Positions 1 to 42,842 of a stretch of DNA of 42,842 nucleotides are shown in pieces (within the stretch, counting starts at the first letter, position 1; each line of letters starts with the position of its first letter). The position numbers and the translations under genes were made by a program. Source of the stretch: Chitinophagaceae bacterium (lineage in GTDB: Bacteria > Bacteroidota > Bacteroidia > Chitinophagales > Chitinophagaceae); the NCBI GenBank assembly GCA_947455215.1, contig CANGNA010000035.1, positions 1-42,842 on the forward strand, given 5' to 3'. The notes beneath the pieces are model-generated. The model had not been told where the DNA came from, ran no database searches, and saw only the letters and a program-made list of their open reading frames with translations.

Positions 1-542
1 CAGTTGTCGTAAAAGAAATCGTATTTGTACTCCCTGTTTTCTGGTTCGGCATTATTGTCCAGGTATTGGGCAAAGGCTTTTTTCTGGGCATCCGTCATGT
101 TTAAAACCTGCTCGCTTACACTGCGGTGGGTTTCTATATATTCCGGTATAAAATTGCTGAACGGGTAAACCGACAGATAATAGGGTAATTTTCCCCGCAT
201 GAACTTCAGCTCAAAATTCTCTTCAAAGCCATTGAATGTGCCATAATTATATACCAGGTCGGTATGGTGCTCGCTGTCTACTATGCGGATTGCGGTATGG
301 CCGAAAACCTCATATATCTCGTTATAGCCTGGGCCGCAGGTGATGAGGCTGATCTGCAGGTGGCTTTTAAATATCTCCGGATCAGTAACATGATCTGCCA
401 CAGACAGATTCCCTGTTACAGGCGCGTGCCCGGTAATATCAGTTGCAACACCTGTAAGGGTTGGGCGGGTAACTGTATGGTATGCAATACAGTTACCGGC
501 AAACAGCAATGCAGCTACAAGGCTATATATAAATCTGTTCAT
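1..542 (-). CDS. DUF4105 (Lnb N-terminal-like) exported protein, 3' end cut by window
   Basis: Reading leftwards from the ATG at 542-540 the frame stays open to base 1, about 180 codons, so the C-terminal part lies outside the window. The first 20 residues form a signal peptide (basic MNR, then a hydrophobic stretch ending CIA), so export is likely. The segment HLQISLITCGPG, then YEVFGHTAIRI and later YDFFYDNC matches the DUF4105 family (Pfam PF13387), whose cysteine and histidine motifs (TC.PG, FGH, DNC) resemble papain-like/NlpC-type hydrolases; activity for this subgroup is not established. The gene lies 63 bases downstream of rpoD on the same strand, separated by a weak hairpin. Family call is confident; function is not known. 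Confidence 0.85.
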   Translation of the reverse strand, partial: MNRFIYSLVAALLFAGNCIAYHTVTRPTLTGVATDITGHAPVTGNLSVADHVTDPEIFKSHLQISLITCGPGYNEIYEVFGHTAIRIVDSEHHTDLVYNYGTFNGFEENFELKFMRGKLPYYLSVYPFSNFIPEYIETHRSVSEQVLNMTDAQKKAFAQYLDNNAEPENREYKYDFFYDN

Positions 543-554
543 GTGTGGAAAGAA

Positions 555-581
555 TTAAGGCCCCGATGTACGAGGCCTTAA
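555..581 (-). terminator. Possible intrinsic terminator after rpoD
   Basis: Perfect 8-base arms TTAAGGCC and GGCCTTAA flank an 11-base loop, 25 bases past the rpoD stop on the minus strand. The following run is only TTAATTCTTT, so termination may be partial and the DUF4105 gene may be partly co-transcribed. Confidence 0.5.
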
Positions 582-605
582 AAGTATGAAATGTTGTTGA
601 TGCTA

Positions 606-1463
606 TTATCCTAAATACACCTTCAGTGCATTGCTGTAGCGGGCCTTCTGCAGGCGCTTGATAGCACGCTCCTTGATCTGGCGGATACGCTCCTTCGTCA
701 GGTCATACTTTTCACCAATTTCTTCGATGCTTGGGCCATTATCGCCTTCCAGTCCGAAATAAGCGGACAGGATTTCCGCTTCGCGAACGCTCAGGGATTT
801 CAGTATACGCTTGATCTCGTTACGAAGAGAATCCTTCATTACGTCGTCATCAGTATCGCTGCTACCTTCCAGCAGGTCGCCCATGGCCACGTCTTCTGCT
901 TCGTGCACAGGTGCATCGAGCGATGTATGGCGGGTGTTGCTGGTGAAGATATTGGTCACTTCCGTTTCGCTCATCTCCAGGATCGTGGCCAGTTCTTCTG
1001 TACTTGGTTCACGCTCATTTTCCTGCTCAAAGGCGATGAAAGCCTTGTTGGCCTTATTATACGTGCCTATCTTGTTCTGTGGCAGGCGCACCAGGCGGCC
1101 CTGCTCGGCCAATGCCTGCAGAATGCTCTGGCGGATCCACCATACAGCGTAAGAGATAAATTTAAAACCTTTTGTTTCATCGAAACGCTGAGCCGCCTTT
1201 ATCAAACCAAGATTGCCTTCGTTGATAAGGTCGGAAAGGGAAAGACCCTGGTGCTGGTACTGTTTGGCCACAGACACCACGAAACGCAGGTTCGATTTAA
1301 CCAGTTTTTCCAAAGCGCGCTGATCGCCCATGTGTATCTTCTGGGCGAGGGTGGTCTCTTCCTCGGGAGTGATCATAGAGATCTTACTGATCTCCTGTAA
1401 GTACTTTTCAACCGCTTGTGAATCCCTGTTAGTAATCTGGGTGGCAATTTTAAGCTGCCTCAT
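606..1463 (-). CDS. rpoD: Primary RNA polymerase sigma factor RpoD/SigA
   Basis: The 285-residue protein is the housekeeping sigma-70 factor that directs RNA polymerase to most promoters. Region 1.2 is at about 15-50, region 2 at about 50-125 (NLRFVVSVAKQY, LINEGNLGLIKAAQRF, YAVWWIRQ), region 3 at about 125-195 and region 4 at about 210-278 (LSVREAEILSAYFGL, LTKERIRQIKERAI). Region 1.1 and the long non-conserved insert of proteobacterial RpoD are absent, which is normal for Bacteroidota, whose primary sigma reads TTTG/TAnnTTTG promoters. Several such promoters are visible in this window. The ATG at 1463-1461 is followed directly by conserved sequence and preceded by an A/T-rich leader without a Shine-Dalgarno sequence, as is usual in this phylum. 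Confidence 0.97.
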   Translation of the reverse strand: MRQLKIATQITNRDSQAVEKYLQEISKISMITPEEETTLAQKIHMGDQRALEKLVKSNLRFVVSVAKQYQHQGLSLSDLINEGNLGLIKAAQRFDETKGFKFISYAVWWIRQSILQALAEQGRLVRLPQNKIGTYNKANKAFIAFEQENEREPSTEELATILEMSETEVTNIFTSNTRHTSLDAPVHEAEDVAMGDLLEGSSDTDDDVMKDSLRNEIKRILKSLSVREAEILSAYFGLEGDNGPSIEEIGEKYDLTKERIRQIKERAIKRLQKARYSNALKVYLG

Positions 1464-1787
1464 ATTTTTCTTAAATTTTTTAAATTACACTAATAAATAA
1501 CGCAGAAAGCTGCAAAAACGTTTGCTTTGATAACAAAATATTTCCTAAGATATTTCGCACAAAATACGTTCCACAAACTTCATATCATAGCGTATTTAAC
1601 AGACAAACCAGGCGTAAAAAGGTTCAAAAGCAAGGTGGTATTGATTTATATCCACTTATAAATATTATTAATAACCTTATTGATTGGCGTTGTATTATTA
1701 AACCGTCACAAATTCTGACACAAATTTAATCCAATATGCCAAAAATGCTACCTTTGCGCGGCAAATTGATCTTAACTTTAACAAAAT
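1464..1787. other. Divergent intergenic region rpoD / glutaryl-CoA dehydrogenase
   Basis: A strongly A/T-rich 324-base stretch without a credible coding frame. It must hold the promoters of both divergent genes. On the minus strand TAAATTTG (1728-1721) fits a -7 element for rpoD, which would give a leader of about 250 bases. On the plus strand TACCTTTG (1749-1756) serves the dehydrogenase. Confidence 0.5.
1749..1756 (+). promoter_or_regulatory. -7 promoter element (TACCTTTG) of the acyl-CoA dehydrogenase gene
   Basis: Exact match to the Bacteroidota -7 consensus TAnnTTTG, 32 bases before the ATG at 1788. No clear -33 TTTG is at the expected distance; only an A/T-rich stretch lies there. Confidence 0.55.
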
Positions 1788-2966
1788 ATGGAAAAAGACG
1801 TTTATCAGCACCCCGATTATTACCTAATGGATGAACTTTTGACAGACGAGCAAAAGCTGATCCGCGATACGGTAAGGGCGTTCGTGAAGAAAGAAATATC
1901 GCCGATAATAGAAGACTACGCACAGCGTGCTGCATTCCCTAAGCACCTGATCAAGGGCCTGGGTGAAGTAGGTTGCTTTGGACCGTTCATACCAACTAAG
2001 TATGGTGGTGCGGGACTCGACTATATATCTTATGGTATCATGATGCAGGAACTGGAGCGCTGCGATTCTGGCATCCGTTCTACCGCGTCTGTACAGGGCT
2101 CACTGGTAATGTTCCCTATCTATAAGTACGCGAGCGAAGAGCAGAAGATGAAGTGGCTGCCACGCCTGGCTACCGGCGAACTGATGGGTTGCTTCGGCCT
2201 TACAGAGCCAGACCATGGTTCTAACCCCGCAGGTATGACCACCAACTTTAAAGATGCAGGTGATCACGTGATACTGAACGGTGCCAAGATGTGGATATCT
2301 AACGCGCCATTTGCTGATATAGCCGTTGTTTGGGCTAAGAACGAAGCCGGCGAGATACAGGGCCTGGTGGTAGAGCGCGGCATGGAAGGCTTTACAACGC
2401 CTGAAACACACGGCAAGTGGAGCCTGCGTGCATCCGCAACCGGTGAGCTGGTGTTCGACAACGTAAAAGTACCTAAGGAAAATATCTTCCCGCATATCAA
2501 GGGCCTGAAGGGCCCATTGTCTTGCCTGTCGAGCGCACGCTTTGGTATAGCATGGGGTGCACTGGGTGTGGCTATGGACTGCTACGACACTGCTCTGCGC
2601 TATAGCAAGCAGCGCATACAGTTCGGCAAGCCTATTGCAGGCTTCCAGCTAACGCAGAAGAAACTGGCTGAGATGATCACAGAGATCACCAAGAGCCAAT
2701 TGCTGAACTGGCGTGTAGGTGTGCTGCGCAACGAAGACCGCGCAACACCGGCACAGATATCTATGGCCAAGCGCAATAGCTGCGACATAGCACTGAAGGT
2801 GAGCCGTGAGGCTCGCCAGATGCTGGGTGGTATGGGTATCACCGGCGAATTCAGCATTATGCGCCACATGATGAACATGGAATCAGTTGTTACCTATGAG
2901 GGTACGCACGATATCCACCTGCTCATCACCGGTATGGATGTAACAGGTATCAATGCTTTTTCATAG
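1788..2966 (+). CDS. gcdH: Glutaryl-CoA dehydrogenase-type acyl-CoA dehydrogenase
   Basis: A 392-residue FAD enzyme of the acyl-CoA dehydrogenase superfamily. Segments follow glutaryl-CoA dehydrogenase closely: GIRSTASVQGSLVMFPIY, GELMGCFGLTEPDHGSNP (FAD/substrate binding), MWISNAPFADIAVVWA, KWSLRASATGEL, LSSARFGIAWGALG, and the C-terminal MESVVTYEGTHDIH, whose Glu371 is the expected catalytic base. Known members oxidise and decarboxylate glutaryl-CoA to crotonyl-CoA in lysine/tryptophan breakdown; the conserved arginine in GIRS supports a dicarboxylyl substrate. It is cytoplasmic. The gene stands alone between its own promoter and a strong terminator. The substrate is inferred from family resemblance only. 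Confidence 0.9.
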   Translation: MEKDVYQHPDYYLMDELLTDEQKLIRDTVRAFVKKEISPIIEDYAQRAAFPKHLIKGLGEVGCFGPFIPTKYGGAGLDYISYGIMMQELERCDSGIRSTASVQGSLVMFPIYKYASEEQKMKWLPRLATGELMGCFGLTEPDHGSNPAGMTTNFKDAGDHVILNGAKMWISNAPFADIAVVWAKNEAGEIQGLVVERGMEGFTTPETHGKWSLRASATGELVFDNVKVPKENIFPHIKGLKGPLSCLSSARFGIAWGALGVAMDCYDTALRYSKQRIQFGKPIAGFQLTQKKLAEMITEITKSQLLNWRVGVLRNEDRATPAQISMAKRNSCDIALKVSREARQMLGGMGITGEFSIMRHMMNMESVVTYEGTHDIHLLITGMDVTGINAFS

Positions 2967-3014
2967 TTGTAAGTAAAGAGTAGTAAGTCTTTAATGGCTT
3001 ACGTAAATGATAAG

Positions 3015-3046
3015 ACGCGGTGGCATACAGCCATCGCGTTTTTTTT
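3015..3046 (+). terminator. Intrinsic terminator of the glutaryl-CoA dehydrogenase gene
   Basis: A 10-base-pair stem (ACGCGGTGGC / GCCATCGCGT, one G-T pair) with a 5-base loop, followed by eight T residues, 49 bases after the stop codon. Confidence 0.93.
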
Positions 3047-3081
3047 GGCTTTTTATGGCACGTAAACGCATTTTGTCTAAA

Positions 3082-3133
3082 TAAATTTGCGTAAGTAAAT
3101 ACTTACGCATAAATTTGTAAGCAATTACTTACA
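3082..3133 (+). promoter_or_regulatory. arsR-operon promoter with two palindromic operators
   Basis: Two TAAATTTG boxes (3082-3089 and 3110-3117) match the TAnnTTTG -7 element. TTTG at 3086-3089 sits exactly 20 bases before the second box, giving a complete -33/-7 promoter. Operator 1 (3088-3109) is a perfect dyad, TGCGTAAGTA-AA-TACTTACGCA, filling the spacer between these elements. Operator 2 (3116-3133), TGTAAG...CTTACA with one mismatch pair in the middle, overlaps the end of the -7 box and the expected start point. Both share the half-site GTAAG, and their centres are 26 bases apart. The downstream ArsR-type protein is the obvious candidate repressor (inference). Confidence 0.8.
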
Positions 3134-3141
3134 TAACAGCA

Positions 3142-3498
3142 ATGAGAAGAGATGTATTCCAGGCCATAGCCGATCCTACCCGCAGGGAGATCATCAACCT
3201 GATAGCGCATGAGCAGATGAACCTGAATGCCATAGCGGATAAGTTTGACGTAAGCAGACCTGCCATATCGCAGCACATCAAGATACTGATAGAGTGCGGC
3301 CTGATAGGGGTGACCAAGCAAGGCCGGGAACGCTATTGCGAGGTAAAGGCAGCGCCGCTGCGTGAGGTAGCGCAGTGGGTAGAGCAGTACCGGCAGCTTT
3401 GGGAAGAGAAATTCAGCCGGCTGGATGGTTTGCTGGCAGTGATGAAAGCAGCGGAAAACAAAGACACCCCTGCAACGACAAAAAAGAAGACCAAGTAA
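3142..3498 (+). CDS. ArsR/SdpR-type winged-helix transcriptional regulator
   Basis: The 118-residue protein is a single winged helix: IADPTRREIINLI (helix 1), MNLNAIADKFDVSRPAISQHIKIL (helix-turn-helix at about 27-50) and the wing GLIGVTKQGRERYCEV. The ADPTRR and SRPAISQHI motifs are typical of the ArsR branch that accompanies SRPBCC/AHSA1 genes. There is no CVC metal-binding motif, so the ligand is probably not a metal. The C-terminal tail is lysine/threonine rich. It heads an operon with a VOC-fold protein (28 bases downstream) and an AHSA1 protein. Two inverted repeats in its promoter strongly suggest negative autoregulation of all three genes. Confidence 0.9.
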   Translation: MRRDVFQAIADPTRREIINLIAHEQMNLNAIADKFDVSRPAISQHIKILIECGLIGVTKQGRERYCEVKAAPLREVAQWVEQYRQLWEEKFSRLDGLLAVMKAAENKDTPATTKKKTK

Positions 3499-3526
3499 TC
3501 ATTCACTCACAATAAAACACCAACAC

Positions 3527-3967
3527 ATGCAAAAAGTAACACCATTTCTCTGGTACAACGACGGGGTAGAAGAAGCCGCCAAGCTGTATGCTTCTGTTTT
3601 CAGCAACACAAAAATACTGTCATCCAACCACATGTCGGCCACGGTAGATATAGATGGCCAGGTGCTAATCCTGTTCAACGGCGGACCACATTACAAACAA
3701 ACGCCTGCTTTCTCTTTATCTGTGAACTGCGAAACGCAGCAGGAGATAGACCAGAAGTGGGCGGCACTGCTGGCCGACGGCGGCAAACCATCGCGCTGCG
3801 GCTGGCTGGAAGATAAGTTTGGCGTGTCGTGGCAGATAGTGCCTTCTATATTGGGTTCACTCATCGGCAACCCCAACAGGGAAAAGGCCGACCGTGCTAT
3901 GCAGGCCATGCTGAAAATGGAAAAGATGGACATTGCCACACTGCAGCGTGCATTTGATGGCAACTAA
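3527..3967 (+). CDS. VOC-superfamily (PhnB/glyoxalase-like) protein
   Basis: 146 residues with the PhnB-like (PF06983) pattern: QKVTPFLWYNDGVEEAAKLY at the N terminus, FNGGPHYKQTPAFSLSVNC, and GWLEDKFGVSWQIVP near the middle. Such proteins adopt the beta-alpha-beta-beta-beta fold shared with glyoxalase I and bleomycin-resistance proteins; many were misannotated as 3-demethylubiquinone methyltransferases. Reaction and substrate are unknown. It is the second gene of the ArsR operon (28 bases after the regulator, 28 bases before the AHSA1 gene), a combination often seen in soil Bacteroidota and suggesting a joint response to a small organic molecule. Confidence 0.85.
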   Translation: MQKVTPFLWYNDGVEEAAKLYASVFSNTKILSSNHMSATVDIDGQVLILFNGGPHYKQTPAFSLSVNCETQQEIDQKWAALLADGGKPSRCGWLEDKFGVSWQIVPSILGSLIGNPNREKADRAMQAMLKMEKMDIATLQRAFDGN

Positions 3968-3995
3968 TAACTGATCACCATAAAAACAAACAATA

Positions 3996-4478
3996 ATGAA
4001 CCAGACAAAGATCATTGCCGAACCCGGCAAACAGGAATTATTCATCATCCGCGAATTTGATGCACCGCGTCACCTGGTGTTCAGGGCATGTTCTGAGCCG
4101 GAATTGATGGTGCAGTGGCTTGGCCCGCGTGGCCTTACTATGACGGTAGATAAGTTTGATTGCCGGAGTAATGGCCATTACCGCTATATACATACAGACC
4201 CCAACGGCAACGCCTATGGCTTTCATGGTGTGTTTCACGAAGTGACCGCGCCTGAACGGACGATACAGACATTTGAGTTTGAGGGATTGCCGGAAAAGGG
4301 TCATACCTCTTTAGAAACTGCCCGTTTTGAGGAACTGCCCGGCGGCCGCACGCGTATCACTATTCAGTCCGTATTCCAGTCGGTAGCCGATAGGGATGGG
4401 ATGATACAGTCGGGCATGGAGCGTGGTGTGCGCGAAGGGCATGAGCGCCTGGACGAATTGCTGGCCAAAGGTTTTTAA
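3996..4478 (+). CDS. SRPBCC/AHSA1-domain protein
   Basis: 160 residues belonging to the activator-of-Hsp90-ATPase-1-like SRPBCC family. Typical parts are the start [20 protein letters not shown], then [18 protein letters not shown], the strand-rich core [20 protein letters not shown], and the C-terminal helix [18 protein letters not shown]. The helix-grip fold forms a deep hydrophobic pocket for small ligands; enzyme activity is rarely shown. The gene closes the ArsR-VOC-AHSA1 operon and is followed after 6 bases by a strong hairpin terminator. It probably binds or modifies the compound sensed by the regulator (inference). Confidence 0.9.
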
Positions 4479-4484
4479 GTACTT

Positions 4485-4512
4485 CAACGGCACGGTATCA
4501 CCCGTGCCGTTG
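4485..4512. terminator. Bidirectional terminator between convergent genes
   Basis: Perfect 11-base arms CAACGGCACGG / CCGTGCCGTTG with a 6-base loop, lying between the AHSA1 stop (4478) and the end of the opposing gene (4516). T-rich sequence follows on the plus side. Confidence 0.85.
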
Positions 4513-4515
4513 TTA

Positions 4516-5594
4516 TTATAAACCCATGCGCTTTTTAAAGTCTGTGGCTAATAGTGGCAGTAGTTGCTTGTAGGGTAAGAAAACGTTCCTGTCCCTATGA
4601 TATTGATCTGTATAACTGTAGCGGAATATAACGCCGCCGGCCACCAGCATAAAGTCGTTGGTATGGCTAAGCGAGTCTACAGCGAGCCCTTTATCGGGAT
4701 GTTTTTGATATTCTTCGCGTACCATAGCCAGTAATTTTTCATCGTTCTTGCCAAATACAGCTGCGTGCGTTAATGGGCGCCCGGTCTGTACATCAATGTT
4801 GATCATGCTGTAGTTGTCGTTATGGTCCCTGTATTCCAATGCCACGATGCCTTTGTCGTTATACACCGGGAATAAAAGCGTTGCATAGTAGTGGGTATGT
4901 CTTTTCCAGCGGGCATCGCTGGTGTCTGCCGGTAGTGATTCGTACATGGTCTTAAAATCTGTGTAGGCCTTCTGGGCCAGTGCCGACGGTAGATCTTCCA
5001 TGTTGGATGCACCTAAGGCCTTACCATTGGCCACTGTCATAATTGCTTCATTTACAATTGTTGAGGAGCTTACACCTATATGGTCGTAGTAGGCGGTGAA
5101 CATGGGCTTGCCGGGTCTCATTGTTTTAGCAGAATCGGTGAAGGTGACCATCTGAAAGGCCGTCGCTGCCTGGTCTTCCGCCAGATCAATGCTTGTTTTA
5201 ACCTTCTTGTCGGCCGAGACCCGCTGACCTTTCAGGCGATCATGATCTATAGTAAATCTCCATTGCGGCGATGTATCCATATTATCCACCAATAGTCTTC
5301 TATCCTGCTTTCTGTCCCTGTCAGCTCCATATTATGGGCAAAGGATGCCGGCTCGCTGATGATCAATCTTGTGGTAGTTCCTGTTGTCAGGTCGTGTATA
5401 TAGCTACCGCCATAGTTGCTGCTGCCACAATAGCCGTAGCGCAGATCGAGCAGTACCTGGTGGGTGCCTATGGTGCCTTTGTAGTGCTTATATATATCCT
5501 CTCCCGGGCCATGATGGATGCACGTCTTCCTGTCGCCGGCGTAAGCAATGGGAAGTAACATAATAGTGATCGCTATTGTTAGCAGATGTTTCAT
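4516..5594 (-). pseudogene. Exported DUF3298-like protein interrupted by a frameshift
   Basis: Two minus-strand frames together look like one protein. The first (ATG at 5594) has a signal peptide (MKHLLTIAIT...AYAG) and a short beta-rich region with HKGTIG-like and GSYIHDLT segments, then runs out at the stop ending at 5247. The second, in another frame, continues from about 5290 (VDNMDTSPQWRFTIDHDRLK) to the stop at 4516 and ends with GGVIFRYSYTDQYHRD...LPYKQLLPLL, the pattern of DUF3298/RsiV-type C-terminal domains. The only upstream start in the second frame is a TTG, and it has no signal peptide. One added base near 5290 would restore a protein of about 350 residues. It could be a true pseudogene, a sequencing error or a programmed shift. 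The family call is tentative. Confidence 0.6.
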
Positions 5595-5721
5595 ATTCAG
5601 TGGTTTTGTATTGGCCAAATTACGAATTGCGGTCCACACAGTGGATGTTTGCTGGGCACAGACGCTATTATAATTCAGCCAATTGTATTATTTTAGCCAC
5701 GTAAAAACCACTCCCTTTATT

Positions 5722-7725
5722 ATGAGGTGTAAACCAATGCACTACGTGCTGCTGCTTTGCAGTTTCCTTGTTTTTTCAGCTACTGCTAAAGATGTTGTTG
5801 ATGAAGCATTCCTGCTTCGCAACTTAAAGGCCAAAAGTTATAGTATAGACCCCGACGCAAGTGCGGTGGTGCTGTATGAACATGAATCTTTCAATATTGA
5901 ATTAGTAGACAATCATTTTGTGCGCAGAAGAGCGCTAAGGCGGGTGATGAAGATATTGAAGGAGGATGCCCTGGATGAAGGCAGTGTACGTATATATTAT
6001 CCGCAAAATAACAATGCCAGTTACATCAGCGAAGCCCATGGCACTACCTACAACATGGAAGGTGATAAAGTGGTGACCGCCCAGATAGGTAAAGGCGACC
6101 TGCTGCGGAAGAGCATCAATAGCGAGTACGACATGGTAACCTTTTCTATGCCGTCGGTGAAGGTGGGTGCTATCATTGATTATTCATACGAGGAGCACGT
6201 GGAGGTATTGACTTCGCTCTACAGGTGGCATGTACAAGGGAAATATCCAAAGCTGACCAGTGTATACAGCATCACTTATCCTAAGTACATCGAATTCACT
6301 TCCATAGCGCACCTGCAGAACAAAGCAAGGGACTACCGGTCGGAAGAGGATGCAGAAAGAGGTACAGATTCATTGGCATTTGTCAGTTCCATTTCTGAGG
6401 CAGGTAATAAAAGTTTTTGGGTGCGGCATAATATAGCCGGTTATAAAGAAGAACCGCTGGTGGTGAATGCCGAGAATAATAAGGAGCGCCTGGAAATGCA
6501 GATAACGGGTATCAAGGTGTCTACATTCCCGCAGCATTTCGACAATTCCTGGCCGCAACTGAATAAGACCATATGGAAAGAATATGGACTGGGCCGGGAG
6601 ATAACCGCGCAGCATGCTTTTTTTGATGTGGTACTGGACTCCCTGCTGAAACCGGCTATGGACGACAAAGCAAAAGCACTGGCCATATTCCGTTATGTGC
6701 GGAGTTCTTTTGAATGTACGGAAAAGCACTATGCTTACCAGGGTTATAGGGAGCTGCGTATAAAGGACATATGGAGAAACGGCAAGGGTAACATTGATGA
6801 TATCAATGCGCTGCTTACCGCGCTGCTGGTGCGGGCGGGGCTGGATGCGTCTCCGATAATCATGAGCACGACAGATGATGTCTCGCCTAATAAAGTATTA
6901 CCGGTAGTAGACCGTATAGATTACCTGGGGTGCGTGGTAAAGCTGGCTGAGGGCAGTCTTTTACTCGATGCATCAAACAAGAATAACTGCGTAGGGATGT
7001 TTCCGCCCTATTGCTATAACGGGTATTCCTGGTTGCTGCAACCGGATGGTGGCATGGGTGTGGACCTGGAGCCTGATATGTTGAAAAATAAGGACATCTA
7101 TAGCATAAAGCTGTTCGACTTTACTGATTCGACCGCAAAGATAGAAGTGCTGCACAAAGCCGGGTTGATACAATCTATGGGCATGCGTAAGTATTGGGCT
7201 GATGATAAGGAAGCCCGTAAAAAGGATATTGCCGAATTTAAACGAGGGCTGCCGGAGGGCATAGAGATCACTAAAGAGTCGATAGACAACGTAGACAACC
7301 CCGATACCAATATTGTAATGAAATTCAGTGGTACCATAGAATTCGATAAGCGGGCAACCACTATTTATATGAATTCGAATTTTGTTAAGTTTTACAGCAA
7401 AAACCCGCTGAAGGCGGCTACGCGGATTGTACCGATAGAATTCCCGTTCAGATCGGAGCAGTCTTATTACCTATCGGTGGTGCTGCCACCGGGGTTGGAA
7501 CCAGACACCTTATTACCACCTGCCATTATCAACTTTGACTCAGGTGCCATGACGTACAAGAGTGCCTCATCTTACATACCCGAACTGCATACCCTTACAG
7601 TAAGCGCAAACATAGCCATTAATCATACCTATTTCGATGTTGCCGATTACCCCGTCATCAGGGAGTTTTTTGAAAAGGTAATAGAGGACAACAACCAGGT
7701 ATTGGTATTGAAAAAGCATAAATGA
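5722..7725 (+). CDS. DUF3857/transglutaminase-fold exported protein lacking the catalytic residues
   Basis: 667 residues from the ATG at 5722; an earlier in-frame start at 5683 is less likely because the signal peptide (MRCKPMHYVLLLCSFLVFSA) begins here. A DUF3857 domain fills about 35-230 and a transglutaminase-like core about 300-430, followed by a beta-rich C-terminal part. Where active homologues have GDC, this protein has GKGNIDDINALLTALL: isoleucine replaces cysteine at position 358, and the downstream FNH histidine motif is replaced by DYL, although the aspartate motif (LLLDASN) is kept. It is therefore probably a non-enzymatic binding protein. It is the first gene of a two-gene operon; the next start is 7 bases away and encodes a paralogue with intact residues. 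Confidence 0.85.
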   Translation: MRCKPMHYVLLLCSFLVFSATAKDVVDEAFLLRNLKAKSYSIDPDASAVVLYEHESFNIELVDNHFVRRRALRRVMKILKEDALDEGSVRIYYPQNNNASYISEAHGTTYNMEGDKVVTAQIGKGDLLRKSINSEYDMVTFSMPSVKVGAIIDYSYEEHVEVLTSLYRWHVQGKYPKLTSVYSITYPKYIEFTSIAHLQNKARDYRSEEDAERGTDSLAFVSSISEAGNKSFWVRHNIAGYKEEPLVVNAENNKERLEMQITGIKVSTFPQHFDNSWPQLNKTIWKEYGLGREITAQHAFFDVVLDSLLKPAMDDKAKALAIFRYVRSSFECTEKHYAYQGYRELRIKDIWRNGKGNIDDINALLTALLVRAGLDASPIIMSTTDDVSPNKVLPVVDRIDYLGCVVKLAEGSLLLDASNKNNCVGMFPPYCYNGYSWLLQPDGGMGVDLEPDMLKNKDIYSIKLFDFTDSTAKIEVLHKAGLIQSMGMRKYWADDKEARKKDIAEFKRGLPEGIEITKESIDNVDNPDTNIVMKFSGTIEFDKRATTIYMNSNFVKFYSKNPLKAATRIVPIEFPFRSEQSYYLSVVLPPGLEPDTLLPPAIINFDSGAMTYKSASSYIPELHTLTVSANIAINHTYFDVADYPVIREFFEKVIEDNNQVLVLKKHK

Positions 7726-7732
7726 TCGATCT

Positions 7733-9694
7733 ATGAAAATCAGGTTTTTACTAATAGCTGCGGCAACGATGGCCACCCGCGTAGCGATGGCCCAGGATGA
7801 TGAGCGCGTGGTGCGGCATAAAGAGGAGCAGACCAAACACGACTATACGCTTAGCAAGATAAACCCCGAGTTGCTGAAAGGTGCTGATGCCATTGTGCGG
7901 GATGCGCATACCATTATAGACATCCAGGCGGCTGATGAGGTGCATGTAACAGAATGGTATGCCATAACTATACTGAACGAACACGGTGACCGCTTTGCCC
8001 GGTTGGAAGAAAGCCATGACAGGCACCGGAAGATAACGGGCGTGCAGGCCTGGTTATACGATAAGAACAATGAGAACCGGGGCAGGCTAAAGAAAGCACA
8101 ACTGGTAGAAAGCAGCTATACGACCGATGCTTTTTTCGATGAAATAAGAACTACATCATACGACTTTGGTTTTAAAGAGTACCCGTATACAGTGGTTTAT
8201 AAGATAGAGAAAGACTACAAGACCACCTTCCTGGTGCCGGCGTGGTATCCGCAGCCGGGATATGATTGCAGCGTAGAAAAAGCAGATATAAGGGTGACAA
8301 GTGTACCGGGTATAAAGGTGAACTACCGTATGGTGCAGTCAAGTATTACGCCTACAGAAAATAAAGCGGAAGACGGCGTAACCATTAAGGCTACAGTGAA
8401 GGACCTGAAAGTGCGCGACAGATGGGATATGTTCTCTGATGTGGAAAAGGGATATCTACCGTGTATGCAGCTTACTTGCGACCAGGTGGTTTTAGGTGAG
8501 TACACCGGCAACCTCACCACCTGGAAAGACTGGGGCACTTTTGTATATAAAGTGAATGCTGACCGGGATAAGTTACCCGACGGCACAGTGAAGATGGTGC
8601 ATGCGTTTACGGATACCTGTACATCTGCCCATAGTAAAGTGGCAGTGCTGTATCGATACCTGCAGCAGAACACGCGGTATGTAAATATTATGTTGGGTAT
8701 TGGCGGTTGGCAGGCAATGGAAGCGGGTAAGGTGGCTGAAAAGGGATATGGTGATTGTAAGGGGCTGGCCAATTATATGAAGGCGCTGCTGAAAGAGACT
8801 GGTATTGTGTCGAACCTGGTATTGGTAGAAGGCGATGTGATCCCTGCCCGAACCATGGATGACGATCACCCGTATCATGCCTTTAACCATATGATATTGT
8901 GTGTGCCACTGCCCAAAGACACCTTGTGGCTCGATTGCACCTCGAAGCATGACCCGGCAGGTTACCTTGCAGCATTTACCAGCAATCGTAAAGTGCTGAT
9001 GCTGACAGATAATGGTGGTATAGTGGCCAGAACACCGGCCTATGCCGCTACACAAAACAGGATATCAAGGTCTGCCAATATCACTATAAATGAAAAGGGT
9101 GAATGGAACGGGACGGTGAACGCAATTTACTCAGGGTATTGGTGGGATATGGAAAATCATGTGCTGTACGATACTAAAAAAGAGGTGTCAGATTATTTTA
9201 ACGCTAAACTCCAGCTGGCCACTTATAGTGTAGGTGATTATTCGGTAACCAATCGCGTTGCCGGCGATAATATCCCTTATTTAAATGAGCAGATAACGTT
9301 TAGCGGCAGCGGTAACATATCTAAGGCCGGCAGCAGGATGTTCTTTTCGCCAAGAATATTCGGCGGTGTAGCAGCCGTTTCTGAAAGCACTGCCCCTCGG
9401 GTAGATTCGTTCCGCCTGCAAACTACTTACCAGGTGGCAGATACCACCACGATCACGCTATCCGGTACTTTTGATGCGGAGAAGGTTGCGAAAGATATAG
9501 ATGTAGAGCACCCATTTGGGTCTTTCCATTCCAAAGCCAGCTTCACTAAGGGTAACGAGCTACGTATCGTATCGGTGTACACGGTAAAAAGTGGTCGCTA
9601 CGCGCCGGCCTTGTTTGCCGACTACCAGAAAATGGCCAGGATGTTCAATAGTGGAGCAGCATACGATAAGGTGGTGCTCAACAAGAAGGGCTGA
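7733..9694 (+). CDS. DUF3857 and transglutaminase-domain exported protein with intact triad
   Basis: 653 residues with a signal peptide (MKIRFLLIAAATMATRVAMA), a DUF3857 domain at about 55-250 and a transglutaminase core at about 285-405, then a beta-rich tail. The catalytic triad is visible: Cys342 in GYGDCKGLANY, His386 in HAFNHMILCVP and Asp401 in TLWLDCTSK. This points to a papain-like fold acting on peptide or amide bonds in the periplasm; the natural substrate is unknown. The start lies 7 bases after the stop of the degenerate paralogue, so both are made together. Its TGA ends at 9694 and the opposing antiporter gene ends at 9695, so the convergent stops abut with no room for a terminator. 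Confidence 0.9.
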   Translation: MKIRFLLIAAATMATRVAMAQDDERVVRHKEEQTKHDYTLSKINPELLKGADAIVRDAHTIIDIQAADEVHVTEWYAITILNEHGDRFARLEESHDRHRKITGVQAWLYDKNNENRGRLKKAQLVESSYTTDAFFDEIRTTSYDFGFKEYPYTVVYKIEKDYKTTFLVPAWYPQPGYDCSVEKADIRVTSVPGIKVNYRMVQSSITPTENKAEDGVTIKATVKDLKVRDRWDMFSDVEKGYLPCMQLTCDQVVLGEYTGNLTTWKDWGTFVYKVNADRDKLPDGTVKMVHAFTDTCTSAHSKVAVLYRYLQQNTRYVNIMLGIGGWQAMEAGKVAEKGYGDCKGLANYMKALLKETGIVSNLVLVEGDVIPARTMDDDHPYHAFNHMILCVPLPKDTLWLDCTSKHDPAGYLAAFTSNRKVLMLTDNGGIVARTPAYAATQNRISRSANITINEKGEWNGTVNAIYSGYWWDMENHVLYDTKKEVSDYFNAKLQLATYSVGDYSVTNRVAGDNIPYLNEQITFSGSGNISKAGSRMFFSPRIFGGVAAVSESTAPRVDSFRLQTTYQVADTTTITLSGTFDAEKVAKDIDVEHPFGSFHSKASFTKGNELRIVSVYTVKSGRYAPALFADYQKMARMFNSGAAYDKVVLNKKG

Positions 9695-10936
9695 TCATTT
9701 AGACTGTGTTAGCCGCTTATACACCGGGCCGATGGTAAGCCCTTGTACAATGATGGAGAAGATAACGATGGTATAGGTGATGGATACGAACAGGTCTTTA
9801 TAATTGCCAGCGGGTAAGGAAAGTGCAAGCGCTATCGACAACCCGCCTCTCAGCCCGCCCCAGGTGAGGATGGCTATGGCATGGCGTTCAAACTTCATGC
9901 GGGCCTTTAATACCAATACGGGCAAAGCCACAGACACCCACCTGGCCAGTAGCACCAGGAGTACGCATGTGATGGCAATGACCACTATAAGACCATTCAG
10001 CTTTACCACTACCATCTCAAAGCCCATCAGCAGGAACAGTACGGCGTTCAGCACCTCGTCTACCAGTTCCCAGAATTTGTTGAAATGGTACCTGTTGCTT
10101 TCCGATAATGTATCGCCACGACCCTTATTGCCTGTAATAATGCCGGCAACCACCATAGCCAGCGGTCCCGATGTGCCTATCTTATTAGCCACCATATAGC
10201 CGCCCATTACCAGGGCAATGCTGATCAGCACCTCTATCTCATACTTATCTATAGATCGTACCAGGTAGTAGCCTGCATAGCCCAGCAGTGCGCCAAACAG
10301 CAATCCGCCGCCGGCCTCGCGTAGTAACAGCAAGGCTACATCAGTGCCGGAAAAATTGCCTGGCCCTTTCTGTGACACCTCGAGTATGGTAAGGAAAACA
10401 ACAACGGCCACACCATCGTTAAATAACGACTCTCCGGCTATTTTCAGTTCCATAGACTTTTTCAGGCCGGCTTGTTTCAGTATAGATAATACCGCAATGG
10501 GGTCAGTAGGGGATATAAGCGCAGCAAACAGCAGGCAATGGATATAGGCAATATCTAAGTGGAAAAGGCCAAGCAACAGATACAACAGGCTGCCAATGAA
10601 AAAGGTGGATATCACCACACCTACAGTTGATAACGCTATTATGGGTACCAGTTCGTTCTTTAGTTCGCCTGCTTTTATGTGTATAGACCCTGCGAACAAC
10701 ATAAAGCCCAGCATACCGTCTATCAGTAACCTGTGGAAGTCGATAGAGGTAATAATAGAGATCAGCGCACTTGAATGTTCCGGGAATGCCTTTGCAGAGA
10801 CTACCAACACCACCGATGCACCCAGCGATAAGGACATGATACCGATGGTAGGCGTCCAGCGGATGAACCTATGATTGATATAGGAAAATGCCGCAGCAAG
10901 ACATATGATGAAGACGAATACCTCGTATTGGTGCAT
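9695..10936 (-). CDS. Na+/H+ antiporter, CPA1 (NhaP-like) family
   Basis: 413 residues from the ATG at 10936, chosen because hydrophobic sequence starts at once (MHQYEVFVFIICLAAAF); a start at 10975 would add 13 residues. About 12 membrane segments are visible. Family hallmarks are FAALISPTDPIAVLSILK, the ion-binding AGESLFNDGVAVVVF (Asp of the ND pair) and ILTWGGLRGGLSIALALSLP. Members of the CPA1 group exchange sodium or potassium for protons across the inner membrane and help in pH and salt balance. There is no C-terminal regulatory domain. TATCTTTA (10967-10960 on the minus strand) is a near match to a -7 element. No functional partner adjoins it. Confidence 0.93.
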   Translation of the reverse strand: MHQYEVFVFIICLAAAFSYINHRFIRWTPTIGIMSLSLGASVVLVVSAKAFPEHSSALISIITSIDFHRLLIDGMLGFMLFAGSIHIKAGELKNELVPIIALSTVGVVISTFFIGSLLYLLLGLFHLDIAYIHCLLFAALISPTDPIAVLSILKQAGLKKSMELKIAGESLFNDGVAVVVFLTILEVSQKGPGNFSGTDVALLLLREAGGGLLFGALLGYAGYYLVRSIDKYEIEVLISIALVMGGYMVANKIGTSGPLAMVVAGIITGNKGRGDTLSESNRYHFNKFWELVDEVLNAVLFLLMGFEMVVVKLNGLIVVIAITCVLLVLLARWVSVALPVLVLKARMKFERHAIAILTWGGLRGGLSIALALSLPAGNYKDLFVSITYTIVIFSIIVQGLTIGPVYKRLTQSK

Positions 10937-11009
10937 GAATAACCTTTTGTGCAGGTATATAAAGATACCACGCATTCAGGAAAAGGATGTGTCTTTTTAA
11001 GGTGCTGTA

Positions 11010-12089
11010 TTAGCGGGCAACGGTGATCCTGGTGGCTATAGCGTCGCCATTGGATGTGATGATGCTACACAGGTAATTACCCTGCAACAGTTGGGCAGTG
11101 GAAAGCTGCACAGTATGCTCTCCTGCGGTTTGTCCGGCCATAGACTGGCTTTGCAATACACGACCCTGCATATCCATCAAAGTGAGCGTAACAGTAGCTT
11201 GCTTATCCAGGCTGTAACGGATATTGGTTAAATCATTCGCAGGATTAGGGTAATTGCCGAAGAAAGTAAGCCCGTTGCGCACAACACCACCCACACCTGT
11301 AGGGTTACCCAATACAACTATCGGGAATATCGCCAGGTTGTTAAAGAGGGTATCGTTAGCGGTAAAGTTATCATGCCACACGTTATCCGACCACAGCGTA
11401 GCGTTCTGTACATTGATAACTGTGTCGTAGGTAGTATCGGTAGATTCGCCCAGGCCGGTGCTCATCACAATGCTGTATGGGCTTGAGCTCCTGTTGCCAT
11501 CGAGTGTGGAGTACAGGCCAATGGTATCGCCATTCAGCGTTGAGAAATGATAATTCATATCATAACCTACATAAAAAGACCCTTGCACGGTATCTGTACG
11601 GCGCGGAAAGAAGAATGACTTAACAGTATCCACTGTTGTGCCTATGCCCAGGTGTGTAACCGGCACGGTAACGGTATCCTGTCCCTGGTATGGCAGATCA
11701 CGGTAGGCGAGTGAGCCTGTAATGGCTGCCTGTGCTGTTGGCGACCATATCTTCAGGTTCACAGATTGCGTAGACGCAGGATTAACCGTACCTCCGAAAT
11801 GCGTCATAACACCAATGATCACGGCAGATGTGCCGCTGGTGGTGGTATAACGTTCAGCAAACCCCATATCATCATACACATTTGGGCCGGTAACATAGCC
11901 GCCGCCCGGGTAGCTATACATGGTCAGCGTATCACCGGAACCAATGTTGGTGAGTGCTGTTGTATCGCCGGCGGTGGTGGTACGTGCTGCAGCCGGGGCT
12001 ATAATATGTGGTGCACGGATGGCCTGGCGTTGTGCAAAAGCAAATGTGCTGAGGGTAGCAGATATGAGGAAAAGTATAGTATGCTTCAT
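11010..12089 (-). CDS. Secreted protein with T9SS type A sorting domain
   Basis: 359 residues with a signal peptide (MKHTILFLISATLSTFAFAQ) and a C-terminal T9SS sorting domain of about 80 residues that begins GNYPNPANDLTNIRYSL and contains MDMQGRVLQS and a final ITVAR. Such domains direct cargo across the outer membrane by the type IX system, where they are usually cleaved and the cargo attached to the surface or released. The region between (about 25-270) is Thr/Gly/Asp rich, without recognisable catalytic motifs, and looks beta-rich, so it may be an adhesin-like or structural domain. It lies 108 bases downstream of aroC on the same strand; no shared function is suggested. Confidence 0.9.
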   Translation of the reverse strand: MKHTILFLISATLSTFAFAQRQAIRAPHIIAPAAARTTTAGDTTALTNIGSGDTLTMYSYPGGGYVTGPNVYDDMGFAERYTTTSGTSAVIIGVMTHFGGTVNPASTQSVNLKIWSPTAQAAITGSLAYRDLPYQGQDTVTVPVTHLGIGTTVDTVKSFFFPRRTDTVQGSFYVGYDMNYHFSTLNGDTIGLYSTLDGNRSSSPYSIVMSTGLGESTDTTYDTVINVQNATLWSDNVWHDNFTANDTLFNNLAIFPIVVLGNPTGVGGVVRNGLTFFGNYPNPANDLTNIRYSLDKQATVTLTLMDMQGRVLQSQSMAGQTAGEHTVQLSTAQLLQGNYLCSIITSNGDAIATRITVAR

Positions 12090-12197
12090 CTATTGTGTGT
12101 AGTAATACCTTAAACAGTGTGGCAAGTTACGGAGTAACAGCCATGTGCGTGGCATAACCGGCTAAAAATTAGTTGCTTTTTGGTTATATTTAACTGT

Positions 12198-13187
12198 TTA
12201 GCGATGTGTGCTGGTGGCATTGTGCATCAGCAGTGCATCGGCCAGGGCTATAGCAGCCGCAGCCTCGGCAACCACCGGTACACGCAGGGCTATGCACAGA
12301 TCGTGGCGCCCCTTTACGGTAAACTGCTCCACGCTTTGGGTAGTTTTGTTCCAGGTATGTTGTTCTTTCGGCGTGCTGCTGGTAGGCTTCACCGCTATGC
12401 GGAACACCAGTTCGTTACCGTTAGTGATGCCGCCATTGATACCACCCGCATGGTTGGTAGCGGTGTTCCCTGCCTCATCAATTATAGCGTCGTTGTGTGT
12501 GCTGCCGGTCATTTTAGCTGCTGCAAACCCGCTGCCAAATTCTATACCCTTAATAGCAGGGATAGAAAAAGCCATATGCGCAATGGTCGATTCTATAGAG
12601 TTAAAGAACGGTTCGCCCAGCCCTACAGGCAGTCCATTTACCCGGCATTCTACAATACCGCCAATGCTGTCCTGGTCGGCTACAGCCTTTGCTATGGCCG
12701 CTTCAATATCCGTATTGCCACCGGCTTCTATCAGCCTGGCTTCAACGGTCATGCCCTTAAGTACCTTTTTCGCTATCATTCCTGCCGCTACTAATGCAAC
12801 AGTAAGCCTGCCCGATGAATGACCGCCACCTCTATAGTCATTAAAACCATTGAACTTCCTATCCAGCACAAAGTCGGCATGGCCGGGGCGTGGTGTAGCC
12901 CGTAGAGCTTCGTAATCGCCGGAGCGGGTATTGTTGTTCTGAAACAACACAGTGAGCGGAGCACCCGTAGTGGTATCGTTAAAAACACCGGTAGCCAGGT
13001 TGGGCATATCTTCCTCCTTACGTGGGGTAGTACCTGCTGCACCGGCTTTGCGGCGCTCAAGGTCAGGTAGCAGGTCGTTGGCCGACAGGCTGATACCTGC
13101 AGGAACACCGTCTATGGTTACCCCTACCAATGATCCGTGTGATTCGCCAAAAATGCTTAACCTGAAAATAGTACCAAATGTATTCAT
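12198..13187 (-). CDS. aroC: Chorismate synthase
   Basis: 329 residues. It converts 5-enolpyruvylshikimate-3-phosphate to chorismate using reduced FMN, the last step of the common aromatic pathway. Signatures are the N-terminal RLSIFGESHGSLVGVTIDG, the basic ERRKAGAAGTTPRKEED, the GRLT region in DYRGGGHSSGRLTVALV, and THNDAIIDEAG...NHAGGINGGITNG near the C terminus. The length is slightly below the usual 350-360. Its ATG overlaps the aroA stop in ATGA (13187-13184), indicating translational coupling, and aroB lies just upstream, so three shikimate steps are made from one transcript. Confidence 0.97.
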   Translation of the reverse strand: MNTFGTIFRLSIFGESHGSLVGVTIDGVPAGISLSANDLLPDLERRKAGAAGTTPRKEEDMPNLATGVFNDTTTGAPLTVLFQNNNTRSGDYEALRATPRPGHADFVLDRKFNGFNDYRGGGHSSGRLTVALVAAGMIAKKVLKGMTVEARLIEAGGNTDIEAAIAKAVADQDSIGGIVECRVNGLPVGLGEPFFNSIESTIAHMAFSIPAIKGIEFGSGFAAAKMTGSTHNDAIIDEAGNTATNHAGGINGGITNGNELVFRIAVKPTSSTPKEQHTWNKTTQSVEQFTVKGRHDLCIALRVPVVAEAAAAIALADALLMHNATSTHR

Positions 13188-14458
13188 CGGCCGGCTGTTG
13201 TGTTTACGCCCAGCAAAGATAATGTGTTAAAGAAGCCGGGGTACGATTTGTTTACAGCCTCTGCTCCGTTTATGTCTACCTGCCCCGATGCATTAAGTGC
13301 GCCTACAGCAGCAGCCATCACTATCCTATGGTCGGCATAACCATCTATAACCGTGCCGCGCAGCTTTTGCACACCTTCTATGCACAGCGTATCGTCTTCA
13401 ATAGAAAAAGGCACATCAAATCCTTCCAGCATTTCCGATATGCTTTCTGCACGGTTGCTCTCCTTGGCAAACAGGCGATGCACGCCGGTTATCCTGCTGT
13501 CACCCATGCAATTGGCTGCCAGTACGGCCAGGATGGGGAAGAGGTCGGGCGAGTCTGTAGCATCGTACTCAAAACCGTTGAGCCTGGAGTTTTTCACTTG
13601 TATGGATGATCCCGACACAGCAATATCAGCTCCGGCATTGTGCAATATATCGTAGATGGCCCTGTCGGCCTGCTGCGAATGTATGTCCAGGTTATTGACA
13701 ATAACATCGCCGGCAATGGCACCGGCCACCAGCAGGTTGGCAGCGCCGCTCCAATCGCCCTCCACATTTATGGTCACTTGTTCGGGAACTGTAAAGGCTA
13801 CTGGGTCTATATCAAACTCTTTGTATTGTTTGTGCGTTATTGGCCGTCCGCATTGGGCTAATACGGCCAGCGTCATATCTATATAGGGCTTGCTGGTTAA
13901 TTTTTGCACGGTCAGTGTAATAGGCTGCTGTGCCGCATAACTCAGCGCAAACAACAACCCGCTCACCAGTTGTGATCCCCCCGAAGCGTCAACCGTTATA
14001 TTATCGGGTACCACCGGACCTTGTATAGAAATAGGGATAAACCCATTGAAATTCAGAAGTTTAGCGCCTAGTGCTTTAAGCGATTGCTCTACACCCGTAA
14101 GTGGTCGTTTCAATAAAGTATCTTCCCCGGTAATGGTCAGCCGCTGGTCTGATACTGCTGCAATAGGGATGAACAGCCGGGCTGCCAGGCCGCTTTCGCC
14201 CACGTTTACTGTATCCGTTATTGGTACTACACCGGTACTGGATATTTCTATTTTACCCCGCGTTCTTTGTTTAATGGTAGCCCCCAGTGCTTGTATGGCA
14301 TCAAGTGCGGCCAGTTCATCGTTGCTATCTCCGGCATTGCTGATGATGGTAGTGCCATGATGCAGCAATGCAGCCGCATAGGCCCTTTGCGTCATGCTTT
14401 TGGACGATGGTGCAACGGCTGCGCCATTAATATTACCGGGATATACAGTTACCCGCAT
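13184..14458 (-). CDS. aroA: 3-phosphoshikimate 1-carboxyvinyltransferase (EPSP synthase)
   Basis: 424 residues. It joins phosphoenolpyruvate to shikimate-3-phosphate. Visible motifs are SSKSMTQRA (Lys20, Ser21, Arg25), DASGGSQLVSGLLFAL, YDATDSPDLFPILAVLA (catalytic aspartate), FAKESNRAESISEML, ADHRIVMAAAVGAL and NKSYPGFFNTL. The loop that reads GNAGTAMRPL in the E. coli enzyme is GESGLAARLF here, so the positions matching Thr97 and Pro101 are both leucine. This form is common in Bacteroidota and differs from glyphosate-sensitive class I enzymes. The start overlaps the end of aroB by 10 bases, and the stop overlaps the aroC start by 4 bases, so the three genes form a tight operon. Confidence 0.97.
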   Translation of the reverse strand: MRVTVYPGNINGAAVAPSSKSMTQRAYAAALLHHGTTIISNAGDSNDELAALDAIQALGATIKQRTRGKIEISSTGVVPITDTVNVGESGLAARLFIPIAAVSDQRLTITGEDTLLKRPLTGVEQSLKALGAKLLNFNGFIPISIQGPVVPDNITVDASGGSQLVSGLLFALSYAAQQPITLTVQKLTSKPYIDMTLAVLAQCGRPITHKQYKEFDIDPVAFTVPEQVTINVEGDWSGAANLLVAGAIAGDVIVNNLDIHSQQADRAIYDILHNAGADIAVSGSSIQVKNSRLNGFEYDATDSPDLFPILAVLAANCMGDSRITGVHRLFAKESNRAESISEMLEGFDVPFSIEDDTLCIEGVQKLRGTVIDGYADHRIVMAAAVGALNASGQVDINGAEAVNKSYPGFFNTLSLLGVNTTAGR

Positions 14459-15468
14459 TGGTGTAAGGCGTTTTCTATGGTGGTAAAAGGAAGCGGCTGA
14501 ATAACAGCATGGCCAATGTCGTGGAGTAATATGTAGTCTATGTTGCCCGATGCCCGCTTCTTGTCCATCTTCAGGATCTCCATGGCCCGCGGCACATCGA
14601 TGTCGTATGCTACCGGCAGATCATATTGTTGCAATATAGATCGTAATGCCTCGGTATGGCTATGGTCCATACCCAGCACTTCTTCCGATAGTTGCATAGC
14701 CACCATCATCCCTATAGCTACTGCCTGTCCGTGCGGCAGATCGTAGAGGTTCTCAATAGCATGAGCGGCCGTATGCCCGAAGTTCAGCAACTTACGCTCT
14801 GCTTTTTCATGTTCGTCGGCTATTACTATTTTATTCTTCCAGCCTACACAGGTCTCTATTATTTGCTGCATGGCAGTGGTATTGTTCCTGTAGTAGGTTA
14901 TATCATGCTTACCCAGTTCATCAAATAATGGCTTGTCAAACAGGCAGGCGTACTTGATCACCTCAGCAAAGCCATTGCTCCATTCAGTTGCCGGCAGTGT
15001 GCTGAGCAGCGATACATCCAGGCTGATACTATCAGGCTGTACGATGGTGCCTGTGATGTTTTTATGCAGGCCAATGTTCACACCATTTTTGCCGCCTATC
15101 GCAGCATCTACCATGGCCAGTACCGATGTGGGTGCGAAGCCAAACGCAATACCCCGCATATAGGTGGCTGCAACAAACCCGGCAATATCAGTTACCACAC
15201 CGCCGCCTACACCTATTAATACAGATGCACGCGTCGCTTCCAGCTCTAATAACTGTTTGCAGATATATTCTATGGTCTGCAGGTGTTTGTGTTGTTCGCC
15301 GGCTGGTATGATAATGGTTTTGCGCCCTTCAAAAAGGTGCGGTAGCGCCGCGGCTACATGCTCATCAGTAAGCAGTATGACGTCCCGACCACTGTATATG
15401 GCAGCTATCTGCACTGGGCCGCTGTAAAAATGTACATCGCCCGATGGGAACGAGACTGTTTCTTGCAT
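14449..15468 (-). CDS. aroB: 3-dehydroquinate synthase
   Basis: 339 residues from the ATG at 15468. It makes 3-dehydroquinate from DAHP with NAD and a divalent metal. Recognisable parts are GEQHK, GVGGGVVTDIAGFVAATYMR (nucleotide binding), TSVLAMVDAAIGGKNGVN (phosphate site), the metal-binding LLNFGHTAAHAIE, and PHGQAVAIGM. A start six codons earlier (15486) is possible, but TAATTTTG on the minus strand at 15491-15484 matches a -7 promoter element, and transcription from there would begin downstream of that codon. It is the first gene of the aroB-aroA-aroC operon. Confidence 0.96.
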   Translation of the reverse strand: MQETVSFPSGDVHFYSGPVQIAAIYSGRDVILLTDEHVAAALPHLFEGRKTIIIPAGEQHKHLQTIEYICKQLLELEATRASVLIGVGGGVVTDIAGFVAATYMRGIAFGFAPTSVLAMVDAAIGGKNGVNIGLHKNITGTIVQPDSISLDVSLLSTLPATEWSNGFAEVIKYACLFDKPLFDELGKHDITYYRNNTTAMQQIIETCVGWKNKIVIADEHEKAERKLLNFGHTAAHAIENLYDLPHGQAVAIGMMVAMQLSEEVLGMDHSHTEALRSILQQYDLPVAYDIDVPRAMEILKMDKKRASGNIDYILLHDIGHAVIQPLPFTTIENALHQCG

Positions 15469-15483
15469 ACTGGTGTAATGATA

Positions 15484-15491
15484 CAAAATTA
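15484..15491 (-). promoter_or_regulatory. -7 element (TAATTTTG) of the aro operon
   Basis: Exact TAnnTTTG match on the minus strand, 16 bases before the chosen aroB start. No good -33 TTG is at 19-21 bases; the nearest TTG leaves a spacer of only 14. Confidence 0.5.
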
Positions 15492-15555
15492 CACGATTAC
15501 GGCTTCAATGCGCTGTGGCACGGTATTTAAAGTAATAGCAAAAAAATAATCATCA

Positions 15556-15786
15556 ATGAAAAACCTGGTATTATTGTGTGCCGCCGCATTGCTTACAGCA
15601 TCGGTAGTCACCGCCCAAGACAAAGACAAGACAACCCACACGCAGGTTGTAAAGGACGAGAAAACGGTAAAGAAAACATCTACTGTTCCTCAGAAAGTGC
15701 ACAACACCTTCAGCAAAAAGAAGCACTACAACGGTAAAAAGAGCACACATGTTAAAGAGACCAAAACTGAAACTACAACTAAGTAA
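15556..15786 (+). CDS. Small exported Lys/Thr-rich protein of unknown function
   Basis: 76 residues: a signal peptide (MKNLVLLCAAALLTASVVTA, cleavage probably before QDKDK) followed by about 55 residues that are almost all Lys, Thr, Asp, Glu, His and Val (KDKTTHTQVVKDEKTVKKTS and similar), with no hydrophobic core. The mature part should be disordered and strongly basic, like small periplasmic proteins of unknown role seen in Bacteroidota. It has its own hairpin terminator 26 bases after the stop and stands alone between the divergent aro operon and the response-regulator gene. No family is recognised. Confidence 0.8.
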   Translation: MKNLVLLCAAALLTASVVTAQDKDKTTHTQVVKDEKTVKKTSTVPQKVHNTFSKKKHYNGKKSTHVKETKTETTTK

Positions 15787-15811
15787 GTGATGATCGGTTA
15801 ATGTGTGAAAA

Positions 15812-15845
15812 GCCACCCGGCAAGGGTGGCCTTTCTGCTTTTTGT
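15812..15845 (+). terminator. Intrinsic terminator after the small exported protein gene
   Basis: GCCACCC / GGGTGGC arms with a 5-base loop, then CTTTCTGCTTTTT. Confidence 0.8.
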
Positions 15846-15846
15846 G

Positions 15847-15877
15847 TTGCATAATTGGTGTTGGCTACATATCTTTG
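15847..15877 (+). promoter_or_regulatory. Response-regulator promoter, TTG-N20-TATCTTTG
   Basis: TTG at 15847-15849 and TATCTTTG at 15870-15877 are separated by 20 bases, fitting the Bacteroidota -33/-7 consensus. The ATG follows 42 bases later. Confidence 0.75.
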
Positions 15878-15919
15878 TTGTTAACAAATTATTTGCAATA
15901 GCAAAATAAAAAGCGGCGT

Positions 15920-16669
15920 ATGGATCAGGCTATTACTTATATCATTATCGACGATGACGGTTTTCACAATCGTTTGTGTACCATCTCTATTAACAAATTT
16001 CGTCCCAAAGCAGAGGTGATCAGTTTTACCGAACCGGAGCAGGCATTATCGCATATTAGGAACACGTATAGTGGGCAGGTTGCCCGGCCAACAATACTAT
16101 TGCTGGATCTGAACATGCCATTCATGAATGGATGGGAATTCCTGGAACAATTCGAGGAAATGGATAAGCGCATAAAAGCTCAGTTGGATATTTACATCCT
16201 GACCTCATCTATAGATACACGCGACAGAGAAAGAGCCTGGAACAATGATATGATCTGCGGTTTTATGGAAAAGCCGCTGAATGAATACCAGCTGGACTCT
16301 ATGGCCTTTGTTAAAAACCTTAAAGACGCCAGCCCCGTATTGGATAGTGCTATACAAACTGATCCGGTAAAATATTACCTTGGCATAGAAGAACGTCAAT
16401 TGTTGGAAAAGATACTGCCTAATTTTCAACTGAATGAGGTAGTGCAAGTACAGAAATGCATCAGGTCGTTGCAGGGAGAAAGGCCGGAGTTGCGCAATAT
16501 GCCTACCAATCTTTATACCGATAACATCAAGTCATTCCTCATCGCTAATAAGTTTGCCCACAATCTTTCCGGTGATCCGCTTATCAACAAAAAGGGCATC
16601 GACCTGATGATGGCCGGCAGCCTGCATGAATATGAGAAGTTGGAGCATCAGCGCGCAATGGCATCATAA
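15920..16669 (+). CDS. Response regulator with uncharacterised C-terminal domain
   Basis: 249 residues. The receiver domain (about 1-130) has the acidic cluster Asp11-13, the phosphoacceptor Asp63 in ILLLDLNMPFMNGWEF, Thr95/Ser96 in ILTSS and Lys118 in FMEKPL. The remaining 120 residues match no output domain I recognise: no LytTR, winged-helix OmpR, AAA+ or GGDEF signature. The last part (DPLINKKGIDLMMAGSLHEY) faintly resembles the end of small winged-helix-like domains found in Bacteroidota, which is only a suggestion. The gene faces the histidine kinase gene, the two stops being 4 bases apart, so the two may form a two-component pair. A good promoter lies upstream. Confidence 0.88.
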   Translation: MDQAITYIIIDDDGFHNRLCTISINKFRPKAEVISFTEPEQALSHIRNTYSGQVARPTILLLDLNMPFMNGWEFLEQFEEMDKRIKAQLDIYILTSSIDTRDRERAWNNDMICGFMEKPLNEYQLDSMAFVKNLKDASPVLDSAIQTDPVKYYLGIEERQLLEKILPNFQLNEVVQVQKCIRSLQGERPELRNMPTNLYTDNIKSFLIANKFAHNLSGDPLINKKGIDLMMAGSLHEYEKLEHQRAMAS

Positions 16670-16673
16670 CAGG

Positions 16674-19094
16674 CTATGCAGGTAGATATACTGTAAATGT
16701 TGCACCTTTGCCCGGTTCACTGCGCACATCAATTGCGCCATTCAGCGCCTCGGCCTGGGTTTTGGCCATGAATAAGCCAAATCCTTTGCCTTCCACTGTC
16801 GTCTGAAAGCGCTGGTAGAGCATAAATATCTTATCGCCATTTTTGTGCAGGTCTATGCCTATGCCATTGTCTGTAAAACTGATGGCTACTTTTCCGTTGA
16901 CGTAATAGGAGCGGATGTATATCTCAGGCAGCTGTCCCGGTGTAACAAATTTGATACTGTTGGTTACCAGGTTATGGCAGATATTCTTCAGGTAAGCCCG
17001 CGAAGTGCTGATCTTCGGTACTTCTGCCAGATCTTTATTGATGATCAGTTTGCCGGCAGCACCGGTCGGGAAGATACCCGTCACTACTTCATTGATCAGT
17101 TCATCCAGGTCTGTCGGTTCTTTCGATACCGTTAATCCTTTTTTTACCTGCAGGATAAGATGCAGATCCCGTATCACCGTGTCCAGGTTTTCAGAACTGC
17201 GTTTCATACCATCAATGTAAAACCGCAGGTCGTCTGCAGACATATTGTCGTCTATGATATTATTAAGGCCAAGTATGGTAGATAACGGTCCACGGATGTT
17301 GTGAGAAACAATATAGGTAAATTGTTGCAGGTCGCTGTTCTTTTGTAACAGGTCTTCTATCATCGATTGGCGCTCACGCTCAAGTCGCTTACTGGTAGTA
17401 ATATCTATGGCTGAGATACATATGCCCAGTATCTCCTTATTATTGAACACCGGCACAACGTTTACCCGGTAATAATTACCTGCTGCATCTGGCCTGAATT
17501 GCATTTCGTACTCCAATGTTTGCCGCGATGTGACGACACTATCAAAGTGGTCCCTGGCTATTAGTTTCCTTTCCGCAGGTAATAGCTCCAGGTAATTAGT
17601 GCCGGTCTTCAGCTGAAGGTCTCTTTCAGCTGCAAAGCCTGTGTAATAAGCGTTGTTAAAAGCAATTATAGTGTAGGTATTATCTAACAATAGATAGCCC
17701 ACCTCGGTATTATCGAAGATGGTCCTCAGGTTGGCCTCCGACTGTATAAGTGACGCCTCGGCACGCTTGCGCTCCGAAATGTTCTCTATCTGAGTGATAA
17801 AATACAACGGAACACCTGCTTCATCTCTTATCAGGGTGGTGTTCAGATTCGCCCAAACGATGCTTCCATCCTTATGACGGTACCTCTTTTCTGTCCTGTA
17901 GTATGGCTGATGCCCGGCAACAAGCGTTGATACGATGGTCCTGTCTTGTTCCTGGTCTTCGGGAATGGTTATTTGGGCATAGGTCATATTCAGCAACTCC
18001 TTCTCGCTGTAGCCAAGCATCTCACAAAGAGCATCATTTACCTTGAAATACTGGCCGGTCATCGACGTGAAGGCTTTGCCAATAGCTGCATATTGAAAAG
18101 AATTTCTGAGGTATGTCTCAGATTGGATGATCGCTTTATGCTGTAACTCCTTATTGCAATAGGTGCTGATGGTCTCTGCTATTGTTGCCAGCAAATCATA
18201 CTCTTCCGTTAAAAAAGGCATGTCGGGGTTAGCCGGTGCCCCCGGCAAATACACTATTTCTATCGCGCCATCCCGTCCATCAACAAGGGAGAAAGTGGCC
18301 TCTTGCCTTATTGTTGAAGTAACGTAATTAGCTGTTTGGTATGTCTGGTCTCCTATTACTATCCTTGCTGCACAAAATGCCGGGTATTGCCAACCTGATG
18401 GAAGAATATGCACAACATCAGCAAAAACACTTTCTGATGGATGGTCAGCCTGCAATAGCCTGTTGACCTTATGTATGGTCGTCAGTTCCTTTACCCGCTC
18501 GTTCAGCAGGTATTTATTACGTTCCCGTTCCAATGCTATCCTGATGTTCCTGACCGCCAGCGACAGATTTTTGGCTACGCGGTCAAGTATCATGGCCTCA
18601 TGTTCATCAAAGGCATCGGTATACTCAGAGTAAATATTGATAGCACCGTACTGATCATTGCCCAGTTCCAACGGGAGCACGATAGATGCAGCAATGCCAA
18701 GGGCCTGTGCTCTCTCCAGCCAGGGCTTATAGGTAGAGACAGAGGTTATATTATTCGTTATAACGGTTTCCTGGGTATTCAGCACCGTGCCGGTAGGCCC
18801 GCGCGATAACCCGGGATCATTAAGATCTATCTTAATATCTTTCAGGTAAGCCACTTCGCCTGTAGCACATAGCGGCAATATCAGTTTGCTGGCTGCATCA
18901 TCAGCTGGTTTATGGCATATCCATGCAAGCCGGTAACCGCCCGAGCCGGTGATACAAGCGCATATCTCGCAGTACAGATCGTGCTCATCATTCGCCCTGA
19001 TGATGATATCGTTTACCTGGTTGAGAACGGTTAGTTCCCGGTTAGCCTTTTTTAACCGGGCCTCTACCAGCGATATGTCATTTGTATCCTGCAC
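16674..19094 (-). CDS. Multi-sensor histidine kinase (GAF-GAF-like-PAS-PAS-HisKA-HATPase)
   Basis: 806 residues without a signal peptide or membrane segment, so a cytoplasmic sensor. A GAF domain is at about 20-190 (GPTGTVLNTQETVITNNI, IVLPLELGNDQYGAINIYSE), a second GAF-like region at 205-325, PAS domains at about 335-455 (with PAC segment GSIVWANLNTTLIRDEAG) and 460-575, a HisKA region with phosphoacceptor His598 in YIVSHNIRGPLSTILGL, and an ATPase domain with N box NLVTNSIKF, G1 DNGIGID and G2 GKGFGLFMAK. SHNIRGP is the form usual in Bacteroidota hybrid-type kinases. The N-terminal helix before GAF is a likely coiled coil. The likely partner is the convergent response regulator; signal unknown. 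Confidence 0.92.
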   Translation of the reverse strand: MQDTNDISLVEARLKKANRELTVLNQVNDIIIRANDEHDLYCEICACITGSGGYRLAWICHKPADDAASKLILPLCATGEVAYLKDIKIDLNDPGLSRGPTGTVLNTQETVITNNITSVSTYKPWLERAQALGIAASIVLPLELGNDQYGAINIYSEYTDAFDEHEAMILDRVAKNLSLAVRNIRIALERERNKYLLNERVKELTTIHKVNRLLQADHPSESVFADVVHILPSGWQYPAFCAARIVIGDQTYQTANYVTSTIRQEATFSLVDGRDGAIEIVYLPGAPANPDMPFLTEEYDLLATIAETISTYCNKELQHKAIIQSETYLRNSFQYAAIGKAFTSMTGQYFKVNDALCEMLGYSEKELLNMTYAQITIPEDQEQDRTIVSTLVAGHQPYYRTEKRYRHKDGSIVWANLNTTLIRDEAGVPLYFITQIENISERKRAEASLIQSEANLRTIFDNTEVGYLLLDNTYTIIAFNNAYYTGFAAERDLQLKTGTNYLELLPAERKLIARDHFDSVVTSRQTLEYEMQFRPDAAGNYYRVNVVPVFNNKEILGICISAIDITTSKRLERERQSMIEDLLQKNSDLQQFTYIVSHNIRGPLSTILGLNNIIDDNMSADDLRFYIDGMKRSSENLDTVIRDLHLILQVKKGLTVSKEPTDLDELINEVVTGIFPTGAAGKLIINKDLAEVPKISTSRAYLKNICHNLVTNSIKFVTPGQLPEIYIRSYYVNGKVAISFTDNGIGIDLHKNGDKIFMLYQRFQTTVEGKGFGLFMAKTQAEALNGAIDVRSEPGKGATFTVYLPA

Positions 19095-19135
19095 TTTGAC
19101 GTTGTTACATTTTGTATGATCCTGAGAAAATATCC

Positions 19136-19162
19136 TGGTGCCTGGTTATTTACCAGGCACCA
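19136..19162. terminator. Perfect 10-bp hairpin between GyrI-like gene and histidine kinase gene
   Basis: TGGTGCCTGG / CCAGGCACCA with a 7-base A/T loop. Both neighbouring genes point left, so it could end the GyrI-like transcript, but the following T run on the minus strand is poor (GGATATTTTC). An operator is also possible. Confidence 0.5.
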
Positions 19163-19323
19163 TATAGTAGCTCATGTATGGGGGCGAATATAATACAGAT
19201 GTGGATTTTCTAATAACTATGTTATTATATTTCCAAAATAATACGGTCCGATCTCAGGATAAGTGCCTGCATGTCCCTGCGAGGCATTCATTATCACTGA
19301 AGCTGTATCGTTAAAATACCACA

Positions 19324-19806
19324 CTATTGCTTCAATTGCACCGGTACCCAAATTTCTTCCTCGCTGTCGGGGCTTTCGTTTTTGTAGCGGTGGTCCATCA
19401 GTTCAAAGTGTGGCCGGTCATCAAGAACGTGATCAGAAGCAGGTAACCATTCGTTAAAGATATAGGCCAGTGTCTGCGTACCTGTAGAGGCAGGTCCTTT
19501 ATGTGTAAACACCGCGTACAAGCCACCGGGTAAGGTCATGCGGGCATAATCATCGGGTAGTCCGTTGAAACTGCTGACCTCTATAGCTGCCCATTGCTCA
19601 AACTCTTTTGCAGGAGCAAACTTTATAAAATAGTCGGTAGGGTATACCTGTACTGAATATAGGTTGCTGCCTACGGTATTAGGTATGCCACGTTTGGTGT
19701 TCATAAAATACCGCCAGAGTTCGTAATTACGAAAGTTTTGCAACGACATGATCGCGCACCTGCCGGCAAGGTGTTTTGGGGTTAGTGTCTCAAAGCGTGG
19801 TTGCAT
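19324..19806 (-). CDS. GyrI-like small-molecule-binding domain protein
   Basis: 160 residues forming a single GyrI-like/AraC effector-binding (SHS2-type) domain. Typical parts are FETLTPKHLAGRCAIMSL at the start, a beta strand with YSVQVYP, the middle GGLYAVFTHKGPASTGTQTL, and the closing EEEIWVPVQ, which is diagnostic for this family. There is no helix-turn-helix, so it is a stand-alone binding domain; such proteins bind planar or cationic drugs, and some are hydrolases or protect DNA gyrase. It lies 52 bases downstream of a TetA-like exporter on the same strand, which suggests a shared role in handling toxic small molecules (inference). Confidence 0.88.
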   Translation of the reverse strand: MQPRFETLTPKHLAGRCAIMSLQNFRNYELWRYFMNTKRGIPNTVGSNLYSVQVYPTDYFIKFAPAKEFEQWAAIEVSSFNGLPDDYARMTLPGGLYAVFTHKGPASTGTQTLAYIFNEWLPASDHVLDDRPHFELMDHRYKNESPDSEEEIWVPVQLKQ

Positions 19807-19858
19807 GGGGCTAAGTTATCAAATCAAGATGGATAAATTGAGCCATTAAGCCATGCAG

Positions 19859-21133
19859 CTATTCAGCCATTGGTTCATTCTTCGTTCTATGAAAATGCCT
19901 TAGCGAAGGAGCAGCAGTGATAATAGATCCTACTATTAATATAGCACCTGCAATAAATGGCATGCCCGGGAATATGAACGGTGCATTCTTGCCGGTAAAG
20001 GCAGCAAAGAGGTTATTCATGATCAGCGGCCCTATGATTGAGGTAAGGCTCACCAGGCTGGTAAGCGCACCTTGTAGTTCGCCCTGCTCGTTGTCTGGCA
20101 CCTGGTTAGATATGATGCCCTGCAATGCCGGGCCGCTGATGCCGCCCAGGCAATAGGGTATCAGTATGGCAAACATCATCCAGCCCTGGCCGGCAAAGGC
20201 AAACAGCAGCATGGCCACAGCATACAGGCCAAAACCTATGAATACGGAGTTCTTTTCGCCCAGCTTCGGCATGGTGTACCTGATAAGTCCACCTTGAACC
20301 AATCCCACCAATAACCCTACCACAGACAGTGAATAACCGATCATCCCTTCATCCCAGCTAAACTTGTACTTGGTATAGAATGCCCAGTTGCTCTGTACCG
20401 CATGCGATGCCAGGTAGAGCAGGAAGTTGGACAGCACCAGGCCGGAAATCACCGGATAGCGTCCCAGGTGTTTCAACGCGCTTACCGGGTTCACCTTTTT
20501 GGGGTCTATATTGCGTCTTTTCTCCTTGTCCAGCGACTCGGGCAATACAAAGAAACCATACAGCACATTCAGCAGGCTGAATATGGCCGCAGCTATAAAT
20601 GGCAAACGCAGGTGCCAGTTGATGCCACCCGCCATGCCCATGGTAGTGCCCAGCTTGCTGAACAGGCCACCCAATGCAGGCCCAACAATAAAGCCAAGGC
20701 CAAAGGCTGCACCTACCATGCCAAAGTTCTGTGCACGCTTCTCGGGCGTGCTGATATCGGCTATATAGGCAGTAGCTGTTGTAAAGCTGGCTCCGGCCAT
20801 ACCGGCTATAAGGCGACCAATGAACAATAGCACCAACGTAGGGGAGAACGCCTGGAAGATATAATCTATACCCAGGCCCAGCAGGCTGAACAACAGCACC
20901 GGCCTGCGGCCATACTTATCGCTAAGTGCCCCCAGCAGCGGCGAGAACAGGAACTGCATACCGGCATAAGCAAACAATAGCCAGCTATTATAAGACGCTG
21001 ATTTTGCGAGACCTGCGCCTGTTATCTCTTCCAGCAGGGAAGGTAATACCGGAATGATGATGCCGAACCCGATCACATCTATCAGGATGGTAATAAGGAT
21101 GAACTTGAGGGCTGCATTGCGTTGTACGCTCAT
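19859..21133 (-). CDS. TetA-like major facilitator superfamily exporter
   Basis: 424 residues from the ATG at 21133; the frame extends 23 codons upstream but those residues are not membrane-like, and a TAnnTTTG box (21164-21157) sits just upstream. Twelve membrane segments are visible. The N-terminal ILIDVIGFGIIIPVLPSLL, the loop motif GALSDKYGRRPVLLFSL and GFIVGPALGG place it in the TetA/multidrug group of drug:proton antiporters. Many Bacteroidota genomes carry such genes without tetracycline resistance, so the substrate cannot be named. It is followed by the GyrI-like gene on the same strand. Confidence 0.92.
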   Translation of the reverse strand: MSVQRNAALKFILITILIDVIGFGIIIPVLPSLLEEITGAGLAKSASYNSWLLFAYAGMQFLFSPLLGALSDKYGRRPVLLFSLLGLGIDYIFQAFSPTLVLLFIGRLIAGMAGASFTTATAYIADISTPEKRAQNFGMVGAAFGLGFIVGPALGGLFSKLGTTMGMAGGINWHLRLPFIAAAIFSLLNVLYGFFVLPESLDKEKRRNIDPKKVNPVSALKHLGRYPVISGLVLSNFLLYLASHAVQSNWAFYTKYKFSWDEGMIGYSLSVVGLLVGLVQGGLIRYTMPKLGEKNSVFIGFGLYAVAMLLFAFAGQGWMMFAILIPYCLGGISGPALQGIISNQVPDNEQGELQGALTSLVSLTSIIGPLIMNNLFAAFTGKNAPFIFPGMPFIAGAILIVGSIITAAPSLRHFHRTKNEPMAE

Positions 21134-21447
21134 GGGTTGTTGTATGTTAAGGCGGGCAAAAATAGGTATTGTTCCTATATCAGAGAGCCAGTATCCCGAC
21201 AAATACCAAGTGCATTACGTCAATCTGATACATGGAGAATAAATGAGCTTTGATAACCAATACAAAAGATCGTCATCTGCCATGAAAAAATATTTTGGCT
21301 ACGCATAGGGGTATAGCTTTTGCCGGTTGTCTTATACACTGGCGTACCTCACGTATATACAACTGTATCATTTTAACAGGGCATATACATTGGGAATTTT
21401 ACTTTCGTCGTACCAAAGAACATACATCAACAGTTTTCCATCTTTTT
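21134..21447. other. Divergent intergenic region, MFS exporter / TonB receptor
   Basis: 314 bases with no credible gene. A -7 element for the exporter is at 21164-21157 on the minus strand (TATTTTTG, exact TAnnTTTG). For the receptor only a near match is seen, TACTTTCG at 21400-21407. No clear inverted repeat was found. Confidence 0.5.
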
Positions 21448-23778
21448 ATGACCGCAATCAACCTCCGCTTTCTGCCCCGACTAACCTTAGTTGTGGCGGC
21501 TCTTTTACTTACCCTTTCCGCAACGGCGCAGAAGTACACGCTCAGCGGTACCATTAAAGATGGCAAGACCGGCGAAACCCTGATAGGGGCCAGCCTGGTG
21601 CTGGACAGCGACCCGTCGATAGGGGTGGTGAGCAACGAATATGGCTTTTATTCGCTTACTCTGCCCAAGGGCAATTATAATTTTACGCTCAGGTACATGA
21701 GTTTCCAAACCAAACAGATCACCGTAGACCTGGACTCTGCCAATGTGCGACTGAACATATTGATGGACCCCGAGCAAAAAGAGCTGAAAGAGGTGACCAT
21801 CAGCGGCAAGGGTAACACGCTTAAGTCGGCACAGATGGGCATGACCAAGCTAAACATACAAGAGATAAAGGCGCTGCCTGTGCTCTTTGGTGAGCGCGAT
21901 GTAATGAAGATCGTGCAGTTCCTGCCGGGGGTAGAGGCGGCCGGCGATGGCAAAAGCAGTTTCTATGTACGTGGTGGCGGTGCCGATCAGAACCTGATCC
22001 TGCTGGACGAGGCTATTGTGTACAACCCATCGCACCTGCTGGGCTTCTTTTCCACCTTCAACTCTGATGCCCTGAAGGATGTGACCCTATATAAAGGTAC
22101 CGCACCGGCCCAGTTTGGCGGCAGGCTGTCGTCGGTAATGGATGTGAAGATGAACGATGGTAACGAAAAAGAATACCATGTAGCCGGTGGTATCGGGCTG
22201 ATCTCCTCCAAGCTAAGCGTGGAGGGACCTATAGTAAAGGATAAAGGTTCGTTCCTCATAAGTGGCAGGCGCACCTACGCCGATATGTTTCTGAAACTGT
22301 CTAACGATACCAATATCAACAAATCGCGCCTATACTTTTACGATCTGAATGCCAAGGCCAACTATAAGCTATCAGAGAAAGACCGCCTGTTCCTGTCGGG
22401 CTATTTTGGTAAAGACAAGCTGGGACTGGGCACTACCTTTGGTATAGACTGGGGCAATGCTACCGGCACCCTGCGCTGGAACCACATTATCAACGACAAA
22501 GTATTCTCCAATACATCACTCATCTTTAGCGACTATAATTATAATATCACCCTCAACGTTACCAACCTGTCGCTGAGGATACACTCCGAGATACGCGACT
22601 GGAACTTTAAAGAAGAGGTGGGCTACTATGCCAACCCTAAGAATTTCATCAAGTTCGGGCTTAGCTCCATTTATCATACCATCACACCCGGCAGCATTAC
22701 TGGCAGCAACATCATTCAATACTCGCAGCCCGATAACCATACATGGGAGAACGCACTGTATGCGTCCAACACCTGGAAACCAACCACGCGCCTTACCGTG
22801 GACTACGGCATCCGTCTGAGCATGTTTACCGTATTTGGTGGTGTAAATATGTACGATCTGGACGCTAAGGGTAATATAAAAGATACCCTGAAGTATGGAA
22901 GTGGCGATGTGGTATGTCACTACATCATCCCCGAACCACGCATATCGGCCAGCTATTCGCTTACGGAGAACTCATCGGTAAAGGCAGCCTACACCCGCAA
23001 CTCGCAGTCGCTGCACCTTATCTCTAACTCTACCAGCAGCAACCCTACCGATAAATGGGTGGCCACCAACAACATCATAAAGCCGGAGATAGCCGACCTG
23101 GGCACCCTGGGCTATTTCCGCAACCTGAAGAACAACATGTATGAGCTGGGCGTAGAGGGCTACTTTAAATATGCCCAGCGCCAGATAGACTATAAAGACG
23201 GCGCCAATGTGCTGAACAACGATGCGCTGGAACCCAAACTGCTTTTCGGGCAGGGTAGGGCATACGGCCTTGAGTTCTCGGCACGCAAGTCTAGAGGTAA
23301 GCTGACAGGATGGGTGTCTTACACCTTATCTAAGGCGCAGACACAGATCAACGGTATCAACAACAACCAATGGTACAATGCCCGCCAGGATCGTACCCAC
23401 AACCTCTCAGTAGTTGGCGTGTACGAACTGAATAAGAAGTGGACCCTGTCCGGCTCGTTCGTTTATTACACGGGTGATGCAGTATCATTCCCCAGCGGCA
23501 AATACAACATCAACAACCAGACGGTGTTCTACTATACCGAGCGCAATGGCTACCGCATGCCGGCCTACCACCGTATGGATATAGGCGCTACCAAGCAGCT
23601 GGCCCACAAAAAGCATTTCTCGTCAGAGATCTCGTTCAGTATATATAACGTTTATGGCAGGCAGAATGCCTACATCATCACCTTCCAGGACGACCCTAAT
23701 GACCCTTCTAAAACGCAGGCGCTGCAAACAGCCCTGTTCCGCTTTGTACCTTCTATCGCTTACAATTTCAAATTCTAA
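21448..23778 (+). CDS. TonB-dependent outer-membrane receptor with N-terminal carboxypeptidase-like domain
   Basis: 776 residues from the ATG at 21448, where the signal peptide starts (MTAINLRFLPRLTLVVAALL...ATAQ); the frame is open further upstream but this is non-coding in character. A carboxypeptidase-regulatory-like domain (about 25-110: LSGTIKDGKTGETLIGASL, YMSFQTKQ) is followed by a TonB-box-like KELKEVTISGKG, a plug domain (about 130-235: FYVRGGGADQNLILLDEA, GFFSTFNSDALKDVTLYKG) and a beta barrel to the C terminus. It imports an unknown substrate across the outer membrane using TonB energy. The stop is 13 bases before a DUF4249 lipoprotein gene, a standard pairing in Bacteroidota. Confidence 0.93.
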   Translation: MTAINLRFLPRLTLVVAALLLTLSATAQKYTLSGTIKDGKTGETLIGASLVLDSDPSIGVVSNEYGFYSLTLPKGNYNFTLRYMSFQTKQITVDLDSANVRLNILMDPEQKELKEVTISGKGNTLKSAQMGMTKLNIQEIKALPVLFGERDVMKIVQFLPGVEAAGDGKSSFYVRGGGADQNLILLDEAIVYNPSHLLGFFSTFNSDALKDVTLYKGTAPAQFGGRLSSVMDVKMNDGNEKEYHVAGGIGLISSKLSVEGPIVKDKGSFLISGRRTYADMFLKLSNDTNINKSRLYFYDLNAKANYKLSEKDRLFLSGYFGKDKLGLGTTFGIDWGNATGTLRWNHIINDKVFSNTSLIFSDYNYNITLNVTNLSLRIHSEIRDWNFKEEVGYYANPKNFIKFGLSSIYHTITPGSITGSNIIQYSQPDNHTWENALYASNTWKPTTRLTVDYGIRLSMFTVFGGVNMYDLDAKGNIKDTLKYGSGDVVCHYIIPEPRISASYSLTENSSVKAAYTRNSQSLHLISNSTSSNPTDKWVATNNIIKPEIADLGTLGYFRNLKNNMYELGVEGYFKYAQRQIDYKDGANVLNNDALEPKLLFGQGRAYGLEFSARKSRGKLTGWVSYTLSKAQTQINGINNNQWYNARQDRTHNLSVVGVYELNKKWTLSGSFVYYTGDAVSFPSGKYNINNQTVFYYTERNGYRMPAYHRMDIGATKQLAHKKHFSSEISFSIYNVYGRQNAYIITFQDDPNDPSKTQALQTALFRFVPSIAYNFKF

Positions 23779-23791
23779 ACTACCCACAGCA

Positions 23792-24574
23792 ATGAAATTC
23801 CTTAAAAATATCATACTGCCATTTATCGCAATCAGCCTTATCTCCTCTTGCCAGAAGGTGATCAACATCAACCTGAATAAGGCTGACCCTAAATATGTGA
23901 TAGAGGCCAACGTGGTAGACGACACCACCGGTTGTACCGTAAAGCTGAGTAAAACCGTGAATTTTGATGAGTCGAATGTATTCCCGGCAGTGAGTGGCGC
24001 GGTCATCACCATCAAAGATCTTACGGCAGGTACCACCTATACGCTGCCCGAACTGCGCCCCGGCTTTTACCGCGACGAAACAGCCACCGGCGTTCCCGGC
24101 CACCGGTATCAGATGACCATTGCCGTAGACGGTAAAACCTTCACCGGCGAGGGCCAGATGCCGCAGCATGTAGCTATGGATACCATTTACCGCACCATAG
24201 GTGTGTTCGATTCTGTTACGGCCATATCTTACTACGACCCTGCACCAATGGGCAACTACTACTATTTTGCCGAATACAGCAATGGCGCGCAGACCGATAA
24301 TATATACATCAGCAGCGACGACTTTCGCAACGGGCAACGCATAGTGCAGAACCTGAACCGTGGCGGTGGCGACTACGAACCACAGGCCGGCGATTATATC
24401 ACTATAGATATGCAGTGCATCGACTCTGCCATGTATCAGTATTACTACAGCCTGCGCCAGACTAAGAACCAGAACGCCGCTACACCGGCCAACCCGGTAA
24501 CCAACCTGCAGGGTGGGGCACTGGGGTACTTCAGCGTGCATACCAGCAGCCGCAGGTCGGTTATTATACATTAA
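23792..24574 (+). CDS. DUF4249-family lipoprotein
   Basis: 260 residues from the ATG at 23792, 13 bases after the receptor stop. The N terminus is a lipoprotein signal (FIAISLISSC, lipidated Cys at about 17) followed by KVININLNKADPKYVIEANV, the hallmark opening of DUF4249 proteins, which are always found next to TonB receptors of the FecA-like/carboxypeptidase-regulatory type. The fold is beta-rich with a tyrosine-rich middle (GNYYYFAEYSNG). It probably sits on the outer membrane as a partner of the receptor, perhaps as a lid or surface substrate binder, by analogy with SusD-type pairs. The receptor gene's promoter should drive both. Confidence 0.9.
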   Translation: MKFLKNIILPFIAISLISSCQKVININLNKADPKYVIEANVVDDTTGCTVKLSKTVNFDESNVFPAVSGAVITIKDLTAGTTYTLPELRPGFYRDETATGVPGHRYQMTIAVDGKTFTGEGQMPQHVAMDTIYRTIGVFDSVTAISYYDPAPMGNYYYFAEYSNGAQTDNIYISSDDFRNGQRIVQNLNRGGGDYEPQAGDYITIDMQCIDSAMYQYYYSLRQTKNQNAATPANPVTNLQGGALGYFSVHTSSRRSVIIH

Positions 24575-24899
24575 TACCATCCGACGATCACATTTGCGCA
24601 AATAAACTGGGCAACTCCCCTTTTTGTAGAGCCTTGCGCGTGGCCTAAAGAGGGGGACGATATTCGACAACACGTCTCGGCTGAGCCGAGACGTGTTGTC
24701 GAATATCGGGGGTGATTGCACTAAGCAAACATTCTTTTTTAAGATTTGGGTATATGGCAGCCACAACGGCTGCCGTTCCTATTTTACCGACCATACGCCG
24801 CCGCTTACCGAAATCAATTGACACTCACGGAGTGGCAAGCCGTACCTTCGCACCAAACGGGTAATTTTTACTTTTTACTTTTAATTTTTCAGTTTTTAA
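24575..24899. other. Intergenic region before the ABC exporter gene
   Basis: Apart from the palindromic element (24614-24716) no gene is seen. The last part, just before the exporter start, is a pyrimidine-rich TTTTTACTTTTTACTTTT tract, probably an A/T-rich promoter/leader segment. No TAnnTTTG box is obvious. Confidence 0.5.
24614..24716. repeat. Intergenic palindromic element type 2, copy 1 (51-base palindrome)
   Basis: ACTCCCC...AAAGAGGGGG precedes a near-perfect palindrome at 24658-24708: two 25-base arms (24658-24682 and 24684-24708) around a single central G, starting CGATATTCGAC and ending GTCGAATATCG, followed by GGGGGTGA. A second element with the same layout (CCCCTCTT/AAGAGGGG hairpin, CGAT-stem-ATCG hairpin, GGGGGTGA) is at 35155-35212. 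The motif CACTAAGCAAA adjoins both (24719 on the right here, 35139 on the left there). Confidence 0.8.
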
Positions 24900-26723
24900 A
24901 TGGCACGCAGGCGGCATAGTGAGCAGGGAGAAGAATCTCCTAAGGTAAAATTCAGTAAAGAGGCCTTTAAAGAGGCACTGGTCATATTTAAATATTTGAA
25001 ACCCTATCGTGGGGTGTTTATTGCCGGGCTCATTTTCATAGGGCTATCCAGCGGCACTACCATGGCCTTCCCATACCTGCTGAAGCAACTGGTAGACAGT
25101 GCCCACGGCATTACCAACGTTAAGTTCAGCATGTCCAGCGGAAACATTGCCCTTACCATGATAGCTGTGCTCAGCGTGCAGATGGTGTTCTCGTTCCTGC
25201 GCGTATACCTGTTCACCTATGTGGGCGAGAATGCCGTGGCCGATATGCGCAAAGAGATATACCAGCGCCTGCTGATGATGCCCATAGATTTTTATGGACA
25301 GCACCGGGTAGGGGAGTTATCCAGCCGCATTACTGCCGATGTATCGCAGATAGAGGATGCGGTGACCACCGTTTTTGCCGAGATACTGCGCGGCATACTC
25401 ACCCTGATTATCGGCATCAGCCTGATATTTTACATCAGTCCTAAGATGACCCTGCTCATGCTGTCGGTGGTGCCGCTGCTGATAGTGATAGCCCTGGTAT
25501 TTGGTAAGCAGGTGCGCAAGCTATCTAAACAAGGGCAGGACAAGCTCGCCGATTCCGGCATCATAGTGCAAGAGACATTACAGGGCATCAGTAATGTTAA
25601 GGCTTTTGCTAATGAGTGGTACGAGGTGAAGCGCTATAACAGCACCATGTCCGATATGGTGCGCCTGGCCATAAAAAGCGGTAAGATAAGGGGCCTGTTC
25701 ATCTCGTTCCTCATGTTCAGCATATTTGGTGCTATTGTTTTGGTGGTATGGTATGGTACAGGGCTCATGCAGCAAAACCTGCTCTCGTTTGGCGATCTTA
25801 CCGCTTTTGTCATCTATACTGCATTTGTTGGCGGCTCTATGGCTGGGTTTGCCGACCTGTATAGCCAGTTGCAGAAGACCCTCGGTGCCACTCAGCGCGT
25901 ACGTGAGTTATTAAGAGAAACCGTTGAAGATGTGTCACTTGAGCAGCATCAGCTCAATGAAGAATTTAAGTTAAAAGGTAGCGTCTCCATCCGCAATATT
26001 GCCTTCAGCTACCCATCGCGGAAGAACATGCAGATATTAAAAGATGTAAGTATAGAAGCCGGGGCCGGGCAGCAGATAGCCATTGTGGGGCCGAGCGGTG
26101 CTGGTAAGAGTACCATTGTATCGCTGCTGCTGCGCTTCTTCGATATAGATGCAGGAAAGATACTATTTGATGGCAAGGATGCCGCCGGCATACCGCTCAC
26201 ACAGCTGCGCAGCCAGATGGCCCTGGTGCCACAGGACATACTGCTATTTGGCGGCACCATATACGAGAATATTGCATACGGCAAGCCCGATGCTACCCGC
26301 GAAGAGGTAATGGAAGCATCCCGCAAAGCCAACGCGTTCGACTTCATTACCAGCTTCCCCGAAGGGTTTGAGACAGTGGTAGGGGAGCGCGGCATCAAAC
26401 TATCGGGAGGGCAGCGACAGCGCATAGCCATAGCCAGGGCTATATTAAAAGATCCTGTTATCCTCTTACTCGATGAGGCCACCTCTGCCCTCGACTCGGA
26501 GTCGGAAGCACTGGTACAGGACGCACTCACCAACCTGATGCGCAACCGTACATCGTTCGTCATCGCCCACAGGCTGTCTACGATACGCAATGCAGATAAG
26601 ATAATTGTAATGGAAGATGGCATGGTGAAGGAGCAGGGTACGCATTTTGAGTTATTGGAAATAGAGGATGGACTATACCGCAGCCTGAACAAGCTGCAGA
26701 TGGTGAACGAGCAGCATAACTGA
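24900..26723 (+). CDS. ABC exporter (MsbA/multidrug type half-transporter)
   Basis: 607 residues: an N-terminal transmembrane domain with six helices (about 30-320) fused to an ATPase domain (about 360-600). Walker A GPSGAGKST is at 397-405, the Q loop at VPQDILLFGG, signature LSGGQ at 501-505, Walker B ILLLDEATSALD with Asp525/Glu526, and the H-loop His557 in IAHRLST. Homodimers of this class flip lipids or export drugs or peptides from the inner membrane; the substrate cannot be told from sequence. The first residues (ARRRHSEQGEESP) look like a translated intergenic repeat rather than conserved protein. A strong terminator follows. No accessory gene adjoins it. Confidence 0.93.
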   Translation: MARRRHSEQGEESPKVKFSKEAFKEALVIFKYLKPYRGVFIAGLIFIGLSSGTTMAFPYLLKQLVDSAHGITNVKFSMSSGNIALTMIAVLSVQMVFSFLRVYLFTYVGENAVADMRKEIYQRLLMMPIDFYGQHRVGELSSRITADVSQIEDAVTTVFAEILRGILTLIIGISLIFYISPKMTLLMLSVVPLLIVIALVFGKQVRKLSKQGQDKLADSGIIVQETLQGISNVKAFANEWYEVKRYNSTMSDMVRLAIKSGKIRGLFISFLMFSIFGAIVLVVWYGTGLMQQNLLSFGDLTAFVIYTAFVGGSMAGFADLYSQLQKTLGATQRVRELLRETVEDVSLEQHQLNEEFKLKGSVSIRNIAFSYPSRKNMQILKDVSIEAGAGQQIAIVGPSGAGKSTIVSLLLRFFDIDAGKILFDGKDAAGIPLTQLRSQMALVPQDILLFGGTIYENIAYGKPDATREEVMEASRKANAFDFITSFPEGFETVVGERGIKLSGGQRQRIAIARAILKDPVILLLDEATSALDSESEALVQDALTNLMRNRTSFVIAHRLSTIRNADKIIVMEDGMVKEQGTHFELLEIEDGLYRSLNKLQMVNEQHN

Positions 26724-26745
26724 TCTATTGCGTTGTCTCAACATC

Positions 26746-26778
26746 GGCCGGAATTGCTGCAATTCCGGCCATTTTTTT
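26746..26778 (+). terminator. Intrinsic terminator of the ABC exporter gene
   Basis: Perfect 11-base arms GGCCGGAATTG / CAATTCCGGCC, 3-base loop, then seven T residues, 22 bases after the stop. Confidence 0.93.
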
Positions 26779-26795
26779 GCCTGATATATTAGATA

Positions 26796-26925
26796 ACTGG
26801 TCGAAGCGTCGCGCTTCGTCCTGAACAACGGCAAGCGTCGCGCTTGCGTAACCACATAGCAAAAACATTTGTCGAAAGCGGGGCGCCTGCTAAACTGCCG
26901 GACGAAGCGGGACGCTTCGACCAGT
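26796..26925. repeat. Nested palindromic intergenic element type 1, copy A
   Basis: 130 bases bounded by inverted ends ACTGGTCGAAGCG / CGCTTCGACCAGT. Each outer arm is itself a hairpin (GAAGCG-TCG-CGCTTC on the left, GAAGCG-GGA-CGCTTC on the right); inside lies a second hairpin, GCAAGCG-TCG-CGCTTGC at 26831-26847, and a degenerate counterpart at about 26876-26890. A second copy with the same order is at 28036-28159. There is no reading frame inside. Confidence 0.88.
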
Positions 26926-27013
26926 GCTCCAGGAATAAAATGCATAATGGTGTTTCTTTTGTTTCCGAATGTGGCAAATAGCTGCTATATTTATCGCCAA
27001 ATAAAAGTAGCAT

Positions 27014-27787
27014 ATGAGCATTAAAAGGCTGTTGCTTGCCCTGTTGGTCATTACTTCTCTTGGTAGCTGTTCTAAGTTTACCCAGGTGGTGTATGTATCG
27101 CCATCGAGCAGCGACATACAGAGCGTGAACCATTTTTACCAGTACGAGAACGACGATGTGAAGGTGGTATATTGGTTTTGGGCCGAGCATGGTGTCATGT
27201 CTTTCCTGTTTTACAATAAGACCGACAGGCCGATATATGTAGACTGGAAGAAGAGCGCCATGATCAACAATGGTAAGCGCATGAGCTATTATACTAATAA
27301 GTATGCAAGCAACTACCTGTCTTACGGCACCCAATATGGCCTGGACTGGCTGGATGTATTCAACGAATACTATTCTAACCACAACGACAATATGAAGCTG
27401 AGCCGTGCATCGCTGGTAAAAGGGGAGCGCGTTACCTTCATTCCACCGCATTCTTATATTACCCAGGCTTTCTACAACCTGACGGCCAATATCTACTTCG
27501 ACGTTACCGACCGCAATACCGAGCCGGAAGTGATCAATTTCTGCGATGTGTATGTGAGCCGCAGCAATAAGGAGATCGGTTTCCGTAACTATGTTACCTA
27601 TTCGTTCTCTGAAGATAACGAGGCTGCTGAGCGCCATGTGGATAATGAGTTCCACCTGAACAAAGTGGTGACCATGGATAACAGGTATTTCGAATACAAA
27701 GACCTGGACGGCTACCGCGCCAACGATTGGGAGCGCCCATCGCGCTTCTACATCAAGGAGCTCCGCTGGCAGGACGTATATAAATAA
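27014..27787 (+). CDS. Lipoprotein of unknown function
   Basis: 257 residues with a lipoprotein signal: MSIKRLLLALLVITSLGSC, lipidated Cys19, followed by SKFTQ. The rest is mixed alpha/beta, very rich in Tyr, Asn and Asp (NHFYQYENDDVKVVYWFW, MSYYTNKYASNYLSYG, VFNEYYSNHNDN), without cysteine clusters or catalytic motifs that I recognise. Segments such as FLFYNKTDRPIYVDWKKSAM and GERVTFIPPHSYITQAF recall small immunoglobulin-like domains of Bacteroidota cell-envelope proteins, but this is not a firm family assignment. TATATTTA at 26986-26993 could be its -7 element, with a TTTG 24 bases upstream. Its own terminator follows at once. Confidence 0.82.
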   Translation: MSIKRLLLALLVITSLGSCSKFTQVVYVSPSSSDIQSVNHFYQYENDDVKVVYWFWAEHGVMSFLFYNKTDRPIYVDWKKSAMINNGKRMSYYTNKYASNYLSYGTQYGLDWLDVFNEYYSNHNDNMKLSRASLVKGERVTFIPPHSYITQAFYNLTANIYFDVTDRNTEPEVINFCDVYVSRSNKEIGFRNYVTYSFSEDNEAAERHVDNEFHLNKVVTMDNRYFEYKDLDGYRANDWERPSRFYIKELRWQDVYK

Positions 27788-27794
27788 TGGATAG

Positions 27795-27823
27795 CGCAGA
27801 TCGGTAAACGGTCTGCGTTTTTT
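27795..27823 (+). terminator. Intrinsic terminator after the lipoprotein gene
   Basis: Stem CGCAGATCG / CGGTCTGCG (one T-G pair), 5-base loop GTAAA, six T residues. It lies 8 bases after the stop. Confidence 0.88.
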
Positions 27824-27839
27824 CTTTAAATAACAAGCT

Positions 27840-28001
27840 ATGAGACTATATATAGGATTTCTGTTCTTCATTTTATACCTGTGTTGGGTGGTGTACCGTT
27901 TGTTCATCAAAAAGGATATGCGCCAGCACCTTACCGACCTCTATGCCCTTACCTTCTTTATAGCCATTTGGCTGGGTATTTACTATTATATCTTTCTGTA
28001 G
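27840..28001 (+). CDS. Very small two-helix membrane protein
   Basis: 53 residues, ATG at 27840, TAG at 27999-28001. Two hydrophobic helices (YIGFLFFILYLCWVVY and ALTFFIAIWLGIYYYIFL) flank a short charged loop (RLFIKKDMRQHLTD), so it should span the inner membrane as a hairpin. It begins 17 bases after the terminator of the lipoprotein gene and ends just before hairpin-forming repeat sequence. No family is recognised; the clear coding character (charged loop between two hydrophobic blocks, no rare codons) supports a real gene. Confidence 0.65.
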   Translation: MRLYIGFLFFILYLCWVVYRLFIKKDMRQHLTDLYALTFFIAIWLGIYYYIFL

Positions 28002-28003
28002 CC

Positions 28004-28021
28004 GTCGGGTTGAAACCCGAC
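28004..28021. repeat. Small hairpin repeat
   Basis: GTCGGGT-TGAA-ACCCGAC, immediately after the small membrane gene and before repeat copy B. It shares its loop type (NGRA) with hairpins at 29370-29418 and 42607-42613. Confidence 0.6.
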
Positions 28022-28035
28022 GCTATTATAACTAA

Positions 28036-28159
28036 ACTGGTCGAAGCGTCCCGCTTCGTCCTGATCCAATGCAAGCGTCCCGCTTGCAATACAAATAATT
28101 TTTTTACGCAAGCGGGACGCTTGCCCTAATGTAGGACGAAGCGGGACGCTTCGACCAGT
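28036..28159. repeat. Nested palindromic intergenic element type 1, copy B
   Basis: 124 bases with the same ends as copy A (ACTGGTCGAAGCG / CGCTTCGACCAGT). Outer hairpins are GAAGCG-TCC-CGCTTC and GAAGCG-GGA-CGCTTC; inner hairpins GCAAGCG-TCC-CGCTTGC (28071-28087) and GCAAGCG-GGA-CGCTTGC (28108-28124) are complete, so this copy is better preserved than copy A. The centre is an A/T-rich spacer. Confidence 0.9.
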
Positions 28160-28268
28160 AGCCCAGTAGCTTATGGAATAACTATTGTGTTACGGTATCA
28201 GTATTTGAATCGTTAAAATAAATACAACGCTTTTGCGTTATTGATACATGTAACCAAATTTTATAGCT

Positions 28269-28430
28269 ATGCTCCCTACAAAGCCGGTTATTAAAAAGCA
28301 GCTGAAATTCGTTTTTGTCGAACTGTTGCTCGTGTACCTGGTGGTCATCATCCTTATGGTGGCATCGTGCCATCGTACGGGTACCACCGTTAACAAGCTG
28401 TCTCACACGCGGGTAGCTGCGCATCGGTAG
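28269..28430 (+). CDS. Possible very small membrane-anchored protein
   Basis: 53 residues, ATG at 28269, TAG at 28428-28430. A basic start (MLPTKPVIKKQLK) leads into one hydrophobic helix (FVFVELLLVYLVVIILMVAS) and a short basic tail that begins SCHRTGTT. The helix followed by SC could be a lipoprotein-like anchor or a simple single-pass segment. The frame lies in an otherwise empty 370-base space before the Rieske gene. Coding evidence is limited to composition; it may be spurious. Confidence 0.42.
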   Translation: MLPTKPVIKKQLKFVFVELLLVYLVVIILMVASCHRTGTTVNKLSHTRVAAHR

Positions 28431-28531
28431 TTTCCTGTGTATCTCTTTTCATTCGCCACAATCTTTGGGTGTAGGTTGCAATATTGCAGTAGCTTCATAA
28501 GTTATTGACACTGAACAACTGAAACGAAACA

Positions 28532-28948
28532 ATGGAACGGAGAGACTTTTTGAAGAATACCCTTGCCGTGTGTGGCCTGGCAGCATTACCTATAGCTGTA
28601 ATAGAAAGCTGTAAGAAGACCAGCTATTCCGGCCCCAGCAATGTAGATTTTACCCTCGATCTCACCAATTCGGCCAATACTGCGCTGAATACCGTAGGCG
28701 GAGCGGTGATAGCCAATGGGGTTATCGTTATCCGCAAGAGCAGCACCAGCTTTGTGGCCTTTTCTGCTACCTGCACGCACGAGGGCTGCACGGTAGGGTA
28801 TAATGCCAGCAGCACCAATATTGTGTGCCCATGTCACAATGGTACCTTTTCCAGCACCAATGGTTCGGTCATCAGCGGGCCGCCGCCATCATCGCTCAGC
28901 AGCTATACCGCTACGCTCAACGGCAATACCGTTACCGTAAAATCTTAA
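28532..28948 (+). CDS. Rieske [2Fe-2S] lipoprotein
   Basis: 138 residues. The N terminus carries a twin-arginine-like ERRDFLKNT and a hydrophobic stretch ending VIESC, so export by Tat and lipid attachment at Cys27 are likely. The Rieske fold at about 40-135 has both cluster loops: CTHEGC (ligands Cys81, His83) and CPCHNGTF (ligands Cys99, His102), with Cys86 and Cys101 able to form the usual disulfide. The short, stand-alone form resembles small Rieske proteins of Bacteroidota rather than the bc1 subunit, and no cytochrome gene is nearby. It should act as a one-electron carrier in the periplasm; the partner is unknown. Confidence 0.92.
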   Translation: MERRDFLKNTLAVCGLAALPIAVIESCKKTSYSGPSNVDFTLDLTNSANTALNTVGGAVIANGVIVIRKSSTSFVAFSATCTHEGCTVGYNASSTNIVCPCHNGTFSSTNGSVISGPPPSSLSSYTATLNGNTVTVKS

Positions 28949-28976
28949 TTTAATTCAGCTTCCCGGCTGTGCGTGA

Positions 28977-28995
28977 TACATGCAAAATGCATGTA
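28977..28995. repeat. Short perfect inverted repeat after the Rieske gene
   Basis: TACATGCA-AAA-TGCATGTA, 28 bases after the stop, without a T run. Confidence 0.6.
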
Positions 28996-29029
28996 CTACC
29001 TACGTGTGCCTATGCAGGTTTTGCGGTTT

Positions 29030-29070
29030 CTGCCGGTTTTTATTTTTTGCAAGTTGCCGGCAGTTTTATT
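29030..29070 (+). terminator. Hairpin with T-rich tail, shared with 41.6 kb
   Basis: CTGCCGG (29030-29036) and CCGGCAG (29057-29063) flank a 20-base A/T loop; TTTTATTTT follows on the plus strand. It could end the Rieske transcript. The same hairpin, with a different loop, follows the related small gene at 41663, so it may belong to that gene unit and act on the minus strand. Confidence 0.6.
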
Positions 29071-29099
29071 TTAGGTGGAGGTACTTAGACCATTGATAA

Positions 29100-29234
29100 T
29101 TAGCCACATAATAATATTGTATTTTTTCTTCTTTCTGCATATGTGGCAGAAATGCGCAGTTTTTCTGCCGGTGGTAGTGGGGCAGCCGGCGTGGCTTTTA
29201 GGGGAGGAAAGGGCGGATGATTTGTGTTTTTCAT
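29100..29234 (-). CDS. Small conserved protein, copy 1 of a two-copy gene unit
   Basis: 44 residues, ATG at 29234-29232, stop at 29100. A Pro-rich first half (HPPFPPLKATPAAPLPP) is followed by a basic helix-like second half, AEKLRISATYAERRKNTI. A related 40-residue protein at 41663-41785 aligns without gaps over EKL...KNTI with 10 of 17 residues identical, while the first halves differ. Both genes share an identical upstream block, the same 21-base promoter spacer and a 3' hairpin, which makes a real gene more likely than chance. The start lies about 20 bases after the expected transcription start. Function unknown; size and basic charge would fit a nucleic-acid-binding or regulatory peptide (inference). 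Confidence 0.6.
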   Translation of the reverse strand: MKNTNHPPFPPLKATPAAPLPPAEKLRISATYAERRKNTILLCG

Positions 29235-29261
29235 AGTAAGAAAAAAGGGTTTTGTGAGGGG

Positions 29262-29311
29262 CAAATGTACGATGCCGGAGTACCCGTTTCCAAATAAAGA
29301 TATACACATAT
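29262..29311 (-). promoter_or_regulatory. Promoter and conserved upstream block of small gene copy 1
   Basis: On the minus strand TTTG (29294-29291), a 21-base spacer and TACATTTG (29269-29262) form a full Bacteroidota promoter. The 24 bases at 29288-29311, covering the -33 element and 17 bases upstream, are identical to 41855-41878. Confidence 0.8.
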
Positions 29312-29313
29312 AT

Positions 29314-29334
29314 AATGGCTCAATGGCTGCATAG
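29314..29334. repeat. AATGGCTC-type short tandem words
   Basis: AATGGCTCAATGGCTGCAT is the reverse complement of the AGCCATT words also found at 19836-19876 and 39806-39845. Confidence 0.45.
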
Positions 29335-29369
29335 GTGGATAGCTATGTTTGTAAGCACCATGTTGGTTT

Positions 29370-29418
29370 CGGGAGTCAGGAGACTCCCGGCCGGGAAGGA
29401 CGTAGTCGGGAGACTACG
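29370..29418. repeat. Twin hairpins with similar loops
   Basis: CGGGAGTC-AGGA-GACTCCCG (29370-29389) and CGTAGTC-GGGA-GACTACG (29401-29418). The inner AGTC...GACT and the purine loop are shared while the outer stem bases differ. They lie between small gene copy 1 and the AT-rich segment. No coding frame. Confidence 0.7.
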
Positions 29419-29511
29419 CCCAGCAGTGGGTTAGAAGTTTATTTTGACGCGGTACGTGATGTTATATATTTCAGGCATACATTTACATTAGGGGTATTTT
29501 AGGAATTCACA

Positions 29512-29570
29512 AAATTTTATTGAGTAAACTTTACTAAAATTTAAAAACTTTTTGTTCCTTTGTATGGAAC
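29512..29570. promoter_or_regulatory. Dyad-rich A/T segment upstream of the AT-rich gene pair
   Basis: AGTAAA-C-TTTACT (29523-29535) is a perfect 13-base dyad, itself flanked by AAATTTTA / AAAATTT; GTTCC...GGAAC (29554-29558, 29566-29570) follows. These could be operator sites for the genes at 29658 and 30032. No exact TAnnTTTG box is present. Confidence 0.4.
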
Positions 29571-29657
29571 ACACTAATTTATCAGGTAGGTGCATTGGCA
29601 AATAATGTTGGGCACAATTTTAGCAGGTAGAGTTATAACTGCAAAAACTTTCTACAT

Positions 29658-30032
29658 ATGAAACACACTAGCGCAAGCCTTGAAGTTGTTAAAGACGGAA
29701 CATCTTTTTCAATTAACGTAATTATGCCGGTATGGCATAAAGAAGTAAATGATGCTGTAAAAGTTGAAATGCCTCTTTTGGGCTTATCTAATTATGCATC
29801 TAATGAAAATGAAATACAGACTGCGGTAGATGAAACAGTATTATGTTTTTGTATTGCAGCTCAAAAGTACGGGAAGGGGATTGATGCCGAATTGAATAAA
29901 ATGGGATGGAGTAATTATGCAAATAGCACTTTAGAGTTCGATGCATATGAGGAAAATGACGTTATGGAAAGCATTATGAATACCGGAGACCAATACGTTA
30001 ATTCACTTGAACTAGAAGAAGCATTTGCATAA
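29658..30032 (+). CDS. Unknown protein a of the AT-rich gene pair
   Basis: 124 residues, acidic overall, cytoplasmic (no signal or membrane segment). Predicted layout is a short beta region (SLEVVKDGTSFSINVIMPVW), a segment VKVEMPLLGLSNYASNENEI, then a helix QTAVDETVLCFCIAAQKYG. The order strand-strand-helix with an EAL-like helix loosely recalls HicB/partial RNase H antitoxins, but the family motifs are not there, so I do not assign it. The codon use is much more A/T rich than in neighbouring regions (29761-29820 holds only 18 G/C in 60). Its TAA overlaps the next ATG (TAATG), so both proteins are translationally coupled and probably work together. Confidence 0.7.
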   Translation: MKHTSASLEVVKDGTSFSINVIMPVWHKEVNDAVKVEMPLLGLSNYASNENEIQTAVDETVLCFCIAAQKYGKGIDAELNKMGWSNYANSTLEFDAYEENDVMESIMNTGDQYVNSLELEEAFA

Positions 30033-30346
30033 TGGACACATTTTATCCTACCATTTCAACAGATTACTTGATCGAAAAAATATCAAATTGCCCGCAAGTA
30101 ATACAAGGCAGCCATAAAAAAATAGGGAAAACAAATATGTTTGTCTTAGATGGGCCTCAGGCTATATCTAAGCGAATAATATTGATCAGAGATGTAGAAG
30201 AAGGACAGGTATATTACGATCAAGCAACCTCTGTAGCAGCTAAACTTCGTTTTTTAGGAGATTTAATCAAGTGGCTTGAAGATAATAGGAACTGGAAGGA
30301 AGGTGCATTTATCGTGCCTAAAGAAGAAACTCAAGAAGTAAAATAA
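30032..30346 (+). CDS. Unknown protein b of the AT-rich gene pair
   Basis: 104 residues starting within the stop of the preceding gene (TAATG at 30030-30034). It has an N-terminal helix (TDYLIEKISNCPQVIQ), a lysine-rich stretch (SHKKIGKTNMFVLDG), strands (KRIILIRDVEEGQVYYDQ) and a C-terminal helix (VAAKLRFLGDLIKWLEDN) with a charged tail. No domain is recognised. The two-gene arrangement with tight coupling, small size and a private terminator resembles toxin-antitoxin or small phage-accessory modules, but nothing in the sequence proves this. The terminator stem overlaps the stop codon. Confidence 0.7.
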   Translation: MDTFYPTISTDYLIEKISNCPQVIQGSHKKIGKTNMFVLDGPQAISKRIILIRDVEEGQVYYDQATSVAAKLRFLGDLIKWLEDNRNWKEGAFIVPKEETQEVK

Positions 30347-30371
30347 GCCACCGCTTGGTGGCTTTTCTTTT
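30345..30371 (+). terminator. Intrinsic terminator of the AT-rich gene pair
   Basis: AAGCCACC-GCTT-GGTGGCTT with TTTTCTTTT; the stem begins inside the stop codon of protein b. Confidence 0.93.
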
Positions 30372-30405
30372 GCCTCGCAAATCGGCTCAGCGTCGAATAA
30401 ATATT

Positions 30406-30666
30406 TTAAATGGGGGGTGTGTAAATAGATATCGACCTTACAAATTCAATAAACTCTTCTTTAGTTATTTCGTCACTACGCAATTGCTGAAATTTCTCGT
30501 TTACTAAATTATTATATTCTCTGCATTCTTGACTTGTGTCTTCACGTTGTGATTTGATGGACAACACTTCAAGTGAATAGGGGACTTCAAAAATATACTT
30601 TTCATTGCAATGCGGGCATTCTATGCCTTTGAATATTATGTCGGCGGAATGTTTATCTATTTTCAT
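30406..30666 (-). CDS. Small protein with one CPHC zinc-knuckle-like motif
   Basis: 86 residues from the ATG at 30666. GIECPHCNEKYIFEVP near residue 15 has a single CxxC that could bind metal in a dimer or be the remnant of a zinc ribbon; the rest is charged helix (EYNNLVNEKFQQLRSDEITK, EEFIEFVRSISIY), where the last part resembles a short SHOCT-like helix. Longer starts exist: ATG at 30723 would add 19 mainly hydrophobic residues and lies right after a -7 box. The chosen start avoids translating a strong hairpin. It is A/T rich like its neighbours. Function unknown. Confidence 0.58.
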   Translation of the reverse strand: MKIDKHSADIIFKGIECPHCNEKYIFEVPYSLEVLSIKSQREDTSQECREYNNLVNEKFQQLRSDEITKEEFIEFVRSISIYTPPI

Positions 30667-30689
30667 ATGCTGTATTACAAGACAAACAT

Positions 30690-30720
30690 AATAAAAAAAC
30701 TCACCAATTACGGTGAGTTT
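30690..30720 (-). terminator. Terminator-like hairpin in the leader of the CPHC gene
   Basis: AAACTCACC-(6-base loop)-GGTGAGTTT, followed on the minus strand by TTTTTTT. It lies between the only nearby minus-strand -7 box (30743-30736) and the ATG at 30666, so it could be an attenuator; it could also end a transcript from the minus-strand gene at 31083. Confidence 0.7.
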
Positions 30721-30735
30721 CATACATTTAAGGTG

Positions 30736-30743
30736 CAAAACTA
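30736..30743 (-). promoter_or_regulatory. -7 element (TAGTTTTG) before the CPHC gene
   Basis: Exact TAnnTTTG on the minus strand; no -33 TTG is visible at the usual distance. It overlaps the short space (90 bases) between two divergent small genes. Confidence 0.45.
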
Positions 30744-30755
30744 AAATGTAATTAT

Positions 30756-30956
30756 ATGACTGGTAACGAACTATTTGATGCTGTAATAAAAGAAGGCAAC
30801 TTGCCTTCAAACTTTCCTTTTATACAAGGTAAATTTCAATCGGGATGTCAAAAAATAATTGATGATAACCCGCAAGCAGAATCCAAGGAAGATTTGATTA
30901 AAATAGCTAAATACGTATTAAATCTCCTTAGTAAGTTTCCGGCGTCTGAGATTTAG
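30756..30956 (+). CDS. Small unknown protein of the AT-rich segment
   Basis: 66 residues. It begins MTGNELFDAVIKEGNLPSN and continues with two likely helices (CQKIIDDNPQAESKEDLIKI, AKYVLNLLSKF); it is neutral to acidic and cytoplasmic. No family is recognised. Its last 29 bases overlap, on the opposite strand, the end of the next small gene (30928-31083). A hairpin with a T run at 31111 may end its transcript. Confidence 0.55.
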   Translation: MTGNELFDAVIKEGNLPSNFPFIQGKFQSGCQKIIDDNPQAESKEDLIKIAKYVLNLLSKFPASEI

Positions 30957-31083
30957 GCGCATTTGCAATTTCTTGCAACATGGTTTCTATTTCAGCTTTT
31001 ATTTGCATTTTCTGTTGTTCATCAGGGATGCCGTAAACAACTACGTTACAAATAATCTTGTCGATATCAATCGCATATTTCAT
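30928..31083 (-). CDS. Small unknown protein, convergent and overlapping
   Basis: 51 residues, ATG at 31083-31081, TAA at 30930-30928. Sequence begins MKYAIDIDKIICNVVVYGIP and continues as a charged helix (DEQQKMQIKAEIETMLQEIA) with a polar tail. Its composition is that of a folded small protein. It overlaps the end of the plus-strand gene by 29 bases, so the two transcripts share complementary 3' ends. No family is recognised. Confidence 0.5.
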   Translation of the reverse strand: MKYAIDIDKIICNVVVYGIPDEQQKMQIKAEIETMLQEIANAPKSQTPETY

Positions 31084-31110
31084 ATAATAGATTTTTATAT
31101 TTTAATCTTG

Positions 31111-31129
31111 AAACCGCCCGGCGGTTTTT
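31111..31129 (+). terminator. Hairpin with T run
   Basis: AAACCG-CCCGG-CGGTTT followed by TT; probably ends plus-strand transcription from the small gene at 30756. Confidence 0.6.
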
Positions 31130-31273
31130 CCGTGGAGCTTTGCTCTGTCTTTGCCTGAAGGTTAAAGCTGTTTTCTTTAGCCTTTTGATAGTAAATATCT
31201 CCTGTCAATCGGCAAGCAATTAATACGACTTGACATAAGACTAAATTATAACGCACAATCGAAACCTACTTTA

Positions 31274-31305
31274 TTGCTCCATAATGTACTTGCCTTATGT
31301 TAACG
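31274..31305. other. Degenerate dif-like sequence
   Basis: TTGCTCCATAA and TTATGTTAACG have the arm pattern CATAA / TTATGTTAA of XerCD sites, but the spacer is 10 bases instead of 6. Similarity to the better site at 31731-31758 extends to a flanking GTAGAAA. Same orientation as that site. Confidence 0.4.
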
Positions 31306-31370
31306 TAGAAAGTTGAAAATCAGTTAGTTATAATGAACTTTTTGCGCTGCGAAGCATCATAAAATGGGCA

Positions 31371-31397
31371 TAAAAAACCCCGCTAATTAGGCGGGGT
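31371..31397 (-). terminator. Intrinsic terminator of the acidic coiled-coil gene
   Basis: On the minus strand ACCCCGC / GCGGGGT with a 7-base loop and six T residues, 54 bases after the stop at 31451. Confidence 0.88.
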
Positions 31398-31450
31398 GTA
31401 ATATTAATTTAAAATATTTTTAGTGAACGGCAAGCTGTTTAAGATTCCTT

Positions 31451-31654
31451 CTAAATATCCTCATCCTCGCCTTGTCCGTCAATGCCGAAGGAAACGCCAA
31501 GATTATCTAACTCATCTCTCAAACGAATCTCTTCGCGAACTCGATCGGCTTCTTCAGCAAGAGCTTTTTCGTATTCGGAACGCTGGCGGTCATCAATAAT
31601 TGATTCAAGTATTGATACTTTAAGCTCAAGAAACTTTTTATCCATATCATTCAT
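31451..31654 (-). CDS. Small acidic helical protein
   Basis: 67 residues from the ATG at 31654 (starts at 31663 or 31645 are also possible). The middle, about 35 residues with LELKVSILESIIDDRQRSEY and EEADRVREEIRLRDELDNL, should be one long charged helix able to form a coiled coil, and the tail GIDGQGEDEDI is strongly acidic. No family is recognised. It is the only gene between the two dif-like sites (31274 and 31731) and has its own terminator. Confidence 0.6.
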   Translation of the reverse strand: MNDMDKKFLELKVSILESIIDDRQRSEYEKALAEEADRVREEIRLRDELDNLGVSFGIDGQGEDEDI

Positions 31655-31730
31655 AACAATCATACGCCTTTGGCGAGGGAAGCGTTGGCAAAAGTTTATT
31701 ATAACTAACTCTACCGCTTTCTCCTTTCTA

Positions 31731-31758
31731 CTTAACCATAATTTACATTATGTTAAGT
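31731..31758. other. Candidate XerCD/dif-type recombination site
   Basis: CTTAACCATAA - TTTACA - TTATGTTAAGT has the 11-6-11 layout of dif. Compared by eye with the E. coli dif site (GGTGCGCATAA-TGTATA-TTATGTTAAAT, recalled) 20 of 28 positions agree, 18 of the central 20. It sits inside a larger hairpin-forming repeat (TTCTACTTAAC 31726-31736 / GTTAAGTAGAA 31752-31762). It may be the chromosomal dif or a Xer-dependent attachment site of a mobile element. Confidence 0.6.
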
Positions 31759-31762
31759 AGAA

Positions 31763-32113
31763 AAACACGCAAATTATAGCCCCTACTTCCGTGAGGTAAA
31801 TCTATAGCAAAAACAGTGTTCAAACCCTTATCCCGAGCGGCCTTGCGCTACTCTATTGTTTTGCGTTTGTTGGCCAATAATAACTGGTGTAGGAGTAAAG
31901 TCAGTGTAATTATCCGGCAAATAGTTGTCCGCTCAGCCTGGTAGTGTATTACAAAAAATAACGCGCGCTGATTCTTCCGGGTGGCCACTCGCCCGCCCCG
32001 ATATTATAAAAAATGGTACAGTTTATTATGGCCACATTTATGGCCGGAAAACAGAAACAAAACACGATTTATTCCATAACTTTCGGAAAATTATCCTGCT
32101 TATATTCCTGCTT
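31763..32113. other. Intergenic region upstream of the GldN-like gene
   Basis: No credible gene. The plus-strand frame is open from 31925 but its first 63 codons have no protein character. Base composition changes from A/T-rich to the normal level in this stretch, marking the end of the AT-rich segment. No TAnnTTTG box is evident. Confidence 0.45.
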
Positions 32114-33280
32114 ATGAATTTGCAAAAGATCAGATCGACCGTATTACTATTGCTGCTGGCAGCCACTGCCACAGCACAAACACAACCCGCAGCCAAAGCC
32201 ACCTGGAAGAACCGCGTATCGCGCGTTATCCCGGTGGTAGATTCGTCGGCAAAACCGGCGGTTATCCCGGCCGATTCTACGCTGCAGGCCATACTGGCCC
32301 AACTGGCTGCCGCAGGCAAGATACCCGCATATGGCCCGTACACCACAGATCTGAAGAGGCAGTTGCCGGCAGCAGATATTCAGGGGATACTGTTGCGGCA
32401 TGACACTATAGAGGTGGAAGACCCAGTTAACGGCGCAAAGTTTATAAAAGTTATGGACGTGCCTACACAGATGTCGAGCGTGACGCATTGGCGGGTTATA
32501 GAAAAATGGACATATGACGAGACAACAGGTGCCGGCAAAACAACCATATTGGGCATAGCGCCGCTTGTAGATGTTTATAATGATTACGATAATAGCTTCC
32601 GCGGCTACAGATCTATATTCTGGTTTCGCTGGGAGGACGTACAGGACATAGTGAACGCCTACGGGCGCCGCCATAAAGACAGGGATGTGAACAGGCTGTA
32701 CCTGGCCAGTGCTACAGGCGGCGCGCTGGACCTTAAGGAGGATATGCCGGTGTCTATCTATAATACCAGACAGGCTTTCCTTGCAGATACCTTTGGCCAG
32801 AACGCGCAGATGGTGCGCGCAGAAGTAGCCGATACTGCTCTGGCCGAGCTGCTGACCCGCAAGGTGCTGGCAGGCACCATACCGGCCTTCCAACTGGGTG
32901 GCAATCCGCTTAAAGCCATGCCCCGCGAAGAGGTGGGCAAAGGGATCACACCATCAACAGACACTATAGAACTAATAGACCCGGTAACAGGGGTAAAATT
33001 CCAGCGTATTGTGTCCCGCGATTTCTCTTACGATCGCATCACCAATTATAAGCTGATGCTTGAATGGAAGCCCGATATGGCCAATGGCGAGATCAGCTGG
33101 CGCGTAAAGGCCGTGGCCCCCACCATAACCATTTACGACGATAATGGGAAGGACTTAGGCTATAAAGTAATGTACTGGGTGTTTTATAAAGACTATATGG
33201 CCGCCCAGACGAAACTGAAAATGTATCACCCGCATATAGACCTGAGCACCGCGCTGTGGGATGCGTTCTTTACCAAATAG
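32114..33280 (+). CDS. GldN-like protein with two tandem GldN units
   Basis: 388 residues from the ATG at 32114, where a signal peptide begins (MNLQKIRSTVLLLLLAATATAQ). Two units of about 125 residues repeat the same order of motifs: unit A at about 54-181 (LAAAGKIPAY, DTIEVEDPVNG, HWRVIEKWTYD, ILGIAPLVDVY, SIFWFRWEDV) and unit B at about 238-366 (VLAGTIPAF, DTIELIDPVTG, NYKLMLEWKPD, VKAVAPTITIY, VMYWVFYKDY). The motifs match GldN/PorN, a periplasmic component of gliding and type IX secretion, which has only one such unit. No gldK, gldL or gldM gene is nearby, so this is a paralogue of uncertain role rather than the core GldN. OsmC follows after 31 bases. Confidence 0.8.
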   Translation: MNLQKIRSTVLLLLLAATATAQTQPAAKATWKNRVSRVIPVVDSSAKPAVIPADSTLQAILAQLAAAGKIPAYGPYTTDLKRQLPAADIQGILLRHDTIEVEDPVNGAKFIKVMDVPTQMSSVTHWRVIEKWTYDETTGAGKTTILGIAPLVDVYNDYDNSFRGYRSIFWFRWEDVQDIVNAYGRRHKDRDVNRLYLASATGGALDLKEDMPVSIYNTRQAFLADTFGQNAQMVRAEVADTALAELLTRKVLAGTIPAFQLGGNPLKAMPREEVGKGITPSTDTIELIDPVTGVKFQRIVSRDFSYDRITNYKLMLEWKPDMANGEISWRVKAVAPTITIYDDNGKDLGYKVMYWVFYKDYMAAQTKLKMYHPHIDLSTALWDAFFTK

Positions 33281-33311
33281 TTGCGATATTGCAGTTCATA
33301 TAACACACACC

Positions 33312-33704
33312 ATGGCACAGGTACACGCCGCTATAGGCAAAGCGCACTACGCAACCACTATTACCACGGCTACCAATACCCTGGTGGCCGATGAGCCTGT
33401 AGCGCATGGGGGCACCGCAGCAGGTCTGGCGCCCGAAGAACTGCTCGCAGCATCGCTGGCATCGTGCACCTCCATCACCCTGCGCATGTATGCCGACAGG
33501 AAGCAGTATGCTGTGGATAGTATTGAAGTGAACGTAGTAATAAGCAGGGATAATAACCTGAATTTTACAGACATACAACGCACCATAACCATACACGGCA
33601 CCATAACCGACGAGGAGCGCAACCGCCTGCTGGAGATAGCCAACAAGTGCCCCGTGCATAAAATACTAAGCAACCAGGTAACCATTAAAACTGATATACA
33701 ATGA
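33312..33704 (+). CDS. OsmC-family peroxiredoxin-like protein
   Basis: 130 residues from the ATG at 33312. OsmC/Ohr proteins reduce organic hydroperoxides with two cysteines; here Cys52 (PEELLAASLASCTSITLRMY) and Cys113 (EIANKCPVHKILS) are both present, with Glu43 and the central helix as in the family. The N-terminal strands (AHYATTITTATNTLVADEPV, GTAAGLAPEELL) also fit. It is cytoplasmic. The stop overlaps the next start in ATGA (33701-33704), so it is coupled to the YjdI-CDGSH iron-sulfur protein, a combination pointing to redox stress handling. Confidence 0.92.
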   Translation: MAQVHAAIGKAHYATTITTATNTLVADEPVAHGGTAAGLAPEELLAASLASCTSITLRMYADRKQYAVDSIEVNVVISRDNNLNFTDIQRTITIHGTITDEERNRLLEIANKCPVHKILSNQVTIKTDIQ

Positions 33705-34135
33705 ACGATATAACCAAGAAATACACCAATGGCGAGGTGACCATAGTATGGAAACCCAATGCCTGCATCCACTCTACAGTATGCTGGAAAGAGGCCACCG
33801 GACTGCCCAAAGTGTTTAACCCCAAGGTGCGCCCGTGGATAGATCCGCTGGCCGACAATACGGAAAACATGATAGCCCAGGTGAAGAAATGCCCCAGCGG
33901 CGCACTGAGCTATTATATGAATGCCGATGCCGATAAGGTAGCCGAAGTAACTGCCGAGAGCATAGTGGAAGTGATGCCTAACGGTCCGCTGCTGGTATAT
34001 GGCAACATTACCGTAAAGGATAAGGACGGCACAGAGAGCAAGCGCAACAATGTAACGGCGTTTTGCCGCTGCGGGCACTCGGGCAATAAACCTTACTGCG
34101 ATGGCAGCCATAAAAAGATGGGATTTGAAGGATAG
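33701..34135 (+). CDS. YjdI-type ferredoxin-like domain fused to a CDGSH iron-sulfur domain
   Basis: 144 residues with two iron-sulfur modules. The first, about 5-75, is the YjdI/Fer4_19 type: VWKPNACIHSTVCWKEATG (Cys22, Cys28) and KKCPSGALSYY (Cys64), with FNPKVRPWIDP between. The second, about 95-140, has the CDGSH motif FCRCGHSGNKPYCDGSH with the 3Cys-1His ligands Cys122, Cys124, Cys133 and His137 of a [2Fe-2S] cluster. Fusions of this type are known in bacteria, but their redox partner and job are unclear. Translationally coupled to osmC by a 4-base overlap. Confidence 0.92.
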   Translation: MNDITKKYTNGEVTIVWKPNACIHSTVCWKEATGLPKVFNPKVRPWIDPLADNTENMIAQVKKCPSGALSYYMNADADKVAEVTAESIVEVMPNGPLLVYGNITVKDKDGTESKRNNVTAFCRCGHSGNKPYCDGSHKKMGFEG

Positions 34136-34155
34136 TTTTTTGGGGCTATTGTTAG

Positions 34156-34163
34156 TACCTTTG
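34156..34163 (+). promoter_or_regulatory. -7 element (TACCTTTG) of the beta-lactamase-like gene
   Basis: Exact TAnnTTTG 28 bases before the ATG at 34191. TTTG at 34139-34142 is only 13 bases away, shorter than usual. Confidence 0.55.
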
Positions 34164-34190
34164 CGGCCGGAATATCAATCCGTTAGCCAT

Positions 34191-35045
34191 ATGCGCAAGA
34201 GTATCTTATCTATCTGTCTTTTAGCACTTTTTATAGGTTCGTGCCGCGATGTGCGGATAAAAGAACATAAGGAATGGGGCAAAACATTTGAAGATAATGG
34301 TATCAAAAATGCTTGTTTCATCCTCCGCGATCATAACCACGAGTCGGTACACTATTATAATAAGGAGCGCTGCACGCAGCGTTTTTTACCGGCATCTACG
34401 TTCAAGATATTCAATTCACTGATAGCGCTGGAAACAGCCGTAGCATCGGACGACCAGCTGACCATAAAATGGGATGGCGTAACGCGCCGCCCCGAGTGGG
34501 ACAAGGATATGACCATGCGCGAAGCCTTTAAGGTGAGCAATGTGGCCTTTTACCAGGAGGTGGCCCGCCGTATTGGTCCAGCCCGCATGAAGCACTACAT
34601 AGACACTGTGAAGTACGGCAATATGAAGATAGAAGGCAGCATTGATAATTTCTGGCTGAACAACAGCCTGCAGATATCGGCCGACGAGCAGATAGGATTG
34701 TTGAAAAAGATGTACTTCGGCGAACTGCCCATGACAGAGCGCTCTCAGCGTATTGTAAAGACCATGATGCTGCAGGAAGAGACCCCTGCCTACAAGCTAT
34801 TCTATAAAACAGGCACCGGCGAGGTAAATGGCAAGACCATATACTGGGTGGTAGGCTTTGCCGAGAAGATAATGAAGGTAAAAGAACCGGAAGGTTCCAT
34901 GAACAAAAGCGATGAGCGCAACTACCCCTTCTTCTTTGCCGAGAACTTTGAACTCCCCACGTCAGACACCTCTAAAAATTGGGGCAAAGTGCGTATAGAC
35001 ATCCTGCACGATGTGCTGAAGAGTTACGAGGTGTTGCCGAAGTAA
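34191..35045 (+). CDS. Class D beta-lactamase homologue, lipoprotein
   Basis: 284 residues from the ATG at 34191. The N terminus is a lipoprotein signal (LLALFIGSC, lipidated Cys18). All class D landmarks are present: the serine motif PASTFK (Ser69, Lys72), SNV at 116-118, YGN at 142-144, KTG at 206-208 within LFYKTGTG, and Trp at 155 near the omega-loop position. It should be a periplasmic, membrane-anchored serine hydrolase acting on beta-lactams, or a related penicillin-binding protein; sequence alone does not show clinical resistance. It follows the iron-sulfur protein by 55 bases but has its own -7 element. The following space carries a palindromic repeat. Confidence 0.92.
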   Translation: MRKSILSICLLALFIGSCRDVRIKEHKEWGKTFEDNGIKNACFILRDHNHESVHYYNKERCTQRFLPASTFKIFNSLIALETAVASDDQLTIKWDGVTRRPEWDKDMTMREAFKVSNVAFYQEVARRIGPARMKHYIDTVKYGNMKIEGSIDNFWLNNSLQISADEQIGLLKKMYFGELPMTERSQRIVKTMMLQEETPAYKLFYKTGTGEVNGKTIYWVVGFAEKIMKVKEPEGSMNKSDERNYPFFFAENFELPTSDTSKNWGKVRIDILHDVLKSYEVLPK

Positions 35046-35154
35046 TTGCTATAAAATCAAGTAAATAGGCCCGTTTTCAGTATTTCAAAGCCATCTAAAG
35101 AAGTTGCAGCGTTGGCCGATCGAATGCGAGGAATGATGCACTAAGCAAATGAGG

Positions 35155-35212
35155 ACTCCCCTCTTGCCAAAGAGGGGCACGATGCGTCGCTTGCGACTGC
35201 ATCGGGGGTGAT
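35155..35212. repeat. Intergenic palindromic element type 2, copy 2
   Basis: ACTCCCCTCTTGCCAAAGAGGGG forms a hairpin (CCCCTCTT / AAGAGGGG); next comes GATGCGTCGC / GCGACTGCATC, a hairpin with a one-base bulge, then GGGGGTGA. Layout as at 24614-24716. CACTAAGCAAA lies before it and CGCTAAGCAGA after it. It separates the convergent bla-like and folK genes and might act as a terminator. Confidence 0.7.
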
Positions 35213-35251
35213 GACGCGCTAAGCAGACGGGCAATAACCGCATTAACAAGA

Positions 35252-35734
35252 TCACCCAACCTTCACCACCTCCAGATCATCCGGGCAGGAATCCAGCAAC
35301 TGCTGTACGGTTTTGTGCAATACCGGATGAACCACATCGGCCGCTACCTGGGCCAGGGGTACCAATACAAATTTGCGCTGTGGTATATATGGATGCGGTA
35401 CGGTAAGGTGGTCGTCGTTGATGATAGCATCGTTAAAGAAGAGTATATCCAGGTCTACCGTGCGCTGGCCCCATTTCTGGGTACGCTGGCGGTCCAGCTG
35501 GCTTTCTATGTCCTGTATCACTTTCAGCAGTTCGTGTGCCGACTTAATAGTGGTCAGTTCCAGGCACATGTTCAGGAAATCGGGCTGATCTTCCTTGCCC
35601 CATGCCTTGGTCTCGAAATAGTCCGACCTTTTTACAATAACACCCCCCAATACCATGAGGAATGCTATCGCCCGCTCCATTTGTTCCCGCCTGTTGCCCT
35701 GGTTGCTACCTATAGATATGTAAGCTCTGTTCAT
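35252..35734 (-). CDS. folK: 2-amino-4-hydroxy-6-hydroxymethyldihydropteridine pyrophosphokinase
   Basis: 160 residues. It transfers pyrophosphate from ATP to 6-hydroxymethyl-7,8-dihydropterin in folate synthesis. The start AYISIGSNQGNRREQMERAI, FLNMCLELTT, and QKWGQRTVDLDILFFND (substrate and Mg/ATP binding) and HPYIPQRKFVLVPL are all conserved HPPK blocks. The ATG is preceded by a run of seven G, C, then six G on the coding strand, which contains the ribosome-binding region. It lies 54 bases downstream of the TonB-C-like gene on the same strand and may be co-transcribed. Confidence 0.96.
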   Translation of the reverse strand: MNRAYISIGSNQGNRREQMERAIAFLMVLGGVIVKRSDYFETKAWGKEDQPDFLNMCLELTTIKSAHELLKVIQDIESQLDRQRTQKWGQRTVDLDILFFNDAIINDDHLTVPHPYIPQRKFVLVPLAQVAADVVHPVLHKTVQQLLDSCPDDLEVVKVG

Positions 35735-35740
35735 AATGCT

Positions 35741-35754
35741 CCCCCCCGCCCCCC
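35741..35754 (-). repeat. Homopolymer tract upstream of folK start
   Basis: On the plus strand C7-G-C6; on the folK strand G6-C-G7, ending 7 bases before the ATG. Such tracts are prone to slippage and could alter translation. Confidence 0.6.
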
Positions 35755-35788
35755 GATTGTTATGAATAGTAATAGTTACCTGTGCCCA

Positions 35789-36247
35789 TCAGATCACCCT
35801 GCCGTCTGTTTTGCGCGGCCTGCTGATGTAGCGCACATCAAAGTAATCTTTATAAAAAGTAAACTCTATAACGATGCCCGACCCTATGGCGTGGCCGTCT
35901 TTGCGGGCCGGTGTCCAGTTGGGCATATGGTTCAGCACGGCGCGCAGGTCGTTGCGCAGCATGCGGTTATTAAAGTGGTTGTCGGCGCTGATCACGCACA
36001 GCTTGCCGTCACTGTCTATATACACCTGGTACATTATCTTCCTGCCCTGTCCGTTGTATTCAAACATATTGCGGTCCAGTTCCCGCTGCAGGTATTTGGC
36101 CAGGTTCACGGTAGGCCGTGCCACCTCATCGCCGCAGTACATACAGTAGTCGCCGGGTGCACAATCGCGGTAATCATATTTAAAATATACCTGCGACCTG
36201 GCAGCAGAAAAAGAAAAAAGAAAGGCAAACAGAAACGCATACTTCAT
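35789..36247 (-). CDS. Exported TonB-C-terminal-like protein
   Basis: 152 residues with a signal peptide (MKYAFLFAFLFSFSAARSQ). The C-terminal half fits the TonB C-terminal/energy-transducer pattern common in Bacteroidota: YQVYIDSDGKLCVISADNHF, a helix LRNDLRAVLNHMPNWTPARKDG, then SGIVIEFTFYKDY. There is no N-terminal membrane anchor or proline-rich spacer, so it is a free periplasmic domain rather than a true TonB. The N-terminal part has a cluster of cysteines (DCAPGDYCMYCGDE) that could bind metal or form disulfides. It precedes folK by 54 bases on the same strand. Exact role unknown. Confidence 0.82.
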   Translation of the reverse strand: MKYAFLFAFLFSFSAARSQVYFKYDYRDCAPGDYCMYCGDEVARPTVNLAKYLQRELDRNMFEYNGQGRKIMYQVYIDSDGKLCVISADNHFNNRMLRNDLRAVLNHMPNWTPARKDGHAIGSGIVIEFTFYKDYFDVRYISRPRKTDGRVI

Positions 36248-36418
36248 ACCGACAATGTTAATTAATTAATGTCAATTTTTCTATGCCTGTAACCACTTGT
36301 AGTAATAATTGTACAACTATGCAGCTATTGATAAAAACACTATAACCAACCGATATCAGCCTGCTTATTGTTGCATAATACGTACCTTTACAGCCTAATA
36401 GTTCAGGGACAAAGTATT

Positions 36419-37573
36419 ATGATACAAGCATTCGATCTTGCAGATGTGATCAAGCACGCTAACGGGGATAAAGCACTCATCAATATAGCAGAAAAAGTAC
36501 AGAACGGACAGCGCCTAACCGAAGAGGAAGGCGTTTTGCTTTTTGAAAAAGGAGAACTGGGATTTGTAGGGGCACTGGCCAACCACGTAGCGCAAAGGCT
36601 GCACCACGGCAAGGTATATTTCAACCGCAACTTCCATATTGAGCCCACTAACGTGTGCCTGTTTACCTGCAATTTCTGTTCTTACAGCCGCCAGTACAAA
36701 CACAAGGACGAGGGTTGGGAACTATCTATGGAGCAGATGCTGGACATAGTACGTAAGTACGATGGTCAGCCGGTTACCGAGGTGCATATAGTAGGCGGTG
36801 TACACCCTAAGATGAACCTGGAATTCTTCTGCGAACTGCTGACAAAAATAAAGGCGCACAGGCCCGACCTGCACCTGAAAGGCTTTACTGCTGTAGAGCT
36901 GGACTATATGTTCAACAAGGCCAAACTGACCCGCAAAGAAGGCATGCAGCAGCTGAAAGATGCTGGTCTGCAATCGTTACCGGGCGGTGGTGCGGAGATC
37001 TTCCACCCCGATGTGCGCAATATAATATGTGCCGATAAAGTAGATGGCGATGGCTGGCTGGACATACACCGCACAGCACACCAGCTGGGCATGCACTCTA
37101 ATGCTACCATGCTGTATGGCCACATAGAAACATATGCACACCGCGTAGACCATATGAGCCGCCTGCGCCAGCTGCAGGACGAAACAGGTGGCTTCAACTG
37201 CTTTATACCGCTCAAGTTCCGCAACAAGGGCAACGATATGAGCCACATACCGGAGTCGACCATAATAGAGGATATGCGCCTGTATGCCATAGCCCGCCTG
37301 TTCATGGATAACTTCCGCAACCTGAAGGCTTACTGGCCTATGCTGGGCCGCCAGAGTGCGCAGCTCAGCCTCTCCTTCGGCGTTAACGACCTGGATGGTA
37401 CGATAGATGATTCTACAAAGATATACTCTATGGCCGGCAGCGAGGAACAAAACCCTGCCCTGAGCACCGAAGAGCTTTGCGACATGATAGAATCTGTAGG
37501 CCGCATACCGGTAGAGCGCGATACGCTGTACAATGAGATAAAGGTATATGGCGGTGCTACCGTTGAAGGTTAA
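36419..37573 (+). CDS. mqnE: Aminofutalosine synthase, radical SAM (MqnE)
   Basis: 384 residues from the ATG at 36419; the frame is open upstream, but conserved sequence begins here. It is the radical SAM enzyme of the futalosine route to menaquinone, making aminofutalosine from an enolpyruvyl benzoate and SAM. The cluster motif is NVCLFTCNFC (Cys80, Cys84, Cys87). Typical blocks are TEVHIVGGVHP, LKGFTAVELD, GLQSLPGGGAEIFHPDVR, DIHRTAHQLGMHSNATMLYG and QDETGGFNCFIPLKF. TACCTTTA at 36383-36390 may be its -7 element. A strong terminator follows. The other mqn genes are not in this window. Confidence 0.95.
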   Translation: MIQAFDLADVIKHANGDKALINIAEKVQNGQRLTEEEGVLLFEKGELGFVGALANHVAQRLHHGKVYFNRNFHIEPTNVCLFTCNFCSYSRQYKHKDEGWELSMEQMLDIVRKYDGQPVTEVHIVGGVHPKMNLEFFCELLTKIKAHRPDLHLKGFTAVELDYMFNKAKLTRKEGMQQLKDAGLQSLPGGGAEIFHPDVRNIICADKVDGDGWLDIHRTAHQLGMHSNATMLYGHIETYAHRVDHMSRLRQLQDETGGFNCFIPLKFRNKGNDMSHIPESTIIEDMRLYAIARLFMDNFRNLKAYWPMLGRQSAQLSLSFGVNDLDGTIDDSTKIYSMAGSEEQNPALSTEELCDMIESVGRIPVERDTLYNEIKVYGGATVEG

Positions 37574-37602
37574 AAAGTTAATTAGTTAATAAGGTGAATC
37601 AT

Positions 37603-37638
37603 CAGGCGGACATACATGGTATGCCCGCCTGTTTTTTT
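37603..37638. terminator. Terminator between mqnE and the convergent gene
   Basis: CAGGCGG / CCGCCTG outer stem and CATAC / GTATG inner stem (one mismatch between), loop ATG, then seven T residues on the plus strand. It reaches the end of the opposing gene. Confidence 0.92.
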
Positions 37639-38416
37639 AGCTGTTTCGCTCCACCCGGAACAGCCTGTATTTAAGACCGAACGAGAGTATCAGCGGGGTG
37701 CCTCGGTATTGCGCTATACCCTCTTCATACGATTGTGGTGTGGCTATTTTGTATTGCACTTTGGCATAGTCGGCATACATATCGCGCAGCCCGGCAGTTA
37801 CCTGGAACGACAGATCGAATCGGTTGAGCCATACAGGGCCAATGTCCTGGTTAGCACCTATTGTGCCACCTGCCGACAGTGTTGGCGTCCAGAAGGGCGG
37901 CAGTACATCATCACCCTTGTATTTCGGCGTCAATTGCACATATACAGCCTGCTGCCCGCCATTACTATTGCCCGATGAGCCATAACCGCCGCCGGTATTA
38001 TAGCCATACGTAATGCCACCACTACCTAAAACGCCCAGCTTTATGCTGTTATGCAGTATGTTGAACATACGCCTGTACCCTACACTAAAGGTATGCGTGG
38101 TCACAAAGTCGTAATTCCGTTCGGTGGTGTTGCCACCCAGCTTTATACCAAAAGTGTTGGATGCCAGCTGATAGTTGAACAAGCACCAGCTATTGTCGTT
38201 CAGCTTAATGGCCAACTCGGGATCGAGGTATACGCCCGGCCCCATCAGGCCGAACTGCATATACGCAGTGGCTTTTGTTGAAGCTCCTGTCCGCAGCACC
38301 CTGGCAGCGGTTAACCCTGCCCCCATACTTACCTCCCATTGCTGGGCGGCAGCATTAGCTGTAACTATCAGGCATGCTGCACACAACATCATTCGCATAG
38401 CACAGTAACGCATCAC
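37637..38416 (-). CDS. Outer-membrane beta-barrel-like protein of unknown function
   Basis: 259 residues with a signal peptide (MMRYCAMRMMLCAACLIVTA...AAAQ; starts at 38416 or 38398). The mature part alternates hydrophobic and polar residues with glycine-rich turns (SMGAGLTAARVLRTG, TFSVGYRRMFNILHNS, LGVLGSGGITYGYN) and ends in LILSFGLKYRLFRVERNS, all consistent with a small outer-membrane barrel. A Gly/Ser-rich loop (GYNTGGGYGSSGNSNGG) at about 145-162 may be surface-exposed. No specific family is recognised. It lies 25 bases downstream of a cupredoxin-T9SS gene on the same strand. Confidence 0.72.
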   Translation of the reverse strand: MMRYCAMRMMLCAACLIVTANAAAQQWEVSMGAGLTAARVLRTGASTKATAYMQFGLMGPGVYLDPELAIKLNDNSWCLFNYQLASNTFGIKLGGNTTERNYDFVTTHTFSVGYRRMFNILHNSIKLGVLGSGGITYGYNTGGGYGSSGNSNGGQQAVYVQLTPKYKGDDVLPPFWTPTLSAGGTIGANQDIGPVWLNRFDLSFQVTAGLRDMYADYAKVQYKIATPQSYEEGIAQYRGTPLILSFGLKYRLFRVERNS

Positions 38417-38441
38417 CTGCTGCTGATAGTATGTGTAGGGG

Positions 38442-39023
38442 CTATTTCACTACCAGCTCTTTTCGGTACAATGCCCCACCCTGCTGCGCGGTAATAATAT
38501 ATATGCCAGGGGCAAGCTGGTGTATGTCTATATTATTGCCCGGCACGGTCGATTGCTGGCGAACTACTTCGCGACCTGATACATCGGCGATCGTTATTGT
38601 AGCTTCGCCCTGTTGCAGCAGCTGCAGTACTAACACGCCATTAGAAGGATTAGGGTACACCTCGAACTGAGCGGCAGCTACTGTAGGTACACCGGTTGCT
38701 TCCACAGTAAAGCTACCCGTCATGCCGGCGGTAGAGTCCGACTTGTAATTATATACGCCGGGAATATTGGGTACAGGGTAAGAGAATACCGGTACAGTGG
38801 GCTCTATGGGGCTGTTCCAGCCGGGCGCCGCAGATGGGATCAGGCCATTGGTGGTGGTATTGCGGCCACTCACCCACACCCAGGTAATGGTATCGCCGGG
38901 GTGTACGCCGGTAATGGTATTGGGCGTAATGGCAGCGTCGGTAACCTGTATGGAATGGGTGGCGGCCAATGCCGGAACGCACAGGCTGAACAGCAAAGCA
39001 AGGATAAGTAATGTTCTTTTCAT
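38442..39023 (-). CDS. Cupredoxin-like T9SS cargo protein with degenerate copper site
   Basis: 193 residues: a signal peptide (MKRTLLILALLFSLCVPALA), a plastocyanin-like domain (about 24-110) and a T9SS sorting domain starting FEVYPNPSNGVLVLQLL and ending RKELVVK. It is closely related to the next gene upstream, but the copper ligands have changed: Asn55 where the paralogue has His, Ser95 in place of Cys and Thr98 in place of His (YNYKSDSTAGMTGSF), with only a Met left. It should not bind copper as a type 1 site and may be structural, on the cell surface or secreted. It follows the active-looking paralogue after a terminator. Confidence 0.9.
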   Translation of the reverse strand: MKRTLLILALLFSLCVPALAATHSIQVTDAAITPNTITGVHPGDTITWVWVSGRNTTTNGLIPSAAPGWNSPIEPTVPVFSYPVPNIPGVYNYKSDSTAGMTGSFTVEATGVPTVAAAQFEVYPNPSNGVLVLQLLQQGEATITIADVSGREVVRQQSTVPGNNIDIHQLAPGIYIITAQQGGALYRKELVVK

Positions 39024-39097
39024 GGTTGTTATTTTGTGATAACAGCCTATAAAAGGTGTGCCTGTATGTCCTTGTGACTATGTAATGCTTGTAAAGC

Positions 39098-39130
39098 AAA
39101 AAAAGCCTGCACTGTGGCTACAGTGCAGGC
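39098..39130 (-). terminator. Intrinsic terminator of the copper-site cupredoxin gene
   Basis: Perfect 10-base arms GCCTGCACTG / CAGTGCAGGC, 6-base loop, then seven T residues on the minus strand, 21 bases after the stop at 39152. Confidence 0.92.
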
Positions 39131-39151
39131 CCTCGCCAGGTTTGCAGGGTA

Positions 39152-39742
39152 TTACCTTATGCTTAATTCCTTCCTGTAAACACTACCATTCTGTATAGTG
39201 GTAACGGTGTAGATACCCGGTGTAAGTTGATGTGTATCAATGTCTATTGCCGTAGCATCTGTGTACTGTCGATGCATTACTGTGCGACCGCTCATATCAG
39301 CAATGAAGACTGATGTCTCGCCCGTACCGTTCAGCTGCAGACGCACTGATGTGGTTGCGGGATTTGGGTACATACTGAACATCGCCTGCTGTACAGATGA
39401 CACTTCAGTAGGGCTCACCACCGTAAAACTACCCACCATACCCATACCTGCATGGGGCGTGCATTTGTAGTTATAAGTCCCCAGGATAGACGGTGCTGTG
39501 TAAGAGTAAGAGGTGTTGGTAGCGTTGATCGCCTGGTCCCACGTTGGTGCGCCGGTAGGCAGCGTAGTGCTGGTGGTGGTGTGCGATCCGCTGCTCCAGG
39601 TCCAGGTGATAACGTCGCCGGGATGCACGGTAAGTGTGCTGGGCGAGAACGAAAAATCAGCCACCGTCACTGTGTAGGTAGTGGCCATAGCCTGCACAAA
39701 CAGGCAGCATGCAGCTGCAAGCAGAAGTAATGTTTTTTTCAT
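39152..39742 (-). CDS. Cupredoxin (plastocyanin-like) T9SS cargo protein
   Basis: 196 residues from the ATG at 39742 (MKKTLLLLAAACCLFV signal peptide; a start 10 codons upstream is less likely). The plastocyanin-like domain (about 22-110) has a full type 1 copper set: His54 in SGSHTTTS, Cys94 and His97 in YNYKCTPHAGMG and Met102. The T9SS sorting domain starts MFSMYPNPATTSVRLQL and ends RKELSIR. It should be an exported small blue-copper-type electron carrier or copper binder displayed at the surface. Its terminator and the separate downstream paralogue suggest individual expression. Confidence 0.92.
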   Translation of the reverse strand: MKKTLLLLAAACCLFVQAMATTYTVTVADFSFSPSTLTVHPGDVITWTWSSGSHTTTSTTLPTGAPTWDQAINATNTSYSYTAPSILGTYNYKCTPHAGMGMVGSFTVVSPTEVSSVQQAMFSMYPNPATTSVRLQLNGTGETSVFIADMSGRTVMHRQYTDATAIDIDTHQLTPGIYTVTTIQNGSVYRKELSIR

Positions 39743-39776
39743 GATCATATGTTTTTTTGTGAACACATACAACCAT

Positions 39777-39802
39777 AAAAATCATGCCCTTGAAACAGGG
39801 CA
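39777..39802 (-). terminator. Probable terminator of prfC
   Basis: On the minus strand TGCCCT / AGGGCA with a 6-base loop, then CATGATTTTTATGG, 38 bases past the prfC stop. Confidence 0.65.
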
Positions 39803-39805
39803 CAA

Positions 39806-39845
39806 CATTAAGCCATTGAGCTATTCAGTCATTGAGCCATTAGAC
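39806..39845. repeat. Short AGCCATT/AGCTATT tandem words
   Basis: Words AGCCATTG, AGCTATTC, AGTCATTG, AGCCATTA follow one another, reaching into the prfC stop. The same words occur at 19836-19876 (end of the MFS gene) and in reverse at 29314-29334. Confidence 0.5.
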
Positions 39846-41432
39846 CATCGCTGTCTTGAACTCTGACGTAGTATGGAACTCGATATCCGGGTTGTTCTGG
39901 CGCTCGGTGTTCAGGAACCATTCGCTCTGGGCCAGGTATACCAGGTTGCCATCCTTGTCTTCCATTACGTTGCTCTGCTTAAAGCGCACAAAGTCTTCTA
40001 CCTTCTTTTTGTCGCCGGTTATCCAGCACGCTTTGTAGAACGATAGTGGCGTGAACGAACAAGAGGCACCGTATTCCTGCAGCAGGCGGTATTGTATCAC
40101 CTCGAACTGGAGCTCACCCACACAACCTATTATCTTGCGGTTGCCGCCGTGCTGGGTAAACAGCTGGGCCACACCCTCATCGGTAAGCTGGCGGATACCC
40201 TTTTCCAACTGCTTGGTTTTCATAGGGTCTTTGTTCACCAACTCTTTAAATATCTCAGGTGAGAATACCGGTATACCGGTAAACTGCATGATCTCCCCTT
40301 CGGTAAGGGTATCGCCTATTTTAAAGTTGCCGGTATCGAACAAGCCGATCACATCGCCGGGATAGGCTTCCTCGATGATGTCTTTTTCGCGCGCCAGGAA
40401 AGAATAAGGATTGCTGAAGCGCATATCCTTTTCCAAGCGGCAGTGTTTGTAATACGTATTGCGCGCAAACCTGCCCGAGCATACGCGTAGGAACGCTACC
40501 CTGTCGCGGTGGCGGGGATCCAGGTTGGCATGTATCTTAAATATAAAGCCGGTGAATTTGGCCTCGGTAGGCTCCACGGTGCGCTTGTCAGTATCACGGT
40601 GCTGTGGTACCGGCGCTATCTGTATAAAGGTATCCAGCAGTTCCTTTACACCAAAGTTGTTCACGGCACTACCAAAGAACACGGGCGATACCTTACCCTT
40701 CAGGTAAGCCTCTACATCCAGTTCTCCGTATACACCCTGCAGCAGCTCCACATCTTCGCGCAGCTGGTTGGCATCGCGCTCCCCTACCTTGGCGTCCAGC
40801 ACCTTATCATTCAGGTCAGGTATTGGCACTATGTTATCTTCAGTAGCCTTCTGGCTGGCGGTAAAAAGGTTCAGGCTGCTGTTATACAGGTTGTACACCC
40901 CTTTGAACTCCTTACCCATATTGATCGGCCAGGAGAGCGGGTGTAAAGATATCTTCAGTTCTTTTTCAATTTCATCCAGCAGGTCGAACGGCAGCTTACC
41001 ATCGCGGTCCATTTTGTTCACAAACACAATGATGGGGGTATCGCGCATGCGGCACACCTCTACCAGTTTGCGGGTCTGCTCTTCCACACCATTCACGCTG
41101 TCTATCACCAATATCACGCTATCCACAGCGGTGAGCGTACGGTAGGTATCTTCGGCAAAGTCCTTGTGACCCGGTGTATCCAGCAGGTTGATGAGGGTGT
41201 TGTTGTACTCAAAACTCATTACGGAAGTAGCCACAGAGATACCCCTCTGGCGCTCTATTTCCATAAAGTCGCTGGTGGCGTGTTTCTTTATCTTATTGCT
41301 CTTTACCGCACCGGCCACCTGTATGGCACCGCCGAACAACAGCAGTTTTTCGGTCAGTGTGGTCTTACCGGCATCGGGGTGAGATATGATGGCGAACGTT
41401 CTGCGCTTGGCTATTTCTTTTTCGTAACTCAT
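39840..41432 (-). CDS. prfC: Peptide chain release factor 3 (RF3)
   Basis: 530 residues. RF3 is the GTPase that recycles RF1/RF2 from ribosomes after termination. The GTP-binding domain shows G1 SHPDAGKTT, the switch [16 protein letters not shown]3 DTPGHKDF and G4 VNKMDRDGK. Domains II and III follow with [32 protein letters not shown] and [13 protein letters not shown], matching RF3 rather than EF-G. Length fits the family (about 525-530). The leader of about 100 bases contains four heptamer repeats, and a weak -7 box (GACCTTTG, 41548-41541 on the minus strand) lies upstream. Confidence 0.96.
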
Positions 41433-41441
41433 TTTTATTCA

Positions 41442-41469
41442 GTCGTAAGTCTAAAGTCGTAAGTCGTAA
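41442..41469. repeat. Heptamer tandem repeat GTCGTAA x4 in the prfC leader
   Basis: GTCGTAA, GTCTAAA, GTCGTAA, GTCGTAA in direct succession, then a diverged GTCCCGA. It lies 10 bases upstream of the prfC start and would be in the mRNA leader. Confidence 0.7.
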
Positions 41470-41608
41470 GTCCCGATGTGGGTGGCTGCATTACAGCTTT
41501 ATACTGTATACTTACTACTTTTTACTCTTTTAAAAGTGTGCAAAGGTCGGGAAAAATAGGGAGATTACAGATGGCTTGTTGTACTATCTAAAAGTGCTAC
41601 CTCAATTT

Positions 41609-41650
41609 CTGCCGATGAAAAAAAATGACAGTTGCCGGCAATTTTACTTT
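41609..41650. terminator. Hairpin shared with 29.0 kb
   Basis: CTGCCG (from 41609) and CCGGCA (41635-41640) can pair across an A-rich loop. TTTCTGCCG and AGTTGCCGGCA are conserved with 29027-29062 while the loop differs. On the minus strand it follows the small gene at 41663. Confidence 0.5.
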
Positions 41651-41662
41651 AGATACAGGGGT

Positions 41663-41785
41663 TTATTGTGCTGTTTTGCAAGGGGTTGCTGATATGGTGT
41701 TTTTCTTTCTATTTGCAGTATCTGCAATTTTGTGCAATTTTTCTGAACCATGATTTACAGGATCTAAGGATATGGGGGATCTCAT
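41663..41785 (-). CDS. Small conserved protein, copy 2 of a two-copy gene unit
   Basis: 40 residues, ATG at 41785-41783, TAA ending at 41663. It begins MRSPISLDPVNHGS and continues EKLHKIADTANRKKNTI, which aligns without gaps to EKLRISATYAERRKNTI of copy 1 at 29100-29234; a short tail ISATPCKTAQ follows. The second half should be a basic amphipathic helix. The mRNA leader (about 35-40 bases) is C/A-rich with almost no G, so it is probably unstructured. Promoter spacing and the upstream block are shared with copy 1. No family is recognised; the pairing of the two copies is what supports it as a gene. Confidence 0.58.
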   Translation of the reverse strand: MRSPISLDPVNHGSEKLHKIADTANRKKNTISATPCKTAQ

Positions 41786-41828
41786 TTTGTTGGGGTTTGG
41801 AGTGTTTGGGAAAGGGTTTGTTGTGGGG

Positions 41829-41878
41829 TAAAGATACGGTTTGGAGGGGGCGTATTCCAAATAAAGATATACACATAT
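41829..41878 (-). promoter_or_regulatory. Promoter and conserved upstream block of small gene copy 2
   Basis: On the minus strand TTTG (41861-41858), a 21-base spacer and TATCTTTA (41836-41829), one base off the TAnnTTTG consensus. The block 41855-41878 is identical to 29288-29311 over 24 bases. Confidence 0.75.
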
Positions 41879-41970
41879 TTAGTGGGGCTATGATGGGATT
41901 GGGTTTGTTTCGCCAGTTGGGGGACAATGCCCGGCTGAGCAATTTTACGGCCATCGGGAGATGTAGTGAA

Positions 41971-42444
41971 TTACTTCTTCGTCAATATGATGTTTCTGTC
42001 GTAATACTCGACACCATTTACCTTTAAAGACGCAATATCACAAACCTCATGGTGTTTATGATGCCACGGGCGCCTGAATTTTGCCAAAATAATATCAGAA
42101 ATACGGTATGTGCTACCGTCGTTAAAGACCAAAACGAAATTTCTGTCTGTGGATATAGCAGGAACATTTATTCCAAAGGTGGAATCGAAGTTATTGAGCA
42201 GTGATATTTCTGCATCACAATGTGTGCTGTCTACACATGCTTCATAGTCGGTTATACTCTTGTAGATATACACTTTTGCCTCACTAATGTCGGAACGTTT
42301 AAATCCTCTTAATATAATGTACCATCCCCGTACCTGGGCCTTACAACTATCATAATTATTATCAGAATGATCCACAACTTGAGCATCACCTGATATTGCG
42401 ATAAAGCTGCAAATAATAAAAACTTTAAAAAAAATTGCCCTCAT
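41971..42444 (-). CDS. Small secreted protein of unknown function
   Basis: 157 residues from the ATG at 42444, where a signal peptide starts (MRAIFFKVFIICSFIAISGDA); the frame is open much further upstream but runs through hairpin repeats and is not protein-like. The mature protein has four cysteines (DSCKAQVRG, YEACVDSTHC, HEVCDIAS), likely two disulfides, and beta-rich segments such as WYIILRGFKRSDISEAKVYI, FVLVFNDGSTYRISDIIL and a closing VNGVEYYDRNIILTKK. It is more A/T rich than the rest of the right half. No family is recognised. Confidence 0.68.
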   Translation of the reverse strand: MRAIFFKVFIICSFIAISGDAQVVDHSDNNYDSCKAQVRGWYIILRGFKRSDISEAKVYIYKSITDYEACVDSTHCDAEISLLNNFDSTFGINVPAISTDRNFVLVFNDGSTYRISDIILAKFRRPWHHKHHEVCDIASLKVNGVEYYDRNIILTKK

Positions 42445-42842
42445 ATTTTTTAGTTCCGGTAATAGATACGAAAAATTGCGATAAATCACTCTTAAAATTA
42501 AAGATATAATATTTCTATACCCACCCGATATCGCCGAGTCCTCGCTGCGCGCAATGCCAACGCACAGAGACGCGGCGAGGACAAACCTCAGATTTAAGCG
42601 TATTACGGCCATCTGGAGATGGCCTGCACCTGCGACGAAATTGAAAATTTCGCCGGACGGAATCCGGCTACCTACAATGCCGTAGCTATAAGCTACTGTT
42701 GTCCGGGGAAAGTAAGAATTATAAAAAGGGGAGATTGAAACCAACCTCCCTTTAGTTAGTTTCGTTAAATACCACTTCAACGAAATAACATGGCTAAAGA
42801 TAATTTTTTTACCGGACAGCCGGTATTTGGTCAACTATTGCA
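42445..42842. other. Hairpin-rich non-coding right end
   Basis: No gene is supported. From 42538 to 42696 five hairpins follow each other: GTCCTCGCTGCG / CGCGGCGAGGAC (42538-42549, 42571-42582), GGCCATC-TGGA-GATGGCC (42607-42624), CGAAATT-GAA-AATTTCG (42636-42652), GCCGGA-CGGAA-TCCGGC (42652-42668) and GTAGCT-ATA-AGCTAC (42682-42696). TATCTTTA on the minus strand (42506-42499) may be the -7 element of the secreted-protein gene. Confidence 0.65.
42722..42750 (-). terminator. Terminator of a gene beyond the right edge
   Basis: On the minus strand GGGAGGTT / AATCTCCC (one G-T pair) with a 6-base loop, then CTTTTTAT. A short minus-strand frame entering from the edge ends at a TAA at 42811-42809 (last residues DQIPAVR), which may be the gene it serves. 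Confidence 0.7.

What the first reader, a model, noticed from the sequence alone, without database searches (positions are those of the whole stretch)
29030..29311. Two-copy small gene unit (copy 1 here, copy 2 at 41609-41878) with shared promoter, ORF core and 3' hairpin
On the minus strand both loci show, in order: an identical 24-base block ending in -33 TTTG, a 21-base spacer of differing sequence, a -7 TAnnTTTG/A box, a short leader, a 40-44 codon frame, and a hairpin built on TGCCG/CGGCA with a variable loop. The frames align without gaps over EKL...KNTI (10 of 17 residues identical) although the first halves are unrelated. Conservation of regulatory spacing and reading frame while other bases drift suggests selection on a small expressed gene family, not a decayed repeat. 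I know no described family with this sequence.
Basis: partly seen in the sequence, partly recalled or inferred. Interest (0 to 1): 0.76.

Follow-up and report, generated by a model that had tools for sequence, protein, structure and literature searches.

The report
Multicopy structured non-coding RNA repeat family
What looked like two copies of a tiny protein gene are two members of a large family of repeated DNA units that look like small transcription units for folded, non-coding RNA; related species carry differently spelled versions, and what the RNA does, if it is made, is unknown.

Summary
The two loci are real but belong to a family: 38 cores at E<=0.01 in this 4.2 Mb genome. The small-protein reading fails: in the nine copies nearest copy 2, changes fall evenly on codon positions (20/18/17) without synonymous excess (0.184 against 0.262 expected), and the first ATG after the promoter opens the proposed frame in 13 of 38 units. 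A synonymous excess between subgroups comes mostly from one codon. RNA structure fits better: a 5' hairpin covaries in nine chosen copies, a long-range stem has one fully compensated pair. Of ten congeners, G004 and G010 carry many related units and G005 at least one. Their stems covary as a whole, though not cleanly for every arm type. In G004, 22 of 24 exact boxA motifs, as in its rRNA spacer, follow the units' promoter block. Best reading: interspersed non-coding transcription units, many with an rRNA-type antitermination leader; the window copies lack a clear boxA. Transcription and function are inferred. A mobile repeat without RNA function remains open.

The parts
29020..29184 (-). Copy 1, structured core of the unit
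   Evidence: match of model R1, 134 bits; a seed of that model
29288..29311 (-). Copy 1, conserved 24-base block upstream of and including -33 TTTG (29294-29291)
   Evidence: 23 genomic sites of its 18-base part with up to 2 mismatches, control 0
29262..29269 (-). Copy 1, -7 box TACATTTG
   Evidence: 21 bases from -33
29100..29234 (-).
29135..29141 (-). Copy 1, 5' arm of the long-range stem (TATGCAG)
   Evidence: alignment A2 columns 49-55
29057..29063 (-). Copy 1, 3' arm of the long-range stem (CTGCCGG); can also pair with the 3' hairpin partner
   Evidence: A2 columns 130-136; local hairpin
29030..29036 (-). Copy 1, CCGGCAG, alternative partner of CTGCCGG in the 3' hairpin
41599..41762 (-). 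Copy 2, structured core of the unit
   Evidence: match of model R1, 142 bits; a seed of that model
41855..41878 (-). Copy 2, conserved 24-base block including -33 TTTG (41861-41858)
41829..41836 (-). Copy 2, -7 box TATCTTTA
   Evidence: 21 bases from -33
41663..41785 (-).
41713..41719 (-). Copy 2, 5' arm of the long-range stem (ACTGCAA)
   Evidence: A2 columns 49-55
41635..41641 (-). Copy 2, 3' arm of the long-range stem (TTGCCGG)
   Evidence: A2 columns 130-136
41610..41614 (-). Copy 2, CGGCA, partner of TGCCG (41640-41636) in the 3' hairpin

Best explanation
Each unit is a small non-coding transcription unit that has spread as an interspersed repeat. RNA polymerase starts at the TTTG-21-TAnnTTTG promoter. 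In a subset of copies the RNA begins with a hairpin, and in many congener copies this is followed by boxA, the signal by which NusB and S10 protect untranslated RNA such as rRNA from termination. The body folds into a long-range stem around a loop domain; its 5' arm comes in short tandem copies and its 3' arm once or twice. Shown by computation: family size, no coding constraint in the subgroup that keeps the frame, stem covariation, the boxA match to the rRNA spacer of G004, and an architecture shared with congeners. Inferred: that the units are transcribed, that boxA works there, and that the product acts as RNA. My guess for the role is a trans-acting or protein-binding RNA made from many loci; no target or partner was found or tested.
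For: Family: 38 cores, promoter block 23 sites, control 0. Not coding: codon positions 20/18/17 and synonymous fraction 0.184 against 0.262 expected in nine copies. 5' hairpin in nine copies: 87.5% of cells paired against 77.4% shuffled, 14 both-side-changed cells against 5.4 (0 of 500 each). Long-range stem in 32 copies: 87.1% paired, 12.9-46.4% when slid, end pair GC 16, AU 10, GU 6. Congener cores: 82.3% paired against 75.2% shuffled, 49 both-side-changed cells against 19.5 (0 of 500 each); own arms pair better than permuted arms, -27.1 against -23.1 kcal/mol, 0 of 5000. boxA: 24 exact sites in G004, control 0; 22 have the promoter block within 180 bases upstream and 21 a core within 450 bases downstream; one is in the 16S-23S spacer. 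Kinship: R1 gives 29 matches at E<=1 in 144 kb of congener loci, best 6.4e-4; 27 overlap cores on the same strand.
Against: No expression data. The window copies have no boxA that I would call, and the own genome has only 4 exact sites, of which one is in a family-A unit. Hairpins before boxA are short: 4 of 34 sites reach p<0.05 singly; 4 of 26 in the own genome. The nine copies were picked because they showed the hairpin. For the long-range stem, shuffles pair almost as often (85.2%), and only one of seven pairs has changes on both sides; the number of pairs with both-side changes is not above shuffles (353 of 500). Arm matching is uneven: type II 5' arms clearly prefer their own type (-34.3 against -20.7 and -18.6), but type I 5' arms pair almost as well with type II 3' arms (-26.0 and -25.1), and type III slightly better with type II (-25.2) than with its own (-23.8). 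RNAalifold finds only 9 pairs in A2, and the reverse strand is close behind (-4.97 and -3.82). Synonymous excess appears in pairs between subgroups in the proposed frame (258 of 632, 0.408 against 0.238 expected); 162 of the 258 come from one codon.
Confidence: 0.55

Rival explanations
1. A mobile or recombining DNA repeat (BIME- or MITE-like mosaic) with no function as RNA: the arms are recognised as DNA, for example by a REP-associated tyrosine transposase, and the promoter is carried along.
For: Three of six Y1_Tnp matches lie within about 1.2 kb of a unit; with 38 units the chance is about 4e-4 (test chosen after the fact). Palindromic REP pairs lie beside copy 1 and beside the transposase genes. 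Modules recombine: the same promoter block with another body, cores without the block, cores in series at 7 of 38 G004 loci. For two G010 units the two flanks lie at different G004 loci (L317, L319).
Against: Five of 16 G010 units share both flanks with one G004 unit and six more share one flank, so the units are not highly mobile now. G-U pairs are frequent in the stems, which speaks for RNA. boxA behind the promoter is hard to explain for DNA alone. I did not search systematically for target duplications or empty sites.
Confidence: 0.27
2. A cis-acting 5' leader (portable promoter plus regulatory RNA) for the gene downstream.
For: In the own genome 29 of 38 units have a co-oriented downstream frame (two-sided p 0.0017), 17 against 3 in tandem regions; another frame caller gives 32 of 38 by my count. 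Seven of these start 8-48 bases behind the core.
Against: No bias in G004: 19 of 37 loci with a downstream frame. Copy 1 faces a convergent Rieske gene. prfC behind copy 2 has its own promoter-like motif, also present without the unit within 700 bases in six congeners, nearly identical in three. Downstream genes show no theme that I recognise (gene names from memory). Frames were called greedily.
Confidence: 0.08
3. A family of small expressed proteins.
For: Nine copies keep the frame, ATG and stop nearly unchanged; pairs between subgroups show a synonymous excess in this frame.
Against: No third-position or synonymous excess inside that subgroup; 16 of 38 units have no ATG-started frame through the anchor codon, one of them without an anchor match; the between-subgroup excess comes mainly from one codon (162 of 258).
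Confidence: 0.03

Closest known systems
FopS, family of paralogous sRNAs of Bacteroides (Rfam RF04319; PMC11697453, passages read)
   Same: Multicopy RNA family in Bacteroidota, canonical sigma-ABfr promoters, mostly intergenic copies
   Different: FopS RNAs are about 65-70 nt with a Rho-independent terminator; here the core alone is about 165 nt, ends without a U-run in copy 1, and scores 15.3 bits on the opposite strand against a gathering score of 56
BOX elements of Streptococcus pneumoniae (PMC3049150, passages read)
   Same: Interspersed modular repeats with a variable number of internal modules, folded RNA, chance reading frames
   Different: Here a promoter and, in congeners, boxA precede the folded body; BOX is said to be over-represented between convergent genes, which I did not see
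REP/BIME repeats with RAYT transposases (PMC3733652, one passage read; otherwise recalled)
   Same: Interspersed palindromic repeats; transposase genes near three units
   Different: Core of about 125-165 nt with long-range arms and a loop domain instead of a 20-40 bp palindrome
boxA antitermination leaders of rRNA, phage and CRISPR transcripts (PMC12691694, passages read)
   Same: GYTCTTTGACAT behind the promoter of many congener units, as in the G004 rRNA spacer
   Different: Short dispersed units, not long rRNA, phage or CRISPR transcripts; action of boxA here is inferred

Membership tests
FopS sRNAs | Match to the Rfam model | tested here: not met
   No gathering match in the window; 15.3 bits, opposite strand, gathering 56
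FopS sRNAs | Length of about 65-70 nt with Rho-independent terminator | tested here: not met
   Core of about 165 nt; 3' hairpin of copy 1 is followed by AAACC, not by a U-run; real ends unknown
FopS sRNAs | Multicopy in one genome | tested here: met
   38 cores
BOX elements | Modular interspersed repeat with variable internal copy number | tested here: met
   Tandem arm copies vary in number in congener cores; architecture only
BOX elements | Sequence kinship with pneumococcal BOX | not tested
   No BOX sequence was fetched
REP/BIME with RAYT | 20-40 bp tagged palindrome as the repeated unit | tested here: not met
   Core alignments A2 and A5
REP/BIME with RAYT | RAYT gene associated with the repeat | tested here: inconclusive
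   3 of 6 Y1_Tnp matches near units, post hoc
boxA antitermination leader | Motif equal to the rRNA boxA of the same genome, behind a promoter | tested here: met
   G004: 22 of 24 sites behind the promoter block, 1 in the rRNA spacer. Not met in the two window copies
boxA antitermination leader | NusB/S10-dependent antitermination | not testable with these tools
   Needs an experiment
Small protein family | Synonymous or third-position excess in the frame | tested here: not met
   between-subgroup excess carried mainly by one codon

The most novel reading that the evidence does not exclude
A genus-wide class of dispersed non-coding transcripts that borrow the rRNA antitermination signal, and whose paired arms are re-spelled together in each lineage, so that many loci per genome feed one sequence-specific RNA system, for example a protein-binding or guide-like RNA whose partner co-evolves with the arm motif.
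Probability: 0.2. Interest if true: 0.82.

Novelty: new variant of a known kind. Interest (0 to 1): 0.55.

Why it matters
boxA is known from rRNA, phage and CRISPR transcripts (PMC12691694, passages). Finding it behind the promoter of dozens of short dispersed units would add a new user of that machinery and suggest that they are made as untranslated RNA. Arms that differ between lineages while the fold is kept would offer a natural experiment for finding a partner. It also warns that conserved small reading frames in such genomes can be translations of RNA stems.

Tried and rejected
Protein on the reverse strand: open and hydrophobic in some copies, broken by stops in others. RT, retron or DGR link: one RT in the genome, on C31, where no core was found. 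Leader of prfC: not borne out by congeners. tRNA association: no tRNA in 35 own sources or 38 G004 loci. Phage or plasmid origin: one chance-level match in each collection. R1 in 11 genomes of the genus found only the own genome, although G004, G010 and G005 do have units, so absence by R1 is weak evidence. R2 in 147 genomes of the family gave one match each in 3 genomes, E 0.002-0.006, under stricter filters; two of them lie just upstream of a tRNA gene, the third looked like coding sequence to me; R2 also found nothing at E<=0.01 in the own genome. Literature: searches gave no description of such a family in their listings; preprints and most subscription journals are not held. An earlier count of orthologues (11 of 16) did not hold: L317/L291 was a wrong pair, and one search replaced it.

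Full report
Observation. Both loci are as described on the minus strand: identical 24-base block, -33 TTTG, 21-base spacer, -7 box, frames of 44 and 40 codons, TGCCG/CGGCA hairpins. The count of two is wrong. blastn in the same genome gave 59 matching pieces at E<=10. A covariance model from 32 aligned copies (A2; mean column identity 62%) found 38 cores at E<=0.01, the 32 seeds among them. The promoter block occurs 23 times with up to two mismatches, its reversed control 0 times. A second kind of body, two ACACCCGGT boxes about 45 bases apart, follows the same block at some sites (C20, C52, C10), and two loci have both bodies (C9, C46).

Not a protein. In the nine copies nearest copy 2, minimal changes by codon position are 20, 18 and 17, and synonymous single changes are 0.184 against 0.262 expected. 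Among the 23 other copies of A2 they are 0.225 against 0.244. Pooled over all copies the frame shows 0.303 against 0.240. That excess comes from pairs between the two groups (258 of 632, 0.408 against 0.238), and 162 of the 258 are one codon. I read it as one old difference counted many times, not as coding. An ATG-started frame runs through the anchor codon in 22 of 38 units (one had no anchor match), and the first ATG behind the -7 box opens it in 13.

RNA structure, own genome. RNAalifold on A2 gives 9 pairs at -4.97 kcal/mol, column shuffles near 0, the reverse strand -3.82. A long-range stem that I named from the arms is paired in 87.1% of 224 cells, 12.9-46.4% when slid, but shuffles reach 85.2% on average (10 of 500 as high). 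Its end pair is GC 16, AU 10, GU 6 with none broken; it is the only one of seven pairs with changes on both sides. A 5' hairpin behind the promoter shows 87.5% pairing against 77.4% shuffled and 14 both-side-changed cells against 5.4 (0 of 500 each), with 5 of 8 pairs changed on both sides (24 of 500 shuffles as high). Those nine copies were chosen because they fold; of 26 units with a recognised promoter 4 reach p<0.05 singly, one of them trivially.

Congeners. blastn of copy 1 in 59 genomes gave 4 with a match, the own one included. The weak G010 match led to a unit with 21 matches in G010 and 26 in G004 at E<=0.1. The architecture is shared: block TTTTGTGAATATCTTTATTT, promoter, often a small hairpin, GYTCTTTGACAT, often a REP palindrome, then a core with short tandem 5' arms, a loop domain with CCCTTACCCACA, and one or two 3' arms. 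G004 has at least three arm types (GGCGG/CCGCC, GTGGCAG/CTGCCAC, GTGGAAG/CTTCCAC). Model R2, built from 38 such cores, marks 46 cores in 38 loci of G004. G005 has a version (L258). Kinship with the own units: R1 gives 29 matches at E<=1 in 144 kb, best 6.4e-4, 27 of them on cores; the reverse search is weak (best 0.26).

Covariation between types. With types set by the 3' arm alone, 56 cores average -27.1 kcal/mol with their own 3' arms and -23.1 (sd 0.57) with permuted ones (0 of 5000); 48 of 56 beat the mean of other types. The signal is uneven: type II 5' arms prefer their own type strongly, type I pairs about equally with I and II, and type III slightly better with II than with III. On a MAFFT alignment of 38 cores two nested helices pair in 82.3% of cells against 75.2% shuffled, 28.1-53.1% when slid, with 49 both-side-changed cells against 19.5; the number of such pairs (5) and of pair types is not above shuffles. 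An alternative pairing also scores (80.6%), so alternative folds are possible. G-U pairs are common, which points to RNA.

boxA. The 16S-23S spacer of G004 holds GTTCTTTGACATATTGG, its 16S leader GTTCTTTGAAAGATTGG. The exact 12-mer occurs 24 times in G004, 25 in G010, 4 in the own genome (controls 0, 0, 1). Of the 24 in G004 one is the rRNA spacer, 22 have the promoter block within 180 bases upstream, 21 have a core within 450 bases downstream, and one (L351) has neither. In the own genome looser forms follow the hairpin in some units; the window copies show none that I would call. The name boxA is from memory plus the rRNA match. Hairpins before boxA are short, and 4 of 34 sites reach p<0.05 singly.

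Position and stability. Testing outer flanks only, 5 of 16 G010 units share both flanks with one G004 unit, 6 more share one flank, two have flanks at two different G004 loci, the rest are weak or too short. In the ten usable pairs the core is more alike than the upstream flank in 9 and than the downstream flank in 9; forced global alignment lowers flank identity. Downstream frames are co-oriented in 29 of 38 own units but 19 of 37 G004 loci, so the units look free-standing rather than leaders. Three of six Y1_Tnp matches lie near units, which keeps a mobile-repeat origin open; such an origin and a function as RNA do not exclude each other.

Known relatives. No Rfam family matches the window at gathering. 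Permissive scans of copy 1 gave chance-level matches on the other strand; five congener loci gave matches below gathering or, in one case above it, away from the unit. FopS, BOX and boxA leaders are the nearest precedents; none is met in full.

Changes after checking.

Noticed in passing
window 41471-41441 (-): A short direct repeat, ACTTACGACTTACGACTTTAGACTTACGACT, lies between copy 2 and prfC; congeners have short repeats of another spelling there.
   Followed up: no
window 29420-29370 (-): Two adjacent REP-like palindromes (GGCGTAGTCTCCCGACTACG, CGGGAGTCTCCTGACTCCCG) lie upstream of copy 1; similar pairs flank RAYT-type transposase genes of this genome.
   Followed up: partly
L039, L030, L011, L099 (own genome, C63, C53, C14, C3): RAYT-type Y1 transposase genes of about 183 aa; the C14 copy is cut to 118 aa with the rest of the reading frame displaced behind it.
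   Followed up: partly
L361 about 1550-1650, L362 about 1530-1620: The loop-domain sequence (AAACC.TTACC.ACA..GCATTTCAGC-like) lies just upstream of a tRNA-Phe and a tRNA-Lys gene in two other genera of the family.
   Followed up: partly
L317 and L319 against L290/L291 and L289/L297: The two flanks of one G010 unit lie at two different G004 units, so units may be rearrangement breakpoints.
   Followed up: no
L288, L311, L294 and others, upstream of the promoter: ATATCCACA ... TGTGGATAT inverted repeats resembling DnaA boxes (consensus recalled) lie before many congener promoters.
   Followed up: no
L358 (own genome C33), L018, L037, L040: A second repeat body, ACACCCGGT-N45-ACACCCGGTTT followed by a T-run, shares the promoter block; C33 holds an array of it.
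   Followed up: no
L349 2812-2856 (+): Rfam Acido-Lenti-1 RNA above its gathering score (42.5 against 37) near a G004 unit but outside it.
   Followed up: no
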